Assembly: GCF_013371215.1 (NCBI RefSeq)
Contig: NZ_JABWMH010000001.1
Location: forward strand, 682,001-746,000
Reading direction: 5' to 3'
From: Parasphingorhabdus flavimaris
GTDB lineage: Bacteria; Pseudomonadota; Alphaproteobacteria; Sphingomonadales; Sphingomonadaceae
DNA length: 64,000 nt
The notes beneath the pieces were generated by a model. The model was not told where the DNA came from. It did not search any database and saw only the letters and a list, made by a program, of their open reading frames with translations. Within the stretch, counting starts at the first letter, position 1. Each line of letters starts with the position of its first letter. Shown in pieces: positions 1 through 64,000 of this stretch. Both the position numbers and the translations under genes were made by a program.

Positions 1-254
1 TCCCACGGCACGTCTTCTCCGGACAGCCGTTTTTCCATTTCTCCCTTCAGCGCGATGTCGGCTTCCCGCGCATATTTGCCGACGTCGTACATCACCGACA
101 TGCCGGTCACACCGTCGAAGGCCATTTGCGGATTATAGGGGTTGGCGCGCAGGCAATGGAGATGCCCGCTCAGCGCGCGGGTGATATCCAGCGCTGCCTG
201 ATATCGAGCATCAAGGCCGGAATCGTCATTCACATAGAGTAGCACGGATTTCAT
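1..254 (-). CDS. Universal stress protein (UspA family), 5' part only
   Basis: Only the first 84 codons are present; the gene continues past the left edge. The visible protein begins MKSVLLYVNDDSGLDARYQ, the opening beta-strand and loop pattern of UspA-fold proteins (a short hydrophobic strand ending in an Asp-rich loop), followed by a predicted helix containing ALDITRALSGHLHCL. The ATG at 254 is preceded by a good ribosome binding site (AGGAGAG). Such proteins are cytoplasmic and respond to stress, often binding ATP, but the C-terminal G-2x-G-9x-G-S/T nucleotide motif is outside the window, so ATP binding cannot be judged. The family call is from the N-terminus alone. Confidence 0.7.
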   Translation of the reverse strand, partial: MKSVLLYVNDDSGLDARYQAALDITRALSGHLHCLRANPYNPQMAFDGVTGMSVMYDVGKYAREADIALKGEMEKRLSGEDVPW

Positions 255-439
255 ATGATCTCTCCTGATTGGGTAAAATTCCGGCGGATTTCATATCCTA
301 TCCGGACACCAATTCGCGCTGTATCAGGGATTATACGGATGCCGGGCCGGCGGTTGACGGAGTGCCGGAGCTGCCAGCTATTCCATGACGCCAGCGATCC
401 CGCGCAAAATGCCCCGGGCGGGGCGGCTGGGCAGGCGCT

Positions 440-1219
440 CTAATGGAAAAGCTCTTCGCCAAGATACAGGCGGCGAACGGTCTTGTCCTGCAGCATGGCT
501 TCCGGCGCACCGCTGAACAGGATCCGGCCTTCATGCAGGATATAGACCCGGTCGAGAAGATCGATCATCTCCCGCACATTCTGATCGGTAATCAGAATGC
601 CCACGTCATGCCTCTCCAATTTGGAGATCATCCCCTTGATGTCCCTGACCGACATCGGATCAATCCCGGCAAAGGGTTCGTCAAACAGCATGACGGTCGG
701 GTTGGCGGCCATCGCGCGGGCAATTTCGCAGCGGCGTCTTTCGCCGCCCGACAGCGCCCGAGCCGGCACTTTCCGGACATAGTCGATATGAAATTCGGCC
801 AGCAGATCATCCAGTTTTTGCGCTCGGGCAACCGGGTCTTTTTCAAACAGCTCGAGCACGGTCATGATATTCTGTTCGACCGTCAGCCCGCGGAATATCG
901 ATGTTTCCTGGGGCAAATATCCAAGTCCGCGACGCGCACGCTGATCGAGTGGCAGACCGCTGATATCTTCTCCATCGAGAATGATCTGCCCCCCGTTGAT
1001 CCGCAACAAGCCGAGTATCGAGTAAAAGGTTATGGTTTTTCCTGCTCCGTCCGGACCAAGCAGGCCAACGATCTCTGATCGCCCGACATTGAATGATACG
1101 TCGTGCAGGACCGTTTTCCTGCCGAATTTCTTGGTGACCGAAACAACCGAGAGGCCAGCGCTATCCACAGCCGGCGGGTTCGCGAGTTGTGGCAATGTGG
1201 GAAGATTGAAATGTTTCAA
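440..1219 (-). CDS. lptB: LptB-type ABC transporter ATPase (LPS export), with substituted H-loop
   Basis: 259 aa, close to the usual LptB length plus a short N-terminal extension of about 24 residues. LptB energises transfer of lipopolysaccharide from the inner membrane to the Lpt bridge, with LptF/LptG. Family hallmarks are clear: Walker A GPDGAGKT, the LptB-typical GYLPQETSIFRGLTVEQNI, the signature LSGGERRRCEIARA and Walker B VMLFDEPFAGIDP. Two positions are odd: Walker A reads GPDGAGKTIT where LptB normally has GPNGAGKTTT, and the switch (H-loop) histidine is replaced by glutamine (ITDQNVRE instead of ITDHNVRE; codon CAG). The gene stands alone, without lptA or lptC next to it, so it could be a paralogue rather than the main LptB. 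Confidence 0.85.
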   Translation of the reverse strand: MKHFNLPTLPQLANPPAVDSAGLSVVSVTKKFGRKTVLHDVSFNVGRSEIVGLLGPDGAGKTITFYSILGLLRINGGQIILDGEDISGLPLDQRARRGLGYLPQETSIFRGLTVEQNIMTVLELFEKDPVARAQKLDDLLAEFHIDYVRKVPARALSGGERRRCEIARAMAANPTVMLFDEPFAGIDPMSVRDIKGMISKLERHDVGILITDQNVREMIDLLDRVYILHEGRILFSGAPEAMLQDKTVRRLYLGEELFH

Positions 1220-1331
1220 TGATTTGCACCGCCTCGACCGGAAAACCGATATGATAATCGTCCCGGCATCCGCGCAATATCAGGGAGTTTACGTATATTT
1301 CGGTTCCCGCCTTCCGACTTATGGACCGATT

Positions 1332-1751
1332 ATGGCCAATGTCCTGAAAGCCGGTGTCCTCTACTTTCTCGGTGTGTTCGCGCTGGGGTTCGTTCTGGGG
1401 GCGATGCGCATGTTCTTTCTGGTGCCGATTACCGGACCAGTGATGGCGGTGCTGATCGAAATTCCGCCGATGCTTTTATTCTCCTGGTTCTTTTGCCGGT
1501 TCCTGACCAGGCGATATAAAATTCCCGCAGAAGCCTATGATCGTCTGGCGATGGGCGGGATCGCCTTCGCATGGCTGATGGTCGGTGATATGCTGGTCAG
1601 GTTGCTGTTGCAGGAGGGGGATTTGGGCGGCGCTCTGGTGGCGTTTGATCTGCCGGAAAATCGTATCGGTCTTGGTGCCCAGATCGCTTTTGCGCTATTT
1701 CCGCTGGTCCAGTCCTACACCGGAAAGGAAAGCAGAAACGGGCTTTCATAA
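1332..1751 (+). CDS. Small integral membrane protein of unknown function
   Basis: 139 aa with about four hydrophobic segments: residues ~5-28 (VLYFLGVFALGFVLGAMR), ~32-55 (ITGPVMAVLIEIPPMLLFSW), ~75-95 and ~110-130. The ATG at 1332 was chosen because the protein then begins just before the first membrane segment. An upstream in-frame ATG near 1251 would add a non-hydrophobic leader. I do not recognise a named family. It is divergent from the LptB-type gene and convergent with the CoA-transferase, so no operon partner suggests a role. Confidence 0.7.
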   Translation: MANVLKAGVLYFLGVFALGFVLGAMRMFFLVPITGPVMAVLIEIPPMLLFSWFFCRFLTRRYKIPAEAYDRLAMGGIAFAWLMVGDMLVRLLLQEGDLGGALVAFDLPENRIGLGAQIAFALFPLVQSYTGKESRNGLS

Positions 1752-1768
1752 TTGTTCAGTGATCGGTT

Positions 1769-3073
1769 CTACAGGCCGTTGGCCAGTTCATCCCTGAACC
1801 TGGGATGTGCGAGCCCGATGAGGGCGTCGGATCGCTGGTTCAGCGACTTTCCCCTCAGGTCGACTGCGCCATATTCGGTTACCACGATATGGGTGTCGTT
1901 GCGCGGCGTCGTCACCGGCCCGTCCAGCCGGGGAACGATGCGCGATACCGTGCCGTTGCGGGCAGTGGACTGGCATGCAATAATCGACTTGCCGCCCTTC
2001 GATGCGGTCGCACCGCGGACAAAATCGAGCTGGCCGCCGGAGCCACTATATTGCCGCCCCATCAGATGTTCCGAATTGCACGCCCCGCCCAGGTCGATTT
2101 GCAGCGTCGCATTGACCGAAACGACATTTCTGTTCTTCGCAATATGCCGGGGATCGTTGACGATATCGACCGGCGCGCTGTGCATCGCCGGATTATCGTC
2201 CAGGAAATCATAAAATGCCCTGTCGCCCATGGCAAAGGTAAAGACGCTGCGACCGCGATAGGTGGTCTTGGCCTGATTGGTGACCGCGCCGCACTGGATC
2301 AGGCTGGCGAGTGCAGGGGTCATCAGCTCGGTGTGGATGCCGAGATCGCGGCGGTCTTTCAGCAAAGCGCAAACCGCGCCGGGAAGCGCCCCTATACCCA
2401 TTTGGAGACAGGAGCGGTCATCAATCATATCGGCGATGGTGGCTGCAACAATGGCTTCTTCTGCTGACGTACCGGGAGCGTCAACTTCCGCAAGGGGAGC
2501 GGTGTTTTCTACAATGGCATCGATTTCGGAAATATGGAGCAGGGAAGCGCCGAACACGCGCGGCATGTTCGGATTGACCTCAACGACCAGTTTTTTCGCG
2601 CTGCGGGCGGCGGTGGTGGAATAGTCATTGCTGGTGCCAAAGGTGAACCACCCGTGCTTGTCCATTGGCGATACAGTGGTCAAAAAGAGATCGAGCGGAA
2701 CCTGCTCCTTGAACAGGCGGGGGGATTCGCTGAAAGCGACGGGCACAAATTCGATCGGACTTTTCTCTCCGGCGCCCTGCGCGCCGAGCAGCTTCCGTTC
2801 GATGGAGCTCAAAAACATGCAGCGCGGACGGATGCGACCGAGCAGTCCAGGCCGCAGAACCGTGTCACGGGCATGATCCATTGAATGGAAATACCATAGC
2901 TTGATGTCATCGACCCTGCCGTGCTCCGCCATGTCGGCCAGCGCGCCGAGCAGGGCAGGTGGCTCGGCCGTGGCCATACCCATTGCCAGATGCGCGCCGG
3001 ACTTCAGTCCACTGATCGCCTCGGCGGCGGTACCCAGCCGGGCACGATATTCATCGATATGGGACATGGACAT
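1769..3073 (-). CDS. Acetyl-CoA hydrolase/transferase family protein (4-hydroxybutyrate CoA-transferase-like)
   Basis: 434 aa, the normal length for single-chain class I CoA-transferases (AbfT/Cat2 type), which move CoA between carboxylic acids through a glutamyl-CoA thioester. The catalytic Glu is probably E249 in GIHTELMTPALASL, preceded by the oxyanion-site-like MGIGALPGAV. The C-terminal domain carries the diagnostic TEYGAVDLRGKSLNQRSDALIGLAHPRFR, written here in parts: TEYGAVDLRGKSL at ~395 and GLAHPRFRDEL at ~420. No signal peptide, so cytoplasmic. The next gene downstream in the same direction is over 500 bp away, so it is probably monocistronic. The acid substrate cannot be told from sequence. 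Confidence 0.85.
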   Translation of the reverse strand: MSMSHIDEYRARLGTAAEAISGLKSGAHLAMGMATAEPPALLGALADMAEHGRVDDIKLWYFHSMDHARDTVLRPGLLGRIRPRCMFLSSIERKLLGAQGAGEKSPIEFVPVAFSESPRLFKEQVPLDLFLTTVSPMDKHGWFTFGTSNDYSTTAARSAKKLVVEVNPNMPRVFGASLLHISEIDAIVENTAPLAEVDAPGTSAEEAIVAATIADMIDDRSCLQMGIGALPGAVCALLKDRRDLGIHTELMTPALASLIQCGAVTNQAKTTYRGRSVFTFAMGDRAFYDFLDDNPAMHSAPVDIVNDPRHIAKNRNVVSVNATLQIDLGGACNSEHLMGRQYSGSGGQLDFVRGATASKGGKSIIACQSTARNGTVSRIVPRLDGPVTTPRNDTHIVVTEYGAVDLRGKSLNQRSDALIGLAHPRFRDELANGL

Positions 3074-3162
3074 TGCCTCCGGCCGGGACGTTCGAGATCA
3101 ACAGGCCAGCGACAGTCAAGCAATGAGAAATTGACGGTGGAATGGAGCAGGGAAGCGGGACA

Positions 3163-3606
3163 TCACGCCTCATGTTTGGCGAGCATCTTTGCGAGCGGTT
3201 CGGCTGCGCCAGGTCCGAAATCCTTGGCAATCTCTGCCACCAGTCGGGCGCTTGTCTCGCTTTTCATCTGCTTGCGGATCACTCCCAGCGCTCGTGGCGC
3301 AGCGACCAGAATGACACCCGCTTTCGTGTCACCGACGATCTTTTCGATCCTTTGCGCGATATCGGTGACGAAGCGGTCTTCTTCCAGTTGCTGGAGGTCG
3401 GTAAGTTCATGCGCCCCGCGGCGCGGAGAGCCGCTTTGAAAGCTTCGCCCCGGTTTGTCGGTCCCGAGCTCCGACGTCCGCAGTGACGGGTTTTTATGCT
3501 CCTCGATCAGCTCCAGCACCGGTGCAAAAGCCTCTCCGACATTTCGGAACATCGCCATGCGGGAACCGTCAACCGCGATCACCTTGCTATCCTTGCGCAC
3601 CAGCAT
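3163..3606 (-). CDS. Host attachment family protein
   Basis: 147 aa. The N-terminus (VIAVDGSRMAMFRNVG) and C-terminal block (AGVILVAAPRALGVIRKQM, then a basic/acidic helix with LAKMLAKH) match the 'protein required for attachment to host cells' family, which is related in fold to archaeal/eukaryotic release-factor-like domains. The central part (~35-65) is polar and probably disordered. The biochemical function of the family is not established; the name comes from a plant-attachment phenotype. The gene lies upstream of and co-oriented with the CoA-transferase but with a gap of about 90 bp, so co-transcription is possible. Confidence 0.72.
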   Translation of the reverse strand: MLVRKDSKVIAVDGSRMAMFRNVGEAFAPVLELIEEHKNPSLRTSELGTDKPGRSFQSGSPRRGAHELTDLQQLEEDRFVTDIAQRIEKIVGDTKAGVILVAAPRALGVIRKQMKSETSARLVAEIAKDFGPGAAEPLAKMLAKHEA

Positions 3607-3723
3607 TTCGTTCTCCCGTCAGCAGATTTGCCATTACACTTTTTAGGATCTGTGGAGATTGGCGGCGATAGGTATTGTTACGGACCGGGCGCAATGGTCT
3701 TACGAACAATTACGTAACGACAA

Positions 3724-3745
3724 ATTCTCGGCATAATCCGAGAAT
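3724..3745. promoter_or_regulatory. 8-bp inverted repeat upstream of lipoprotein gene
   Basis: Perfect inverted repeat attctcgg-6 nt-ccgagaat about 45 bp before the start codon of the lipoprotein at 3791. The size and position suit a dimeric regulator site or a 5'-UTR hairpin. No regulator is assigned. Confidence 0.35.
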
Positions 3746-3790
3746 GGGGGCTCTTCAGCCGCCGCAGCGGCAAAATCGGAAGGAGCGACA

Positions 3791-4387
3791 ATGACAGATC
3801 ACAGAAAATTTTCCAAAGCCGCTTCCAGGACAGCAGCAATGCTTATGACCTTGCTGCTGCTCGCCTGTGCCACGGCAACTCCCTATCAGCCGGAAATCGC
3901 CGGCCAGCGTGTCTCCGGCGGCTATTCGGAGACGCGGCTTGGCGAGACCCGCTATCGTGTCCGCTTTGCCGGCAATACGCTTACTTCGCGTAATACGGTC
4001 GAGGATTATCTGCTGTACCGCGCCGCGGAACTGACGGTCCAGAGCGGTTATGACTGGTTCCGGATTACCGACCATACTACCGAAGCGGATCGGCGAACCT
4101 ATGTAGAGCGTTTCTCGCGCTACGACCCGTGGTACGGTTCGAGCTATGTCTACTGGCGGCCACACTGGCGCTACTATCGCGGCGGTGTCTGGTCGACCTG
4201 GCATCCATATGGCCGCGATCCCTTCTGGTCCTACAATAGCGATGTGAGGACGGTGGAGCGGTTCGAGGCGGAAGCGGAGATCATGATGCACCGCGGTCCG
4301 ATGCGTACCGATACGGCGCGTGCTTTCGACGCCCGGAAGGTTCTCGATGATCTCCGGCCTTCGATCAAATGGCCGGAAGACGAATAG
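3791..4387 (+). CDS. CC0125/CC1285-type lipoprotein
   Basis: 198 aa with a type II signal peptide: a positively charged start, hydrophobic core MLMTLLLLAC and lipobox LLAC (Cys ~27). The mature part has the pattern of the CC0125/CC1285 lipoprotein family: YRVRFAGNTLTSRNTVEDYLLYRAAELT, given here as RVRFAGN and DYLLYRAAELT, which in this family is followed by a Tyr/Trp-rich region. Here that region is WYGSSYVYWRPHWRYYRGG. Start at the ATG after GGAAGGAGCGACA. Envelope location is likely; its function is unknown. A palindrome lies upstream and a hairpin downstream. Confidence 0.75.
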   Translation: MTDHRKFSKAASRTAAMLMTLLLLACATATPYQPEIAGQRVSGGYSETRLGETRYRVRFAGNTLTSRNTVEDYLLYRAAELTVQSGYDWFRITDHTTEADRRTYVERFSRYDPWYGSSYVYWRPHWRYYRGGVWSTWHPYGRDPFWSYNSDVRTVERFEAEAEIMMHRGPMRTDTARAFDARKVLDDLRPSIKWPEDE

Positions 4388-4404
4388 CGGCCGGATTGTT
4401 GACC

Positions 4405-4443
4405 TGCGCGAGAGGGGCCTCCGCCGGTGGTGTCTCTCGCGGC
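4405..4443. terminator. Hairpin between convergent genes, possible terminator
   Basis: Stem gcgagag/ctctcgc (4408-4414 with 4434-4440) between the convergent lipoprotein and L,D-transpeptidase genes. There is no clear T-run, so factor-independent termination is uncertain. Confidence 0.35.
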
Positions 4444-4465
4444 AGGCAGCGCTGTCAATTATCCG

Positions 4466-5107
4466 TTATATCTTGTCGGCATAGAGCAGGCGGCCCGGTC
4501 CCAGCCGTTCCAATATGACCGGAAGATCGCTTTCGGAAAAGGCAAAGCAGCCCTGGCTCCGGCCCAGTTTTCCGTGTGATTTGACCATTTCCGGTTCAGC
4601 ATACCAGGCGCCGTGGATCACGATCGCTCGTGCTTCGGCCAGATTATTGCTCGGATCGAGGCCCTTGAGTCGTCGCGACGTACCATGTTTGCCGACATAG
4701 GTCTCGCTGACCACATAGCTGCCGCCGGACGAGGCCTCGGATCCCGGCACGTTGGAAAATTCCTGCAGCCAGCCGGTATGTCCGAGGTCGGAGCCCTTGC
4801 CATGCGCGACCAGGAAAGATTGTGTCGTTCCGTTTGTCAGGTCGACAATATGAAAACGCTCCTTGGCGCTGTGCAGCGAATAGTCGGCAATGCCGATCCT
4901 GTCGCTGTGCAACAGGGATGATTCATGCGTGGCCATCGCGGCCTTGGCGCGGTCGATCACAGTGGTTGGACCGGCCGCCAGAACCGGCTTGGGGCGGGCC
5001 GGCAATCGGGCAGCCGTCTTGCTTGCTGCTTGTGATCGGGAGCCGAGGCCATAGGCGGCACCAGTGATGCCCAGAAGGCCGGCGGTGATAAAATGTCTTC
5101 TCTTCAT
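4466..5107 (-). CDS. Murein L,D-transpeptidase catalytic domain protein (YkuD_2 type)
   Basis: 213 aa with an N-terminal export signal starting MKRRHFITAGLLGITGAAYG; the twin Arg followed by FI may make it a Tat substrate. The catalytic part has GSDLGHTGWLQEFSNVPGS, AIVIHGAWYAEP and LGRSQGCFAFSESD; the nucleophile is probably C187 and the conserved His lies in IVIHGAW. Proteins of this family are exported and related to L,D-transpeptidases that cross-link or trim peptidoglycan or anchor proteins. It is divergent from a second L,D-transpeptidase 87 bp away, so both may share a regulatory region. Confidence 0.85.
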   Translation of the reverse strand: MKRRHFITAGLLGITGAAYGLGSRSQAASKTAARLPARPKPVLAAGPTTVIDRAKAAMATHESSLLHSDRIGIADYSLHSAKERFHIVDLTNGTTQSFLVAHGKGSDLGHTGWLQEFSNVPGSEASSGGSYVVSETYVGKHGTSRRLKGLDPSNNLAEARAIVIHGAWYAEPEMVKSHGKLGRSQGCFAFSESDLPVILERLGPGRLLYADKI

Positions 5108-5194
5108 TACACTTCTATAGCAGCTCTTCCCTGTATGGAAGATTAAGTAACTCTACCTATTGCTGCGCCCGATGATCACCGGAATAACGACCGG

Positions 5195-6340
5195 ATGAGA
5201 ATTTTATCAGCAATTCTGGGCGGCCTGCTGCTTTCGGCTTCCGCCTCGGCCCAGGACCAAAACCACCTGATCTGGACCGAATCCCAACTTGCCGAGTTGC
5301 AGCAACTGGTCGAAGCAAGGCCCTCGGAAGGCTTGGAAAATTGCGTCATCACCGCTTTTGACCAGCCCAATTCCGCCACCGATCCGAACCGGCGCTCGCG
5401 CCTTGCGACGGTCGCGGCAAACGAATTGATGATGGCGCATCTGGAAGGATGCTCGCCGTCCGCCGCCCGGTCGCAATGGCGGATCGGCAGCGATGACGCG
5501 AAAATCGATACCCGGAGCCTGTTAATGCAGGCGCTGGTTCGCGACGACCTTACCGCCTATTTCAATGCACTCAGGCCGCGCAATCCCCATTATCGGGCCC
5601 TGCGCGAAGCCTATGCAACCGAAGCCGATGGAGAGAAACGCGCGACACTGGCGGTGAATCTGGAGCGATGGCGGTGGATGCCGCTGATCATGGGCGAGAA
5701 ATATCTGCTGGTAAATGCGGCCAGTTTCGAGGCGACCTTGTGGGAGAATGGCGAGGCGGTGCGGACATGGCCGGTGATCGTGGGCAAGGCCCGGACTCCG
5801 ACCCCGATATTCGATGCAACGGTAAGCGGGGCGATATTGAACCCGTGGTGGGAAATCCCGACTTCGATTGTCGCGGAAGGGATCGGATCGATGGTGCGCA
5901 ACAATCCGGCGAGGGCGCGGAGCAGGGGCTATGTCTATCAGGATGGCCGTTACCGCCAGCGGCCCGGTCCCGGCAACGCGCTCGGGCAGATGAAACTGGT
6001 TATGCCCAACGCATATAGCGTCTATCTGCATGACACACCGAACAAGAATCTCTTCTCGGAAGAAGTGCGGACCTTCAGCCACGGCTGCATCCGGGTCGGC
6101 GGCGCGATCGATCTGGTCAAGACATTGCTCGCGGGATCGGCGACGGCAGAAGAGGTGGACGATATTCTGGCCAGCCGAAAGACGACGAGATTATCGACGA
6201 CAAAACCGATCCCGATTTATATCGCCTATTTCACCGCAGAAGGCGCGAGCGACGGTACCGTAAGCTATTTCCCGGACGTCTACGGCAGGGACAATCTCGA
6301 GCTGGCGCAGAACGAGCGCGCGACCGCCTGCGCGGCCTGA
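5195..6340 (+). CDS. L,D-transpeptidase, YcbB-like
   Basis: 381 aa. An N-terminal Sec signal peptide (MRILSAILGGLLLSASASAQ) is followed by ~150 residues lacking an obvious named domain and then the YkuD catalytic domain: WPVIVGKARTPTPIF, ILNPWWEIPTSI, LVMPNAYSVYLHDTPNK and the active-site motif FSHGCIRVG with Cys298. This is the order seen in YcbB/LdtD-type enzymes, which make meso-DAP to meso-DAP (3-3) cross-links in the periplasm. It is shorter than E. coli LdtD (615 aa) and shows no evident peptidoglycan-binding domain. Divergent from the YkuD_2-type gene. Confidence 0.9.
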   Translation: MRILSAILGGLLLSASASAQDQNHLIWTESQLAELQQLVEARPSEGLENCVITAFDQPNSATDPNRRSRLATVAANELMMAHLEGCSPSAARSQWRIGSDDAKIDTRSLLMQALVRDDLTAYFNALRPRNPHYRALREAYATEADGEKRATLAVNLERWRWMPLIMGEKYLLVNAASFEATLWENGEAVRTWPVIVGKARTPTPIFDATVSGAILNPWWEIPTSIVAEGIGSMVRNNPARARSRGYVYQDGRYRQRPGPGNALGQMKLVMPNAYSVYLHDTPNKNLFSEEVRTFSHGCIRVGGAIDLVKTLLAGSATAEEVDDILASRKTTRLSTTKPIPIYIAYFTAEGASDGTVSYFPDVYGRDNLELAQNERATACAA

Positions 6341-6472
6341 TCGATTCCGCTGTCTCGCGGAGAGAAGCATTGACAGGCGCAGGCCGCAAAGTCTCCGGTC
6401 AACCGCGCATGCGGAAGGCGTTGCGATGATCAGAAGCTGGATTGCCGTGATAACAGGGGCGTGCGGAGAGGG

Positions 6473-7108
6473 TCAGGATCCTTGGGACGCGGGCGTCAGA
6501 TAGATCGAAAGATAGGCCTGCAGCGCCTTGACCGCTTCGACGACGGAAACGTGGTCCTGGCGGTCGCCATCCTGCTCGAAATAGCATTGCTCGACGAAGG
6601 TGAACAGTCGCGAAGCCATTCGTGAAACGTCGTCGACATCACCATCGTGGAACCCGTCGTGACCCGCGCGCCATCTCTCCGCCAGTTGCGTGGACAGGAG
6701 CGAAACGGTTTCGCGCTTGACCGTGTCCAGCCCCTGCGTGGCGTTCCCGAACAGCAATTTGCCATAAGCGGGGTTGTGCTGGAAAAAGACGATGCTGTTA
6801 TTCAATATCTCCTGCAACAGCACGTCCCATGATTCCTCGCTGTCGGTCTTCGAGATCACAATCGCGATTTGTTCGCGCAGGCCGACGCTCAATTTCTCGA
6901 ACAGGTTGCGATAGACGCTGTGGACGTTCGGAAAATATCGATAAATCGAGCCAACCGGAATCTGCGCCTGCGCCGCAATCGTGCTCGTGGTGACCTTCGC
7001 ATCGGTCTCGAGCAGGGCCTGTGCGGCATCCAGAATATCCGCGACGCGTTGCCGGGCTCTCGCCTGTACCGGTGCAACGCGCGGGGTCAGTTTCACGGAA
7101 TAGGTCAA
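6473..7108 (-). CDS. TetR/AcrR family transcriptional regulator
   Basis: 211 aa. The N-terminal HTH is clear: RVADILDAAQALLETD, then TIAAQAQIPVGSIYRYFPNVHSV with the characteristic YRYF at the recognition helix. The C-terminal ligand domain is helical and not diagnostic. The start codon is TTG at 7108, chosen because AAGGAG lies six bases upstream and the HTH begins shortly after. No operon partner is evident: the downstream gene is convergent and upstream lies a 265-bp gap ending at a tRNA. Target and ligand are unknown. Confidence 0.85.
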   Translation of the reverse strand: MTYSVKLTPRVAPVQARARQRVADILDAAQALLETDAKVTTSTIAAQAQIPVGSIYRYFPNVHSVYRNLFEKLSVGLREQIAIVISKTDSEESWDVLLQEILNNSIVFFQHNPAYGKLLFGNATQGLDTVKRETVSLLSTQLAERWRAGHDGFHDGDVDDVSRMASRLFTFVEQCYFEQDGDRQDHVSVVEAVKALQAYLSIYLTPASQGS

Positions 7109-7373
7109 TCGAACTCCTTGTCAGTCCCAAATGGCAATCCTGTCTCGCGTCGTGAATATAGAGCATATCAGATGAATTTTGGACCGGGAAAGTGAGTTTC
7201 TTCTGCCGCCGGCCCTCGAGGTGGCAGATCGTCAATACCGGCATCAGCATCGCTTCGCAGTCATGAAATTTGGCCACGGCTTGCGGGAAGAGGCTCAGAC
7301 CGGCGCTCGCTCGGAACGAAGCGCTCACCACGCGAGCGATGCGCACCATGTTATTGCCAAAGGATGGATATAA

Positions 7374-7449
7374 TGGTGAGCCCTGCTGGGTTCGAACCAG
7401 CGACCTACTGATTAAAAGTCAGTTGCTCTACCGACTGAGCTAAGGGCCC
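7374..7449 (-). tRNA. tRNA-Lys (anticodon TTT)
   Basis: 76 nt on the minus strand. Acceptor GGGCCCT pairs with AGGGCTC (one G-U), with discriminator A and an encoded CCA end. The anticodon stem-loop is ACTGA-CTTTTAA-TCAGT, giving TTT. The T-arm contains GGTTCGAACCC. Full cloverleaf is present. Confidence 0.97.
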
Positions 7450-7495
7450 CCGTAAACAGTTGGTGCAGCGCACAAAGCCGTTGGGAAGCGCCTCC

Positions 7496-8026
7496 CTAGG
7501 GATGCTTTGTTTCGTGGTCAAGACGCTTTGGCGCTTTTTCCGGACGTTTCTTGGGACGGCGGTTGCGGGCGTGCAACTGGGTGATCGTCCGGCTGGTCAG
7601 GGGATCGCGCCAATCGCCCGCAATTTCGGTCGCGGGGCCCAGAACGAAGCCGCGTTCGCGCATCAGCGGATGGGGTATGGTGAGCGCCGGATCGCTGCTG
7701 GCAAAGGCGCCGCCGCTCCACAGCAGAATGTCCAGATCAAGCACCCGCCGCGACCAGGCCTGGCCGCGACGCCGCCCGAATTCCGCTTCCGTCTGTTTCA
7801 GCGTGGCCAGCAAAGCTGCCGGTTCCTGCGCAGTTTCGACGATCGCCACGGCATTGGCGTAGGATCTTTGCGAAGGGCCGACCGGTCGCGAGCCGATGAC
7901 AGCGGAGGTTGCGCTGATCGTCAGGCCCTGCACCGTCAGGCGCTGCAAGGCCGCTGCCAGAATGTCGCGCGGCAGGCCGAGGCGCTGGTGGCGCTGGTTG
8001 GAGCCGAGGGCAATCAGGTAAAGCAT
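7496..8026 (-). CDS. folK: 2-amino-4-hydroxy-6-hydroxymethyldihydropteridine diphosphokinase
   Basis: 176 aa from the ATG at 8026. FolK (HPPK) transfers pyrophosphate from ATP to hydroxymethyl-dihydropterin in folate synthesis. Motifs are all visible: LYLIALGSNQRH at the start, SAVIGSRPVGPSQRSYANAV, RRRGQAWSRRVLDLDILL and IPHPLMRERGFVL, with the catalytic/Mg-binding Asp pair in LDLDIL. The reading frame is open for a further 28 codons upstream, but these do not resemble FolK and the family starts at YLIALGSN. Other folate genes are not adjacent. Confidence 0.93.
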   Translation of the reverse strand: MLYLIALGSNQRHQRLGLPRDILAAALQRLTVQGLTISATSAVIGSRPVGPSQRSYANAVAIVETAQEPAALLATLKQTEAEFGRRRGQAWSRRVLDLDILLWSGGAFASSDPALTIPHPLMRERGFVLGPATEIAGDWRDPLTSRTITQLHARNRRPKKRPEKAPKRLDHETKHP

Positions 8027-8144
8027 CTGCGGCAAGCTGGTTCCAGAACAACGGAGAGAGGAAACTGCCGGAACAACATGGTTCCAAGCGAGCGGATCGG
8101 CTGCTATCATGCAATCAATAGCGATAAAATCAAGGAGAAGCTTC

Positions 8145-8696
8145 GTGCGCCACCATCATGTCAGCCTGTCGGGCGTCGTCCTGTTATCCCTCATGGCCGC
8201 CGGATGCGCCCAGGAGGGCGAATCTCCCGGTGAAGTCAGCGGCAATGTCGCGCGTGCTGCTCTGATCGGAGCGGATCAGACGGAATATGGCGAAGTGATC
8301 ATCGCCCAGGGCGACAATGGTCTGCTCGTCAATATCACCGGAAAGGGCCTGTCGCCGGGCCCGCATGGCGTCCATATTCACGAAACCGGCAAGTGCGAAG
8401 GTCCTGATTTCAAATCCGCCGGCGGCCACTGGAATCCTGCCGGGAAAGCCCACGGTCTGGATAATCCGCAGGGTGCCCATGCGGGTGATTTCTTCAATCT
8501 GGATATCGGCCCGGACGGAGCCGGTGCGCTCGAGGCGACGGTTGCTGGCGGGACGTTGCGTGACGGGGACAAGGCGCTGCTCGACGCAGACGGCGCCGCG
8601 TTTGTCGTGCACGAAGGCCCGGATGACCTGAAGACCGATCCTTCCGGTGACAGTGGCGGGCGGATCGCCTGCGGTATATTTGTTGGCGGCCGCTGA
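8145..8696 (+). CDS. sodC: Cu/Zn superoxide dismutase, lipoprotein form
   Basis: 183 aa from a GTG start with AAGGAG seven bases upstream; an upstream in-frame ATG at 8109 lacks this. The signal peptide ends in a lipobox (LMAAGC), so the enzyme is probably lipid-anchored in the envelope. Metal ligands are recognisable: HGVHIHETG (Cu), then GGHWNP, HAGDFF (Zn His/Asp) and FVVHEGPDD (Cu). The disulfide cysteines are in GKCEGP and RIACGIF, and the C-terminal GDSGGRIACG is typical. It converts periplasmic superoxide to peroxide. It is followed after 37 bp by a phosphatase gene that may be co-transcribed. Confidence 0.93.
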   Translation: MRHHHVSLSGVVLLSLMAAGCAQEGESPGEVSGNVARAALIGADQTEYGEVIIAQGDNGLLVNITGKGLSPGPHGVHIHETGKCEGPDFKSAGGHWNPAGKAHGLDNPQGAHAGDFFNLDIGPDGAGALEATVAGGTLRDGDKALLDADGAAFVVHEGPDDLKTDPSGDSGGRIACGIFVGGR

Positions 8697-8733
8697 GCCT
8701 ATCCGTGTGAGTTGTAACAGGTAGAACAAGATT

Positions 8734-9198
8734 ATGAGCCAGTCCGTGCTGTTTGTCTGTCTCGGCAATATCTGTCGATCTCCGCTGGCCGAGGCCGCCC
8801 TGCGCGAGGAGTGCGCCTCGGCGGGGCTGAACGTCATAATCGATTCTGCCGGGACCGGCGACTGGCATGTCGGCCATCCCCCCGACGAGCGCGCGCAGGC
8901 GGTGGCGAGCAGGAATGGCGTTGATATCGGCCATCTGCGCGGGCGGCAGGTCACGACGTCTGACTTTCACGATTTTGATCATATCATCGCGCTGGACAAT
9001 CAGAACCTGCGCGATTTGGAGGCGATGCGGCCGGATAGAGCGATCGTGAAACTGTCGCTGCTGTTCGACCATGTCGCGGGCAGGGCGGGCGAAGATGTTA
9101 CCGATCCCTATTATGGGGCGGACGACGGTTTTGAGCAGACCTGGGCCGAAGTGACAGAGGCTGCAAGAAGCATCAGGCAATTGTTTGAAAGCGAATAG
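8734..9198 (+). CDS. Low-molecular-weight protein-tyrosine phosphatase
   Basis: 154 aa. The P-loop CLGNICRS (C9 nucleophile, R15) starts right after the first beta-strand, and the general-acid loop DPYYG is at ~126, both diagnostic of LMW-PTPs. The protein is cytoplasmic and of usual family length. In bacteria such enzymes act on tyrosine kinases of polysaccharide export or on arginine phosphate, but no such genes are adjacent, so the substrate is open. Confidence 0.92.
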   Translation: MSQSVLFVCLGNICRSPLAEAALREECASAGLNVIIDSAGTGDWHVGHPPDERAQAVASRNGVDIGHLRGRQVTTSDFHDFDHIIALDNQNLRDLEAMRPDRAIVKLSLLFDHVAGRAGEDVTDPYYGADDGFEQTWAEVTEAARSIRQLFESE

Positions 9199-9459
9199 AA
9201 TATCCCCGCCTTCGCGTTTCTGCGGTGATATACTGGCGTTCGGACGCGCCCATATTCCAAACCGCGCAATGGCCTGTTTGTCTGGTGATCGGAAAATTAA
9301 CCGGAAATCGGGCGACCAGATAGATTTCATCTATGAAGTCTGGGGCCGATTTTTTTGTCATGCCCCGCCGGTTCTCCTTGAAAAACAACCGCTGTTACCC
9401 GATATTGAAACCAATCGGGCCCGTTTATCGGCTCGCCAAATTTGAGGAGTATGGAAATT

Positions 9460-10194
9460 ATGGCTTGGCAAGACCCAAGAACAACCTTCGGGCGGCCCAA
9501 TGTGGGCGCTGCGCCGCAGACGGAAGTCGCGTTTGACGCCGGCCTGCGCGCCTATATGCTCAAGGTTTATAATTACATGGCCAGCGGTGTTTTGCTGACC
9601 GGTCTGGTCGCGATGCTGTTTGCCAGCTCCGGACTCGCTCAGGATATCATGTTTGGCGGCGGTCCGCTGAAATGGCTGATCATCCTGTCACCACTCGCGA
9701 TTGTCTTCGCGATGAGCTTCGGACAGAATAAATTCTCCACCTTCACCCTGCAGGCCATGTTCTGGGGTTTCGCAACCCTGATGGGCATGTCGATGTCGAC
9801 GATCTTCCTGGTCTATACCGGCGCATCGATCGCACAGACATTCTTTGCAACCTCTGCGGCTTTCCTGGGGCTCAGCCTCTATGGTTACACGACCAAGAAG
9901 GACCTGTCCGGCATGGGCAGCTTCCTGATAATGGGTGTGGTCGGATTGCTGGTTGCGATGGTCATCAACATCTTCCTGCAGTCGACGATGATGCACTTTG
10001 TCATCAGCGCGATCGGTGTTCTGGTGTTTGCCGGTCTGACGGCCTATGACACGCAGCGGATCAAGAGCATGTACGCTTATGTCGCCGGAACCGACATGGT
10101 CGGCAAAACCATCGTGTTGAGCGCGCTCAGCCTCTATCTGGACTTCATCAACATGTTCCAGTTCCTGCTCACCTTCATGGGCAGCCAGGATTAG
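9460..10194 (+). CDS. BAX inhibitor-1/YccA family membrane protein
   Basis: 244 aa with about seven transmembrane segments. The start at 9460 gives MAWQDPRTTFGRPN and is preceded by GAGGAG at a good distance; two nearer upstream starts (TTG 9442, ATG 9451) fit less well. Family features are the C-terminal LTAYDTQRIKSMY with a conserved Asp, and the helix pattern beginning LRAYMLKVYNYMASGVLLTG. Bacterial members form pH-sensitive calcium leak pathways or interact with FtsH; the role here is inferred only from family. A strong terminator follows. Confidence 0.9.
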   Translation: MAWQDPRTTFGRPNVGAAPQTEVAFDAGLRAYMLKVYNYMASGVLLTGLVAMLFASSGLAQDIMFGGGPLKWLIILSPLAIVFAMSFGQNKFSTFTLQAMFWGFATLMGMSMSTIFLVYTGASIAQTFFATSAAFLGLSLYGYTTKKDLSGMGSFLIMGVVGLLVAMVINIFLQSTMMHFVISAIGVLVFAGLTAYDTQRIKSMYAYVAGTDMVGKTIVLSALSLYLDFINMFQFLLTFMGSQD

Positions 10195-10218
10195 GCAAAC
10201 GCCTCATTCAAGCATTTC

Positions 10219-10252
10219 AAAAAAGCCCGGCAGGAAACTGTCGGGCTTTTTT
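10219..10252 (+). terminator. Rho-independent terminator after BAX-inhibitor-like gene
   Basis: Stem agcccggcag/ctgtcgggct with a GAAA loop, preceded by A-run and followed by TTTTTT. It lies 25 bp after the stop codon. Confidence 0.9.
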
Positions 10253-10344
10253 GTTTGGCAGTTCGTCGAGATTTGACCGCAAATGCTGGACAAGCGTCAG
10301 CGCGAATCATAAAGAAACCGCTGTTGTCCAGGGAGAGTGATACG

Positions 10345-11052
10345 ATGCCGCGTTTGAAGGATTTACGTCTTGTTTTGGCTGCCAGCGGTCTGGCCTTGCT
10401 GGCTGCCTGTCAAACGGCGCCTCCTCCCCCACCGCCGGCCGCTCCGGTCGTGCAGCCGCAATATACGCCGCGTGCGCCGACCCCGCCATTCGGAGCGAGC
10501 AGCCTGTCGATTGTGCCGATGCTGCGGGCTGACGGCCTGCGCGACACGATCAATCGCGACATCGGACCGCTGGAAACCCTTTGGCACGTCCGGGCCGCGA
10601 TGAATGTGGCGGCTCTGAGCTGCACCGGCCCCCTCTATGAGCGGCTGGTCGATGATTATAATGCGTTCATCAACAACAACAGCGCCTCGCTGCGCAACGC
10701 CAATAATGCGATCATTCGGAAATTTCAGCGCGAAATCGGTGCCGGTTACAAGACCGAGCATGATCGCCACCAGACCCAGCTCTACAATTACTGGTCCTTC
10801 TCGCCGCTACGCCGGCCCTTTTGCGATCAGGCGGTCCAGATCAGCCAGCGCGCAATCGTGACCAAGTCTGCTGATCTTGATGTCTTTGCTGCGCAAGCTC
10901 TGATGGAACTGGAAAAACCGTTCACCGATTTCTATCTCGCCTACGAGGAATATCAACGGGATCTCGAAGCCTGGAATGTTCAATATGGCCAGCCCGCCGC
11001 CACTGTTGCGGAGCCCAACCTCGGCTATGAGCAACCCGAAACCGGGGAATAG
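10345..11052 (+). CDS. Lipoprotein of unknown function
   Basis: 235 aa. Type II signal peptide with lipobox LLAAC, then a proline-rich spacer (PPPPPPAAP) typical of envelope lipoproteins that cross peptidoglycan. The rest (~60-235) is soluble and rich in Tyr, Asn and Arg; two further cysteines (LSCTGP, PFCDQ) might pair. Start chosen at the ATG with GGGAGAG upstream; the longer open frame from 10255 runs through the preceding terminator. I do not recognise the family. Confidence 0.75.
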   Translation: MPRLKDLRLVLAASGLALLAACQTAPPPPPPAAPVVQPQYTPRAPTPPFGASSLSIVPMLRADGLRDTINRDIGPLETLWHVRAAMNVAALSCTGPLYERLVDDYNAFINNNSASLRNANNAIIRKFQREIGAGYKTEHDRHQTQLYNYWSFSPLRRPFCDQAVQISQRAIVTKSADLDVFAAQALMELEKPFTDFYLAYEEYQRDLEAWNVQYGQPAATVAEPNLGYEQPETGE

Positions 11053-11083
11053 ACGCTGGTTTGAATGGGCGGTCTGAATTGGC

Positions 11084-11118
11084 AAAAAAGGCCGGATGGG
11101 ATGACCATCCGGCCTTTT
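11084..11118. terminator. Bidirectional terminator between convergent genes
   Basis: Stem ggccggatgg/ccatccggcc with a 5-nt loop, flanked by AAAAAA on the left and TTTT on the right, so it can serve both the lipoprotein gene and the convergent GST gene. Confidence 0.88.
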
Positions 11119-11136
11119 GCGTTTCGGATCAGATGA

Positions 11137-11751
11137 TCAGCCAATGGCCGCGATCAAGCCGTCATCGACCGCCTTGGCCGATTTGTAAGCGTCGCGGTCG
11201 GTCAGCCTTTTTGCATAAGCGAGGAAGGAATCGCGCCCGGGCAGGGTGCCGAATTGCGTTCCCCATATCAGCTGCGCGCCGACATAGACGTCGGCCATGG
11301 TAAAGCGGGCGCCGCAGACATAATCATCGGTCAGGAACTTGCTGTCCAGCGCCTCGACAACCTGGTCATAATTGCCATATCCGACCGTTTTCTCTTTGTC
11401 CGGTTCGACTTCGAAGCCCATCGACCGGTTGGTGATTGCCGATTCCAAAGGGCCGGCGGCAAAGAACAGCCAGCGATAATAATCTGCCCGCTCGTCAGCG
11501 GTCGGTGCGAGCCCGGCATCGGGGAAGGCGTCTGCCAGATAGGCACAGATGGCAGCCCCTTCGGTCACGATCTTGCCGTCATGATCAATCGCCGGCACCT
11601 TGCCCATCGGATTGACCGCGAGATAGGCGGCGGCCTTCATCGTGCTATCATATTCGAGCAGCACTTGATCATAGTCTGCGCCCGCTTCGTGCAGCGCCCA
11701 GCGGGCAATCTGGCCGCGCGACATCGGGTTGGTGTAGAATTTCAGGGTCAT
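11137..11751 (-). CDS. Glutathione S-transferase family protein
   Basis: 204 aa. The N-terminal thioredoxin-like domain shows FYTNPMSRGQIARWALHEAG (catalytic Ser/Asn region near residue 8-12), NPMGKVPAI with the cis-Pro and EGAAICAYLADAFP (the glutathione-binding Glu-Ser/Ala position). The C-terminal helical domain contains RFTMADVYVGAQL. It is the last gene of a minus-strand unit, one base after the WYL regulator gene. Likely a cytoplasmic detoxification enzyme; substrate unknown. Confidence 0.9.
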   Translation of the reverse strand: MTLKFYTNPMSRGQIARWALHEAGADYDQVLLEYDSTMKAAAYLAVNPMGKVPAIDHDGKIVTEGAAICAYLADAFPDAGLAPTADERADYYRWLFFAAGPLESAITNRSMGFEVEPDKEKTVGYGNYDQVVEALDSKFLTDDYVCGARFTMADVYVGAQLIWGTQFGTLPGRDSFLAYAKRLTDRDAYKSAKAVDDGLIAAIG

Positions 11752-11752
11752 A

Positions 11753-12484
11753 TCAATTGTCTCCTCGGTTTGTATCGCAATTTGTCTCTGCTAGATGTTT
11801 CTCGTATTTTGCCTTCTGCTGCCTCGAAAATTCGTCGAGCGATTTTTCCGGATTCACTTTGTAAACGCCGCCGGTCGGCACGAGATCGGAAATGCGGTCG
11901 AGCCGGAACATCCGGAAATCATCGCGCAATTCGCACCATCCCACCAGCGTCCAGACCTTGCCCCAGAACCACAGCCCCAGCGGCTGGACGGTCCGCCTGG
12001 TGGTGGCGCCATCCTCGTCACAATAATCCAGAGCCACGATTTCCCGCGCTTCGATTGCGTGCTCGCAGCGGTCGATCAATTCTCTGGCTTGTCCGGCCAG
12101 TCCTATGCTTGGCGAGAATATTTTCGTCTCACCAACCCGGCTGCGTTCGGCTTCCGGCAAAACCGCCTCGATCTTGACCAGCGCCTCTTCCGCCGCAGCG
12201 ATCATCGCGGTTCCGCCCCATGCCTTGACCATCCGCGCGCCGGTGACCAGCGCGACGATCTCGTCGCGCGTGAACATCAACGGCGGCAGGTCGAAACCGC
12301 TGCGCATGATATAGCCGATGCCGGCTTCACCATCGATCGGCACGCCGGTCGACTGGAGATCTGCAATGTCGCGATAGATTGCACGCTCGGAAACTTCGAG
12401 GCGCCCGGCCAGATTGGCCGCCGTCACGAGCCGGCCACCGCGCAGATACTGGACAATCTGGAACAGGCGGTCGGCTCTGCGCAT
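11753..12484 (-). CDS. YafY-type HTH/WYL-domain transcriptional regulator
   Basis: 243 aa. N-terminal DeoR/HTH_11-like domain (RADRLFQIVQYLRGGR, then VSERAIYRDIADLQSTGVPI), followed by a WYL domain (~130-220) with the family pattern VALDYCDEDG, VQPLGLWFWGKVWTLVGWCELRDDFRMFRLDRI; parts are quoted. WYL domains sense ligands including nucleic acids. The gene overlaps the preceding VOC gene by one base (TGATG) and is one base from the GST gene, so the three are translationally coupled. It is probably a local regulator of this unit. Confidence 0.9.
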   Translation of the reverse strand: MRRADRLFQIVQYLRGGRLVTAANLAGRLEVSERAIYRDIADLQSTGVPIDGEAGIGYIMRSGFDLPPLMFTRDEIVALVTGARMVKAWGGTAMIAAAEEALVKIEAVLPEAERSRVGETKIFSPSIGLAGQARELIDRCEHAIEAREIVALDYCDEDGATTRRTVQPLGLWFWGKVWTLVGWCELRDDFRMFRLDRISDLVPTGGVYKVNPEKSLDEFSRQQKAKYEKHLAETNCDTNRGDN

Positions 12485-12855
12485 CAGTCGTTATATTTGA
12501 ATATGGCTATTGAATTGCCTTCGGTGTCTTTGGCATAGAAAAAGGCCGCGGCAGGCAGGGGAATGGGTTCGGAAACCACTTCACCACCAGCGGCCTTGAT
12601 CCGCTCCATTGCATCGGCAAGTTCACCTCCGGTGGAGAAATGCGGGGTAGATCCATCGCCGGATGTTGCAGGCTTTCCCTGGTAGATGTGCCCGCACAGC
12701 GTGTCTCCCCTGCTCGGGATCATGTAGATCTTTTGCGGTCCGTCATCATTCTCGATCAGCGATGTTTCCAGAACGCTGTCATAAAAGCCCTTCGCGCGGT
12801 CGAGGTCGGTTGCGGGAATTTCCACCCACACCAGCCTGTCTCTTGTCTCGGTCAT
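12484..12855 (-). CDS. VOC family protein
   Basis: 123 aa from the ATG at 12855, which has AAAGGAGG upstream. Single vicinal-oxygen-chelate unit pair: RLVWVEIPATDLDRAKGFY at the N-terminus and AAAFFYAKDTEGNSIAIF at the C-terminus, with the paired beta-alpha-beta-beta-beta pattern. VOC proteins include glyoxalases, dioxygenases and resistance proteins; metal ligands are not clear enough to assign one. First gene of the VOC-WYL-GST unit, separated from the upstream operon by a strong hairpin. Confidence 0.88.
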   Translation of the reverse strand: MTETRDRLVWVEIPATDLDRAKGFYDSVLETSLIENDDGPQKIYMIPSRGDTLCGHIYQGKPATSGDGSTPHFSTGGELADAMERIKAAGGEVVSEPIPLPAAAFFYAKDTEGNSIAIFKYND

Positions 12856-12898
12856 CAGCTTGCTCCTCCTTTTTGATTGAACAAGCATCGAATATCAT

Positions 12899-12930
12899 AA
12901 CCCTCCTGACAGCATCATGTCAGGAGGGTT
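12899..12930 (-). terminator. Strong hairpin separating two transcription units
   Basis: Perfect 13-bp stem aaccctcctgaca/tgtcaggagggtt with a 6-nt loop, between the minus-strand VOC gene ending at 12961 and the next VOC start at 12855. There is no long T-run, so it may be an attenuator or an mRNA-stability element. Confidence 0.65.
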
Positions 12931-12960
12931 TCTAGATGTGAAGACGGTATCGCGAAAGGT

Positions 12961-13752
12961 CTACTTCCGCGCGCCGATCAATGCGAAGGCCGCACCCTGC
13001 GGGTCGACCGCGTTGAGCTGGAACTCGCCGCCCGGAATTTCCGTCGGTTCAAGCCTGATCTGGCCGCCCTTGGCCGTGATGGTTTTTACCGCTTGATCAA
13101 TGTCAGCCACCCGGAAATAATAGGTCCACGCGGAAACCGGCATCTCGTCCGGCTTGTCCATCATCGCGCCGATCATGAAATCATGGCGGAGAAAATTATA
13201 TGTGCCCATCGGGCCCATATCCATCTCTCCCTCCTTCTCCCAGCCGAACAGATCATGATAGAAGTTGAGCGCGGCGGCTGTGTCGCTGGTGGCGAGTTCG
13301 TTCCAGGCGCAATGACCGATCATCGGCTCGGTCGCCGCAAAGGCGAGGCTGGTTGCATTCGGCTTGTCGGCAGGCGGGTTCGGCGTCATCACATAGAATA
13401 TCGCGCCTTGCTGATCTGCGACCATCGCGAACCGTCCGACACCGGGGATGTCCTGCGGCTGCACATGGACGCTGCCGCCAGCAGAGGATATCGCTTCCGC
13501 CATCCGGTCGACATCCTCGACAGTGACATAGCCGAGCCAGCAGGGCTGCGCGCCATTGGCCGTCATTTCCGGCGTCAGCGGCAACAGGCCGCCAATTCCT
13601 TCGCCCTTCATCGAAAATTCCCGATAGTCCATGTCAGCCTGGCCGCTACCGGCAAAGTCCCAGCCGAGCAACGCCCCATAGAAATCCTGCGCTGCGTCGG
13701 CATCGCTGGTCAGCAATTCATACCAGATGAAATCACCATGTTTGTTGGCCAT
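12961..13752 (-). CDS. Tandem-domain VOC family protein
   Basis: 263 aa made of two VOC modules: ~1-125 (FIWYELLTSDADAAQDFYG ... GRFAMVADQQGAIFYVM) and ~140-263 (HCAWNELATSDTAAALNFYH ... GEFQLNAVDPQGAAFALIG). The WxEL.T.D.....FY pattern repeated in both halves shows internal duplication. It resembles hydroxylase-like VOC proteins (CFP30.5 type), but no activity is assigned. It is in a closely spaced minus-strand operon (12 bp after the DUF1428 gene). Confidence 0.9.
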   Translation of the reverse strand: MANKHGDFIWYELLTSDADAAQDFYGALLGWDFAGSGQADMDYREFSMKGEGIGGLLPLTPEMTANGAQPCWLGYVTVEDVDRMAEAISSAGGSVHVQPQDIPGVGRFAMVADQQGAIFYVMTPNPPADKPNATSLAFAATEPMIGHCAWNELATSDTAAALNFYHDLFGWEKEGEMDMGPMGTYNFLRHDFMIGAMMDKPDEMPVSAWTYYFRVADIDQAVKTITAKGGQIRLEPTEIPGGEFQLNAVDPQGAAFALIGARK

Positions 13753-13764
13753 GGGTTCTGCTCC

Positions 13765-14148
13765 TCATTTGCCGAGCGTGACGACGGGCTCAAAGCCGCC
13801 GAAGATCATCCGTTTTCCGTCGAAGGGCATCGGGTTCTTCACTGGATCCATCCGCGGGTCGGGGTTGTCCGGATCCTCCATCATCGCTTCCAGTTTCGCC
13901 ATGCCGGCGTCGCGGGTCGCCTTGTCGGGCCATTCGATCCAGGAAAAGACGATGCTCTCGTCCGCGGTCGCCTTCACCGCCTTGCGGAAATCGGTGGTCT
14001 TGCCTTCTGAGATATCATCGCCCCAGCTTTCGATCACTCTCGTCGCACCCATGTCGATGAACATGCTGTCCGCCATGTTGGCATGATCGATAAATTTCTG
14101 CTTGTTGGCGGTGGGCACCGCGATCACAAATCCGTCAATATAGCTCAT
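13765..14148 (-). CDS. DUF1428 family protein
   Basis: 127 aa. Start MSYIDGFVIAVPTANKQKF, the core SWGDDISEGKTTDFRKAV, FSWIEWPDKATRDAG and the C-terminal PFDGKRMIFGGFEPV are the hallmarks of DUF1428 (YbaA-like), a dimeric alpha/beta-barrel family of unknown function. AAGGAGAG precedes the ATG. Members often sit with AHSA1, VOC and GST genes as here, which suggests a shared stress or detoxification role (inference). Confidence 0.92.
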   Translation of the reverse strand: MSYIDGFVIAVPTANKQKFIDHANMADSMFIDMGATRVIESWGDDISEGKTTDFRKAVKATADESIVFSWIEWPDKATRDAGMAKLEAMMEDPDNPDPRMDPVKNPMPFDGKRMIFGGFEPVVTLGK

Positions 14149-14173
14149 TTCTCTCTCCTTGGTTATGACCGGG

Positions 14174-14848
14174 TCAGGCCGGCTGTGGTTGGTGTTCGGC
14201 GAAGGGCTCTGTCTGTGCCTTCAATGCGCGCTGGAATGCCGGACGTTGCTCGCCGCGCAGCTGATAGGCAGCGAGCTTGGGGAAGCCCGCGACGATGTCC
14301 GTGTGTCTCAGATTGCGGAGCACCGTCACCATCATGATATCTGCGATAGTGAAGCGACCGGTCAGCCAGTTCTTGTCGCCCAGCGCATCAGAAACACTTT
14401 GCAAGCGCGCTTCGGCAAGTTCGACCGCTGCCGGCCGTGCTGCCTTGGCCCAATCCTTGTCGGCATGAAATATATCATAGCTGACAATCGTGGACAATAT
14501 TGGCTCGACACTATTGAGTGCCGCGATCAGCCATGCCGTTGATTCCCACCGGTCCTGGAGCTTGACTGGCAACAGCCGGTCATCCTGCTCGCCGAGAAAA
14601 AGCAGGATCGCGCCACTTTCGAACATCCGGACATTGCCGTCGTCAAAGGCCGGAACCTGGCCAAAGGGCTGCCATTGCCGATAATCGGCATCGCGCGGTT
14701 GCGTTGCGTCGAACCGGCTGGTGTCATAGGGCCGTTCGATTTCCTCCAGCGCCCAGCGGATACGGATGTCGCGGACCATGCCCTGGGCAAAATCGGGCAC
14801 CCACTGAAAGGCGGATATTGTGATATTCGAGCCGGGATTGGCGAGCAT
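14174..14848 (-). CDS. Glutathione S-transferase family protein
   Basis: 224 aa. N-terminal domain: ITISAFQWVPDFAQG, then VRDIRIRWALEEIERPYD and PFGQVPAFDDGNVRMFESGAI, where the ES pair is the usual glutathione-binding Glu-Ser. C-terminal domain: WLTGRFTIADIMMVTVLR with the N-capping box, ending RPAFQRALKAQ. It belongs to the same subfamily as the short remnant immediately upstream (14867-14992), whose two ends match its first and last segments. Part of the TetR-led operon. Confidence 0.9.
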   Translation of the reverse strand: MLANPGSNITISAFQWVPDFAQGMVRDIRIRWALEEIERPYDTSRFDATQPRDADYRQWQPFGQVPAFDDGNVRMFESGAILLFLGEQDDRLLPVKLQDRWESTAWLIAALNSVEPILSTIVSYDIFHADKDWAKAARPAAVELAEARLQSVSDALGDKNWLTGRFTIADIMMVTVLRNLRHTDIVAGFPKLAAYQLRGEQRPAFQRALKAQTEPFAEHQPQPA

Positions 14849-14866
14849 TTTATTCTCCTTTCCGTT

Positions 14867-14992
14867 TTACAGATTTGTTCCGTCATCTTTTGACCTGGCC
14901 TTGAAAACCGCCAATTGGGCGTCAAAAGCGCGCACGAAGGCCGGTCGCGCTTCGTCGGGCGAGCTTTCGAAGGCGGTAATGGTGGGAACCAT
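14867..14992 (-). pseudogene. 41-codon remnant of a second GST gene (internal deletion)
   Basis: A short frame with its own ATG and ribosome binding site (GGAGAC), seven bases after the SRPBCC stop and 18 bases before the GST start. Its first part (TITAFESSPD) corresponds to the GST N-terminal strand (TISAFQWVPD in the neighbour), and its second part (RPAFVRAFDAQLAVF) to the GST C-terminal helix (RPAFQRALKAQTEPF). The whole glutathione-binding core between them is missing and the frame is kept. It is best explained as an in-frame internal deletion of a duplicated GST. It may still be translated as a microprotein; function is doubtful. Confidence 0.6.
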
Positions 14993-14999
14993 CGGTCTC

Positions 15000-15458
15000 C
15001 TACTTCTGACTCAGGCTGGCCAACTGGTCTGCGCAGGCACCCCAGCCTTGCTCGAAACCCATTTCCATGTGCTGGGCTTGTGCGTCCTTTGTCCAGTGGC
15101 GTGCGGTGGCGGTGTAGCGGGTGCCGCCATCCTCCGCTTCGATCTCCCAAATCCCGATCATGAACGGGCCAGCCGGTTCGAGGTCGCCGACAATCGCGTC
15201 GGTCAGGGCGAACCGGCGACCCTCTTCCCAGGCCAGCACCAGACCGGGGTGGGGATGCACCTCGCCGTCAGGGCCATACATGGTGCAGTGCGAAGCCCCG
15301 CCAACGCGTCGCTCCAGCGTCTCGAATTCCGCCCGCCAGGGTTTCGGGCACCACCATTGCTCGATATGGTTTGTCATGACATCCCAGACCTTGTCCGGTG
15401 GCGCCGCGATATGGCGGGTTACCGATAGTTCATGGTGGCTCTCTTGGGTCGCGGTCAT
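15000..15458 (-). CDS. SRPBCC/AHSA1 family protein
   Basis: 152 aa. START-like fold pattern of the AHSA1 branch: LSVTRHIAAPPDKVWDVMT at the N-terminus, WRAEFETLERRVGG, HPGLVLAWEEGRRFALTDAI, then RYTATARHWTKDAQAQHMEMGFEQGW near the end with the final helix (quoted in parts). Such proteins bind hydrophobic ligands in a cavity; the biological ligand is unknown. Located 15 bp after the upstream GST gene in the same operon, in the order GST-AHSA1-(remnant)-GST. Confidence 0.9.
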   Translation of the reverse strand: MTATQESHHELSVTRHIAAPPDKVWDVMTNHIEQWWCPKPWRAEFETLERRVGGASHCTMYGPDGEVHPHPGLVLAWEEGRRFALTDAIVGDLEPAGPFMIGIWEIEAEDGGTRYTATARHWTKDAQAQHMEMGFEQGWGACADQLASLSQK

Positions 15459-15473
15459 ATTCTGTCTCCTTGA

Positions 15474-16112
15474 TCAGTCGCGTTCCGGCGCACCGCCGGG
15501 GAAAAAATGTCTAAAGGGCCGTGCCTCGTCCACCGCCCGCTTGACCGTGGGCCGTGCCAGCAGGCGGGACCGATAGGCCCTGAGCCGTTCCAGCCCCTCC
15601 GGGATCGGATGCACCCAGTCGGAATAGAAAAGCGATGGTGCGGCGGCACAATCGGCCATCGTGAACGCGTCCCCGATCGCCCATTGATCGCCCAGTTGCG
15701 CTTCGAGCCAGGCATAGCTTTTGTCGAGCGTTGCACGACCCTTGTCGGTTTCGGATGGATCGGCGCGACCGAGCCGCACTTCGACGAAATGCTGCATCGC
15801 GTTCATCACATAATTGTCGAAAAACCGGTCGAACATCCGTGTTTCGACACCCGCCATCCCGTCCGGGATCAACCTTGGTTCGGGATGGATGAGCTCAAGA
15901 TATTCGATAACTGCCGTCGCTTCGAAGATCGTCCGCTCGCCGTCCGCCAGCAGCGGAAACTTGCCGGTCGGCGAACGCCGCGCAAATTCTGCCCCATTGC
16001 TTTGATGGTCTTCGTCGAGTTGCCGGAATTCGAACGGGATGTCCTTCTCCCACAAGGGGATCAGCGCTTTCCATGTGTAAGAGGAGAAGGGGTGGCCAAA
16101 TAATTTGATCAT
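15474..16112 (-). CDS. Glutathione S-transferase family protein
   Basis: 212 aa. N-terminal domain: IKLFGHPFSSYTWKALIPLWE, here in parts (FGHPFSSYTWKALIP), FARRSPTGKFPLL and IFEATAVIEYLELIHP, where the EAT/S box binds glutathione. C-terminal: WAIGDAFTMADCAAAPSLFY. The ATG overlaps the TGA of the upstream VOC gene (ATGA), so the pair is translationally coupled. Cytoplasmic; substrate not predictable. Confidence 0.9.
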   Translation of the reverse strand: MIKLFGHPFSSYTWKALIPLWEKDIPFEFRQLDEDHQSNGAEFARRSPTGKFPLLADGERTIFEATAVIEYLELIHPEPRLIPDGMAGVETRMFDRFFDNYVMNAMQHFVEVRLGRADPSETDKGRATLDKSYAWLEAQLGDQWAIGDAFTMADCAAAPSLFYSDWVHPIPEGLERLRAYRSRLLARPTVKRAVDEARPFRHFFPGGAPERD

Positions 16113-16594
16113 GATTTTACACCCCGCACCGCCGCCTCGATCATGGCAATGTCGATTTTCTGCATCGGCATCATCGCTTCAAAGGCGCGCTTGGCAACCT
16201 CTCCGCCTTGCGCCATCGCGTCGGTCAGCGCGCGCGGGGTGATCTGCCAGTTGATCCCCCATTTGTCCTTGCACCAGCCGCACTGGCTTTCAGCGCCACC
16301 ATTGCCCACGATCGCGTTCCAGTAGCGGTCGGTCTCTTCCTGGGTGTCGGTATGGACCTGAAAGGAAAAGGCTTCGGTGTGCGGAAAGGCCGGACCACCG
16401 TTCAACCCGAGGCAGGAAACACCCAGCACGGTAAATTCAACCGTCAGCTCGTCGCCTTGCTTGCCGCCGGGAAAATCGCTGGGAGCGAGATGCACCGCAT
16501 CGACCCGGCTGTCTGGAAAAGTCTCCGCGTAAAATTCGGCTGCTTCGCGGGCAGCGTGGTCGTACCAGATGCACATTGAAATCTTGCCGGTCAT
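16109..16594 (-). CDS. VOC family protein, PhnB/3-demethylubiquinone methyltransferase-like fold
   Basis: 161 aa from an ATG preceded by AAGGAGGAGAGGA. The sequence MCIWYDHAAREAAEFYAETFPDS and FTVLGVSCLGLNGGP, then WCKDKWGINWQITPRAL and AKRAFEAMMPMQKIDI, is the standard pattern of PhnB-like proteins, once named 3-demethylubiquinone-9 3-methyltransferase although they are VOC-fold proteins and not proven methyltransferases. First structural gene after the TetR regulator (17 bp) and coupled to the next GST gene by a 4-bp overlap. Confidence 0.92.
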   Translation of the reverse strand: MTGKISMCIWYDHAAREAAEFYAETFPDSRVDAVHLAPSDFPGGKQGDELTVEFTVLGVSCLGLNGGPAFPHTEAFSFQVHTDTQEETDRYWNAIVGNGGAESQCGWCKDKWGINWQITPRALTDAMAQGGEVAKRAFEAMMPMQKIDIAMIEAAVRGVKS

Positions 16595-16611
16595 TATCCT
16601 CTCCTCCTTGC

Positions 16612-17235
16612 TCAGCTTGATATGTTGAAAATTGCCTCGATATATCTGCGCAAATGACGAACGCTTTCGCGCGCTTTTTCCGGATCTCCCGAAGCCTTCG
16701 CGATCACAAAGGCACCCTGCAAAACGGTTTGAACGTGCCAGGCCACGCTTTCCGCAGTTATATTGTCGCGAATTCCGTGGCGGTCTATCGCCGCCTGAAC
16801 ATCGACCGCCAGTGCCTCGCAATAGGCGGTGATGCTTTCGCTGCTGGCCTCGCGGAGCGCCTCGTTGCTCGCAAAAGTCTCCTGCGCCATCGTGCCGACA
16901 AAACAGGTAAAGCCTTCCGCCGGACCGTCGATCATCGCCATCCGCATGTCGATATGTCCGAGCAGGCGTTCGAGCGGGTCCTCCAGCCTGGTATAGGGCG
17001 GGAGTTCGAACAGCGGAGCCGCGCGCGCGGTCCATTGCGCTGCAGCGGCGACACCCAGATCCTCCTTGGAAGGGAAGTGGTGAAAAAAGGCGCCCTTGGT
17101 CACGCCGGCGGCGGCACAAATCTGGTCGACCGTGGTTGCGGCATAGCCCTGGCGACGGACAAGATCATGCGCGGCATCGATCAGCTTCGTCTTTGCTGTG
17201 ATACGTGCGGGGGCAGGGGATCGACTCGCGTTCAT
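16612..17235 (-). CDS. TetR/AcrR family regulator heading the GST/VOC operon
   Basis: 207 aa from the ATG at 17235. HTH: KLIDAAHDLVRRQGYAATTVDQI, then AAAGVTKGAFFHHFPSKEDL, typical of TetR proteins (FFHHF around the recognition helix). The C-terminal domain includes GFTCFVGTMAQETFASN, similar to the TetR_C ligand domain of reactive-electrophile sensors, but the ligand is unknown. A perfect palindrome at 17241-17266 lies directly before its start codon. The downstream genes follow at 17 bp or less, so autoregulation of the whole operon is likely. The frame is open upstream to 17325, but the HTH position favours 17235. Confidence 0.9.
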   Translation of the reverse strand: MNASRSPAPARITAKTKLIDAAHDLVRRQGYAATTVDQICAAAGVTKGAFFHHFPSKEDLGVAAAAQWTARAAPLFELPPYTRLEDPLERLLGHIDMRMAMIDGPAEGFTCFVGTMAQETFASNEALREASSESITAYCEALAVDVQAAIDRHGIRDNITAESVAWHVQTVLQGAFVIAKASGDPEKARESVRHLRRYIEAIFNISS

Positions 17236-17240
17236 AGCCA

Positions 17241-17266
17241 CAACATACCAACTGGTTGGTATGTTG
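17241..17266 (-). promoter_or_regulatory. Palindromic operator in front of TetR gene
   Basis: Perfect inverted repeat with arms caacataccaac and gttggtatgttg and a 2-bp spacer, five bases upstream of the TetR start codon. The geometry (two 12-bp arms) fits a TetR dimer site; binding there would block transcription or initiation of the operon. Confidence 0.8.
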
Positions 17267-17325
17267 TCAATTCGAGAGTGGTCCCACCAGAGTTTGGCCG
17301 GACATTTTCGCTGGGCAGCAGGCAT

Positions 17326-17359
17326 AAAAAAACGGCGTGTAACCAGACACGCCGTTTTT
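17326..17359 (-). terminator. Rho-independent terminator of clpA
   Basis: Stem aacggcgtgt/acacgccgtt with a 6-nt loop and A/T runs on both sides, 37 bp past the clpA stop codon. It can act on either strand. Confidence 0.88.
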
Positions 17360-17395
17360 CAATTTATCGGGGTTTCCAGACCCTTGTCCGGGTCG

Positions 17396-19714
<2,319 letters not shown>

Positions 19715-19982
19715 ATATATTACTCCAAAATTGGAACGTTGTTGACGCTCCTGTCGCCGACACGGATGCTGTTCCATCCGATGCGGGCTTTAACCAATTG
19801 CTTATCCTTTAGATCGTGCCCCGGTGCCTAAACGTCAAGGGTTCAGGGTCTCCGATCTCAAGCTATCTGGCCAAAGTCACCAGTTTCGTATCTCACTTCT
19901 CCTATACGGTCCAATTTGGAACGGTTGAAGCCGACTATTATTAAACAAGGTTAACAAATGCTTTAGGTTAAGCCAGCCTTTA

Positions 19983-20180
19983 TCACTTTTTGAACAGATT
20001 TTCCGCGCTCGCACGATGGGTCACAGCGAAGCTTTTCTTGGCTTTACAGCGACTTATTTCTGATTCCAGCAATGAAATCCGCTGGTCCAGTTCATCGACA
20101 GATAATGGGTCGAGATCCTGTTTGACCAACAAGGCCACCGGATCATTGGCATTCCGCGGTAAATTTTCGTCATCGTCCAT
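19983..20180 (-). CDS. DUF1192 family small protein
   Basis: 65 aa from an ATG with AGGAGGA upstream. The pattern DPVALLVKQDLDPLSVDELDQRI followed by ESEISR and a C-terminal HRASAENLFKK (quoted in parts: QDLDPLSVDELDQRI) is the DUF1192 signature of alphaproteobacteria. It is a short acidic protein likely to form a helical hairpin or coiled coil (~25-50). Function unknown. It is divergent from the quinone oxidoreductase gene, a neighbourhood I believe recurs in alphaproteobacteria. Confidence 0.88.
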   Translation of the reverse strand: MDDDENLPRNANDPVALLVKQDLDPLSVDELDQRISLLESEISRCKAKKSFAVTHRASAENLFKK

Positions 20181-20280
20181 GAATCGACATTCCTCCTGCA
20201 GGGTAATGTTGACCGCTTGCGCTTTGCTGTCAATAAGGGGCCAAATTATGGGAGGTCGCAAATTTCCCGGGGGGTATAAA

Positions 20281-21291
20281 ATGGCCGTATCTGAAGTGTT
20301 GCAAAAAGAAATGACCGCGATCGTTATCAGCGAGCCGGGCGGTCCGGAAGTCCTGAAATCCGAAACCGTCGCGGTGCCGCGGCCCGAAGCCGGGGAAGTA
20401 CTGATCCGGGTCGCTGCTGCAGGGGTGAACCGGCCTGACGTTGTCCAGCGCATGGGCCTTTATCCGGTGCCGCCGGGCGCGTCGCCCTTGCCGGGCCTGG
20501 AAGTGTCCGGAACCGTGGTCGCGCTAGGGGCGGGCGTCGAGCCCGAATGGATCGGTCGCAAGATCTGCGCTCTGACCAACGGCGGCGGCTACGCCGAATA
20601 TTGTGTGGCTCCGGTTGATCAATGTCTTCCGGTTCCGGAATGCCTCACCATGGCCGAAGCCGCGGCTCTGCCCGAGACGCTGTTCACCGTGTGGGGCAAT
20701 ATGTTCAATCGCGGCTTCGCCCGCGAAGGGGAAACGGTGCTGGTGCACGGCGGAACCAGCGGTATCGGGACGACCGCGATCAAGCTTGGCAAACTCTTCG
20801 GCCTCAATGTCATCGTGACTTGCGGCAGCGACCAGAAATGCACCGCGGCAAAGCAGATCGGCGCCGACCATGCGATCAATTACAAGAGCCAGGATTTTGT
20901 CGAGGAGATCAACAAGATCACCGACGGCAAGGGCGTGGAAATCGTGCTCGATATGGTCGCTGGCGACTATGTCGCTCGCAATCTGCAATGTCTGAAGGAA
21001 GACGGTCGTCACGTGACGATCGCGGTTCAGGGCGGACTGCAGGCCACGATCAACATGGCCCAGGTCATGATGAAACGGCTGATCCTCACCGGATCGACGC
21101 TCAGACCGCAATCGGCCGCGCGCAAGGCGCTGCTCGGTGATGAACTGCACCGCTATGTCTGGCCCGATGTCGAAGCGGGCAAGTTGAAGCCGGTGATGGA
21201 TGAAAGCTTTCCGCTGGCCGATGCGGCCAAGGCCCACGCCCATATGGAGGCCGGTGATCATATCGGCAAGATTGTGCTGATCGTCGAATGA
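20281..21291 (+). CDS. NAD(P)H-quinone oxidoreductase, PIG3 family (zinc-independent MDR)
   Basis: 336 aa from the ATG after CGGGGGG; another in-frame ATG 30 bases later (MTAIVISEPGGPEVL) is a realistic alternative. GroES-like domain: VAAAGVNRPDVVQRMGLYPVPPG (quoted in part: GVNRPDVVQRMGLYP) and LPGLEVSGTV. Rossmann domain: VLVHGGTSGIGTTAIKLGK binding NADPH. The structural-zinc cysteines of alcohol dehydrogenases are absent, as in the quinone oxidoreductase/PIG3 branch. Cytoplasmic. The Nudix gene starts five bases after the stop, so they may be co-transcribed. Confidence 0.9.
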   Translation: MAVSEVLQKEMTAIVISEPGGPEVLKSETVAVPRPEAGEVLIRVAAAGVNRPDVVQRMGLYPVPPGASPLPGLEVSGTVVALGAGVEPEWIGRKICALTNGGGYAEYCVAPVDQCLPVPECLTMAEAAALPETLFTVWGNMFNRGFAREGETVLVHGGTSGIGTTAIKLGKLFGLNVIVTCGSDQKCTAAKQIGADHAINYKSQDFVEEINKITDGKGVEIVLDMVAGDYVARNLQCLKEDGRHVTIAVQGGLQATINMAQVMMKRLILTGSTLRPQSAARKALLGDELHRYVWPDVEAGKLKPVMDESFPLADAAKAHAHMEAGDHIGKIVLIVE

Positions 21292-21295
21292 CGGG

Positions 21296-21715
21296 ATGAA
21301 CGGGGAGCCCGACTTTCACGGCGCGAAAGTGGCATTTTTCATCGAAGACCATATCCTGGTCTATCGGCGGGACGACAAGCCGGACATCCCGTTCCCCAAT
21401 CTGCTCGATCTGCCCGGTGGCGGGCGTGAAAATGACGAGAGCGGCGCGCAATGCGTCGCGCGCGAGACTTTTGAAGAATTCGGCATCCGCATCGCGGTCG
21501 ATCAATTCGAACATGTCGAAACCTATCCCAACTGGCGCGGTGCCGGGAAAGTAGCGCTGTTCTTTGTCTGCCGGCTGTCACCGGACATGGTCGACGATAT
21601 CGTGTTCGGCGACGAGGGGCAGCACTGGCAAACCATGCCGGTCTCCGCATTCCTCACCAGCGAAGAGGCCGTTCCGCATCTGCAAATCCGGGTCCGGGAA
21701 TATCTCAAGGCATAG
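21296..21715 (+). CDS. Nudix hydrolase
   Basis: 139 aa. The Nudix box is complete: GGGRENDESGAQCVARETFEEFG fits GX5EX7REUXEEXG (key residues G, E, R, E, E, E, G; box spans about residues 41-64). Preceded by FIEDHILVYRRDDKPDIPFPN, an NTP-substrate-side loop. No extra domain. Substrate not predictable; family members remove damaged or signalling nucleoside diphosphate derivatives. Directly follows the quinone oxidoreductase gene. Confidence 0.92.
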   Translation: MNGEPDFHGAKVAFFIEDHILVYRRDDKPDIPFPNLLDLPGGGRENDESGAQCVARETFEEFGIRIAVDQFEHVETYPNWRGAGKVALFFVCRLSPDMVDDIVFGDEGQHWQTMPVSAFLTSEEAVPHLQIRVREYLKA

Positions 21716-21720
21716 GCCTC

Positions 21721-21738
21721 CCGTCACCAAAACTTCAT
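21721..21738 (+). promoter_or_regulatory. Candidate PHO box upstream of lipid-remodelling pair
   Basis: Sequence ccgtcac-caaa-acttcat has the 7-4-7 direct-repeat layout of PhoB sites (consensus near CTGTCAT spaced by 4). The first half matches well and the second only in part. It lies 73 bp before the metallophosphoesterase start, a suitable place for phosphate control. Confidence 0.4.
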
Positions 21739-21810
21739 AAAACGGGAATCCGGTTGTCACAATCGGCCACTATGGCGGGGCCCAAGGATAGGTTTCCATG
21801 GGAGTTTTCA

Positions 21811-22725
21811 ATGGCCAAACAATTTTCCCCGCTGACCAGAGCCGATATACCGCTGCTTGATGCCGATCGATACGAAGCGCGCCTCAAGCGCAAGCCACAG
21901 GTCGATGCCAGCGACCGCACGCGATACAGGACGATCTGGATATCCGACATCCATCTCGGCACGCGGGGCTGCAACGCCGACCTGCTGATCGATTTCCTCG
22001 ACCATGTCGACAGCGACACGCTCTATCTGGTGGGCGATATCATCGACGGCTGGCGGATGAAAAAGCGGTTCTTCTGGCCCGATAGCCATAATGATATCAT
22101 CTGGCGCATCCTGAAGCGCGCCCGGCGGGGCACGCGCATCGTCTATATCCCCGGCAATCATGACGAGATGTTCCGCCAGTTTACCGGCCTCAATTTCGGT
22201 GGCGTGGAAATCCGCCGGTCGGCGATCCACCAAACCGCTGATGGCCGGCGTCTGCTGGTCCTCCACGGCGACGAATTTGATACCGTCATGCTCGCCCATC
22301 GCTGGCTCGCCTTTGTCGGTGACGCCGCCTATGTGACGCTGATGCGGATCAACTGGCTGGTCAACAAGCTGCGCAACCGGCTGGGATTGCCTTATTGGTC
22401 GCTGTCCAAAATGGCCAAGAACAAGGTCAAGAACGCGGTCGAATTTATCGGCAGATACGAGGAACTGGTCGCCAAGGCGGCGGAAAGTCGCGGCGTCGAT
22501 GGCGTAGTCTGTGGCCATATCCACACCGCCGAGCATCGGACGATCAAGGGTATCGAATATTATAACGACGGCGACTGGGTCGAGGGTTGCACCGCGCTGG
22601 TCGAAAAGGACGACGGCACGATGGAAATTCTCCACTGGGCCGACGAGATTGCAGCGCGAAACGCCAGGCAGCAGCAACCGGCGCAATTGGCCGAAGTCGA
22701 GGCCGGCATGGGGCAGGCGGCGTGA
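21811..22725 (+). CDS. Metallophosphoesterase, PlcP-like (also annotated as UDP-2,3-diacylglucosamine diphosphatase type)
   Basis: 304 aa from the ATG following GGGAG. Calcineurin-like dinuclear metal site: SDIHLG, GDIIDGW, GNHDE, HGDEFD and GHIHTAEHR. This LpxH-like branch contains PlcP, a phospholipase C that removes phosphate head groups from membrane phospholipids under phosphate starvation, working with a downstream glycosyltransferase (Agt). The exact coupling seen here (GTGA overlap with a GT4 glycosyltransferase) and a possible PHO box support PlcP rather than true LpxH. This is established for the family in rhizobia and marine bacteria; assignment here is inference. Confidence 0.75.
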   Translation: MAKQFSPLTRADIPLLDADRYEARLKRKPQVDASDRTRYRTIWISDIHLGTRGCNADLLIDFLDHVDSDTLYLVGDIIDGWRMKKRFFWPDSHNDIIWRILKRARRGTRIVYIPGNHDEMFRQFTGLNFGGVEIRRSAIHQTADGRRLLVLHGDEFDTVMLAHRWLAFVGDAAYVTLMRINWLVNKLRNRLGLPYWSLSKMAKNKVKNAVEFIGRYEELVAKAAESRGVDGVVCGHIHTAEHRTIKGIEYYNDGDWVEGCTALVEKDDGTMEILHWADEIAARNARQQQPAQLAEVEAGMGQAA

Positions 22726-23786
22726 AGATCGCGCTGGTCACGGACGCGTGGCATCCGCAGGTTAACGGTGTGGTCCGCACGCTCGATACCGTGGTCGGGC
22801 TGTTGCGGGATCAGGGGCACGAGATATTGGTGATCTCGCCCGACCAGTATCGCTCCCTCCCGGCGCCCAGCTATCCCGAAATCCGTCTGGCCTTCACCCG
22901 GGCCCGGACGGTCGGTCGGCGAATAGAGGATTTCGGGGCAGATGCAGTGCATCTGGCCACGGAGGGCCCGCTATGCGTTCAGGCCCTGCGCTGGTGCGTG
23001 CGGAATGGCCGCCCCTTTACCAGCGCCTATCACACCCAGTTTCCGGAATATCTGGCGAAGCGGACCGGATTGTCGCCGCGGGCGTTCTGGCCCTATATCC
23101 GCTGGTTCCATCGCAAATCAGAAGCGATCATGGTCTCGACTGACAGCATCCGTAACCAGTTGCGGGCGGAGCGGCTGGACCATGTCCATCACTGGAGCCG
23201 CGGAGTCGATCTCGACAATTTCCGGCCGGATGCGCCATCGCCCGCGGTTTACGGGAAATTGCAAGGGCCGATCCAGCTCTACGTCGGCCGGGTGGCGGTC
23301 GAGAAAAATATCGAGGCCTTTCTGCGCAGCGAACAGCCCGGTTCGAAAGTCGTGGTCGGCGACGGGCCGGCGCTGGCGGGATTGCAATCGCGCTATCCCG
23401 ATGTCCATTTTGCCGGAAGAAAATCGGGCCGCGAGCTGGCGGGCTATTATGCCGGAGCCGATGTGCTGGTATTTCCTAGCAGGACCGACACATTCGGCCT
23501 GGTGATCATCGAGGCTCTCGCCTGCGGAACGCCGGTCGCGGCCTATCCCGTGACCGGTCCGGTCGATATCCTGACCGATGCCAGCGGGGTGATGGACGAA
23601 GATCTGAACGGCGCGATTAAGCGTGCGATCGGTCTCGATCCAGCCGATTGTATCGCCCATGGCAAGCGTTTCAGCTGGGACGCGAGCGCCCGCCAGTTTC
23701 TCGATGGTCTGGTCGCGCAGGATCGGCGTCTCGACTTCCACATGTCCCGCCGGATCCTGGCAAAAGCGATTTTTGCGCGGGTTTAG
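22722..23786 (+). CDS. GT4-family glycosyltransferase, Agt-like
   Basis: 354 aa from a GTG that overlaps the stop of the metallophosphoesterase gene by 4 bp. N-terminal Rossmann domain with KIALVTDAWHPQVNGVVRTL, the acceptor-side motif of MgtA/alpha-mannosyltransferase-like GT4 enzymes; C-terminal domain with YVGRVAVEKNIEAFL, GDGPAL and the EX7E region FGLVIIEALACGTPVAAYPV. If the upstream enzyme is PlcP, this protein would glycosylate the diacylglycerol it releases, making phosphorus-free glycolipids at the inner membrane. The sugar donor cannot be told. Confidence 0.82.
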   Translation: MKIALVTDAWHPQVNGVVRTLDTVVGLLRDQGHEILVISPDQYRSLPAPSYPEIRLAFTRARTVGRRIEDFGADAVHLATEGPLCVQALRWCVRNGRPFTSAYHTQFPEYLAKRTGLSPRAFWPYIRWFHRKSEAIMVSTDSIRNQLRAERLDHVHHWSRGVDLDNFRPDAPSPAVYGKLQGPIQLYVGRVAVEKNIEAFLRSEQPGSKVVVGDGPALAGLQSRYPDVHFAGRKSGRELAGYYAGADVLVFPSRTDTFGLVIIEALACGTPVAAYPVTGPVDILTDASGVMDEDLNGAIKRAIGLDPADCIAHGKRFSWDASARQFLDGLVAQDRRLDFHMSRRILAKAIFARV

Positions 23787-23835
23787 CCAAATATCTTGCC
23801 GACTGCCTACAAAGAGCCTACATAAGCTTCCAACA

Positions 23836-23870
23836 GGCCGTCTCCGCAAGGGGGCGGCCCTTTATTTTTA
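23836..23870 (+). terminator. Terminator after the glycosyltransferase gene
   Basis: Stem ggccgtctcc/gggggcggcc (with two G-U pairs) closed by a GCAA tetraloop and followed by a T-rich run, 49 bp after the stop codon and 45 bp before trcR. Confidence 0.75.
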
Positions 23871-23915
23871 AATTGTCGCTGGCGCAGAAATGCCAGCTAT
23901 TGGAAGGAAGCCATC

Positions 23916-24626
23916 ATGGCCGAACAAGCAACCCCACTCATGCAGCATGCAACCGCCAGCTGGCTGGTGGACAACACGGCGCTGAGCTTTGTCCAGATCG
24001 CCGAATTTTGCGGTATCCATATTCTCGAAGTCAATGCGATGGCCGATGACCTCGCCAGTTCCAAATATACCGGTCGCGATCCGATCCAGGCGCATGAATT
24101 GACTCATGAAGAAATCGAGAAAGCCGAAAAAGACCCGGACTACCGGATGGTCATCCAAAAGGGCCCTGAGCAGGTGCGCCGGACCAAGGGACCGCGCTAC
24201 ACGCCGGTTTCCAAGCGTCAGGACAAGCCCGACGGCATCGCATGGCTGCTGCGCAACCACCCGGAAATTTCCGATGCCCAGGTCGGCAAGCTGATCGGCA
24301 CCACGCGGACCACGATCAACGCCATCCGCGAGCGCGAGCACTGGAATATCGCCAATATCGCCCCAAAGGACCCGGTCACTCTCGGCCTGTGTTCGCAGCG
24401 CGAGCTTGACGCCGTGGTCGCCAAGGCGGCGAAAAAAGCGGGTATCGAGCCCGAAGCGGAAGATGACAGCAAGCTGGGCGGCGACAAGGAAGCGCTGATT
24501 GCCGAGTTGCGGGAAGAACGCGCCCAGGCGGCACGCGATGCAGAAGCCGCTCTCTCTGGCGAAACCGGTGAGGAAGAATCTGCTCCGGTCGAGCATACCG
24601 CAGAGACGCTTTTCAAAGGCAGCTGA
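23916..24626 (+). CDS. trcR: Cell cycle transcriptional regulator TrcR (DUF1013)
   Basis: 236 aa. Begins with MPLMQHATASWLVDNTALSF-like sequence (here TPLMQHATASWLVDNTALSF), followed by FVQIAEFCGIHILEVNAMAD and DGIAWLLRNHPEISDAQVGKL, IGTTRTTINAIRERTHW-like (IREREHWN), the DUF1013 pattern conserved across alphaproteobacteria. Two helix-turn-helix-like stretches are visible (~20-45 and ~110-140). The C-terminus is charged and disordered. TrcR is reported as a cell-cycle-linked DNA-binding protein in this class. RBS GGAAGGAAG. Isolated by a terminator upstream. Confidence 0.92.
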   Translation: MAEQATPLMQHATASWLVDNTALSFVQIAEFCGIHILEVNAMADDLASSKYTGRDPIQAHELTHEEIEKAEKDPDYRMVIQKGPEQVRRTKGPRYTPVSKRQDKPDGIAWLLRNHPEISDAQVGKLIGTTRTTINAIREREHWNIANIAPKDPVTLGLCSQRELDAVVAKAAKKAGIEPEAEDDSKLGGDKEALIAELREERAQAARDAEAALSGETGEEESAPVEHTAETLFKGS

Positions 24627-24796
24627 TCGATTCCGGCCCGCGCCGGTTTCGATGATCTGGGAGCAAAACCGCCGGAGGCAACTCGGGCGGATGTTCGCTG
24701 CTGCGGTCATCGATCGTCAGTGTCGTTCGGCCATGTTTTTAACCAGCCAATTAAACCGGCTTGCGCATCGCGCGATCGACAGGCTATGACTCGTCC

Positions 24797-25915
24797 ATGG
24801 ATGCACCCAGAAAACCGCCTGCTCATGATGCCATGCTCGCCGATCACGGCTTCGATCCGGTTGAATCGGACGGCCTGACCTATCCGCTCGGTGACTATGA
24901 GCCAAAATATGGCGAATATTTCGAACTGATGCCCGGCATCGGCTGGACCCGGACACCGGTGCCCGGCCCGCTTGGCCACATCAACAACTGGATATTGGCC
25001 GACCGCCACGAAAACGGCAGCGCCGGCTTTGCGATCGCCGATACCGGACTGTTCATGCCGCAGGTGATCGACGCCTGGAAACATCTGTTTGACGAAGGCG
25101 CCCTGCACGGACAGAGCGCCACCAAGATCATCGTCACCCATTATCATCCCGATCATGTCGGTTGCGCCGGCTGGCTGGCAAAGCGGTTCAAGGCGCCTTT
25201 GCACATGAACCGCACCGAATGGATGCTGACCAAGATGCTGATCGCCGACAAACGCGACGGCGTGCCGCAGGAGGCGCTCGACGAATGGCGTTTCTGCGGC
25301 TGGGACCAGAATTTGATTGACGATTTCGCCGCCAAGGGATGGGGGCGATTTGCCCGCGCCGTGTCGGATCTGCCGATTGGCCATATCCGGATGGAAGAGG
25401 GCACCAGAGTGCGCACCGGCGACCACGAATGGCGGGTGATGATCGGCAATGGCCATACACCGGAACATGCCTGTCTGATCGACGACACGGCCAAGGTGAT
25501 GATCTCCGGCGACCAGATATTGCCGCGGATCACCTCCAATATCTCCACCATGCTCAGCGAACCGACCAGCGATCCGCTCGGCGAATGGCTGGCCAGCATC
25601 GACCGGTTTCGCGCCGAGCTGGACAATGAATTGCTGATCCTGCCCGCCCATGGCCGGCCGTTTCTCGGCGCGCACCAGCGGCTCGACGCGCTGGCCGAAC
25701 GGCATAATGAAGCGCTAGACGATCTCGAACAGGGCCTGCGCGAAAGCCCCAAGCGCGTGGTCGACAGCTTTCCCTATCTGTTCCGTCGTCCGATCACGCC
25801 CGATGTTATCGGCATGGCCAGCGGCGAGGCAATGGCAACGCTCCGGCATCTGGAATATACCGGACGCGCCCGCCTGGATATCAAGGACGGCACCGCCTGG
25901 TACAGCGCGGTCTAG
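24797..25915 (+). CDS. MBL-fold metallo-hydrolase
   Basis: 372 aa. The zinc motif HYHPDHVG (HxHxDH), then GNGHTPEH with the third His and SGDQILPR with the bridging Asp, are the full metallo-beta-lactamase-fold set; the last His is in LPAHGRPF. The C-terminal ~80 residues form a helical extension as in the MBL branch related to hydroxyacylglutathione hydrolase/lactonase-like proteins. Cytoplasmic; substrate unknown. Its stop codon overlaps that of the convergent MFS gene. Confidence 0.88.
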   Translation: MDAPRKPPAHDAMLADHGFDPVESDGLTYPLGDYEPKYGEYFELMPGIGWTRTPVPGPLGHINNWILADRHENGSAGFAIADTGLFMPQVIDAWKHLFDEGALHGQSATKIIVTHYHPDHVGCAGWLAKRFKAPLHMNRTEWMLTKMLIADKRDGVPQEALDEWRFCGWDQNLIDDFAAKGWGRFARAVSDLPIGHIRMEEGTRVRTGDHEWRVMIGNGHTPEHACLIDDTAKVMISGDQILPRITSNISTMLSEPTSDPLGEWLASIDRFRAELDNELLILPAHGRPFLGAHQRLDALAERHNEALDDLEQGLRESPKRVVDSFPYLFRRPITPDVIGMASGEAMATLRHLEYTGRARLDIKDGTAWYSAV

Positions 25916-27195
25916 CCGGCGATCGACTTGGCGTCGACCGGTGGCTCGACCCCGTCGCTGGTGCAGTGCAGCGCATAGCCGCGCAGGAATATGGTCAGCG
26001 CGACGAGGGAGATGATCCCGGCCAGACCAAAGGGTGCGCCCGGCATATAATAGCTGCTGCCTGCTACGGTAAAGGCTGCGAATACGGCAGCGAACAGGGG
26101 CGGACCGATCACCGAGGCAATGCTCTGCAGGCTGGCAACCGCGCCCTGCAACTCGCCCTGTGTCTCGTCGGATACGGCATTGCTCATAAGGCCGTTAAGC
26201 GAAGGCTGGAACAGGCCCTGCATCGCACCGACCGGGATTGCGACAAAGATCAGCCAGGGCTGTCCGGGCGCCGCCAGCACATAGATTATGCAACTGACCG
26301 CCATGGAGATCGCGCCGAGCACGGCAGAATTGCGCTCGCCGATGCGCGGCACCAGCACGCGGATCAGAAAGCCCTGAACAAAGGCCGCGCCAAGCCCGAC
26401 GGCGGCGAAGGACAATCCGACAAGCAATTCGCTCCAGCCGAAGGACTCGATGAGATAGAAAGCATAGATGATCGGGAAGACGACATGCGCCGTCATCCAG
26501 ACAGTCAGCGCGCCGGCATACCAGAACACAACCTTGTTCTGGCCGTTGAGCGCCTTTAGCGCCACCACCGCATTGGCGCGGGCCAGTCGGAAAGGTCGAC
26601 GCTTCTCCAGCGGCAGGCTCTCCCGCAGCATGAAAAAACCGAAAAGCAGATTGAGCGCGGCGAGCGCGCTGGCTCCGAAAAAGGGCAAGCGCGTGCCATA
26701 TTCACCCAATATGCCGCCAATCGCCGGGCCGATGATGAAACCCAGTCCGAAGGCCGCGCCGATCAGCCCGAAATTCTGGGCCCGTTTGTCGGGCGGCGAA
26801 ATATCGGCGATATAGGCATAAGCGGTGCTGAAGCTGGCGCCCATGATCCCGGCGATGATCCGCGCGGCAAACAGCCACAATATCGAGGAAGCAAAACCCA
26901 TCAGCATATAGGCGATGGCATAGCCTCCGAGCGCGCCGAGCAGCACCGGACGTCGCCCGAAGCGGTCGGACAGGTTGCCGATGACCGGACCGAAGACAAA
27001 TTGCATCGCGGCATAGGCAAAGGCCAGCCATCCGGCATAGACCGCCGCGTCGGAGATCGTGTCGCCGGTGATGCTGGTAATCAGCTTCGGCAGGACCGGC
27101 ATGATGATGCCAAAGCCGAGCATGTCGATGAACACGACCAGAAACACGAAAATCAGTGACGATTTGGCGCCAGTGGCAGGGACGGACTCGGACAT
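25912..27195 (-). CDS. MFS transporter, TCR/Tet family
   Basis: 427 aa from MSESVPATG. Twelve hydrophobic segments. Motif A in the first loop is GNLSDRFGRRPVLL, typical of major facilitator drug:H+ antiporters, and helix 1 FLVVFIDMLGFGIIMPVLP is the TetA-like signature with the conserved Asp. Helix 5 motif C: GLGFIIGPAIGGILG. It is probably a proton-driven exporter in the inner membrane; sequence does not show a drug. Its stop overlaps that of the convergent MBL gene. Confidence 0.9.
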   Translation of the reverse strand: MSESVPATGAKSSLIFVFLVVFIDMLGFGIIMPVLPKLITSITGDTISDAAVYAGWLAFAYAAMQFVFGPVIGNLSDRFGRRPVLLGALGGYAIAYMLMGFASSILWLFAARIIAGIMGASFSTAYAYIADISPPDKRAQNFGLIGAAFGLGFIIGPAIGGILGEYGTRLPFFGASALAALNLLFGFFMLRESLPLEKRRPFRLARANAVVALKALNGQNKVVFWYAGALTVWMTAHVVFPIIYAFYLIESFGWSELLVGLSFAAVGLGAAFVQGFLIRVLVPRIGERNSAVLGAISMAVSCIIYVLAAPGQPWLIFVAIPVGAMQGLFQPSLNGLMSNAVSDETQGELQGAVASLQSIASVIGPPLFAAVFAAFTVAGSSYYMPGAPFGLAGIISLVALTIFLRGYALHCTSDGVEPPVDAKSIAG

Positions 27196-27307
27196 GGTTT
27201 TGTTCCCTACACGCTGGTCCCGCGGAAAGGGACCCATTAACCCGCGATTATGCCGCCAATTTTGCCAGCAATTTTCATTGTCAGGCTAGACGCGTTCACT
27301 TACATGA

Positions 27308-28993
27308 ATGTCAATGACTGAAAAAAAGCCCGACCAGCGGGTAATCTGGAACACCCGCTATAATCATCCCACTCCGTGGGACCAATATTATGCGCCCCTG
27401 TCGATGCCCGGAATGTTCTTCGCTTCGGCGGGACGGCGCGGTGATGCCAATCTGCTCGACTTCATGGGCCGCAAATATAGCTATGCACAAATGGCTGCGG
27501 AAATCGTCCGCGTGGCCAAGGGGCTCCAGGACATGGGCGTCCGCAAAGGCGACCGGATCGGCCTGTTCCTGCCCAATGTCCCGCATTATGTCAGCGCCTA
27601 TTACGGCGCCATGGCGGTTGGCGCGACGCTGGTCAATTTCTCGCCGCTCTACACCGTCGATGAATTGAATCACCAGATCGAGGACAGCGGCACGAAGATA
27701 TTGTTCACCCTGTCGGCGAAGGCGCTATTGCCCACCGCCTATCAGGTGCTTCAGCAATCGAGTCTCGAACATTTGATAGTCGGCAGCATCACCGAAGCGC
27801 TGCCAGCGGGCAAGGCGTTGCTCTATTCGCTGTTTCGCCGCAACGAGAGCAGCGCGATACCCGATGATGACCGGATCACTGCCTTTGCCGATCTGGTCAG
27901 GAATGATGGCAATTATAAAGCGCCGAAAATCCGCGCAGACCGGGATATCGCCCTGCTGCAATATACCGGCGGCACCACCGGCACGCCCAAGGGCGCGATG
28001 TGCACCCACCAGAACCTGACCGCCAACGCGCGTCAGATCAATGACATCGATCCCTTCATTGACGAGGTTGACCGGGTGATGGGCGTTTTGCCCTTCTTCC
28101 ACGTTTTCGCGAACAGCGCGGTGCTCAACCGCACCGTCCAGCGCGGCGGGGAAATCGTCATGCTGCCCCGTTTCGATGCGAAGCAGACCTTGGCGGCGAT
28201 TACACGCGCGAAAATTACCGCGATGCCCGGTGTGCCGACCATGTATCAGGCGCTGCTCGATCATCCCGATACCGACAAGACCGATTTTTCGTCGCTCAAA
28301 GTCTGCGTGTCTGGCGGCGCGCCGCTGTCGATGGAACTCAAGAACAGGTTCGAGGAAAAGACCGGTGCGAAGCTGGTCGAAGGCTATGGCCTGACCGAAA
28401 GCTGCGGCGTGGTCAGCGCCAATCCCTATATGGCGCTCAACAAGCCCGGGACGATCGGGCAACCGGTCCCCGGCACGATCGTGAAGCTGGTCGACAAGGG
28501 CGATCCGGCCAAACCTGCGCCAGAAGGCCAACCGGGAGAGCTGATCTTTTCTGGCCCGCAGGTGATGCAGGGCTACTGGAACCTGCCGGAGGAAGACAAG
28601 CAGGTGTTCGTCGACGGATTCCTGCGCACCGGCGATGTCGCGACGATCGACGAGGACGGTTATATCAAGATCGTCGACCGGCTGAAGGACATGATCGCCG
28701 TCGGCGGTTTCAAGGTTTTTCCGAGCCAGGTCGAGGAAGTGCTTTACAAGCATGAAGCGGTCAAGGAAGCGCTGGTTATCGGCGTGCCCGACGATTATCG
28801 CGGAGAGAGCCCCAAGGCCTATGTCGCGCTATATCCCGAAACGATGGCTACCGGCGATCAGATCATGGAGTGGCTCAACCCGCAACTTGGCAAACATGAG
28901 CGGGTGGTCGATGTTGTGGTGCGGGATAGTCTGCCCAAGACTATGATCGGCAAGCTTGATCGGAAAGCGCTCCGGATAGAGGAACTGGACTAG
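27308..28993 (+). CDS. Long-chain-fatty-acid/dicarboxylate-CoA ligase (AMP-binding)
   Basis: 561 aa; start ATG 27308, with an alternative ATG six bases later. ANL superfamily motifs: P-loop YTGGTTGTPKGAM (~220), EGYGLTESCG (A5, ~360), FLRTGDVATIDEDGYIKIVDRLKDMI (A7/A8; quoted in part RTGDVATIDEDGY) and the C-terminal catalytic Lys in LPKTMIGKLDRKAL. Its N-terminus WDQYYAPLSMPGMF resembles PimA-type ligases. It activates fatty acids to acyl-CoA in the cytoplasm. No beta-oxidation genes are adjacent. Confidence 0.9.
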   Translation: MSMTEKKPDQRVIWNTRYNHPTPWDQYYAPLSMPGMFFASAGRRGDANLLDFMGRKYSYAQMAAEIVRVAKGLQDMGVRKGDRIGLFLPNVPHYVSAYYGAMAVGATLVNFSPLYTVDELNHQIEDSGTKILFTLSAKALLPTAYQVLQQSSLEHLIVGSITEALPAGKALLYSLFRRNESSAIPDDDRITAFADLVRNDGNYKAPKIRADRDIALLQYTGGTTGTPKGAMCTHQNLTANARQINDIDPFIDEVDRVMGVLPFFHVFANSAVLNRTVQRGGEIVMLPRFDAKQTLAAITRAKITAMPGVPTMYQALLDHPDTDKTDFSSLKVCVSGGAPLSMELKNRFEEKTGAKLVEGYGLTESCGVVSANPYMALNKPGTIGQPVPGTIVKLVDKGDPAKPAPEGQPGELIFSGPQVMQGYWNLPEEDKQVFVDGFLRTGDVATIDEDGYIKIVDRLKDMIAVGGFKVFPSQVEEVLYKHEAVKEALVIGVPDDYRGESPKAYVALYPETMATGDQIMEWLNPQLGKHERVVDVVVRDSLPKTMIGKLDRKALRIEELD

Positions 28994-29009
28994 CGCCGGT
29001 CTCTCGCGA

Positions 29010-30170
29010 CTAGCTGGATTTGGACCGCAGGCCTCTTCGCCGTGAAATATCACCGGCGTCGGTCTTTGACGCATAATTTTTGACCGCATATAGCTGGGTG
29101 TCCGCGACCTCGAACAGCGCTTCTGCGGTTTCGCCATCGACCGGCCATGTCGCGATGCCGATACTCGCGCGGACCCGGATGACGTGATTTTCCAGATTGC
29201 ACGGAGGGACCAGCGCGGCGAGCATATGGTCGGCACAGGCCGAGCTCGATATGGTCGATTCCGGCGATAGCAGAATCGCGAATTCATCTCCGCCCATACG
29301 CGCGACAATCCCGTTCTCGCCGCAGGCGCGCTGCAGGCGACTGGCCACTTCGATCAGCAACTGGTCGCCGACAGCATGGCCAAACTGGTCGTTGACCGGC
29401 TTGAACCCGTCGAGATCGATCAGGGCGACGGTAAATCCGCTTTGTTCCTCGCCGGTCGCAATCTGGCGATCAAGCTGTTCCGCCAATGCCCGGCGGTTGA
29501 ACACGCTGGTCAGCGGATCGGTATGCGCCAGTTCCCGCATCTCGTGGCGTAACACCAGCTGGTTGATATATTGGTCATTCTGCCAGGTGATTACGCGGTA
29601 CAGGAAGGTCGTTACCATGATAAGGCTGCCCGCCGCAGACCAGCCGACAGGATCACCCGACAAAAGCATGATGATGGTGATCGGGACGATCCCGATGATG
29701 ATATTGAGGATCGCCGCCAGCCGGATCGTGGCGAGATTATAGATGGTGGTGAGCGAACCGAGAGCGAGCGTGAACGGGTAGAAAAGGCGCATTTCGGGCG
29801 GTGCGCTGACCCAGCTCAACACGCACCAGATGCTGACCAGGACACAAAGAGCGGCGGAGAAGAAAGTCGATTCTGCGATGAACTTGCGCGCCAGATCGGC
29901 GCTGCCCGAGGCGTTGCGATCCTTGATCAGCGAAATATAGCCGAGCAGGCAGCAACCGGCCATCGCGAGCGGTATGCCATAGCGGATTGCAGGGTCGGCA
30001 CCGGTGGAAGATGCATAGAGCACCAGAGGAATGGTAAGGAACATCGCCAGAAACAGCGCACGCGACTGGCTTTGCAGGCGGGTTGCGCTCAGAACGGCAA
30101 ATTCATCCCGTACCGCTTCGGGGATCGGCGGGATCAGTTTTTCTAGGAATCGTTGCACGCTTGTCCGCAT
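29010..30170 (-). CDS. Membrane-bound diguanylate cyclase (GGDEF)
   Basis: 386 aa. N-terminal ~195 residues contain about six hydrophobic segments (for example ALFLAMFLTIPLVLYAS at ~38-54 and IIIGIVPITIIMLLSG at ~157-172). The GGDEF domain spans ~210-380 with DPLTSVFNRRAL, DLDGFKPVNDQFGHAVGD and an intact active site GGDEF at 293-297, so it should make c-di-GMP. The RxxD inhibitory site is absent (GENG at that place), which suggests no product inhibition. A CtrA-like box lies upstream, in the divergent region shared with the lipoxygenase gene. Confidence 0.93.
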   Translation of the reverse strand: MRTSVQRFLEKLIPPIPEAVRDEFAVLSATRLQSQSRALFLAMFLTIPLVLYASSTGADPAIRYGIPLAMAGCCLLGYISLIKDRNASGSADLARKFIAESTFFSAALCVLVSIWCVLSWVSAPPEMRLFYPFTLALGSLTTIYNLATIRLAAILNIIIGIVPITIIMLLSGDPVGWSAAGSLIMVTTFLYRVITWQNDQYINQLVLRHEMRELAHTDPLTSVFNRRALAEQLDRQIATGEEQSGFTVALIDLDGFKPVNDQFGHAVGDQLLIEVASRLQRACGENGIVARMGGDEFAILLSPESTISSSACADHMLAALVPPCNLENHVIRVRASIGIATWPVDGETAEALFEVADTQLYAVKNYASKTDAGDISRRRGLRSKSS

Positions 30171-30193
30171 GGCGCATTGCTAGCAGCCAATGG

Positions 30194-30208
30194 TAAACGC
30201 CTGGTTAA
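30194..30208 (-). promoter_or_regulatory. CtrA-like box upstream of diguanylate cyclase
   Basis: On the minus strand TTAA-7 nt-TTTA, one mismatch from the CtrA consensus TTAA-N7-TTAA, 24-38 bp before the cyclase start codon. Short and AT-rich, so chance is possible. Confidence 0.35.
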
Positions 30209-30281
30209 ACCTGTATCTTCCTGTATCATCCAGCTTTGATGGGGGTTGTAGAGCAGCGTGCGAAAATCTCTTTACCATTAA

Positions 30282-30289
30282 TTAACCAT
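30282..30289 (+). promoter_or_regulatory. TTAACCAT CtrA half-site upstream of lipoxygenase
   Basis: TTAACCAT is the half-site recognised by CtrA in several alphaproteobacteria; it lies 46 bp before the lipoxygenase start, within attaattaaccatg. Confidence 0.3.
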
Positions 30290-30334
30290 GTTTCCACTAA
30301 ATGCTCCGGTCGCAAAACCAGGTCAGGAGCTGTC

Positions 30335-32314
30335 ATGTCCTTTGAAAATGCACCGTCGATTATCCCCCGGCAGAATATTGGTGGAGAAGATGTCAAGCGT
30401 GGAGCAAATCATCCAAGCTTGCCGCAAAATGACAGCCGGGAACAGCGCGCGCAGCGCCGGCAGCAGATTGCTGCCACCTCGGTCCATTATCAGTGGACCC
30501 GCGAGATACCCACCTTGCCCGGTGTGCCGCTAGCGACAAAAGTCCCTATCGACGACCAACCCTCGATCGAATGGTGGTTCAAGGTGCTCGAAGTGGGCCT
30601 GGAAATTCTCGCCAACATCGAGGCCGTCAACCTTCGGCCGATCTTTTCCGGTCTCGGCACGGCGGCCCGACAGATCATCGACGATGCGCTCGAACAGGCC
30701 AGGGAAGTAAAGGCGAATATTTGCGCGCTGCGTGAAAAACATGTCACAAATCTGGCGGACAACGGTCTCGAAAGCAGCATAGAGCAGGCAGAGCAGTCAG
30801 CGGGTATCGAGGCCCTGAAGGGCCATGAACAAATTCTTCGCGACATCATCACCGCCATCATTGATGTCCTGAAGGCCGAGAATGCCGCCGATACGCGCTC
30901 GATCGATTCCTATCGCGATCTCTATCAGACGATTCCCGCTCCGGGCATCGCTTATACCTTCCAGGACGATGACCAATTCGCCCGGCTCCGGGTCGCTGGT
31001 CCCAATCCGATGTTGATCCAGGGCATCGACCGGATACCCGACAATTTCCCGGTGACGGCCGCGCAATATGCAGCGGTAATCAGCGGCGACAAGCTGTCCG
31101 ATGCGCTTTCGGACGGCAGGGTATATCTGTGCGATTACAAGCCTTTGAAAGTTCTTGTTGATGGTGTCTGGCAAGGGATTGCAAAATATATCTACCGCCC
31201 GATGGCCTTGTTCGCCGTACCGCCGGGCGGGTCGTCGCTGAAACCGGTCGCTATCCAGTGCGGGCAGGACAGCAGTCGCTATCCGGTGATGACGCCGTCG
31301 GTCTCGGCGTCGGAGAAATGGGGCTGGGAGATGGCGAAATTCGTCGTCCAGGTCGCCGACTGCAATTATCACGAACTGTTCGTCCACCTCGGCAGCACCC
31401 ATTTGGTCAGCGAGGCCATCGCCGTCGCCACCCGCCGCAATCTTGCCAATGTCCATCCGCTCTGGTCGCTGCTGGTTCCACATTTCGAGGGCACCTTGTT
31501 CATCAACAATCTGGCGGTGGAAACATTGATCAACGAAGGCGGCCCGATCGACGCCTTTTTCGGCGGCACGATTAGCTCGAGCCAGCTCGCTGCGGTCAAG
31601 GCACGGCTGTCGTTTGACTTTGCCAAGAAAATGACCCCGGTCGACTTCGCCGAACGCCAGGTCGCCGATCCGGACAAATTGCCGGACTATCCCTATCGCG
31701 ATGACGCTCTGCTGGTCTGGCAGGCGATCCAGGACTGGGCCAAACAATATATAGAAATCTACTATATCGACGACGAAGCGGTCGTAAATGATACAGAATT
31801 GGCACAATGGGCTATATCAATTGCCTTGGAAGGCCATATTGTCGGCTTCGAAACGATCACCACCCGCGCGCAGCTGATCGACGTCTGCACCATGATCATA
31901 TTCACCGCCAGCGCCCAGCATGCCGCGGTCAATTTCCCGCAGCGCACGATGATGACCTTTGCTCCGGCGGTTACCGGGGCAGGCTGGGCCGCCGCGCCGG
32001 CCGAACAGAAGGGTCACGACAAAGGCGAATGGCTGGATTACATGCCGCCAATTGCGCTGGCGCTGGAACAATTGTCCTCCCTGTTCCTGCTGGGCTCGGT
32101 CTATTATCGCCCGCTCGGCGATTACCGGACCAACCGCTTTCCCTATGAAAGCTGGTTCCAGGACCCCGCGATCACTGGCAGCGAAGGCCCGCTGGCGCGG
32201 TTTCAGGCCGGATTGAGAGCGGTGGAAGCGCGGATTGTCGCACGAAATCAACGCCGGATGCATGTCTATGAATATCTGCAGCCCAGCCTGATTCCGACCA
32301 GTACCAACATCTAG
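30335..32314 (+). CDS. Lipoxygenase family protein
   Basis: 659 aa from the ATG with AGGAG upstream. Lipoxygenases oxygenate polyunsaturated fatty acids with a non-haem iron. All five ligands can be aligned by eye with plant enzymes: H351 and H356 in HLGSTHLVSEA, H529 and N533 in QHAAVNFPQ, and the C-terminal carboxylate of I659 (TSTNI). The helix after the first ligands, NLANVHPLWSLLVPHFEGTL, also fits. No PLAT/C2 domain or signal peptide is seen, unlike secreted Pseudomonas LoxA; the first ~60 residues are polar. Convergent with an old-yellow-enzyme gene and divergent from the cyclase. Rare in this group and likely acquired horizontally (inference). Confidence 0.93.
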   Translation: MSFENAPSIIPRQNIGGEDVKRGANHPSLPQNDSREQRAQRRQQIAATSVHYQWTREIPTLPGVPLATKVPIDDQPSIEWWFKVLEVGLEILANIEAVNLRPIFSGLGTAARQIIDDALEQAREVKANICALREKHVTNLADNGLESSIEQAEQSAGIEALKGHEQILRDIITAIIDVLKAENAADTRSIDSYRDLYQTIPAPGIAYTFQDDDQFARLRVAGPNPMLIQGIDRIPDNFPVTAAQYAAVISGDKLSDALSDGRVYLCDYKPLKVLVDGVWQGIAKYIYRPMALFAVPPGGSSLKPVAIQCGQDSSRYPVMTPSVSASEKWGWEMAKFVVQVADCNYHELFVHLGSTHLVSEAIAVATRRNLANVHPLWSLLVPHFEGTLFINNLAVETLINEGGPIDAFFGGTISSSQLAAVKARLSFDFAKKMTPVDFAERQVADPDKLPDYPYRDDALLVWQAIQDWAKQYIEIYYIDDEAVVNDTELAQWAISIALEGHIVGFETITTRAQLIDVCTMIIFTASAQHAAVNFPQRTMMTFAPAVTGAGWAAAPAEQKGHDKGEWLDYMPPIALALEQLSSLFLLGSVYYRPLGDYRTNRFPYESWFQDPAITGSEGPLARFQAGLRAVEARIVARNQRRMHVYEYLQPSLIPTSTNI

Positions 32315-32339
32315 CCGAAAAAATGCGATCGGGTGAGAG

Positions 32340-33632
32340 TCAGCGCGCGCTGCGGGCTGACAATATCCGCTTGTTGCGGGCCTCGACGGCGCGGAACGCC
32401 TTGAACACGCTCAACTGCGGATCGGTTTTGCCGTTCTGGCCGAGATTTTCGAGCTGTTCGTAAAACCAGTAGATGGTCGCAAAGCCGTCGATTGCTTTAA
32501 CCACTTGGAAATTCTTGAGAAAACCGAGCCAATCAGGGATCAGCCGCAGTTCATTCTCGCAGCACGGCAATGCTTCCAACCCTTCCATCAATTGCTTCGG
32601 CGCGTCGGTCATCACGCACATCGGACGGCCAAGGCCGATCAGGTCTGCGGCGCCGCTTTCCAGCGCGGATTCCATCGCCGCTCTCGTCCGGAAACCGCCG
32701 GTCACCATCAACGGGACCGTGACCGCATCCTGCATCGCCTTGGCGAAATCGACGAAATAGGCTTCGCGGGCCCTGGTCGACGGCGCGACATTCTGCTCCT
32801 CTTTCTCCTCAATTCCGTCGGCACCCATCAGCGCCGGCTGTTCGTAGGTGCCCCCGGATATTTCGACCAGATCGACGCTCGCCACTTCCAGCCAGCGGAC
32901 CACCTGCAGACTATCCTCGAAGTTGAACCCGCCTTTCTGGAAATCGGCGCTGTTGAGCTTGACCGAAATCGGAAAATCAGGGCCCACCGCCGCTCGGGCC
33001 TTTGACACCACCGCAAGCAGAAAACGTGCGCGGTTTTCAAGGCTTCCGCCATATTCGTCGGTTCGCTGGTTCGACCGCGGGCTGAGAAAACTGCTGAGCA
33101 GATAGCCGTGCGCGGCATGGATTTGCGCGCCGGTAAAGCCGGCATCCTGACAGGTTTTAGCAGCCAGTGCGAAGCGGTCGACCAGCTCTTCAATTTCTTC
33201 CACCGTCAGCGCCACCGGCTCGCCAAATTGCCCGCCGGGCAGGCCCAGTTTGACCGCTGACGGGGCCTTGGGATGCTTGTTGACATTGCTTTGCGTCTGC
33301 CGCCCGGCATGACTGATCTGGGCCCAGAAATGATTGCCATTGCGGGTCGCGGCTTGCGCCCAGTTTTTCAGCGCGGTCTTCATTTCCTCGCTCGCCGGTC
33401 GGTCGATAACGACGTTGCCGGGGCGTTCGAGATGATCACGATCAATCTGGATATTGCCGCTCAGCAGCATCCCCGCGCCACCATCGGACCAAAGCCCGTA
33501 TAGTCGCTCCAGTTCTGCTGTCGGCACGCCGTCGGGACTGGCCATTCCTTCGGTCATTGCCGCCTTGCTCAGCCGATTGGGGAGGACGGCTCCGCAGGGC
33601 AGGGACAGCGGGTCGGAAAGCGATATGGTCAT
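32340..33632 (-). CDS. NADH:flavin oxidoreductase (old yellow enzyme family)
   Basis: 430 aa from MTISLSDPLSLPCG; the frame is open ~90 codons upstream but that part is not OYE-like. FMN barrel motifs: NRLSKAAMTEGMA, WAQISHAGRQTQ, IHAAHGYLLSSFLSPRSNQR (substrate-binding HxxH-like pair H and H/Y), DEYGGSLENRARFLL and VTGGFRTRAAM, GLGRPM near the phosphate site. Acts on alpha,beta-unsaturated carbonyls. Its end faces the end of the lipoxygenase gene (26 bp apart). Lipoxygenase products can give such enones, but a shared pathway is only a guess. Confidence 0.92.
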   Translation of the reverse strand: MTISLSDPLSLPCGAVLPNRLSKAAMTEGMASPDGVPTAELERLYGLWSDGGAGMLLSGNIQIDRDHLERPGNVVIDRPASEEMKTALKNWAQAATRNGNHFWAQISHAGRQTQSNVNKHPKAPSAVKLGLPGGQFGEPVALTVEEIEELVDRFALAAKTCQDAGFTGAQIHAAHGYLLSSFLSPRSNQRTDEYGGSLENRARFLLAVVSKARAAVGPDFPISVKLNSADFQKGGFNFEDSLQVVRWLEVASVDLVEISGGTYEQPALMGADGIEEKEEQNVAPSTRAREAYFVDFAKAMQDAVTVPLMVTGGFRTRAAMESALESGAADLIGLGRPMCVMTDAPKQLMEGLEALPCCENELRLIPDWLGFLKNFQVVKAIDGFATIYWFYEQLENLGQNGKTDPQLSVFKAFRAVEARNKRILSARSAR

Positions 33633-33836
33633 GCGGATGGTCCCCGAAATTGAATTGCGTTTGAAAACTGATTCTGGCTGATGTTGAAATTTTTGGCAAG
33701 CAGAACCGCGGTTCTTGACATATAATATGCTTAACAACGGGTATATTTTGCAATTGTGAAAATTTGAGTATAGTGTTTCAGATAATCGCACGGGAGAAAA
33801 CTTCCGGCGACAGTCGAACGTAATTTTCTGAGGGGA

Positions 33837-34235
33837 ATGAATATGGTTGCAGCAGCACCCCATAAATCGGTCAGCAAGCATAGCGCACGTCGTGACGTGC
33901 AGCATGGCGGTATCCGCTGGGACAAGAAAATGAGCAATAATTGTGCTGCGGCACTGCTCGTCTATACCATGATGCAGATATTCTTCGTCCTCAGCTTCAT
34001 CGAAACCAAGGGCATGTCAATCGCGCCCTATTTCGGCCTGGTCCTGCTGGTTGCCGTCATCATCCCTTTCTGCCGCAAATTCGAGAAACGCTGGGTCGAC
34101 ATGGCGGGCAGCGGCCTGACCGAGCAGAGCATCGCCGCAAAATTCCGGTCCGACCAGATCGTGCTGTGGTTGCTGGCTATCGGTCTGCCATTTCTCTTTG
34201 TCGGACTGATCACCGCAGTCGGCCCGCTGCTCTGA
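33837..34235 (+). CDS. Small membrane protein of unknown function
   Basis: 132 aa with a soluble His/Lys/Arg-containing N-terminus (~1-35) and three predicted membrane segments: CAAALLVYTMMQIFFVLSF, YFGLVLLVAVIIPFC and IVLWLLAIGLPFLFVGLITA. RBS GAGGGGA; ATG 33843 is an alternative start. No family recognised. Lies between OYE and pmbA without clear operon partners. Confidence 0.7.
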   Translation: MNMVAAAPHKSVSKHSARRDVQHGGIRWDKKMSNNCAAALLVYTMMQIFFVLSFIETKGMSIAPYFGLVLLVAVIIPFCRKFEKRWVDMAGSGLTEQSIAAKFRSDQIVLWLLAIGLPFLFVGLITAVGPLL

Positions 34236-34324
34236 CAATCTGCCCCGCAATATCCAAAAATCCTTTCTAGCCCGATTGGCAGCAGATCGTTGACCTTATT
34301 GGGCAGCATGCCTATGTCCTGCGC

Positions 34325-35671
34325 ATGCTAAAACCTACAGAAGCGCAGGATCGCGCCGACGCCCTGATATCCCAAGCCAAAAAAGCCGGAGCCGACGCCG
34401 CGGACGCCATCTATGTCTGCGATGCCGCGACCCAAGTGCAAATCCGTCTCGGCAATCTCGAAGATGTCGAGCGTTCCGAAGGCGAGGAAATTGGCCTCAG
34501 GGTATTCGTCGGCAAGCGTTCGGCAACCGTATCTTCCTCCGATATGGATACTAAGATCCTGTCCGCCCTCGTCGGTCGCGCGCTCGACATGGCCAGAGAA
34601 GCGCCGGAAGACGAATATGCCGGTCTTGCGCCCGAAGATCTGCTGCTCAAAGCGGAACCGCATCCGATCGAGGGCGATGACGGGCAGGACCCGGAGCCGG
34701 AACTCTTGCGCGAACTGGCGTTAAAGGCGGAAGATGCTGCGCGTGCGGTCAACGGCGTCACCAACAGCGAAGGCGGCGGCGCCAGCGCCGGACGCAGCAT
34801 CGTTGCCCTGGCGACCAGCCACGGTTTTTCCGGCGCTTATTCCACCAGCGGTTACAGCCTGTCCGCCAGCGTGATCGCGGGCGACGGCGACGGCATGGAA
34901 CGCGACTATGCCTATGACAGCGTCCGCTTTCTGGAGGATCTCGAGAATCCCGAAAATATCGGCAAGGAAGCGGGCGAACGCGCTGTTTCCCGCCTCAACC
35001 CGGTGGATTTCAAGTCGGGTGCGATGCCGGTCGTCTATGATCCGCGCGTCGGCAACAGCCTGCTCGGCCATTTTGTCGGCGCGATTGCCGGCGCTGCCAT
35101 TGCGCGCAAGACCAGCTTTCTCCTGGAGGCGCTCGACACGCAGGTGTTCGACAGCGCCGTGAACATCATCGACTGTCCCCATCGCAAGCGCGGACTGCGG
35201 TCCAAGGCGTTCGACGGCGAAGGCCTTCCCACCGCGAAAACCAGATTGATCGACAACGGTCGCCTGACCCAGTGGCTGATGGAAAGCGCCTCTGCCCGCC
35301 AATTGGGTCTGCAGCCGACCGGCCACGCCTCGCGCGGGGTCGGCGGAGCGCCGGGCGTCAGCGTTACCAATCTTCACATGGGCAATGGCTCGGTCAGCAA
35401 GGCCGAACTGATCAAGGATATCAAACACGGCGTCTACATCACCGAGCTTATCGGCATGGGGGTCAATCCGGTCACCGGCGACTACAGTCGCGGCGCGGGC
35501 GGTTTCCTGATCGTCGATGGAGAAATCGGACCGCCGGTTTCCGAGATCACGATTGCTGGCAATCTGAAAGATATGTTCAAGAGCCTGATCGCGGCCGATG
35601 ATCTGGAATATCGGTACAGCGTCAATACCCCGACCCTGCGCACAGACAGTATGACGGTGGCCGGTGGCTGA
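34325..35671 (+). CDS. pmbA: Metalloprotease subunit PmbA/TldE
   Basis: 448 aa. TldD/PmbA family: N-terminal DAIYVCDAATQVQIRLGNLEDV, central ARKTSFLLEALDTQVF, and C-terminal SRGVGGAPGVSVTNLHMGNG and ITELIGMGVNPVTGDYSRGAGGF (quoted in parts: GMGVNPVTGDYSRGAGGF), the family hallmark. TldE is the non-catalytic partner of TldD in a complex that degrades unfolded or modified peptides; tldD itself is not in the window, as often in genomes. Overlaps the next gene's GTG by 8 bp. Confidence 0.93.
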   Translation: MLKPTEAQDRADALISQAKKAGADAADAIYVCDAATQVQIRLGNLEDVERSEGEEIGLRVFVGKRSATVSSSDMDTKILSALVGRALDMAREAPEDEYAGLAPEDLLLKAEPHPIEGDDGQDPEPELLRELALKAEDAARAVNGVTNSEGGGASAGRSIVALATSHGFSGAYSTSGYSLSASVIAGDGDGMERDYAYDSVRFLEDLENPENIGKEAGERAVSRLNPVDFKSGAMPVVYDPRVGNSLLGHFVGAIAGAAIARKTSFLLEALDTQVFDSAVNIIDCPHRKRGLRSKAFDGEGLPTAKTRLIDNGRLTQWLMESASARQLGLQPTGHASRGVGGAPGVSVTNLHMGNGSVSKAELIKDIKHGVYITELIGMGVNPVTGDYSRGAGGFLIVDGEIGPPVSEITIAGNLKDMFKSLIAADDLEYRYSVNTPTLRTDSMTVAGG

Positions 35672-36452
35672 CGTCGATTTCGATCGGGTTATCGCGATCG
35701 CCAAGCAAGGCGGGGCGCTGGCCATGCGCGACTGGCGACTGGGCCAGGGGGCCGCCAATATCTGGGAAAAAACGCCCGGTCATATTGTTTGCGACGCCGA
35801 TCTTGCCGTCGACAAGTTTCTGAGGCTGGAACTTGAAAAGCTGCTACCAGAAGCCGGCTGGCTTTCGGAAGAGACCCATATCGATCATAGCGACGCGGGC
35901 GATGAACTGACCTGGGTCGTCGACCCGATTGACGGCACGAAAGATTATGTTGCGGGCAAGACCGGCTGGTGCGTTTCCGTCGCGCTGGTACTCAATGATT
36001 CACCGATTCTTGGCGTGCTGGTTGCTCCGGCGATGGAGGAGGTCTGGGTCGCCAAGGCGGGAAGCCACAGCGAAGTCAACGGCCGCGCGCTGGTCGCCAG
36101 CAGCCGAAAGCAATATGCCGGCTGCCGGATTCCGGCAGAAGAGCTGCCGCCCGAACTCGATCTGGTGGCGGTCCACAAACCCAACAGCATTGCACTCAGA
36201 ATGGCGATGGTCGCCGATGACCGGGCGGATGTCGTTGCCTCGACCCGCTGGGGCCACGAGTGGGACATTGCAGCCGCCCATGTCATCGCCGCCGAAGCGG
36301 GAGCCAGCGTCACCGATGCGCTTGGTGAAACATTGGTCTACAACGGCACCCATGGCAAAGCGCTGGGGGTATTGTGCTGCTCGCGGAATCTGCGCGACGT
36401 CGCGGTTCAGCGGATCGGTAAATATGTCACCGAAAATGGTGCCAGCCACTAG
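35664..36452 (+). CDS. Inositol-monophosphatase-superfamily phosphatase, CysQ-like
   Basis: 262 aa; GTG start overlapping the pmbA stop. Metal-binding motifs of the superfamily: LSEETH (Glu of motif 1), VVDPIDGTKDYVAG (motif DPIDGT) and HEWDIAAAHVIAAEAGA (WDxAA). The Lys-Asp-Tyr after DGT and length are near CysQ (3'(2'),5'-bisphosphate nucleotidase), which clears pAp from sulfate assimilation, but SuhB/HisN-type activity cannot be excluded. Confidence 0.85.
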   Translation: MADVDFDRVIAIAKQGGALAMRDWRLGQGAANIWEKTPGHIVCDADLAVDKFLRLELEKLLPEAGWLSEETHIDHSDAGDELTWVVDPIDGTKDYVAGKTGWCVSVALVLNDSPILGVLVAPAMEEVWVAKAGSHSEVNGRALVASSRKQYAGCRIPAEELPPELDLVAVHKPNSIALRMAMVADDRADVVASTRWGHEWDIAAAHVIAAEAGASVTDALGETLVYNGTHGKALGVLCCSRNLRDVAVQRIGKYVTENGASH

Positions 36453-36456
36453 GTTT

Positions 36457-37383
36457 TCAGGCGGTACGTGCTCTCGTCCACAATTGCTGCCGATCGCGAC
36501 GCGGGCTCTTTACCAGCGCTTGCCCGAAGGCTTTGACGATCGACCCGAGCTTCCTGGCCTTGCTGGTATATATTCTTCGATCAAGCGAAGCGCCGTCGCT
36601 CTTCTTGATGGCCCGGCCGATATCACCATAAATGCCGGCGGCAGCCAATACCGCCCAGCGGGACCGGAACGGCAGGCTGGCCGCGCCGACGCGTGCGGAT
36701 TCTTCATAGGCGCCAGCCAGATCGCACAGCCGGTTGACCAGCGGGATCAATGCGTCGCGGCGATCGGGAGCCATGATATTTTCGGGATCCAGCCGGGCCT
36801 CGGCGACCCAGGCTTGCGGCAAATAGCATCGTCCGGCTGCGGCATCCTCGGCCACGTCGCGGGCAATATTTGCTAGCTGGAACGCCAGACCGAGATCGCA
36901 GGCGCGGTCGAGTACTTCCTGATCGCGGGGCGAAACGCCCATCACGATCGCCATCATACAGCCGACCGCTCCCGCGACATGATAGCAATATTGAAATAGA
37001 TCATCTTCTGTCTCCGGTCGCCATCCCCGGGCGTCAAGCGCGAAGCCGTCGATCATGTCGTTGGCGAAGTCTATCGGTATGCCGCATTCCTGCGCGACGA
37101 CGCCAAAAGCATCAAATGGCGGATTGCCGGTCTGCTCACCGCCATGCGCGCGCCGTGTCATCATCCGCATCGCCGCAATCGTCTTTTGCGGATTGGCGAC
37201 GACAGACATACCATGTCCATGATCCTGTCCGTCGGCAAGATCGTCGCAGGCGCGGCACCAGCTGTAAAGCAGCCAGGCACGCTCGCGCGTCTGGCGGGAA
37301 AAAAGCTTGGAGGCCCGGGAGAAGGATTTTGATCCGCGCTCGATGCTCAATCTGGCGTGAAGGACGAGATTATTGCGGTTCAT
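36457..37383 (-). CDS. crtB: Phytoene synthase
   Basis: 308 aa. Condenses two geranylgeranyl diphosphates to phytoene at the membrane. Aspartate-rich substrate motifs: CRACDDLADG (DDxxD-like) and AFQLANIARDVAEDAAAGRCYLPQ (key DVxED, with RDVAED). The ATG overlaps the crtI stop (ATGA), so it is the third gene of crtY-crtI-crtB. No crtE (GGPP synthase) is in the window. Confidence 0.95.
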   Translation of the reverse strand: MNRNNLVLHARLSIERGSKSFSRASKLFSRQTRERAWLLYSWCRACDDLADGQDHGHGMSVVANPQKTIAAMRMMTRRAHGGEQTGNPPFDAFGVVAQECGIPIDFANDMIDGFALDARGWRPETEDDLFQYCYHVAGAVGCMMAIVMGVSPRDQEVLDRACDLGLAFQLANIARDVAEDAAAGRCYLPQAWVAEARLDPENIMAPDRRDALIPLVNRLCDLAGAYEESARVGAASLPFRSRWAVLAAAGIYGDIGRAIKKSDGASLDRRIYTSKARKLGSIVKAFGQALVKSPRRDRQQLWTRARTA

Positions 37384-38900
37384 CCGGCTTCTCCGAGATC
37401 CTCCAGCATCAGCTCCGCCGTCGCTTTCGCGCTCCCGACCACACCGGGGATGCCCGCACCCGGGTGGGTGCCGGCGCCGACGAAATAGAGATTGTTGATG
37501 ATATCGTCACGATTGTGGACCCGGAACCATGCGCTCTGAGTGAGCAATGGCTCGAGGCTGAACGCGCTGCCGAGATGGGCGTTGAGATCGGTCCCGAAAT
37601 CCTGCGGCGTATAGTGAAAGCTGGTGATGATCCGGTCATGGATATCGGGGATCAGCCGCTGGCCGATTTCGTCGAGAATGCGCTTCTTGTAGATGGGGCC
37701 CATCACCTCCCAGTCGATCGGCAGCTTGCCCTGATGCGGCACCGGTGCCAGCACGTAGAATGTGCTATGCCCTTCGGGCGCCATTTCCGGATCGGTGACG
37801 GTCGGATGATGCAGATAGAGCGAGAAATCGCTCGGCAGCACGCCATTGTCGTAGATATCTTCCAGCAGGCCTTTGTAGCGCGGCCCGAACAGGATCATGT
37901 GGTGCGGGATGCCTGGCCAGCTTCCCTTCACGCCGAAATGGACGACGAACAGCGAGGGCGAATATTTCTTCTTCTTGAGCTTTTCAGCGACCGTATGACT
38001 GCGATGCTTGTGACCGAGTAGATCGCGATAGCTATGCATCACGTCGGCGTTGGTGGCGACGGCATCAAAATTCTCGCTCCAGCCCGATTTGCAGGTGATG
38101 CCCGAAGCACGGTCGCCAATCGTGTCAATCCGGGTGACCGGATCGTCCAGCCGGATCACGCCGCCGATCCGTTCGAAATGTTTCACCATCGCGGCGACCA
38201 GCATATTGGTCCCGCCCTTGGCAAACCAGACGCCCCCAAGCCGTTCCAGCTTGTGGATCAGGCCGTAAATCGCACTGGTCTTCATAGGATTGCCGCCGAC
38301 CAGCAGCGTCTGGAACGACAGGAACTCGCGCAGCTTCTCGTTCTTCACAAAACTGGAAACCTTGGCGTAAACAGAGCGATAGGCTTCAAATTTCATCAGG
38401 GCAGGGGCTGCCTTGATCATCGACTTGAAATCGAGAAACGCCTTGGTGCCCAGCTTGACATAGCCTTCCTCGTACAGCCCGCCGCTATATTCTAGGAATT
38501 TCTTGTAGCCTTCGACATCATCCGGTTCGATCGCCGCGATATTGGCATGCAGCTCTTCGGGATCATTGACATAGTCGAAGTTCGTGCCGTCGGGCCAGTT
38601 GAGCCGGTAGAAGGGCGATACCGGCAACAGCTCGATGTCTTTCGCCATATCATTGCCGGTCAGTTCCCACAGTTGCGACAGGCAATCGGGATCGGTGATA
38701 ACCGTTGGTCCGCCGTCGAAGATAAAGCCTTCTTTTTCCCAGAAATAGGCGCGCCCGCCCGGCTTGTCGCGGCCTTCCAATATCGTCGTCTGGATGCCGG
38801 CCGACTGAAGCCGGATGGCGAGCGCCAGGCCGCCAAAGCCCGAGCCGATGACGGCGGCTTTTTTGAACAAGCTGTTCTGGGATTTTGCAACTTCATTCAT
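37380..38900 (-). CDS. crtI: Phytoene desaturase
   Basis: 506 aa. FAD-binding dinucleotide fold at the N-terminus: AAVIGSGFGGLALAIRLQSAG, GRAYFWEKEGFIFDGGPTVI (both ~20 residues; key GxGxxG and GGP). The C-terminal carotenoid-oxidoreductase signature NLYFVGAGTHPGAGIPGVVG is complete. It introduces double bonds into phytoene to give lycopene. Middle gene of the crtYIB operon; 16 bp after crtY. Confidence 0.96.
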   Translation of the reverse strand: MNEVAKSQNSLFKKAAVIGSGFGGLALAIRLQSAGIQTTILEGRDKPGGRAYFWEKEGFIFDGGPTVITDPDCLSQLWELTGNDMAKDIELLPVSPFYRLNWPDGTNFDYVNDPEELHANIAAIEPDDVEGYKKFLEYSGGLYEEGYVKLGTKAFLDFKSMIKAAPALMKFEAYRSVYAKVSSFVKNEKLREFLSFQTLLVGGNPMKTSAIYGLIHKLERLGGVWFAKGGTNMLVAAMVKHFERIGGVIRLDDPVTRIDTIGDRASGITCKSGWSENFDAVATNADVMHSYRDLLGHKHRSHTVAEKLKKKKYSPSLFVVHFGVKGSWPGIPHHMILFGPRYKGLLEDIYDNGVLPSDFSLYLHHPTVTDPEMAPEGHSTFYVLAPVPHQGKLPIDWEVMGPIYKKRILDEIGQRLIPDIHDRIITSFHYTPQDFGTDLNAHLGSAFSLEPLLTQSAWFRVHNRDDIINNLYFVGAGTHPGAGIPGVVGSAKATAELMLEDLGEAG

Positions 38901-38916
38901 GAAACAGGAATACTCA

Positions 38917-40086
38917 TCAAAATTTTAACAAAAGCCAAATGGCGCGGGAGACGGATATCGGCGGCTTGCCGCTTAGCAGACGGATCTTGTCCATCAAGGT
39001 TGAATTGCCGGCGTAAAAACGGGCGAGTAAGGGTTCGCTCTTGCCATAGCTATGTTCCAGCGTCTTGTAACGCTTCTCGGGCTCGGCGCCCAGAAACAGG
39101 AAAGCACAGAGCAGACGGTAGAATTTACCTTTCCTCCAATGGTCCTTGGCCAGATCGCGCAGCATTGTGTCCAGTGTGTTCTGCGTGATCTCGGGCATTT
39201 CGGCTATCAGAAACGCGGTCCGGACCGCCATGGGTAGCGAATAGCTGGTAATCGGCTGGATCAGCGCCGCACGTGCTCCAGCGCGGGCTTCGACCCCCTG
39301 GTTGTCCTTCCAGAATGCTTCGAAGTCACCGCCATAAATCACTGGAAGCTGGCCTTTTTCTTCGCTCATGATCGATTCGATTGTCCACCCCCGGGACGAT
39401 ATATATTCTGCAATCCTGGAATGGGATGCCGCGCTGTCTAGCGCCGCCGTGTCGGCATAATAAGTGTCTTCGACGAAAATGTCCGTATCGCTGAACGGCA
39501 GGCAGTAGACGAAGCGATAGCCGTCAATCTGATCGACCGTCGCGTCCATGATGATTGGTCGCTCCAGTCCGTGCGGAGTTTTCAGTCTCAGCATCTGGCC
39601 GCAAAATTTCTGCCAACCGGTTTCGAGCGCAGAAATATCGCCGCCACCGCGGACATCGAGTACCGCGCGGGCGACGATTTCGGTGCCATCTGCGAGATGC
39701 ACCCGGCCAGGCTCGGTCCTTGTCACCTTCTGTCCGGTTTTCAGCGCATCTGCGGGAAATCGTTTCCGCAATTCCCGATCGAGATTTTTCGATTCAATCG
39801 AATTATAACCGTTGTTCAACTTGCGACTATATTTGGGGAAATGGACATCATAGCTGTCCCAATGGCGGGAGATCAGCGGATCAACCAGCCAGCGATGCCC
39901 GGCTGCGACATCGCTGTCGAAAAAGGACCAGATATGGTTGCCGCCAAAGTGCGTCTCGGCCTCGATCAGCGCGATCGTCAGTTCGGGCCGCAATCTTGCC
40001 AGCGCCAGCGCCACCAGTCCACCCGCCAGCCCACCGCCCGCGATGGCCAGATCATAAGGCGGGGAAGGGGGCGTTTTACTCGGCAT
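38917..40086 (-). CDS. crtY: Lycopene beta-cyclase
   Basis: 389 aa from the ATG at 40086 (a GTG lies one codon earlier). N-terminal dinucleotide motif DLAIAGGGLAGGLVALALAR, NHIWSFFDSD typical of CrtY, and the cyclase motif FVYCLPFSDTDIFVEDTYYA (key P/FS.T...ED.YY). It closes both ends of lycopene to beta-carotene rings. First gene of the operon; a 109-bp divergent gap separates it from the hydroxylase-family gene on the other strand. Confidence 0.95.
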   Translation of the reverse strand: MPSKTPPSPPYDLAIAGGGLAGGLVALALARLRPELTIALIEAETHFGGNHIWSFFDSDVAAGHRWLVDPLISRHWDSYDVHFPKYSRKLNNGYNSIESKNLDRELRKRFPADALKTGQKVTRTEPGRVHLADGTEIVARAVLDVRGGGDISALETGWQKFCGQMLRLKTPHGLERPIIMDATVDQIDGYRFVYCLPFSDTDIFVEDTYYADTAALDSAASHSRIAEYISSRGWTIESIMSEEKGQLPVIYGGDFEAFWKDNQGVEARAGARAALIQPITSYSLPMAVRTAFLIAEMPEITQNTLDTMLRDLAKDHWRKGKFYRLLCAFLFLGAEPEKRYKTLEHSYGKSEPLLARFYAGNSTLMDKIRLLSGKPPISVSRAIWLLLKF

Positions 40087-40195
40087 CACATAGCCTTAGA
40101 CGATGGCGAACCGAGGCGAAAGCCTGTCTGAAAGCATGTATGCAATTGGCGCTTTAGTGCTTGCTCCGCAGAGACCGGCGCCATATTCAATCCCG

Positions 40196-40960
40196 ATGGA
40201 ATATGCCCTCGCTATCCTGTTCTCCGCCTTGGCGATGACCTTCATCGTCGGTGGGCGCTATCTGCTGACCAGCGGTTTCTTCGCCTGGCTGACGGGTCGG
40301 GTGCGACCGGGCTATTATGACCGGCTGAAACCCCAGATGGGCCGTGAAATCCGCTGGTCGCTGCTTTCCGCGGCAATTTACGGCGTGCCGGCGGGCATTG
40401 TCGCATGGGGCTGGCAGAACGCAGGCTGGACCAGAATTTACACCGATGCCGATCTCTATGGCTTTTGGTATCTGCCTCTGTCGTTTTTCCTCTATCTGAT
40501 GCTGCACGATACATGGTTCTACTGGACCCATCGGCTGTTCCACCAGCCCAAATGGTTCAAGGTCGCGCACGCGGTTCACCACGGAAGCCGCCCGCCCACG
40601 GCCTGGGCGGCGATGAGCTTTCATCCGGTCGAAGGGATCAGCGGAGCGCTGGTCATCCCCGCTCTGGTCATCGCGATACCGATTCACGTCGGCGTTTTGG
40701 GTTTGGTATTGCTGACCATGACGGTTATGGGCGTGTCCAATCATATGGGGTGGGAGATGTTTCCGCGCTGGCTCGTTCAGGGTAGATTGGGCCGCTGGCT
40801 GATAACCGCGACGCACCATGAGAAACATCATGAATATTATAGAGGTAATTATGGGCTATATTTCCGTTTTTGGGACAAGATCTGCGGCACGGACATCGGT
40901 CTTGCCGATTCTGGGAGCCGTTTCGGTGGCGGTCCTCGGCGCGAGCGCGTCGGCGAGTGA
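40196..40960 (+). CDS. Fatty acid hydroxylase/sterol desaturase superfamily protein
   Basis: 254 aa with about four membrane segments. All three His boxes of the di-iron superfamily are present: HDTWFYWTHRLFH, HAVHHGS and HHEKHH near the C-terminus, followed by YYRGNYGLYFRFWDKICGT. The start at 40196 was chosen because it begins just before the first membrane segment; no strong RBS is seen. Divergent from crtY. It may hydroxylate a carotenoid ring or a lipid; it is too long and different in His-box context for classical CrtZ. The last ~110 bp overlap the next gene. Confidence 0.85.
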   Translation: MEYALAILFSALAMTFIVGGRYLLTSGFFAWLTGRVRPGYYDRLKPQMGREIRWSLLSAAIYGVPAGIVAWGWQNAGWTRIYTDADLYGFWYLPLSFFLYLMLHDTWFYWTHRLFHQPKWFKVAHAVHHGSRPPTAWAAMSFHPVEGISGALVIPALVIAIPIHVGVLGLVLLTMTVMGVSNHMGWEMFPRWLVQGRLGRWLITATHHEKHHEYYRGNYGLYFRFWDKICGTDIGLADSGSRFGGGPRRERVGE

Positions 40961-41360
40961 AATACCGGTTGCGGTGGCACCGGTTCTCTCCGCTTCGGTC
41001 GATCTCGCCATCACGGGAATGCGGTCCGAGAAAGGCAATGTTCTGGTCTGCCTGAGCACCAATCCGGACTATTTTCCCGATTGCACCAAGGATAAAAAAG
41101 CCCGCAAACTGAAAGTCGCCGCCGCTCAAGCCGGGACGATCAAGATCAACGGCGTGAAGCCCGGCACCTACGCCGTAGCGCTCATTCACGATGAAAATGC
41201 CAACGGAAAGATGGACTTGCGGCTGTTCCTGCCGCGCGAAGGTTTTGGCTTCTCGCGCAACCCCAAGATCGGCATGGGTCCGCCAAAATTCAAATCGGCC
41301 CAGTTCAATCTTGGCAGCGCCGATGTCCATCATGCGGTGCAGATGAAATATATCCTGTAA
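40851..41360 (+). CDS. DUF2141 domain protein, exported
   Basis: 169 aa. Signal peptide with hydrophobic VLPILGAVSVAVLGASASAS, then the DUF2141 pattern: SVDLAITGMRSEKGNVLVCLS, KPGTYAVALIHDENANGKMDL (DENxNGKxD) and GFGFSRNPKIGMGPPKF (quoted in parts; key NPKIGMGPP). The ATG with GAGG upstream lies 110 bp inside the preceding gene in another frame. Function unknown; located in the envelope. DUF2141 genes often adjoin desaturase-type or sterol-like genes, as here. Confidence 0.85.
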   Translation: MGYISVFGTRSAARTSVLPILGAVSVAVLGASASASEIPVAVAPVLSASVDLAITGMRSEKGNVLVCLSTNPDYFPDCTKDKKARKLKVAAAQAGTIKINGVKPGTYAVALIHDENANGKMDLRLFLPREGFGFSRNPKIGMGPPKFKSAQFNLGSADVHHAVQMKYIL

Positions 41361-41429
41361 TCGGCGCGAAATTAACCGTTCACTAGCATTCACGCGGCAT
41401 TCTGTCGTGACAGATCAGGAGCGGCGTAA

Positions 41430-42809
41430 ATGTTTCAATCAAAGCATGTGTTTTTCGAGGCGAGCCAGGGTTCCGGTCAGTCGCGATTGTCCGAAATTCT
41501 CGGTGCCTTTTCCTATGCGCTGGACCTGACCGAAGGCCAGCCCGCGGGGCACAGTATTCGCGCCTGCTGGATCGGTACGCAAGTGGCGATGGCGCTGGGA
41601 ATGAACGGAGAGGAATTGCGGGATATCTATTATGCAGTTCTGCTCAAGGACCTCGGCTGCAGCGCCAATGCCGCCCGGGTCTCCGAGATGTTTGCCGGCG
41701 ATGATCGCGAGCTGAAACATGATTTCAAACTGATCGGCCCGCAACCCGAAGATTTCGGCGACTTTATCGCCAGCGGGGTTGGCGTGGGTGCGACACCGGC
41801 GGTGCGCGAACAGGCTTTGTGCAACCTTGTGCAAAATGGTGGTGAAATCATGACCGATATCATGGCAACACGCTGCTCGCGCGGCGCTGATATTGCCCGT
41901 CAATTGCGCTTTTCCGAAGATGTCGCCCAGGCCATCGCGCATCTCGACGAACATTGGGACGGTTCTGGCCTGCCACTCGGCATTGCCGGAAGGGATATCC
42001 ATCTTGGCGGTCGCATCGCGCTACTGGCGCAGGTTGCCGATGTTTTCTACTCGGCCCGCGGCAAGGACGCAGCCCTTGCCGAGGTCCGCAACCGCGCCGG
42101 AAGCTGGCTCGATCCGGAACTTTGCGCGATATTCGAGAAACTGTCCGGTGCCAGCGGTTTCTGGGAAGAACTGGCGCTCGATGATTTGCCCGAACAATTG
42201 TGGGCGCTGGAGCCTGCGGCGCAATATGTCACGGTGGACGAAGATTATCTCGACGATATCAGCTTTGCCTTTGGTCGGGTCATCGATGCCAAGAGCCCCT
42301 ATACAGCAGGTCATAGCGAACGGGTCGGGATGATCGCCGACAAGATAGCCGAACATCTCGCCATGGATGAACAAGGCCGCAGGGTGCTTCGCCGTGCAGC
42401 GATTCTGCATGATGTCGGGAAACTCGGCGTAAGCAGCGCGATCCTCGAAAAGCCGGGCAAACTGGATGCAGAGGAATGGCAGATCATGCAAAGCCATGCG
42501 GCGCATACAACCAATATTCTCGGCCAGATTGGCGTGATGAGCGATATGGCGATGATTGCCGGCTCGCATCACGAGCGGCTTGATGGAAAGGGCTATCCAC
42601 TGGGTCTCGACGAGCGCAGTATCGCAATGGAATCGCGGATCATCACGGTCGCCGATATTTACGATGCCCTGACCACGGATCGACCTTATCGAAAGGCCAT
42701 GTCTACCGAAAAGGCGATGGCAATTTTGCAAAGCGAAGTGGGTGTGGCGGTCGATCCGCGATGTTTTGAAGCGCTGCAGTTTGTGGTTGCCGGGGGATTG
42801 CTGGAATAG
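41430..42809 (+). CDS. Two-domain HD-GYP phosphodiesterase
   Basis: 459 aa. The C-terminal HD-GYP domain (~260-455) is intact: HSERVGMIADKIAEHL, HDVGKLGVS (H327-D328), HHERLDGKGYPLGL (H380-H381, GYP) and DIYDALTTDRPYRKAM, so c-di-GMP hydrolysis is expected. The N-terminal half (~20-235) is a decayed copy: the HD is LKDLGCS and GYP is DEHWDGSGLPLG, and it probably serves regulation or dimerisation. No membrane segment. A TTAACC motif lies 50 bp upstream. Confidence 0.92.
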   Translation: MFQSKHVFFEASQGSGQSRLSEILGAFSYALDLTEGQPAGHSIRACWIGTQVAMALGMNGEELRDIYYAVLLKDLGCSANAARVSEMFAGDDRELKHDFKLIGPQPEDFGDFIASGVGVGATPAVREQALCNLVQNGGEIMTDIMATRCSRGADIARQLRFSEDVAQAIAHLDEHWDGSGLPLGIAGRDIHLGGRIALLAQVADVFYSARGKDAALAEVRNRAGSWLDPELCAIFEKLSGASGFWEELALDDLPEQLWALEPAAQYVTVDEDYLDDISFAFGRVIDAKSPYTAGHSERVGMIADKIAEHLAMDEQGRRVLRRAAILHDVGKLGVSSAILEKPGKLDAEEWQIMQSHAAHTTNILGQIGVMSDMAMIAGSHHERLDGKGYPLGLDERSIAMESRIITVADIYDALTTDRPYRKAMSTEKAMAILQSEVGVAVDPRCFEALQFVVAGGLLE

Positions 42810-42907
42810 AAGTGCTTTTGCAATCTGCCGATCGGTCCCTATATCAGATTTGGAACCGATACGCGGAGCGTGCGTTTGACCGTTGCGAACCCAGATTGGA
42901 AATAGTC

Positions 42908-43774
42908 TTGAAAAATCCCGATATATTTTGCCGTGCCGTCCTGATCTCTCTGAGCTTTGGTATTTCATCCCCGCTTCTGGCGCAGGAAGAAACGGCAGCC
43001 ATGCCGGTCGAAGACTCAGTATTTGACGGCGACTATGTGACCGCCGGGATCGGTGTTGCGCTCGGGCCGAGCTATGAAGGATCGGATGATTATACGGTCT
43101 CTCCGCTGCCCGTCGTTCTGGGAAGCTTCGGAGGTGTGGATTTCCAGCCGCGCGGTCCGGGCATCGCGCTCGATTTCATTCCCGACGAGGAGGGCGCGAA
43201 GCTCGACTTCATCTTTGGCCCGGTCGCCCGCGCCCGTTTTGACCGGCACAATTCAATCAAGGATCCGGTCGTGCGTTCTCTCGGAGAACTGGATTTCGCG
43301 ATCGAAGTCGGTCCTTTTGCCGGGGTTCAGGTCAATCGTGTGCTCCATCCCTATGACTCCCTGACCGCGCAGGTCGATGTCCGCTGGGATGTCGCCGGCG
43401 CGCACAAGGGCATGGTGGTATTCCCCAGCCTGACCTATTTCACTCCGCTCAGCCGCGGTGTCATCACCAGCCTGGCGATCAGCGGTGAATATGTCGACGA
43501 CGACTATGCCGATTATTATTTCAGCATCTCCCCCGCCGGATCAGCGGCTAGCGGATTGCCGACCTTCACCGCAGACAGCGACTGGAAGAATGTCGGCGCG
43601 ACGATGCTGACCGCGGTCGATCTCGACGGCGACGCGACCAATGGCGGCTTCGGCCTGATCTTCCTCGGCAGCTATTCACGGTTGCTCGGTGACCCGAAAC
43701 GCTCGCCGGTCACCGCAATCCGCGGCAGCGCGGACCAGTGGTTTGGTGCGATCGGGATAGGCTATACTTTTTAG
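42908..43774 (+). CDS. MipA/OmpV family outer-membrane protein
   Basis: 288 aa from a TTG that gives a good signal peptide (KNPDIFCRAVLISLSFGISS, then PLLAQEE). An upstream in-frame GTG at 42812 would add 32 residues not typical for a signal. The mature part has MipA/OmpV features: YVTAGIGVALGPSYEGSDDY near the start, alternating beta strands, and a C-terminal FGAIGIGYTF ending in Phe as for beta-barrels. It is outer-membrane; some members act as scaffold for murein enzymes. Its stop overlaps the convergent LysR gene. Confidence 0.88.
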   Translation: MKNPDIFCRAVLISLSFGISSPLLAQEETAAMPVEDSVFDGDYVTAGIGVALGPSYEGSDDYTVSPLPVVLGSFGGVDFQPRGPGIALDFIPDEEGAKLDFIFGPVARARFDRHNSIKDPVVRSLGELDFAIEVGPFAGVQVNRVLHPYDSLTAQVDVRWDVAGAHKGMVVFPSLTYFTPLSRGVITSLAISGEYVDDDYADYYFSISPAGSAASGLPTFTADSDWKNVGATMLTAVDLDGDATNGGFGLIFLGSYSRLLGDPKRSPVTAIRGSADQWFGAIGIGYTF

Positions 43775-44670
43775 GCGCCTCCCAGTCGGGTCAGCCCCTG
43801 ATCCATCGCCCGGTCCTTCATCGCGTCTATGAATATGCGGGTGGCCGGCAAGCTGCGCCGCGCGCTTTCGAACAGCAGGTTGACCGGCAATAGCTGCGGA
43901 TCGACCGGTTCCAGAACCTCTATCAATTTCCCCTGCCGGATCGGTTCCTCGACCTGATAGCTCAGCAAATTGGCTATTCCCAGTCCGGCTTCGGCGGCTG
44001 CAACCGTGGCATCCATCGTATTGAGCAACAGGCGGGGTTCGGTTTTCACCCGCTTGTCATCCAGTCGCCATTCGCCCATCGCGCGCGGTCCCGTCGTGCC
44101 GATGGTCTGATGCCGAGAGAGATCTGACGGCTTTTCGGGATGGCCGTGTCTGGCAAGATAGGCCGGGCTAGCGACCAGTTTCTTGCGCACAAAGCCGATC
44201 GGCACCGCCAGCAGGCTGCTGTCCGCAAGCGGTCCGATCCTGACGGCGACGTCGATACCCTCTTCAACCATCCGCACATTGCGATCGATCAGCATCATCC
44301 GGACGTCGAGCTGCGCATATTGTTCCAGCATCGCCGCGATGACTGGCAGGACATGCAGCCGTCCGAACATCACCGGCGCGGTGACATAGAACTGACCCCG
44401 GGGCTCGCTCTGTGCGCCGGAGACCCGTCGCTCGGCGTCCTGAATATCGGCCAGTATCTGTCGCGCCCTTGGAAGAAAGCTCGCGCCGTCGTCGGTCAGC
44501 GCCACAGCCCGCGTCGACCGGTGGAACAGCGACACGCCCAACCGTTCTTCCAGTGCGCTGATCGCGCGCGTGACCGTCGGCGGGGACACGTTCTGCGCCT
44601 TGGCCGCTGCGGCAAATCCGCCCCGGTCGGCGACCGCGACAAACATTTCGAGGGTCTGCAATCGATCCAT
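43771..44670 (-). CDS. LysR family transcriptional regulator
   Basis: 299 aa from MDRLQTLEMFVAVADRGGF. HTH: AAAAKAQNVSPPTVTRAISALEERLGVSLFHRSTR (quoted in parts: AAKAQNVSPPTVTRAISAL, LGVSLFHRSTR). Substrate-binding domain ~90-295 with IDVAVRIGPLADSSL typical of the CrgA/DsdC-like branch. It is divergent from the PNPOx-VOC-DUF1348 unit with 153 bp between starts, so it probably controls that unit; an AT-rich tract (aaaattaatatatt) lies between them. Confidence 0.92.
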   Translation of the reverse strand: MDRLQTLEMFVAVADRGGFAAAAKAQNVSPPTVTRAISALEERLGVSLFHRSTRAVALTDDGASFLPRARQILADIQDAERRVSGAQSEPRGQFYVTAPVMFGRLHVLPVIAAMLEQYAQLDVRMMLIDRNVRMVEEGIDVAVRIGPLADSSLLAVPIGFVRKKLVASPAYLARHGHPEKPSDLSRHQTIGTTGPRAMGEWRLDDKRVKTEPRLLLNTMDATVAAAEAGLGIANLLSYQVEEPIRQGKLIEVLEPVDPQLLPVNLLFESARRSLPATRIFIDAMKDRAMDQGLTRLGGA

Positions 44671-44823
44671 GATTGTTACCAGATGTGAAACAGTGAAGTT
44701 CAAAATTAATATATTATCATGGCATACGCAATGGCCTATTTGCTGTCCTGCGCGGTCGGCAGGATCTCATCCCTCCCTCGACAGACCCCGGATCCTCCGG
44801 CTGCGCCAACCGGGAGAATGACC

Positions 44824-45468
44824 GTGGCACAAAATTATATCCGAACATTGTTCACCGATGCCGCGCGGGCGATGCAAGACCAGGCCGGATCGCGCTCCGC
44901 TTACGCCCGAATGGAAGCCGGAGGCGAAGGCAGCCCCGATTTGCTCGGCAAGAAGGAAGCGATGTTCCTTGCCGCCCGCGACAGTTTCTATATCGCCAGC
45001 GTGACCGCCGACGGCTGGCCCTATGTCCAGCATCGCGGTGGCCCTGCCGGGTTTCTGAAATTGCTCGATGGCAATCGCCTGGCCTTCGCCGATTATCGCG
45101 GCAACAAGCAATATATCAGCACCAGCAATCTGCAGGCAGAGCCGCGCGTGTCGCTGTTCCTGATGGACTATCCCAACCGGCGCCGCCTGAAGATCATCGG
45201 CAAGGCGAGAATTGTTGACGTGGATGATGATCCCGCGCTCGTCGCGTCGCTGACCAGTCCGGACGACAAGCCGGCGGTCGAACGCATCTATGTCATAGAG
45301 GTGGTCGGCTTTGACTGGAATTGCCCGCAATTTATCACAGCGCGCTTCACCGAAGCGGACGTCGCGACGGCGGTCGCGCCCCTGACCGCTGAACTGGAGC
45401 AGTTGAGATCCGAAGTGGCGCAATTGCGCGCCGCCGCAACGCCATCCAATCCCCAACAAGGAGAATGA
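44824..45468 (+). CDS. Pyridoxamine 5'-phosphate oxidase family protein
   Basis: 214 aa from GTG 44824, seven bases after GGGAG; ATG 44818 is too near the RBS. Split-barrel flavin-binding pattern: FYIASVTADGWPYVQHRGGP and RLAFADYRGNKQYISTSNL, YPNRRRLKIIGKARI (phosphate-binding Arg). The C-terminus ends in a coiled-coil-like LTAELEQLRSEVAQLRAA. It probably binds FMN or a deazaflavin cofactor; its substrate is unknown. First gene of the LysR-divergent unit. Confidence 0.88.
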   Translation: MAQNYIRTLFTDAARAMQDQAGSRSAYARMEAGGEGSPDLLGKKEAMFLAARDSFYIASVTADGWPYVQHRGGPAGFLKLLDGNRLAFADYRGNKQYISTSNLQAEPRVSLFLMDYPNRRRLKIIGKARIVDVDDDPALVASLTSPDDKPAVERIYVIEVVGFDWNCPQFITARFTEADVATAVAPLTAELEQLRSEVAQLRAAATPSNPQQGE

Positions 45469-45470
45469 AC

Positions 45471-45881
45471 ATGACCAATCCCCTGACCACCGGAGTGCAC
45501 CATGTCGGGCTGGCGCTTCCCGACATTGATGCCGCGCGCGATTTCTTCTGCGATGCGCTGGGTTATGACGGGGTCGGCGGCGTGCCCGACTATCCGGCCC
45601 ATTTCATATCCGATGGTTCGACCCTGATCACGCTCTGGCAAGTGAGCGATCCGGCAAGTGCGACGCCCTTCGACCGCAAGAAGAACATCGGTCTCCACCA
45701 TCTCGCAATCGGTGTTGCCGACGAAGCCGCGCTGGCAACCGTGTTCGATCGGGTCAGCGCCTGGCCGGGCGTCGCAATCGAATTTGATCCCTGTCCGATC
45801 GGCGAAGGATCGACGGTCCGCCATTTCATCTGCGCCATCCCCGGCGGCGCGCGGGTGGAATTCGCGACGCCCTTCGCCTGA
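45471..45881 (+). CDS. VOC family protein (glyoxalase/bleomycin-resistance fold)
   Basis: 136 aa from ATG 45471, about seven bases after AAGGAG (ATG 45465 too close). VOC pattern: [19 protein letters not shown] and [33 protein letters not shown]; metal-site His in HHVG, HHLA and Glu near the end resemble metal-binding members. Two bases after the PNPOx gene, so co-translated. Confidence 0.9.
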
Positions 45882-45892
45882 GGAAATGCAGC

Positions 45893-46363
45893 ATGACCGA
45901 ACACCGTCCTCCATTGTCGCCGTTCACCCGTGACAGCGCCATCCACAAGGTTCGCGCCGCCGAAGATGGCTGGAACAGCCGCGACCCTGAGAAGGTCGCG
46001 CTCGCATATACGGCCGACAGCATCTGGCGAAACCGCGACCACTTCCTCGCCGGGCGCGCGGAGATAGTCGCATTCCTGACCGAGAAATGGCAGCGGGAGC
46101 AAGACTACCGGCTGATCAAGGAACTCTGGACTTTTGGCGGAAACCGGATCGCGGTCCGCTTTGCCTATGAATGGCGTGATGCCGCCAGTCGGTGGTGGCG
46201 CTCTTACGGCAATGAAAACTGGGAGTTTCACGATGACGGTCTGATGCGCCGGCGCCACGCCAGCATCAACGATGTGTCGATTGACGCTTCCGACCGGCTG
46301 TTCCACTGGCCCCGGGGCCGCCGCCCCGACGACCATCCGGGATTGAGCGACCTCGGTCTGTAA
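45893..46363 (+). CDS. DUF1348/NTF2-like family protein
   Basis: 156 aa. DUF1348 pattern: [79 protein letters not shown] and a C-terminal [17 protein letters not shown] (parts). NTF2-like cone fold; function unknown. Follows the VOC gene by 11 bp in the LysR-linked unit. Confidence 0.92.
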
Positions 46364-46404
46364 ACTTCACTGGACCTGCACTCGGCTTCGCCCTAACATC
46401 CTTC

Positions 46405-46508
46405 CATTCCCCGGGGAGTCGTTTGACTGAGAGGGGCGCGTAACGTCGCCCGACCCGCAGAACCTGATCCGGCACCGCTGATGCGGGCTTACCGGCGTAG
46501 GGAGGGAG
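46405..46508 (+). ncRNA. TPP riboswitch (THI element)
   Basis: Conserved TPP aptamer parts in order: ggggag ... ctgagagggg, then acccgcagaacctgatccgg, and accggcgtagggag at the 3' side, with P1 formed by ttccc and gggag. It lies 59 bp before the membrane protein and 487 bp before thiC, so it should repress both when thiamine diphosphate is high. Confidence 0.95.
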
Positions 46509-46566
46509 CGGTTATTTGGGCATCCCGGATACGCTCTTTCTCCCTCAGGACAGAAGGAGAGACGCG

Positions 46567-49372
<2,806 letters not shown>

Positions 49373-49391
49373 CTTGGGCGTGCCATAAAAC

Positions 49392-49540
49392 TGCTCGTCA
49401 TCCCGAACCATTCCGCCGTCATCCTGACCTATCCCCCCGTCATCCTGAACTCGTTTCAGGATCCCTTAGGATTGTGCACTGCGGCCCGAGGTCCTGAGCC
49501 GAAGGCCACCGGAGGTAAACAAGTTCAGGATGACGGGGTG
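49392..49540. repeat. Inverted-repeat element, family A copy 1
   Basis: Arms gtcatcctgaactcgtttc (49438-) and the inverse ending caagttcaggatgacgg (to 49537), plus two partial direct copies of the left arm (gtcatcccgaacc at 49397 and gtcatcctgacc at 49418). REP-like, between genes. Confidence 0.8.
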
Positions 49541-49659
49541 ATGTTATGCCCCGCTCGACGCCCTCCCGCTTGACGACAGCCCTCAGGAGAGCGCAGGATA
49601 AGCCCCTGCAACGGCCAGCTTTTCCACCAGCGAGTCGCGCAAAACAGAGGGGAAACAAC

Positions 49660-50112
49660 ATGCACAAATTCCTGATAGTCCTGCCACTGCTGGCCATGGC
49701 CGCACCGCTGCAGGCGAAGGACGCGAAAGACGTGCTGATGCCGGAAGACCCGGAAGCAGCAGCCTTCCAGAGCGCGGTCGGCTATGCCGACGCGGTGATC
49801 GCCGGCGACAAAATCTATCTGTCCGGCGTAATCGTCACGCCTGAGCCCGGCGAAAGCGACCTCAAACCCGCCTTCACCCGCGCCTTCGAACGCATCGGCC
49901 GCACGCTGGAACGGGCCGGGGTCGGCTGGGACGAAGTCGTCGACCTGACCAGCTATCACACCGACCTGCAAGGCTCGATCAACGAAATGGTCGAGGTGAA
50001 GAGCCTCTATATCAGGGCGCCATTCCCGGCGTGGACCGCCATCGGGATCAGCGCGCTCTACGAGGCGGACGGGGTGGTCGAGATCAAGGTCGTGGCGCAG
50101 CGGGGGGAGTGA
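49660..50112 (+). CDS. RidA family protein with signal peptide
   Basis: 150 aa from ATG 49660 with AGAGGGG upstream. A Sec signal peptide (MHKFLIVLPLLAMAAPLQAK) precedes a RidA/YjgF domain: YADAVIAGDKIYLSGVI, GVGWDEVVDLTSYHTDLQG and RAPFPAWTAIGISALYEADGVVEIKVVA (parts; key residues R and E of the RidA pocket: APFPAWTAIG and VEIKV). Classical RidA is cytosolic and hydrolyses reactive enamines; an exported member is unusual. Flanked by repeats. Confidence 0.85.
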   Translation: MHKFLIVLPLLAMAAPLQAKDAKDVLMPEDPEAAAFQSAVGYADAVIAGDKIYLSGVIVTPEPGESDLKPAFTRAFERIGRTLERAGVGWDEVVDLTSYHTDLQGSINEMVEVKSLYIRAPFPAWTAIGISALYEADGVVEIKVVAQRGE

Positions 50113-50177
50113 AGTGTCTAAGCCCCTCCTCTTCAGAGGAGGGGTTGGGGTGGTGCCTGTCATCTGACCACCATAGC

Positions 50178-50258
50178 CTCGTCATCCCGAACTTGTTTCA
50201 GGATCCGGTGAGATTGTGAATTGCCGTTCGAGATCCTGAAACGAGTTCAGGATGACGA
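50178..50258. repeat. Inverted-repeat element, family A copy 2
   Basis: Arms gtcatcccgaacttgtttc and gaaacgagttcaggatgac, both extended by aggatc/gatcct, separated by about 25 bp. Best-preserved copy of family A. Confidence 0.85.
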
Positions 50259-50285
50259 ATAGGCGGTGATGTTGGGAGACGCATT

Positions 50286-50360
50286 ATGCCAAGTTCAGCC
50301 AAAATCACCGACGAACGCGCCGCTGATGTGCAATACAGCAATGACAGCCTGATCGACTAG
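50286..50360 (+). CDS. Possible 24-aa ORF
   Basis: ATG with GGGAGA upstream (gttgggagacgcattatg), 24 codons ending TAG. The peptide is acidic (ITDERAADVQYSNDSLID) and lacks a known motif. It might be a fragment of a lost gene or meaningless. Confidence 0.2.
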   Translation: MPSSAKITDERAADVQYSNDSLID

Positions 50361-50394
50361 TTACGGTGACAGTGCACTTTTCCCCACTGTTCCT

Positions 50395-50991
50395 TCAACC
50401 CACCGGCACCAACTTCTCCACCAGCGCCCTTAGCTCTCCCGCCGTCGTATGTCCCGCCACCACCTCGTGATAGCCAATCCCCGCCTTGCGCAGCGCCTCC
50501 TTCTTGACCGCGTCGCGGGCGGCAGCAGAGTTTCCAGTATGGTGGCCCGATCCCTGATATTCGAGCGCGTGGACCACGCGGCAACGGTCGTCCATCAGCG
50601 CGAAATCGACGCGCTTGCTATTGACGCTCAGAAAGGCCTGCTTGTCGGGGCTGGCGAGAAATTCGCCGAGCGAGACCTGCGCCATCACCTGCCAGCCTGG
50701 GTTGCGCGCGATCACTGCCTTGTCGAGCGCGGTGAAGACATTGGCCTCCGACTTGTTGAGCAGCGGCCGGGACGTGAATTTGGCGCGGCTGACCGTGCTG
50801 AGCTGGCCAGCGGCGAAATCGGCGCCGCTCTTCTTGCCGCCGCTGTGATATTTCGGGCCGTTCTTCGCCCGCCATTCCGCCCGCCGCACCTTGACGCGAT
50901 ATTGTTCGACCGCGCGGCCCAGCATGAAAGCGATGACCAGCGCCACCAGCCAGGGCAGGTTCAACAGGATCAAGGCGATCAGATCGTCCAT
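50395..50991 (-). CDS. DUF2726 domain protein, membrane-anchored
   Basis: 198 aa. One N-terminal membrane segment (LIALILLNLPWLVALVIAFML), a basic linker, then a DUF2726 domain (~75-198): LLNKSEANVFTALDKAV, VMAQVSLGEFL, SVNSKRVDFALMDDRCRVVHALEYQGSGHH (parts; VDFAL and ALEYQGSGH) and AGIGYHEVVAG. The D...E-x-Q..K pattern resembles restriction-endonuclease-like folds, so nucleic acid processing is conceivable. Function unknown. Confidence 0.85.
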   Translation of the reverse strand: MDDLIALILLNLPWLVALVIAFMLGRAVEQYRVKVRRAEWRAKNGPKYHSGGKKSGADFAAGQLSTVSRAKFTSRPLLNKSEANVFTALDKAVIARNPGWQVMAQVSLGEFLASPDKQAFLSVNSKRVDFALMDDRCRVVHALEYQGSGHHTGNSAAARDAVKKEALRKAGIGYHEVVAGHTTAGELRALVEKLVPVG

Positions 50992-51150
50992 TGCTCGGCT
51001 CCATTTCTCCGGTCCGCATCATGCCCGAAAACGGTTGAAAAACCGTGTACGGCGGGCTCTTCAGGAAAACCCCCTGTTTTGAACGCATTGCGACTGGATG
51101 AAATCGTCGGGACGGGCGCAACCTTTCCCCCACCCACGCGTAACCTCCAG

Positions 51151-51741
51151 ATGAAGCAATCCCTAAGCCTCCTCCCGCTCGCGTTTCTGGCGGCCTGCTC
51201 ATCGCAGTCCTCGTCCGATGCCGAACCGGCTGCGGACGAGACTGTTTCTGTAACACCCGCACCGCCGATGGCGCCGGAGAAGACAGCCCCCGCTTCCGAT
51301 CCCGCGCCATCGGCAACCACGCTCACCCCCGCCGGGCTGGGTGATCTGCGGATCGGTCAGGCGGTTCCCGCCGGCAGCAGCTGGAGCGAGAAGGGCGCGC
51401 AGGCTTCGGATGTCTGCCGCGTGCTGTCCTCGCCCGACTATCCGGACACCTATGCGATTGTCGAAGAAGGCGAGGTCCGCCGCATCTCGATCAGCAAGGG
51501 ATCGAAGGTCAGGCTGCCAGAGGGCATTGGCCCCGGCGCAACCGAAGCCGCGGTGAAAAAGCATTTCCCCTATCCCGCCACGCCGCACAAATATGTCGAC
51601 GCCCCGGGCAAATATCTTACCGCCCCCGATGCCGCCGACGGCACCCCCGCGCTGCGCTTCGAAATCGGCAGCGACGGCACGGTCAGCCAGATCCACGCCG
51701 GCACGATGCCGGTGCTCGGCTATGTCGAGGCCTGTTCTTAA
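51151..51741 (+). CDS. Lipoprotein of unknown function
   Basis: 196 aa from the ATG at 51151. Signal peptide MKQSLSLLPLAFLAACSSQ with lipobox LAAC, a Pro/Ala-rich linker, then a soluble domain with LGDLRIGQAVPAGSSW, VRRISISKGSKVRLPEGIGPGATEAAVKK (parts) and a C-terminal MPVLGYVEAC. The RIG...GATEAAV pattern is seen in many small alphaproteobacterial lipoproteins. The frame is open long upstream but overlaps the DUF2726 gene in antisense. Confidence 0.75.
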   Translation: MKQSLSLLPLAFLAACSSQSSSDAEPAADETVSVTPAPPMAPEKTAPASDPAPSATTLTPAGLGDLRIGQAVPAGSSWSEKGAQASDVCRVLSSPDYPDTYAIVEEGEVRRISISKGSKVRLPEGIGPGATEAAVKKHFPYPATPHKYVDAPGKYLTAPDAADGTPALRFEIGSDGTVSQIHAGTMPVLGYVEACS

Positions 51742-51761
51742 AGCGTTAGAGCACCAGAAAC

Positions 51762-51873
51762 TCCGTTCGCCCTGAGCCTGTCGAGCCGAAGGCGAGCGCA
51801 GGTCAACAACCGGCGTCTACAGAGCAATGCCACCTCATCCCACCCGCGCTTCGACAAGCTCAGCACGAACGGC
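51762..51873. repeat. Inverted-repeat element, family B copy 1
   Basis: Left arm ccgttcgccctgagcctgtc at 51763 and right arm ttcgacaagctcagcacgaa at 51850, the family-B pair, about 55 bp apart. Left arm is slightly diverged. Confidence 0.8.
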
Positions 51874-51899
51874 AAATATGTCCGCCAACAGCGCGCTCG

Positions 51900-52337
51900 C
51901 TATGCCACCAGCCGCGCGCCCTCGTCCTCCGGCCCATTCGCCCAGGCCAACAGCCCCGCCATCGCCACGGTCAGCGCCCAGAGCCCTATCTTCGGGTTCA
52001 CCGTCCAGAAATTGACGAACAGGGCCGCGTGGCTGGCAAGATAGAGGATGATCAGCGCCATGCCCCACCGCTTGCGCCACAGCTGCCCGATGGCGCCGAG
52101 GCTGATCGTCACGCCCATGAAGGCGATGAAGGCGAAATAGGAGAGCGGGGTGAAGCCGGCGAGATTGGTTCCGCGCTCGGCGATGAACCGCTGCGTGTCG
52201 GCCAGCGCCACCACCGCCTCGCCATCGAACAGCCACCATCCCTGCGCCTGTCCGATCATCAGCGCGCTGACCCCGATGCGGATCAGGCCGGAGACGAGAA
52301 AGATCAGGCAGAGTGCGATGGCAAACTTGCGCTTCAT
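51900..52337 (-). CDS. Small membrane protein of unknown function
   Basis: 145 aa with four predicted segments: FAIALCLIFLVSGLIRIGVS, PLSYFAFIAFMGVTISLGA, WGMALIILYLASHAALFVNF and IGLWALTVAMAGLLAW. Start MKRK. A large soluble loop (~30-60) carries WWLFDGEAVVALADTQRFIAE. No family recognised. Confidence 0.75.
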   Translation of the reverse strand: MKRKFAIALCLIFLVSGLIRIGVSALMIGQAQGWWLFDGEAVVALADTQRFIAERGTNLAGFTPLSYFAFIAFMGVTISLGAIGQLWRKRWGMALIILYLASHAALFVNFWTVNPKIGLWALTVAMAGLLAWANGPEDEGARLVA

Positions 52338-52427
52338 CCTGTGTCGCTAGGTTAACACAGTTCGACTGTCAACGGGCGTTGCCGGGGCCCTTGTACCGCC
52401 CGCGCCCCGCCCGCTTGCTCTCCATAC

Positions 52428-52459
52428 AAAAAAGCCGCCCCTTCCGGGACGGCTTCTTT
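52428..52459 (-). terminator. Terminator of first csbD gene
   Basis: Stem aaaaaagccgcccc/gggacggcttcttt on the minus strand after the conserved 3'-UTR hairpin; the A-run gives a T-run on the transcript. Confidence 0.8.
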
Positions 52460-52462
52460 GCC

Positions 52463-52510
52463 GGTGCTGCTCGCTTTGGGGGGCAGGGGGGATGGGGAGC
52501 GAGCAGCGCC
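52463..52510 (-). ncRNA. Conserved 3'-UTR hairpin with C-rich loop, copy 1
   Basis: Perfect stem gctgctcgct/agcgagcagc (52466-52475 with 52498-52507; extended by three outer pairs). The 22-nt loop reads ttggggggcagggg on the plus strand, thus CCCCTGCCCCCCAA in the csbD transcript. It starts 17 nt after the stop codon and is followed directly by the terminator. Confidence 0.6.
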
Positions 52511-52527
52511 GACGTTCAGGGAGGGGA

Positions 52528-52698
52528 CTAGATATCGTCGCCCAGCGCGCCCTTGATGGCGCCCTTGGTTTGCTGGCCCTTGCCCTTGACTTCCTGCGCC
52601 TTGCCTTCGGCACGGGTTTCCGGGTCATTGCTTTGCTGTTTGGCCTTGCCAACGGCTTCGTTCACATTGCCTTTTACTTTGTCTACGAGTTCACCCAT
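52528..52698 (-). CDS. CsbD family stress protein, copy 1
   Basis: 56 aa: MGELVDKVKGNVNEAVGKAK, a middle NDPETRAEGKAQEVKGKGQQ and TKGAIKGALGD, the CsbD pattern of small, very hydrophilic, unstructured stress proteins. RBS AAGGAGC. A second copy lies 0.9 kb away. Upstream motif at 52768-52779 and the 3' hairpin are shared with it. Likely general-stress-controlled (inference). Confidence 0.93.
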   Translation of the reverse strand: MGELVDKVKGNVNEAVGKAKQQSNDPETRAEGKAQEVKGKGQQTKGAIKGALGDDI

Positions 52699-52767
52699 TT
52701 TGATGCTCCTTCTGTGTGGCCGGATTACCGGTCCGGGGGGGAAGCAGACGTCGCCGCCTGCACAAGT

Positions 52768-52779
52768 AACCAATGCGCG
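52768..52779 (-). promoter_or_regulatory. Motif shared by both csbD upstream regions, copy 1
   Basis: On the minus strand cgcgcattggtt, about 70 bp before the csbD copy 1 start. The same motif (cgtgcattggtt) lies 69 bp before copy 2. Confidence 0.5.
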
Positions 52780-52892
52780 AAACCCGGGTTGGTTGCGGCA
52801 GGTCGGCGCTAAATTGCAACGGGCTGGCGCGCCGCTGGACGGGGCGGCAAAAAAGGTACAGGATGACCGCCAGCCAACCGGAGTATGAAGCG

Positions 52893-53339
52893 ATGTCCCG
52901 TCTGATCAAAATGCCGCTCATCACCGCCGCGATCCTGGCGCTCGCCGCCTGCGGGGCCAGCGAGGCGCCCGCCGCCGGACCGGCTAGCGACAGCAGCGAA
53001 GGCGCGATGGATGCATCGAAACCCGATGAAGATGTCACACGGGCAGGGGCGGCCCAGCAGGTCATCATCAGGGGCTTTGAATGCGGCGACAATTGCTATC
53101 TCGACTACAGCCTCGCCGCTCCCGCACCGGACGCGGATACAGCCGGCGAAACCCGGAGCGCGCTCTGCAGCGTTGACGCCTGTATCGCATGGTTCGAGGA
53201 ACAGGCCATGCCCCCCGCATTCATCGGCCGCAGCGCCACCGTGACGCTCGGCCTCGGCGAACAATATGACAATGAAGGCACTGTGATGAGCGATGACTTC
53301 CCGCTGATCACCAGCATCAAGGTCGACCCCGCGCCATAA
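52893..53339 (+). CDS. Lipoprotein of unknown function
   Basis: 148 aa from ATG 52893 with GGAG upstream. Signal peptide with lipobox LAAC (LITAAILALAACG). The mature part is acidic with four Cys (ECGDNCYLDY, ALCSVDACIAWF) that may form two disulfides, and a C-terminal VTLGLGEQYDNEGTVMSDDF (20). Divergent from csbD copy 1. No family recognised. Confidence 0.78.
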   Translation: MSRLIKMPLITAAILALAACGASEAPAAGPASDSSEGAMDASKPDEDVTRAGAAQQVIIRGFECGDNCYLDYSLAAPAPDADTAGETRSALCSVDACIAWFEEQAMPPAFIGRSATVTLGLGEQYDNEGTVMSDDFPLITSIKVDPAP

Positions 53340-53355
53340 ACGGGCGGCCAGCCCC

Positions 53356-53446
53356 TCCGTTCGTCCTGAGCCTGTCGAAGGACAGCGTCCGTGAGGCCAC
53401 AGCAGCGCCTACCACCCGTACTTCGACAAGCTCAGCACGAACGGGT
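53356..53446. repeat. Inverted-repeat element, family B copy 2
   Basis: Left arm gttcgtcctgagcctgtcga (53359-53378) and right arm ttcgacaagctcagcacgaa (53422-53441); the arms are inverted copies apart from a few bases. Best-preserved copy. Confidence 0.85.
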
Positions 53447-53487
53447 GTCGGGGGCGATTGCAGACAGGATAAACCGGGACAATAAAC

Positions 53488-53518
53488 GCCGTTCGTCCTG
53501 AGCCTGTCGAAGGACAGC
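53488..53518. repeat. Family B single left arm, copy 3
   Basis: gttcgtcctgagcctgtcga followed by aggacagc, identical to the left arm of copy 2, with no right arm nearby. Confidence 0.8.
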
Positions 53519-53534
53519 CCCCACCACCATTGCC

Positions 53535-53566
53535 AAAAAAAAGCCGACCCGCGAGGGCCGGCTTTT
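53535..53566 (-). terminator. Terminator of second csbD gene
   Basis: Stem aagccgaccc/gggccggctt with a GCGA tetraloop and flanking A and T runs, immediately after the conserved 3'-UTR hairpin. Confidence 0.85.
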
Positions 53567-53571
53567 GCTGT

Positions 53572-53610
53572 GGCGCTGCCCTTGGGGGGCAAGGGAGACC
53601 GGGCAGCGCC
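53572..53610 (-). ncRNA. Conserved 3'-UTR hairpin with C-rich loop, copy 2
   Basis: Perfect stem ggcgctgccc/gggcagcgcc with a 19-nt loop ttggggggcaagggagacc (plus strand). The stem differs wholly from copy 1 but still pairs, and the loop keeps ttggggggca-rgg, so structure and loop are conserved. 11 nt after the csbD stop codon. Confidence 0.65.
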
Positions 53611-53621
53611 TTGGGGTAAAT

Positions 53622-53795
53622 CTATTTCGTATCGCTGGACAGTTCGGCCTTCAGCGAGGCCTTGACCTGCTGGGCCTTGCCCTTGATTTCCTGCGCCGCG
53701 CCTTTGGCGCGGGTCTCGGGGTCGTCGCTGTCCCGCTTGGCCTTGCCGGCCGCCTCGTTCACATTGCCCTTCAACCTGTCCAGCAGTTCGCTCAT
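53622..53795 (-). CDS. CsbD family stress protein, copy 2
   Basis: 57 aa: MSELLDRLKGNVNEAAGKAK, DDPETRAKGAAQEIKGKAQQ and VKASLKAELSSDTK. Clear paralogue of the copy at 52528, including the GNVNEA..GKAK and DPETRA blocks. RBS AGGAGA. Upstream of the RBS a ggccgg/ccggcc hairpin occurs, with a shorter ccgg/ccgg one in copy 1. Its 3'-UTR hairpin and terminator also match copy 1 in layout. Confidence 0.93.
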   Translation of the reverse strand: MSELLDRLKGNVNEAAGKAKRDSDDPETRAKGAAQEIKGKAQQVKASLKAELSSDTK

Positions 53796-53863
53796 GATAT
53801 TCTCCTCGTTGGCCGGTCAGCCGGCCCGTTTATCTGGTTGCGGCACATCATGCCCGCTCATTC

Positions 53864-53875
53864 AACCAATGCACG
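53864..53875 (-). promoter_or_regulatory. Motif shared by both csbD upstream regions, copy 2
   Basis: On the minus strand cgtgcattggtt, 69 bp before the csbD copy 2 start; see copy 1. Confidence 0.5.
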
Positions 53876-54048
53876 AGCCGCCACATGGTTGCCTGCCCGC
53901 TCATCGTCTTCCTCCGCCGCTCGACATGGCCGCCGACATCAAATGCCTGCCGCTGGGTCCGAGCGCGTGAAACACAAGCATAATGCGGATCGGGATGGTC
54001 ACCAATATGGCCCTTGGTGCATCGTCCGCCCGGGCGGCTGCGCGGAGC

Positions 54049-54498
54049 CTAGGGCTGCTGCCCCGCCTCGATCATCGCGAACAGTTCCGCCCCGGTCAGC
54101 ATCTCGCTGTCCCCGGCAAAGCTGTAATAAGACGGCTTCTCGTCGATAAACACCTGCCGCCGCAGCGACAGGGACGCATCCTTGTCGGTCGCATCATCGA
54201 ACAGCCCGGCGCAGACCATATGCTCGCCGCTGTCCTTCAGCCGGTAGAAGAGATGCGAGCCGCAGTCCGCGCAAAAGGCCCGCTCCGCCCATTCGGAGCT
54301 ATGATAGACCGATATCCTGTCCGCCCCCTTGATCAGCACGTCGGTCCCGCAATCAATCTCGACAAACGGCCCGCCACCCCAGCGCCGGCACATCCGGCAA
54401 TGACAGGCATCGACATGGCTGGCGGCGTTTTTCGCGGTGATGGTGACGGCACCGCAGAGGCAGTGGCCCTGGCGGGGGGTGTTTTGGGGGGTGGTCAT
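54049..54498 (-). CDS. GFA family protein (zinc-binding, CENP-V fold)
   Basis: 149 aa. Zinc-binding pattern of the GFA family: GHCLCGAVTI (CxC), VDACHCRMCRRWGGG (CxCxxC) and AFCADCGSHLFYR (CxxC). The family is named after a glutathione-dependent formaldehyde-activating enzyme, but most members have no proven activity. Cytoplasmic. No operon partner. Confidence 0.9.
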   Translation of the reverse strand: MTTPQNTPRQGHCLCGAVTITAKNAASHVDACHCRMCRRWGGGPFVEIDCGTDVLIKGADRISVYHSSEWAERAFCADCGSHLFYRLKDSGEHMVCAGLFDDATDKDASLSLRRQVFIDEKPSYYSFAGDSEMLTGAELFAMIEAGQQP

Positions 54499-54637
54499 GA
54501 TGGGGCCTCCTGTTGTTGGTAGGTTGGGAGGAGGATATCATAAAGCGGATTGCTTTTGCATGGGGTAATGTTCGAATAGGGGCAATCAAGATTGGATTGA
54601 GACTCAGGCCTGAGCTTGTCCGAGGATGTTTACGCGC

Positions 54638-55069
54638 TCACAACCCCAACTCCTTCGCAATCATCCCCTCGCCAAAATAAGCCCGCTCGCAGATAATCCG
54701 GTCGGTCCCCGGCGCAAATTCAAAGCTCGCCGCCATCCGCACCCGAAAGCTTTTCCCGGTCGGCTCGATCACCGTCCCGTCCACGGTCAGCGGCCCGAGA
54801 TGCGTGCCGGTCAGCCAGAATTCGACCAGCACGACATGCTCGCCCGCCGCGCCGATCGCGATCACTTCATTGGCCTGGTCGGGAAAGGGCGTCCGCGACA
54901 TCGCGAAATATTTGCGCACCGCTTCCTCGCCGTCAAACACCGTGCCATTGCCGTATAATTCATAGCGCGGATGCGCGAACGTATCGATCACCGCATCCCA
55001 TTCATGGGTGATCTCCAGCGCCATATGATCGCGCACGATTTTCACGCGCGCCTGTTCGAGGTCAGTCAT
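54638..55069 (-). CDS. SnoaL/NTF2-like family protein
   Basis: 143 aa from MTDLEQARVKIVRDHM (55069). NTF2-like pattern: ITHEWDAVIDTFAHPRYELY, FDGEEAVRKYFAMSRTPFPD, VVLVEFWLTGTHLGPL, FRVRMAASFEFAPGTDRI (parts). Such ester-cyclase-like proteins are small cone-shaped enzymes or binding proteins; substrate unknown. Frame extends upstream to 55156 but without family resemblance. Confidence 0.85.
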   Translation of the reverse strand: MTDLEQARVKIVRDHMALEITHEWDAVIDTFAHPRYELYGNGTVFDGEEAVRKYFAMSRTPFPDQANEVIAIGAAGEHVVLVEFWLTGTHLGPLTVDGTVIEPTGKSFRVRMAASFEFAPGTDRIICERAYFGEGMIAKELGL

Positions 55070-55156
55070 TCTTCTCTCTCCCTTGTTTTGTCGGAGAGGG
55101 TTTCGCGCAGGGGCGAGGGGAATGCAATCGGGATTTGTAGCGGGTGGGGGGAGCAC

Positions 55157-55236
55157 TCGTCATCCTGAACTTGGTTCAGGACCTCCCTCGATTGCGCGCT
55201 TGCCTTGCGGGATCCTGAAACAAATTCAGGATGAGA
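55157..55236. repeat. Inverted-repeat element, family A copy 3
   Basis: Left arm gtcatcctgaacttggttc and right arm gatcctgaaacaaattcagg then atgag, about 25 bp apart. It is the last family A copy before the recombinase gene. Confidence 0.8.
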
Positions 55237-55360
55237 GTATCTAACTAAAGTTCTATGAATAAACAACAAAAACATATATAAACATCCACACAGAGCCTAC
55301 ACAGATACGGCAAATCAATGACTTACGCCGCCAATCTGCACGGATTCTGCACAGTGGAGC

Positions 55361-56662
55361 ATGGCGATGGCGTTTATCACCGATAAGGAAGAACTCAAAC
55401 CCGGACTTATTATCTTCCGGCGTGGCGATGTTGCGCATCGCAATTTCTACTGCCGGATAAAGCTGCCGAAGGACGACCGATACAAGACCATTGCATTGGG
55501 GACGCCCGAGCGGGATGCCGCGCGCGACCGCGCTTTCGATCACGACGCCGATGTTCGTTTTCGGCTCAAGCATGACGTGCCGGTATTCAACCGGCCCTTC
55601 CGCCAAGTCGCGGAAGAATTTATCGCTGTACAGCAGCGCCGCGCTGATACGGGCGAGATTTCCCAAGCGCGCGTCAAAAATCTCAAAAATGTGCTGTTGG
55701 GTGCGCTCGACCGCTATGTCGGCAGCACACAGATTCATTTAGTGGGTCAAGACCGCTGGGCAGCATATCCGACTTGGCGGCGCGAAAATGGCAAGGGACG
55801 GCATCGCGCACAGATCAGCGATTCCACTATCAGCTTTGAAATGGGCGCTTTCAACGCGGCCATGAACTTTGCCATTCGCAAACGCTACGTCCCAGCGAAC
55901 CAGCGCTTCGAGAGCAAGCCCAAACTCAAAACCATGCGGCGTGATGAATTCACGCTGGAGGAATATCGCAAGCTGCATACTGCGGGACGCGCTTGGATCA
56001 AAAAGGCCACGACTGCGCCCGGCACATGGTCGCGCACCATGTGCTACAATTTCATGCTCATCATGTGCAACACCGGAATGCGCCCGCCCGAGGCCAAGAA
56101 TTTGCGCTGGCGTGACATCATGCCCGCCAAGGATCGTGACGGCAAAGAAATCATTGTGCTGTTCGTCCAAGGCAAAGCCAAATCACGCAAGCTGGTCGCA
56201 CCCAAGAGTGTGGGCGATTATCTTGATCGCATCCGCGCGATCTCAAAAGCTACGGAACCTGATGATCCGGTATTCACAATCATCAGCGGCAAGCCCGCCA
56301 AATATCTCTTTGAAGATGCCGTTGAGAAATTGCTCACTCACGCGGAACTCAAAATTGGACCAAACGGAACACCGCGTTCAACCTATTGCTTCCGGCACAC
56401 CTATGCCACCTTCCGCCTTAGCGAAGGTGTCGACGTTTATATCCTCGCCGAGCAGATGGGCACTTCGGTCAAAATGATCGAGCAACACTATGGTCATGTG
56501 AATACCATCAAACATGCCGACCGCGTGTTGCAGGGCATGAGCGGATGGGAACCGATGATGACCGATATTGCTGACAGTGACAGCATAGCCCAAGCGTCGG
56601 CGGGGGCGAAGGCCCGGCTCGCAGCAAAGCCCGTTCGCCGGACGCGAACGCGGAGGGTATGA
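55361..56662 (+). CDS. Tyrosine-type site-specific recombinase (integrase)
   Basis: 433 aa. Catalytic set: R241 in NTGMRPPEAKNLRW, a Lys around GKAKSRK (~272), R345-H346 in YCFRHTYATF with Tyr in place of the usual first His of HxxR, and Y377 in IEQHYGHV. An N-terminal SAM-like binding domain (~75-175) precedes it. The C-terminus is basic (VRRTRTRRV). It marks the left side of the AT-richer module that continues with the helicase-methyltransferase genes, and probably moved it. It starts within 125 bp of a family A repeat; no tRNA lies next to it. Confidence 0.92.
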   Translation: MAMAFITDKEELKPGLIIFRRGDVAHRNFYCRIKLPKDDRYKTIALGTPERDAARDRAFDHDADVRFRLKHDVPVFNRPFRQVAEEFIAVQQRRADTGEISQARVKNLKNVLLGALDRYVGSTQIHLVGQDRWAAYPTWRRENGKGRHRAQISDSTISFEMGAFNAAMNFAIRKRYVPANQRFESKPKLKTMRRDEFTLEEYRKLHTAGRAWIKKATTAPGTWSRTMCYNFMLIMCNTGMRPPEAKNLRWRDIMPAKDRDGKEIIVLFVQGKAKSRKLVAPKSVGDYLDRIRAISKATEPDDPVFTIISGKPAKYLFEDAVEKLLTHAELKIGPNGTPRSTYCFRHTYATFRLSEGVDVYILAEQMGTSVKMIEQHYGHVNTIKHADRVLQGMSGWEPMMTDIADSDSIAQASAGAKARLAAKPVRRTRTRRV

Positions 56663-56743
56663 TCATTTGCCTCGTATCGGTTCTCATAATAACAGCGTCG
56701 CGCTGGGATTTACAGCGTGGACTAAATAATACCATTCGCCGAC

Positions 56744-56756
56744 ATGCCGCTGGCAT
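56744..56756. repeat. gccgctggc hairpin 1
   Basis: Stem atgcc/ggcat with loop gct. First of three hairpins sharing the core and starting about 110 bp apart. Confidence 0.5.
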
Positions 56757-56840
56757 TCTTGTTCGAGTGAATCGGTGTAGCGCGCTTGGCAGACCTGTGG
56801 CGCATCAAGTTTGAATGCGCCCTGCTATGTAAGCCTTTTC

Positions 56841-56887
56841 GGCTATATCCCGATGCGCCGCTGGCGCACTTGATCGGGATATAGGCC
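56841..56887. repeat. gccgctggc hairpin 2 inside a longer stem
   Basis: Inner hairpin tgcgcc-gct-ggcgca (56854-56868) enclosed by a near-perfect outer stem ggctatatcccgat/atcgggatataggcc with one bulged base. Confidence 0.65.
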
Positions 56888-56961
56888 AAGCAGGGTTGGG
56901 AAACAGGGGAGACGAGCCTCGATTCACCCCCAACTTAGCGCTCTACTGCGTTCAATTCCGC

Positions 56962-56976
56962 TTCGCCGCTGGCGAA
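56962..56976. repeat. gccgctggc hairpin 3
   Basis: Stem ttcgcc/ggcgaa with loop gct. The outer stem bases differ from copies 1 and 2 but pair each time. Confidence 0.5.
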
Positions 56977-57165
56977 TAAAAAGTGGATAAGGACGTGACT
57001 TTTTACCGCGATATATCTGGGCTTCGGCCGTCGCGCTGGCCGTGAAAAGCTCGGAGAGCTTTTGTCCATTTCCATACAAACGACATTGCAACGATGATCT
57101 CGCTTCTACAATCCATCTCGCGCTGTTAGGTAAGGTCTCAACGCAATATCCAGAGTAAGTAATCT

Positions 57166-60100
57166 ATGCCAAGAATTTTTGATAACATTGACAATACTTT
57201 GCTGCCTGAACTGAGTAAAGTTTTGTCGGTATCTGAACGCGCCGACTTCTGCGTTGGTTACTTCAATCTGCGAGGTTGGCGTCAAATTGATAAATATATT
57301 GAGTCATGGTCGGGCGAAAACGGCAGTGCTTGCAGGTTACTTGTTGGAATGCACAAATCTCCCGAAAGAGGAATTCGTGAAAAACTTGCGAAAGCCTATC
57401 ATGATGAAGGTATAGACAATGCCCGTGCGCTAGAATTAAAAAAAGAATTGGCGGAAGAATTCAGGGCGCAGCTTGCCCTTGGCACTCCAACCAACAATGA
57501 CGAAGCTGGATTGCGACGGCTTGCACGTCAAATCCGCAGTAAGAAGGTTGTCGTCAAACTTTTCCTCCGCCATCCACTTCACGCCAAACTCTATCTTCTT
57601 CATCGTCCCGATCCGGTGAATCCAAAAGTTGGTTTTGTAGGCAGCAGTAATCTTACTTTTGCGGGACTGGCATTTCAGGGCGAATTAAATGTTGATGTTA
57701 TGGATCATGATGCTTGCGACAAGTTGGCAGATTGGTTTGACAATCGCTGGAATGATCGCTGGTGCATCGACATTTCAGATGAATTGGCGACAATTATAGA
57801 AGAAAGCTGGGCAAGTGAGACGCTCGTTCAGCCTTATCACGTCTATTTGAAGATCGCTTATCACCTCGCCCAAGAAGCGCGGCTTGGACAATCGGAGTTT
57901 AAGATACCAGCGATATTCGGCGACAAGTTGTTCGACTTTCAAACCAGCGCCGTAAAGGTGGCTGCGCATCATTTGAATAAACGCGGCGGTGTCGTGATTG
58001 GAGATGTTGTCGGTTTGGGCAAATCTATCATGGCGTCTGCGCTGTTGAAGATTTTGGAGGATAGCGACGGGCGAAGCCTCATACTATGCCCGAAAAATCT
58101 AGTCGAAATGTGGGATGATTATGTCGAAACCTACAACCTGTCGGCCAAGATCGTATCGCTTTCGCGGGTCGAAAGTGAATTGCCGGAACTACGCCGCTAC
58201 CGAACCGTGCTTATCGACGAAAGCCACAATCTCCGCAATCGCGAAGGCAAGCGCTATAAGGTCATTGAGGATTATATCCGTTCGAATGACAGCCAGTGCA
58301 TCCTTCTATCCGCTACACCCTACAATAAATCATTCATTGACTTGTCCTCACAGCTCCGGCTTTTCATTGAGGACGATCAAGATATAGGCGTTCGCCCAGA
58401 AGCGATGATACGGGCCATCGGAGGAGAAACTGAGTTCGTCCGCAAACATCAATGCGCGGTCCGCTCGATTCCGGCTTTCGAAAAAAGTGACCAGACAGAC
58501 GACTGGCGAGAGCTAATGCGTCTTTATATGATCCGCCGGACGCGCGGCTTCATTCTGCAAAATTATGCGCAAACCGATGACACAAACGGTCGCAAGTTCA
58601 TCACCTTCTCCGATGGAACTCGTTCTTACTTTCCGGTGCGCCAGCCCAAATCAGTCAAGTTTGAGATCAATGACGCTGACTCTAATGACCCTTACGCCAA
58701 AGCATATTCAGACGCCGTTGTATCGGCGGTCGATGGACTGACATTGCCGCGTTATGGGCTCGCGAATTATTTGAACCTCGACCCCGCGCATCCGCCGACG
58801 CCTGCCGAAGACACAATCATGGACGGCCTCGGAAGAGCGGGAACCCGGCTTATGGGGTTCTGCAAAACGAACCTTTTCAAAAGGCTCGAAAGCGGTGGCC
58901 CCGCCTTTATCCAATCGTTGCAACGACACATAATGCGCAATCTGGTTTATTTACACGCACTCGAAAATGATCTGCCGGTACCCATCGGATCGCAGGATGC
59001 TGAATTGCTGAATGGATCAGATGAAGACGCTGATTCTGAGGCCGCAGGAACGCTGTTTGCCGATGGAGAATATAGCGATAGCGAAGCCGAAGCCGTTATT
59101 GCAATTAACGAGCTTGAAAAATTACGGGAGCAGGCCGGTGCAATTTACGACGTTTATGCAAATACCAAGAAGCGTCGTTTCAAATGGCTAAACGCCTCGT
59201 TATTCAAACTTACCTTGCAAACCGACCTGCAAGCAGATGTCGATGCGTTACGTGAAGCGCTGCGTATCTGCGGCCCTTGGAATGAGGCGCGCGACACCAA
59301 ACTCAAGGCGTTGATCGACCTTATTTGTGTGGATCACCCAACCGACAAACTACTTATTTTTACTCAGTTCGCAGACACGGCGCGCTACCTCGAAGAGGCG
59401 CTTGTCAAAGCCGGAATCACTTCAATTTCCGCTGTTACCGGGCAATCCGAAAACCCCACCCGACTGGCATGGCGTTTCAGCCCCAGATCGAACAAGAAGG
59501 AAAGATTGGCCCAAGCAGAGGGCGAATTACGCATTCTTGTGGCAACTGACGTATTATCTGAAGGCCAAAATCTTCAAGATTGCGCCACCATCGTCAATTT
59601 CGATTTGCCTTGGGCCATCATCCGGCTAATTCAACGCGCAGGCCGCGTTGATCGCATCGGGCAGCAGGCGGACACGATCAATTGCTATTCTTTCCTGCCC
59701 GCCGACGGTGTTGAGCGGATTATTCGCCTTCGGGCGCGAGTACGAGAACGATTAAAAGAAAATCAGGAAGTAGTGGGTTCTGACGAGGCCTTCTTTGAAG
59801 GCGATAGCAAAGACAACCCAATACAAGACCTTTACAGCGAAAAATCCGGTATTCTTGACGGAGATGACGATGGTGAGGTTGATCTCGCCTCACACGCTTT
59901 TCAGATTTGGCAGAACGCCATAAAAGCAAATCCAAAACTTAATAAACTTGTCGAGGACATGCCAGAAGTTGTTTTCGCTACCAAGGCAACCCCGCCCGTG
60001 CAAAATGCGAAAGAGGGCGCGCTTGTCTATATCCGCACCCCTGACGACAATGACTCATTGGCATGGATGGACCGGGAAGGCGAAATTCTTACCCAATCCC

Positions 60101-60555
60101 CACTTGCGATTCTTCGTGCTGCCGAGTGCACCCCTCAAGAACCAGCGCTTGAGCGCACCGACTTTCACCATGAAATTGTAGCCAAGGGCGTAGAGTATTT
60201 GATGAAGGAGGAGCGCACGACGCACGGTGCGCTTGGGCGACCATCGGGTGCGCGCTTTAAAACCTATGACCGTCTGAAACGATTCCTTGAAAATCAGGGG
60301 AACGAACGAACTTTGTTCGTGACCGATCACTTCGTTCGTGATGTCGAAAAGGCGATGGCCGATATTTACGAAACACCGCTGTTTCAATCCACTATTGACG
60401 CCCTCAATCGGCAACTGAAAACCGGAATCAGTGACTTTAAACTGGCGGAAATGGTTATCGCTTTTCGCGCTGACGGGAGGTTGAGCATGAAGCAAGACAA
60501 GGACGACAAGCACAATGAAATGCGGATTATCTGTTCAATGGGGTTGAAGGGCTGA
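57166..60555 (+). CDS. PLD-nuclease/SNF2-helicase fusion protein (putative defence)
   Basis: 1129 aa. N-terminal phospholipase-D-like nuclease domain (~1-200): HAKLYLLHR (HxK, ~139) and VGSSNLTFAG (GSSN, ~158). Then a SNF2/superfamily-2 helicase: Walker A GDVVGLGKSIMA (~275-286), LIDESHNLRN (motif II, ~348), LLSATPYN (motif III, ~380), IFTQFADTARYLEEAL (~728) and QRAGRVDRIGQQ (motif VI, ~823-834). C-terminal ~200 residues unassigned. It is followed by a methyltransferase gene two bases later. Resembles restriction-like or DISARM DrmD-like helicases, but the N-terminal nuclease is a separate feature. Confidence 0.92.
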   Translation: MPRIFDNIDNTLLPELSKVLSVSERADFCVGYFNLRGWRQIDKYIESWSGENGSACRLLVGMHKSPERGIREKLAKAYHDEGIDNARALELKKELAEEFRAQLALGTPTNNDEAGLRRLARQIRSKKVVVKLFLRHPLHAKLYLLHRPDPVNPKVGFVGSSNLTFAGLAFQGELNVDVMDHDACDKLADWFDNRWNDRWCIDISDELATIIEESWASETLVQPYHVYLKIAYHLAQEARLGQSEFKIPAIFGDKLFDFQTSAVKVAAHHLNKRGGVVIGDVVGLGKSIMASALLKILEDSDGRSLILCPKNLVEMWDDYVETYNLSAKIVSLSRVESELPELRRYRTVLIDESHNLRNREGKRYKVIEDYIRSNDSQCILLSATPYNKSFIDLSSQLRLFIEDDQDIGVRPEAMIRAIGGETEFVRKHQCAVRSIPAFEKSDQTDDWRELMRLYMIRRTRGFILQNYAQTDDTNGRKFITFSDGTRSYFPVRQPKSVKFEINDADSNDPYAKAYSDAVVSAVDGLTLPRYGLANYLNLDPAHPPTPAEDTIMDGLGRAGTRLMGFCKTNLFKRLESGGPAFIQSLQRHIMRNLVYLHALENDLPVPIGSQDAELLNGSDEDADSEAAGTLFADGEYSDSEAEAVIAINELEKLREQAGAIYDVYANTKKRRFKWLNASLFKLTLQTDLQADVDALREALRICGPWNEARDTKLKALIDLICVDHPTDKLLIFTQFADTARYLEEALVKAGITSISAVTGQSENPTRLAWRFSPRSNKKERLAQAEGELRILVATDVLSEGQNLQDCATIVNFDLPWAIIRLIQRAGRVDRIGQQADTINCYSFLPADGVERIIRLRARVRERLKENQEVVGSDEAFFEGDSKDNPIQDLYSEKSGILDGDDDGEVDLASHAFQIWQNAIKANPKLNKLVEDMPEVVFATKATPPVQNAKEGALVYIRTPDDNDSLAWMDREGEILTQSPLAILRAAECTPQEPALERTDFHHEIVAKGVEYLMKEERTTHGALGRPSGARFKTYDRLKRFLENQGNERTLFVTDHFVRDVEKAMADIYETPLFQSTIDALNRQLKTGISDFKLAEMVIAFRADGRLSMKQDKDDKHNEMRIICSMGLKG

Positions 60556-60557
60556 AT

Positions 60558-63500
60558 ATGGCAATCGACAAGGCTCGCGCATCAACCCATCTAAAGGCGT
60601 TTGATTTTACAACGCTGTTCATTGACGAACTTGGCTGGGATCGCCCCGTTTCACGCCAAGCAGAAACGGTTGATGCTGCCGGTGAGCAATATACGTTGAA
60701 CCCCGTTGCCGAAAAACGTGGCGTCCGCATATTTCATTGCGCGGCAATCCCCGAACGCAATACGCGCCAGCGGATAGAACGCGAGATAACCAAGCTCACC
60801 TTTGAGCATTTAATAATTTTTACCGACCCCGCGCAGACCAAGCAGATTTGGCAATGGGTCGCTCGCGAAAAAGGCAAGCCCGCTGCTTTCCGAGAACATA
60901 CTTGGCTTGCCAGCAGCGCGCCAGATGCACTAATTCAAAAGCTCGACCACATCGCTTTCGCACTTAGTGAGGAGGAGGGCTTAACCCTCGCTGGAACCAC
61001 ATTGCGAATGCGCGATGCTTTTGACCGCGAGAAAATAACCAAACGTTTTTATGAAGCGTTCAAACAGCAGCATGACCAATTCCTTGGCTTCATTGAAGGG
61101 CTGGCCAGTGCGACCGACCGGCAATGGTATGCCTCATTAATGCTCAACCGGTTGATGTTTGTTTATTTCATTCAGAAAAAGCGGTTTCTGGACGGCGATA
61201 TTGATTATCTGAAAAACCGGCTGGAACAGGTACGGGCTGCGAAAGGGGCAGATCAGTTCCACAGTTTCTACCGGGTATTCCTGCTGAAACTGTTTCACGG
61301 CGGATTGGCAACGGCGGTGGACGCACGGGATCCTGATACGGCGGCGATGCTGGGCAGTATTCCCTATCTCAATGGCGGTCTGTTTGAACCCCATGCGTTG
61401 GAAGCGGACGGCAACGACATTCAAATCGCGGATGCCGCGTTTGAAAGTGTATTCAATTTCTTCGATCAATATGAATGGACGCTCGACACCCGGCCTATCG
61501 AGCGGGTCGATGGCAAAGAGATCAACCCCGACGTTCTCGGCCATATATTTGAAAAATATATCAATCAGAAGCAGATGGGAGCCTACTACACCAAGGAAGA
61601 CATCACCGATTATATTACCAAAAACACCGTTGTTCCTTGGTTGTTTCAGTCCGCAACCGGCCATGACAAAGTTGCGTTTGAACCGCACGGCTATGTCTGG
61701 CGGTTGCTGTCGGAAAATCCCGATGCCTATATCTATAAATCGGTGCGCTACGGCACTGAAACTGCCCTTCCCGACAACATTGCGGCGGGCATAGATGATG
61801 TCGCGCAACGCACCGACTGGAACAAAACCGCACCGCGAGAATTCGGTCTACCTACTGAAATCTGGCGGGAGGTTGTGGCGCGGCGCGAACGGTATGAAAC
61901 CATTCGCGCCAAGGCGGCAGGAGGCGAGATAACGCGGATTGACAACTTCATTACCCACAATCTCGATATCCGCCAGTTTGCACGCGACGTAATCCAATAT
62001 GCCGAAAGCCCCGATCTGGTGCGGGCATTTTGGAAAGGCATATCGGCGATCAAGATATTGGACCCCGCCTGTGGTTCCGGCGCGTTCCTTTTTGCGGCAC
62101 TCAATATCCAATATGACCTTTATGACGCTTGCCTTGAGCGTATGGAGCAATTCGTTGCCTCTGCCCCAGATAGCGGCGGCGGGCGTGGTCAGCTTTATTC
62201 AGATTTCCGCGACGTGTTAAGACAAATTGCGCAGCATCCCAACCGAGACTATTTCATCTATAAATCGATTATCATCTCCAACCTCTATGGCGTCGATATT
62301 ATGGACGAGGCCGTGGAGATTTGTAAGCTGCGTCTGTTCCTGAAACTGGCGTCACAGCTTGAAAGCCCGGACCAGATCGAACCGCTGCCCGATATTGATT
62401 TCAACATTCGAGCTGGCAATACGCTCATTGGCTATACTTCCATTGCCGACGTGAAAAAGGCAACTGAAGCCAATGGCTTAGATTTCGATGACCGCGCCGG
62501 CAAGATTGAAGCAGCAGCGCAAGACCTAGACCAAGCTTTCCGCTTATTCCGTGAACAGCAAACCAAATTGCATGGCGGAATAGAAGTCGATCATAAATCC
62601 GAATTGCGTAGCCGATTGACCGCATTGGAAAGCCAGCTCGACCGTTTTCTCGCTAAAGACTATGGCGTCGATGTCCCTGAAATCGGAGATGATGATCTTG
62701 CCGCCTCTGCAAATTTTCAGATTTGGAAAAATAGCCACAAGCCTTTCCATTGGCTGATTGAGTTTTACGGAATCATCAACGGCGGTGGGTTTGATGTGAT
62801 CGTAGGAAACCCGCCATACATCGAGCTATCAAAGGTCAAAGCCGACTACATTCCAAGAGGCTACAAAACGGCCTCTGGCGGAAATCTTTACGGGTTATTT
62901 GTCGAACATGAACACAAAATTGCATCTGCAAATACTTATACAGGTCTAATTGTGCCGATCTCAGTCATGTGCACGAAACGAACGACAGATGTGCAGCGTC
63001 AACTGTTGGCTAACTCCCAAGTATGGGCTTCAACTTTCGACGTCTTCCCCGCCCGCGCATTTGAAGGCGCAGCCCAGCGTGTTAGTATTGTGATCGCTGC
63101 CAACCCTTCTGGAATTCAACCTACCCTTCATACGACACGCTACCTCCGTTGGTTTCAGCAAGAACGTCCTTCTCTGATTGAAGGACTCGAATATGCGGAA
63201 ACCTCTGGTCTAGGAAAACTGGGTTGGTTGCCACGGCTCGGTTCATCGCGTGAAACTGCTATCTTGAAGCGTCTAACTGGCAAGCCATTGTCAGTTCAAA
63301 CAACGCGTGCAGGTGGCACCCCAATCTATGCTCATCGGATCGTCAATAATTTTGTAAAAGCTGTTAAATTTCCTCCCTACTTCAAGAAAGCCGACGGAAC
63401 CATCACAACTTCGGACGACTTCAAGATTCTTGGCCTAGATAAAACGATGATTGACCCTTTCGTTGCCGTCCTAAATTCGTCCTTATTTTATTGGTACTGG

Positions 63501-63839
63501 CGCGCACATGGCGACGGGTTTCATTGCGGGTATCGTGATATCGGGATGTTTCCATTCTCGCTGGATAAAATAGTTGAACCATTACGTTCAGAAATTGATC
63601 GACTGTCCGATGAGCTGAACGCCAGTCTTCGCGACAATTCGGAAATTCGCACAAGGAATCAAAAGGCAACTGGCCTGATACATTTACAAACTTTCTTCGT
63701 TGGAAAATCGAAAGATATTATTGATCAGATAGACATGGTACTTACAAAAATTGTTGGGATGTCGCACGAAGATACAGATTTCATCATCAACTACGATATC
63801 AAATACCGCATGGGCGCACATGAAGATGACCCCCATTGA
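60558..63839 (+). CDS. Adenine-specific DNA methyltransferase, Eco57I/PglX class
   Basis: 1093 aa. Amino-methyltransferase motifs: DPACGSGAFLFAAL (motif I, SAM binding, ~498-511) and GNPPYIELSKV (motif IV, catalytic NPPY, ~749-755), with the long N-terminal helical part and C-terminal target-recognition-like region usual in large Type IIG/BREX PglX/DISARM DrmMI enzymes. HIFEKYINQKQMGAYYTKED (~335) is the Eco57I-type N-terminal signature. It probably N6-methylates adenine of host DNA. No separate specificity subunit is visible. Two bases after the helicase gene and overlapping the next gene. Confidence 0.93.
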   Translation: MAIDKARASTHLKAFDFTTLFIDELGWDRPVSRQAETVDAAGEQYTLNPVAEKRGVRIFHCAAIPERNTRQRIEREITKLTFEHLIIFTDPAQTKQIWQWVAREKGKPAAFREHTWLASSAPDALIQKLDHIAFALSEEEGLTLAGTTLRMRDAFDREKITKRFYEAFKQQHDQFLGFIEGLASATDRQWYASLMLNRLMFVYFIQKKRFLDGDIDYLKNRLEQVRAAKGADQFHSFYRVFLLKLFHGGLATAVDARDPDTAAMLGSIPYLNGGLFEPHALEADGNDIQIADAAFESVFNFFDQYEWTLDTRPIERVDGKEINPDVLGHIFEKYINQKQMGAYYTKEDITDYITKNTVVPWLFQSATGHDKVAFEPHGYVWRLLSENPDAYIYKSVRYGTETALPDNIAAGIDDVAQRTDWNKTAPREFGLPTEIWREVVARRERYETIRAKAAGGEITRIDNFITHNLDIRQFARDVIQYAESPDLVRAFWKGISAIKILDPACGSGAFLFAALNIQYDLYDACLERMEQFVASAPDSGGGRGQLYSDFRDVLRQIAQHPNRDYFIYKSIIISNLYGVDIMDEAVEICKLRLFLKLASQLESPDQIEPLPDIDFNIRAGNTLIGYTSIADVKKATEANGLDFDDRAGKIEAAAQDLDQAFRLFREQQTKLHGGIEVDHKSELRSRLTALESQLDRFLAKDYGVDVPEIGDDDLAASANFQIWKNSHKPFHWLIEFYGIINGGGFDVIVGNPPYIELSKVKADYIPRGYKTASGGNLYGLFVEHEHKIASANTYTGLIVPISVMCTKRTTDVQRQLLANSQVWASTFDVFPARAFEGAAQRVSIVIAANPSGIQPTLHTTRYLRWFQQERPSLIEGLEYAETSGLGKLGWLPRLGSSRETAILKRLTGKPLSVQTTRAGGTPIYAHRIVNNFVKAVKFPPYFKKADGTITTSDDFKILGLDKTMIDPFVAVLNSSLFYWYWRAHGDGFHCGYRDIGMFPFSLDKIVEPLRSEIDRLSDELNASLRDNSEIRTRNQKATGLIHLQTFFVGKSKDIIDQIDMVLTKIVGMSHEDTDFIINYDIKYRMGAHEDDPH

Positions 63840-64000
63840 TCCGCCGTCCCACCTTGGCAGCGCCGTATTGCTCGCGCGCCAACCCATCGCCTTCTTTTGC
63901 TCGCAGTCCTGTCCCGGCGATGTGATCCTAAAAGCGCAAGATTGGGCCAATGCGCGCGGCCCGAATAATCCGCCGGTGATTAGCGGTTTTCACACCCAAG
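63826..64000 (+). CDS. DprA/SLOG-like nucleotide-binding protein, 5' part
   Basis: 58 codons visible; the gene runs off the right edge. It starts 14 bp before the methyltransferase stop in another frame. The peptide has AFFCSQSCPGDVILKAQDWA and NNPPVISGFHTQ, like the core strands and GxH loop of the DprA/SLOG fold (FCS...CPG...VISGFH). Such proteins bind nucleotides or single-stranded DNA and some accompany defence systems. The assignment is from a fragment. Confidence 0.55.
   Translation, partial: MTPIDPPSHLGSAVLLARQPIAFFCSQSCPGDVILKAQDWANARGPNNPPVISGFHTQ

Follow-up and report, generated by a model that had tools for sequence, protein, structure and literature searches.

The element and its operon

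We analyzed a 64,000-nucleotide stretch of Parasphingorhabdus flavimaris DNA (the window), whose right end enters a tyrosine-recombinase element of 28,431 bp. The element runs from window position 55235 to position 765665 of contig C1. The left copy of a 10-bp direct repeat, TTCAGGATGA, is at 55225..55234, and the right copy lies beyond the window, at C1:765656-765665 (window coordinates 83656-83665). Genome comparison revealed an empty site in another genome of the genus (G634), in which the element's two flanks adjoin. The recombinase itself (433 aa; 55361..56662, + strand) is encoded at the element's left end and matches Pfam Phage_integrase with 40.3 bits. The initial annotation had remarked on AT-richness in this region, and this holds both for 57181-57240, where 24 of 60 bases are G or C, and for the whole element, whose G+C content is 52.4% versus 59.2% in window positions 1-55234 and 59.7% in the 9.3 kb to the right.

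Behind the recombinase is an operon of five touching or overlapping genes, A to E, that extends past the window edge. Gene A (57166..60555, + strand; 1129 aa) encodes an N-terminal single-HxK PLD nuclease domain fused to a Snf2-type SF2 helicase. Gene B (60558..63839, + strand; 1093 aa) encodes an adenine methyltransferase of the Eco57I/PglX class. Gene C starts at 63820 and ends at window coordinate 64377 (L008:10820-11377, + strand; 185 aa), and is predicted to encode a stand-alone DprA fold. The gap between A and B is 2 bp, and C overlaps B by 14 bp if it starts at the alternative ATG at 63826 or by 20 bp if the in-frame ATG at 63820 is used. The tight coupling of three + strand genes behind a recombinase was thus correctly recognized at the outset, as was the continuation past the edge: D overlaps C, and E, a RecD-like helicase, overlaps D. 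These are followed by a DUF3768 gene, a NERD-UvrD gene, a Fic gene and mobilisation-like genes. This mobile segment harbours a restriction-like cassette.

Properties of the A, B and C proteins

The nuclease-helicase fusion proposed for A is evident in Pfam, which places PLDc_2 at residues 24-195 and also finds Snf2/helicase domains. The PLD residues are H139, K141, N162 and E173, and the set (HxK, GSSN and E) is kept in 20 of 21 A homologues. None of A's six Pfam matches is a PRTase domain. We traced no paper for the PADLOC label C3a139 (HKD+Snf2).

Three parts can be distinguished in B: an A-associated N-domain (residues 1-160), the methyltransferase (491-760, with motifs DPACGSGAFL and NPPY) and a hypervariable specificity half (761-1093). 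Given these motifs and the hypervariable C-terminal half, B carries methyltransferase and TRD in one chain, as in type IIG RM systems. B matches Pfam Eco57I, in agreement with its annotation as a large adenine methyltransferase, as well as MmeI_Mtase and DUF7814, but has no DUF1156 match at E<=0.001 and no Pfam nuclease. The PADLOC REase_MTase_IIG model PDLC03628 covers B from end to end (998 bits), and there are at least 8000 B homologues.

Across the 19 loci compared, the N-domain shares no conserved acid/lysine set. Among close relatives, E24, E36, K53, E83 and D90 are invariant over 40 sequences, and might form an unusual active site in the N-domain of B's own branch. Two relatives give sub-threshold nuclease hints (MmeI_N, E 0.049; PDDEXK_5, E 0.058). 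Because the predicted structure of B has low confidence (pLDDT 71.5, pTM 0.40), the nuclease-like topology that it gives the N-domain can be taken only as a hint.

The DprA-like assignment of C is weak by sequence and clear by predicted structure. The match to PF02481 reaches 19 bits (E 7e-4), below the cut-off of 29.6, whereas the predicted structure matches the DprA Rossmann fold. C is placed by this structure comparison only, and not by its sequence profile, which finds no relative in the PDB (the best hit, E 0.71, is unrelated). The host's own DprA (C2:658583-659194, in a 372-aa frame) scores 247 bits against PF02481, and hhalign aligns the C profile to it over only 65 columns, starting at the RNR motif, with a probability of 10%. 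At the position of the DprA VGxR arginine, as aligned by eye, C has Q, and Q, R, K or N occurs among its relatives. Arg52 of HpDprA matters in ssDNA binding, and ssDNA binding by C is therefore not assured. We did not find C in plasmids, phage records or viral contigs, or A in viral contigs, although the viral scans of the two proteins used two and six short patterns and show little. C was also not found in five genomes (G063, G424, G595, G1056 and G074) in a scan that had no positive control.

Conservation and a proposed mechanism

A and B are a conserved pair. The N-domain of B is present at 19 of 21 A loci, which include cyanobacterial, Pelobacter and actinobacterial plasmids. In the three actinobacterial loci scanned, it is joined to MmeI-type methyltransferases, where it takes the place of the MmeI nuclease domain; the domain is thus swapped between methyltransferase types. 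Two exceptions are plasmid AP018277, which carries the N-domain without A, and NZ_CP063660, in which A is shortened and lies on the opposite strand to B.

The order A-B-C occurs in all four genomes of the host's order that carry C, including the host itself, according to a single-sequence search of that order. C clusters lie on contigs matching listed B clusters in size in 26 of 119 cases, versus 0.26 by chance. The absence of the three-gene order elsewhere had been set as a refuting test, but the order recurs in three other genomes, more than chance would give. As a unit, however, the trio is narrower than A plus B: C was found at four of the 21 fetched A loci but not at the other 17, one of which ends inside A. 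In general, then, A-B cannot depend on C.

We think it somewhat probable that A and B together make up a two-subunit RM system that is ATP-dependent and sequence-specific, in which the N-domain of B docks A, and C is a control subunit. In our reading, B-type chains are type IIG-like specificity and modification subunits to which, instead of having their own nuclease, a PLD motor driven by ATP is docked, and the system works in a type I/ISP-like manner. B would find its target site via the swappable C-terminal half and methylate an adenine at the site as a mark of self. When the DNA is unmethylated, B's N-domain, which lies at the type IIG nuclease position but shows no canonical PD-(D/E)XK site, would hold A, and A would then translocate by its Snf2 motor and cut by its PLD domain. 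BfiI-type enzymes have one HxK set per chain and work as dimers. As A also has one set per chain, two A chains would have to meet to cut, so that two motors would need to converge, much as in the translocation-collision mechanism of type ISP enzymes. In one branch, control would fall to C, which resembles DprA but lacks its additional domains; C would most likely bind single-stranded or branched DNA exposed by the motors and by replication, and license or restrain A.

Alternatively, B might be a self-sufficient type IIG RM enzyme and A an independent neighbouring PLD-helicase defence gene. The end-to-end PADLOC match and the acids and lysine that are invariant in close relatives fit this idea, but we regard it as unlikely, given that the N-domain has no such set over the 19 loci and tracks with A across phyla and two methyltransferase types.

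If A and B do work as two subunits, standard tools would call the split system an ordinary one-protein restriction enzyme. The PADLOC model names B-like proteins type IIG, and many of these homologues may need a neighbouring helicase to restrict. The shared N-domain would then be a portable adaptor that re-targets one nuclease. A bolder possibility, which we put forward tentatively and with considerable doubt, is a separate RM class, in which this N-terminal adaptor makes Eco57I/PglX- and MmeI-type chains guide one ATP-driven PLD nuclease to its targets, and a DprA-like protein that senses single-stranded or forked DNA gates that nuclease. Such gating would wire restriction to a check of DNA structure plus methylation. 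C's role is the most interesting part of the system, and poses a testable question: does restriction check DNA structure besides methylation? As far as our searches found, C would be the first DprA-like partner with an RM core. We found neither the A-B nor the A-B-C arrangement in the open-access passages that our searches covered, and it may be described elsewhere.

Relation to known systems

The pair had initially been likened to drmD-drmMI of DISARM class 1. The closest published logic that we found is instead that of Type-2 BREX-related (BR) systems (PMC12839542), which also have an N-terminal HKD/PLD domain on a Snf2 helicase effector and an N6-adenine methyltransferase as self-marker. 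BR systems are built around a DUF499 ATPase and use a methyltransferase of DUF1156 type; Type-2 members add a DUF3780 gene. A-B could be a reduced Type-2 BR system that lost the ATPase and DUF3780, kept the helicase and changed its methyltransferase. A shares the helicase plan, but the host genome has no DUF499 match (a Thermotoga maritima control was positive), so we rejected membership in the DUF499-based group. B has its Eco57I/PglX-type domains in place of DUF1156, and the actinobacterial relatives are of MmeI type. DUF3780 is not among the Pfam matches listed for the products of genes A to E, the recombinase and three neighbours. Such a descent is quite improbable in our view, although it could hold alongside the two-subunit reading.

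In CxC ABC-ATPase-centred systems such as PbeABCD (PMC10853773), DndE and a small, disordered protein accompany the ATPase, and an HKD endoDNase is fused to an SF2 helicase, in some cases beside a DNA methylase. However, A has only 42 bits to PbeA, and PbeB-D are absent among the matches listed for the scanned element proteins (the best 25 of 41 for A, 25 of 45 for B and 25 of 31 for E; several small or split ORFs, such as the Fic N-part, L009:9735-10157 and L009:3223-3618, were outside the scan).

C could also belong with D and E rather than with A-B: it would then be paired with E in the manner of PsyrTA, as antitoxin to a helicase toxin, and be parked behind an A-B system. C matches PADLOC PsyrA (E 2.6e-10), and the overlaps of C, D and E would fit. 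Yet A and B precede C in each of the three further genomes that carry it, where neither D nor E follows, and C was not found at four E loci (L028, L029, L032 and L033), which makes this pairing very doubtful. The stretches of 4-21 kb containing the 11 relatives of D encode no close relative of any of A, B, C and E (counting matches of at least 60 bits for A, B and E), except that one protein in L010 matches A as a generic helicase (34%, 88.6 bits); D is therefore outside the unit. D and E (PADLOC PDC-S68) are variable, interchangeable cargo. The toxicity of RqlH resides in its PRTase domain, and ShosT also carries a PRTase; unlike in PsyrTA/RqlHI and ShosTA, this domain is not seen in A, nor is it among the best 25 of 30 Pfam matches of E.

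The cassette is almost certainly not an edge fragment of DISARM or BREX: A matches DrmD (110 bits) and B matches DrmMI and PglX, but the scores are far under the curated cut-offs where these are given (128.7 versus 610 bits for DrmD; 78.7 versus 500 bits for BREX-1 PglX, with other BREX models lower), and the genes right of 64000 are those named above. Among the matches listed for the scanned proteins there is none to drmB or drmC, and the sole DrmA match is of A's helicase domain to one model (48 bits). The restriction-like nature is backed, and the proteins scanned next to the right of 64000 include none of the drmABC genes, which had been reported as not visible, and no BREX set.

SauUSI-type restriction enzymes also fuse a PLD domain to an SF2 helicase, but are single-gene and modification-dependent, whereas the PLD-helicase described here almost always has a methyltransferase partner. 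With type IIG and MmeI-type enzymes, B shares its methyltransferase-TRD plan, and the three actinobacterial partners are MmeI-like; by contrast, B's N-domain has no recognised nuclease, and B is accompanied by a separate gene for an ATP-dependent nuclease. Synechocystis slr6095, considered as a counterpart of B, was discarded because it is the type I M subunit M.Ssp6803V (PMC6560206), and we found no paper on 'slr6050'. The type ISP RM enzymes LlaGI and LlaBIII (PMC3874165) likewise combine a nuclease, a motor, a gamma-type methyltransferase and a TRD, and Foldseek matches of B include PDB 4xqk and 5ffj. The type ISP enzymes differ in being one polypeptide with an Mrr-type nuclease, whereas the functions are divided here between two genes and the nuclease is of the PLD type.

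Operon structure and mobile context

The initial annotation described three genes, all of which are present: gene A (window positions 57166-60555), encoding a PLD nuclease with an Snf2 helicase; gene B (60558-63839), an Eco57I/PglX-class adenine methyltransferase; and gene C, a stand-alone DprA fold that starts at 63820 or 63826 and ends at 64377, past the window. Two further genes follow. D (64374-65129; L008:11374-12129) overlaps C by 4 bases and encodes an acidic protein of 251 aa (pI 4.4), for which no family match was found in Pfam, NCBIfam or PADLOC. E (65122-68868; L008:12122-15868) overlaps D by 8 bases and encodes a RecD2-like SF1 helicase of 1248 aa that matches the PADLOC candidate system PDC-S68 (1555 bits). 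The C-terminal stretch of E weakly resembles a PD-(D/E)XK domain (HEAT_CxxC_PDDEXK model, E 0.007).

In the 3.35-Mb host genome (8 contigs, the window being C1:682001-746000), these genes lie on an element of 28,431 bp, taken as the DNA after the first copy of the 10-bp repeat TTCAGGATGA (window 55225-55234) up to and including the second copy (C1:765656-765665). The element has a G+C content of 52.4%, versus 59.2-59.7% outside. Its two sides adjoin in the same-genus genome G634, with the repeat between them: C1:736637-737128 corresponds to 1416-1908 of locus L062, and 765654-766432 to 1988-2777. Another genome of the genus, G725, has these flanking pieces in a different order and so offers no clean empty site. 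A was not found in five same-genus genomes (G634, G700, G725, G736 and G768). The insertion target is a partly palindromic repeat of about 80 bp, located here at 55154-55238 and found at many places in G634 and G725. Given that this target is dispersed in the genus, the 10-bp repeat may belong to it, rather than being a proven att core.

Besides a tyrosine recombinase and A-E, the element carries DUF3768, NERD-UvrD helicase, Fic and HATPase genes. The NERD-UvrD helicase (L008:17462-19321; PADLOC C3a187, 494 bits) and the HATPase protein (L009:7475-9421), which has a weak HSDR_N-like stretch, are defence-like, and the Fic gene matches SoFic (110 bits for the scanned part). Judged by eye, in proteins for which PADLOC was the one scan run, a putative conjugation coupling protein gene and a putative relaxase with a RecD-like helicase part are also present.

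The A-B pair and the N-terminal domain of B

A and B are a pair. We examined 21 loci with A homologues: our own, eight from other genomes and 12 of 30 plasmid records. B residues 1-160 are present in 19 of them; of the other two, one locus runs into the end of its contig and one has a truncated A. The genes are same-strand frames in 18 of the 19, overlapping or within 133 bases of each other in 15 of these 18; in the nineteenth (Gordonia) they adjoin by annotation. In three cyanobacterial loci, A is separated from B by VapC and a second, small gene. On a thirteenth plasmid (NZ_CP063660), A is shortened and lies on the opposite strand, about 3 kb from B. For the order, A was found at E<=1e-100 in 6 of 396 genomes; the figures for the class and the phylum are 3 of 385 and 4 of 398, and all three counts include our own genome. 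Named B homologues come from Sphingobium, Sphingopyxis, Novosphingobium and Blastomonas, which points to a sphingomonad alphaproteobacterial host.

The VapC toxin and its small partner were seen in Synechocystis and Picosynechococcus plasmids (L024, L043, L044 and L065). Three of these loci have the two genes inside the A-B pair and the fourth has them immediately ahead of B, as though they protected the restriction genes.

Of 21 homologues, 20 retain the PLD residues of A (H139xK141, GSSN 159-162 and E173), the exception being Dolichospermum. On that plasmid (L045:7001-11209) the decay is joint, since HxK is gone from A, and of B there is left a 285-aa remnant consisting of the N-domain only. 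The homologues also have helicase motifs I, II, III and VI, with minor variation, except that motif VI is missing in a truncated Leptolyngbya copy. In B, DPACGSGAFL and NPPY are each exact in 38 of 40 homologues, and the remainder are point variants. Mean pairwise identity of B is 0.70 (residues 1-160), 0.79 (161-490) and 0.76 (491-760), but drops to 0.32 (761-1000) and 0.33 (1001-1093). This fall gives 761-1093 the pattern of a hypervariable TRD, that is, a swapped or diversified specificity domain. The solved structures nearest B are BrxX/PglX and CamA (profile and Foldseek), whereas the type ISP enzymes LlaBIII and LlaGI are placed lower in its Foldseek list; whole-chain fits have low TM-scores (<=0.23 of the query).

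The N-domain is the part of B that is linked to A. A plasmid search with B residues 1-501 matched 63 records, with start positions known for 60. The match starts at or before residue 16 in 19 of these, and 18 of the 19 also belong to the set of 30 A-bearing records. The remaining 41 match from residue 56 or a later position, and four of them have A. In the sole early-start record lacking A (Calothrix AP018277), the place upstream is taken by a D5-type replication helicase. The same N-domain also precedes an MmeI-like body (MmeI_hel, Mtase, TRD, C) in Rhodococcus ruber, Rhodococcus opacus and Gordonia. Given the linkage and this exchange of chassis, the N-domain probably has a docking role.

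Sub-threshold matches to the MmeI_N tail (E 0.049, R. opacus) and PDDEXK_5 (E 0.058, Gordonia) suggest that the N-domain could have evolved from a nuclease; no MmeI_N match was found at E<=0.001 in the three actinobacterial proteins. The predicted model of B gives this domain a strand and helix order like that of PD-(D/E)XK folds, in a poor model (pLDDT 71.5, pTM 0.40). Over 19 loci only M1, L20, F21 and W98 are invariant, and a conserved acidic or lysine set was not found. Within the narrower set of 40 close relatives of B, by contrast, E24, E36, K53, E83 and D90 do not vary, and this branch may therefore have an unusual active site.

Genes in the slot behind B

C is the recurring gene of the slot behind B in this branch, and what follows it varies. 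In the three other genomes with the A-B-C order, the gene content behind C is GmrSD_N together with an AlbA_2 gene in L034, an HATPase gene in L035, and a UvrD-like helicase with GmrSD_N-HNH in L036; in our own locus D and E follow. E stands without A-C in four other loci that we opened. In Sinorhizobium, relatives of D occur near a type I system (S. meliloti) and behind a methyltransferase-helicase-GIY-YIG set (S. americanum). Contigs from other alphaproteobacteria have D by itself or in broken form, and a 44-aa D-like stretch lies behind B in L040. In Anabaena and Calothrix, an AAA_21 and DUF4276 pair lies directly behind B (L025:7503-9301 and L064:9098-10908), and A is not upstream in the Calothrix locus. 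These differences imply that the slot accepts many genes. The third gene of an A-B locus in another genome of the class (L030:8603-9478) encodes 291 aa with a weak PLDc_2 match (25.6 bits, below the cut-off).

Proposed function and relation to known systems

A and B are probably a restriction-modification system, given the conserved methyltransferase and nuclease-motor motifs, the near-constant pairing and the hypervariable TRD. B would mark and recognize the site and hold A through its N-domain, and A would translocate and cut. The role of C, as a putative control subunit, is the weakest step of this mechanism. DprA is described as binding ssDNA and aiding RecA (PMC12386762), and RqlI, which has a DprA-homologous region, as physically interacting with RqlH and restraining it (PMC4670107). 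The toxicity of RqlH is there assigned to its PRTase domain, whereas no PRTase domain was seen in A.

In the portions of the open-access literature searched, we found no description of an A-B pair free of DUF499, of an N-domain common to two methyltransferase types or of a DprA-like partner of A-B, and these three features may be new. The underlying logic is already published: HKD-Snf2 proteins act with N6-methyltransferases in DUF499-based Type-2 BR systems (PMC12839542), and the same combination of HKD and methyltransferase, with a CxC ABC-ATPase, is found in Pbe-type systems (PMC10853773).
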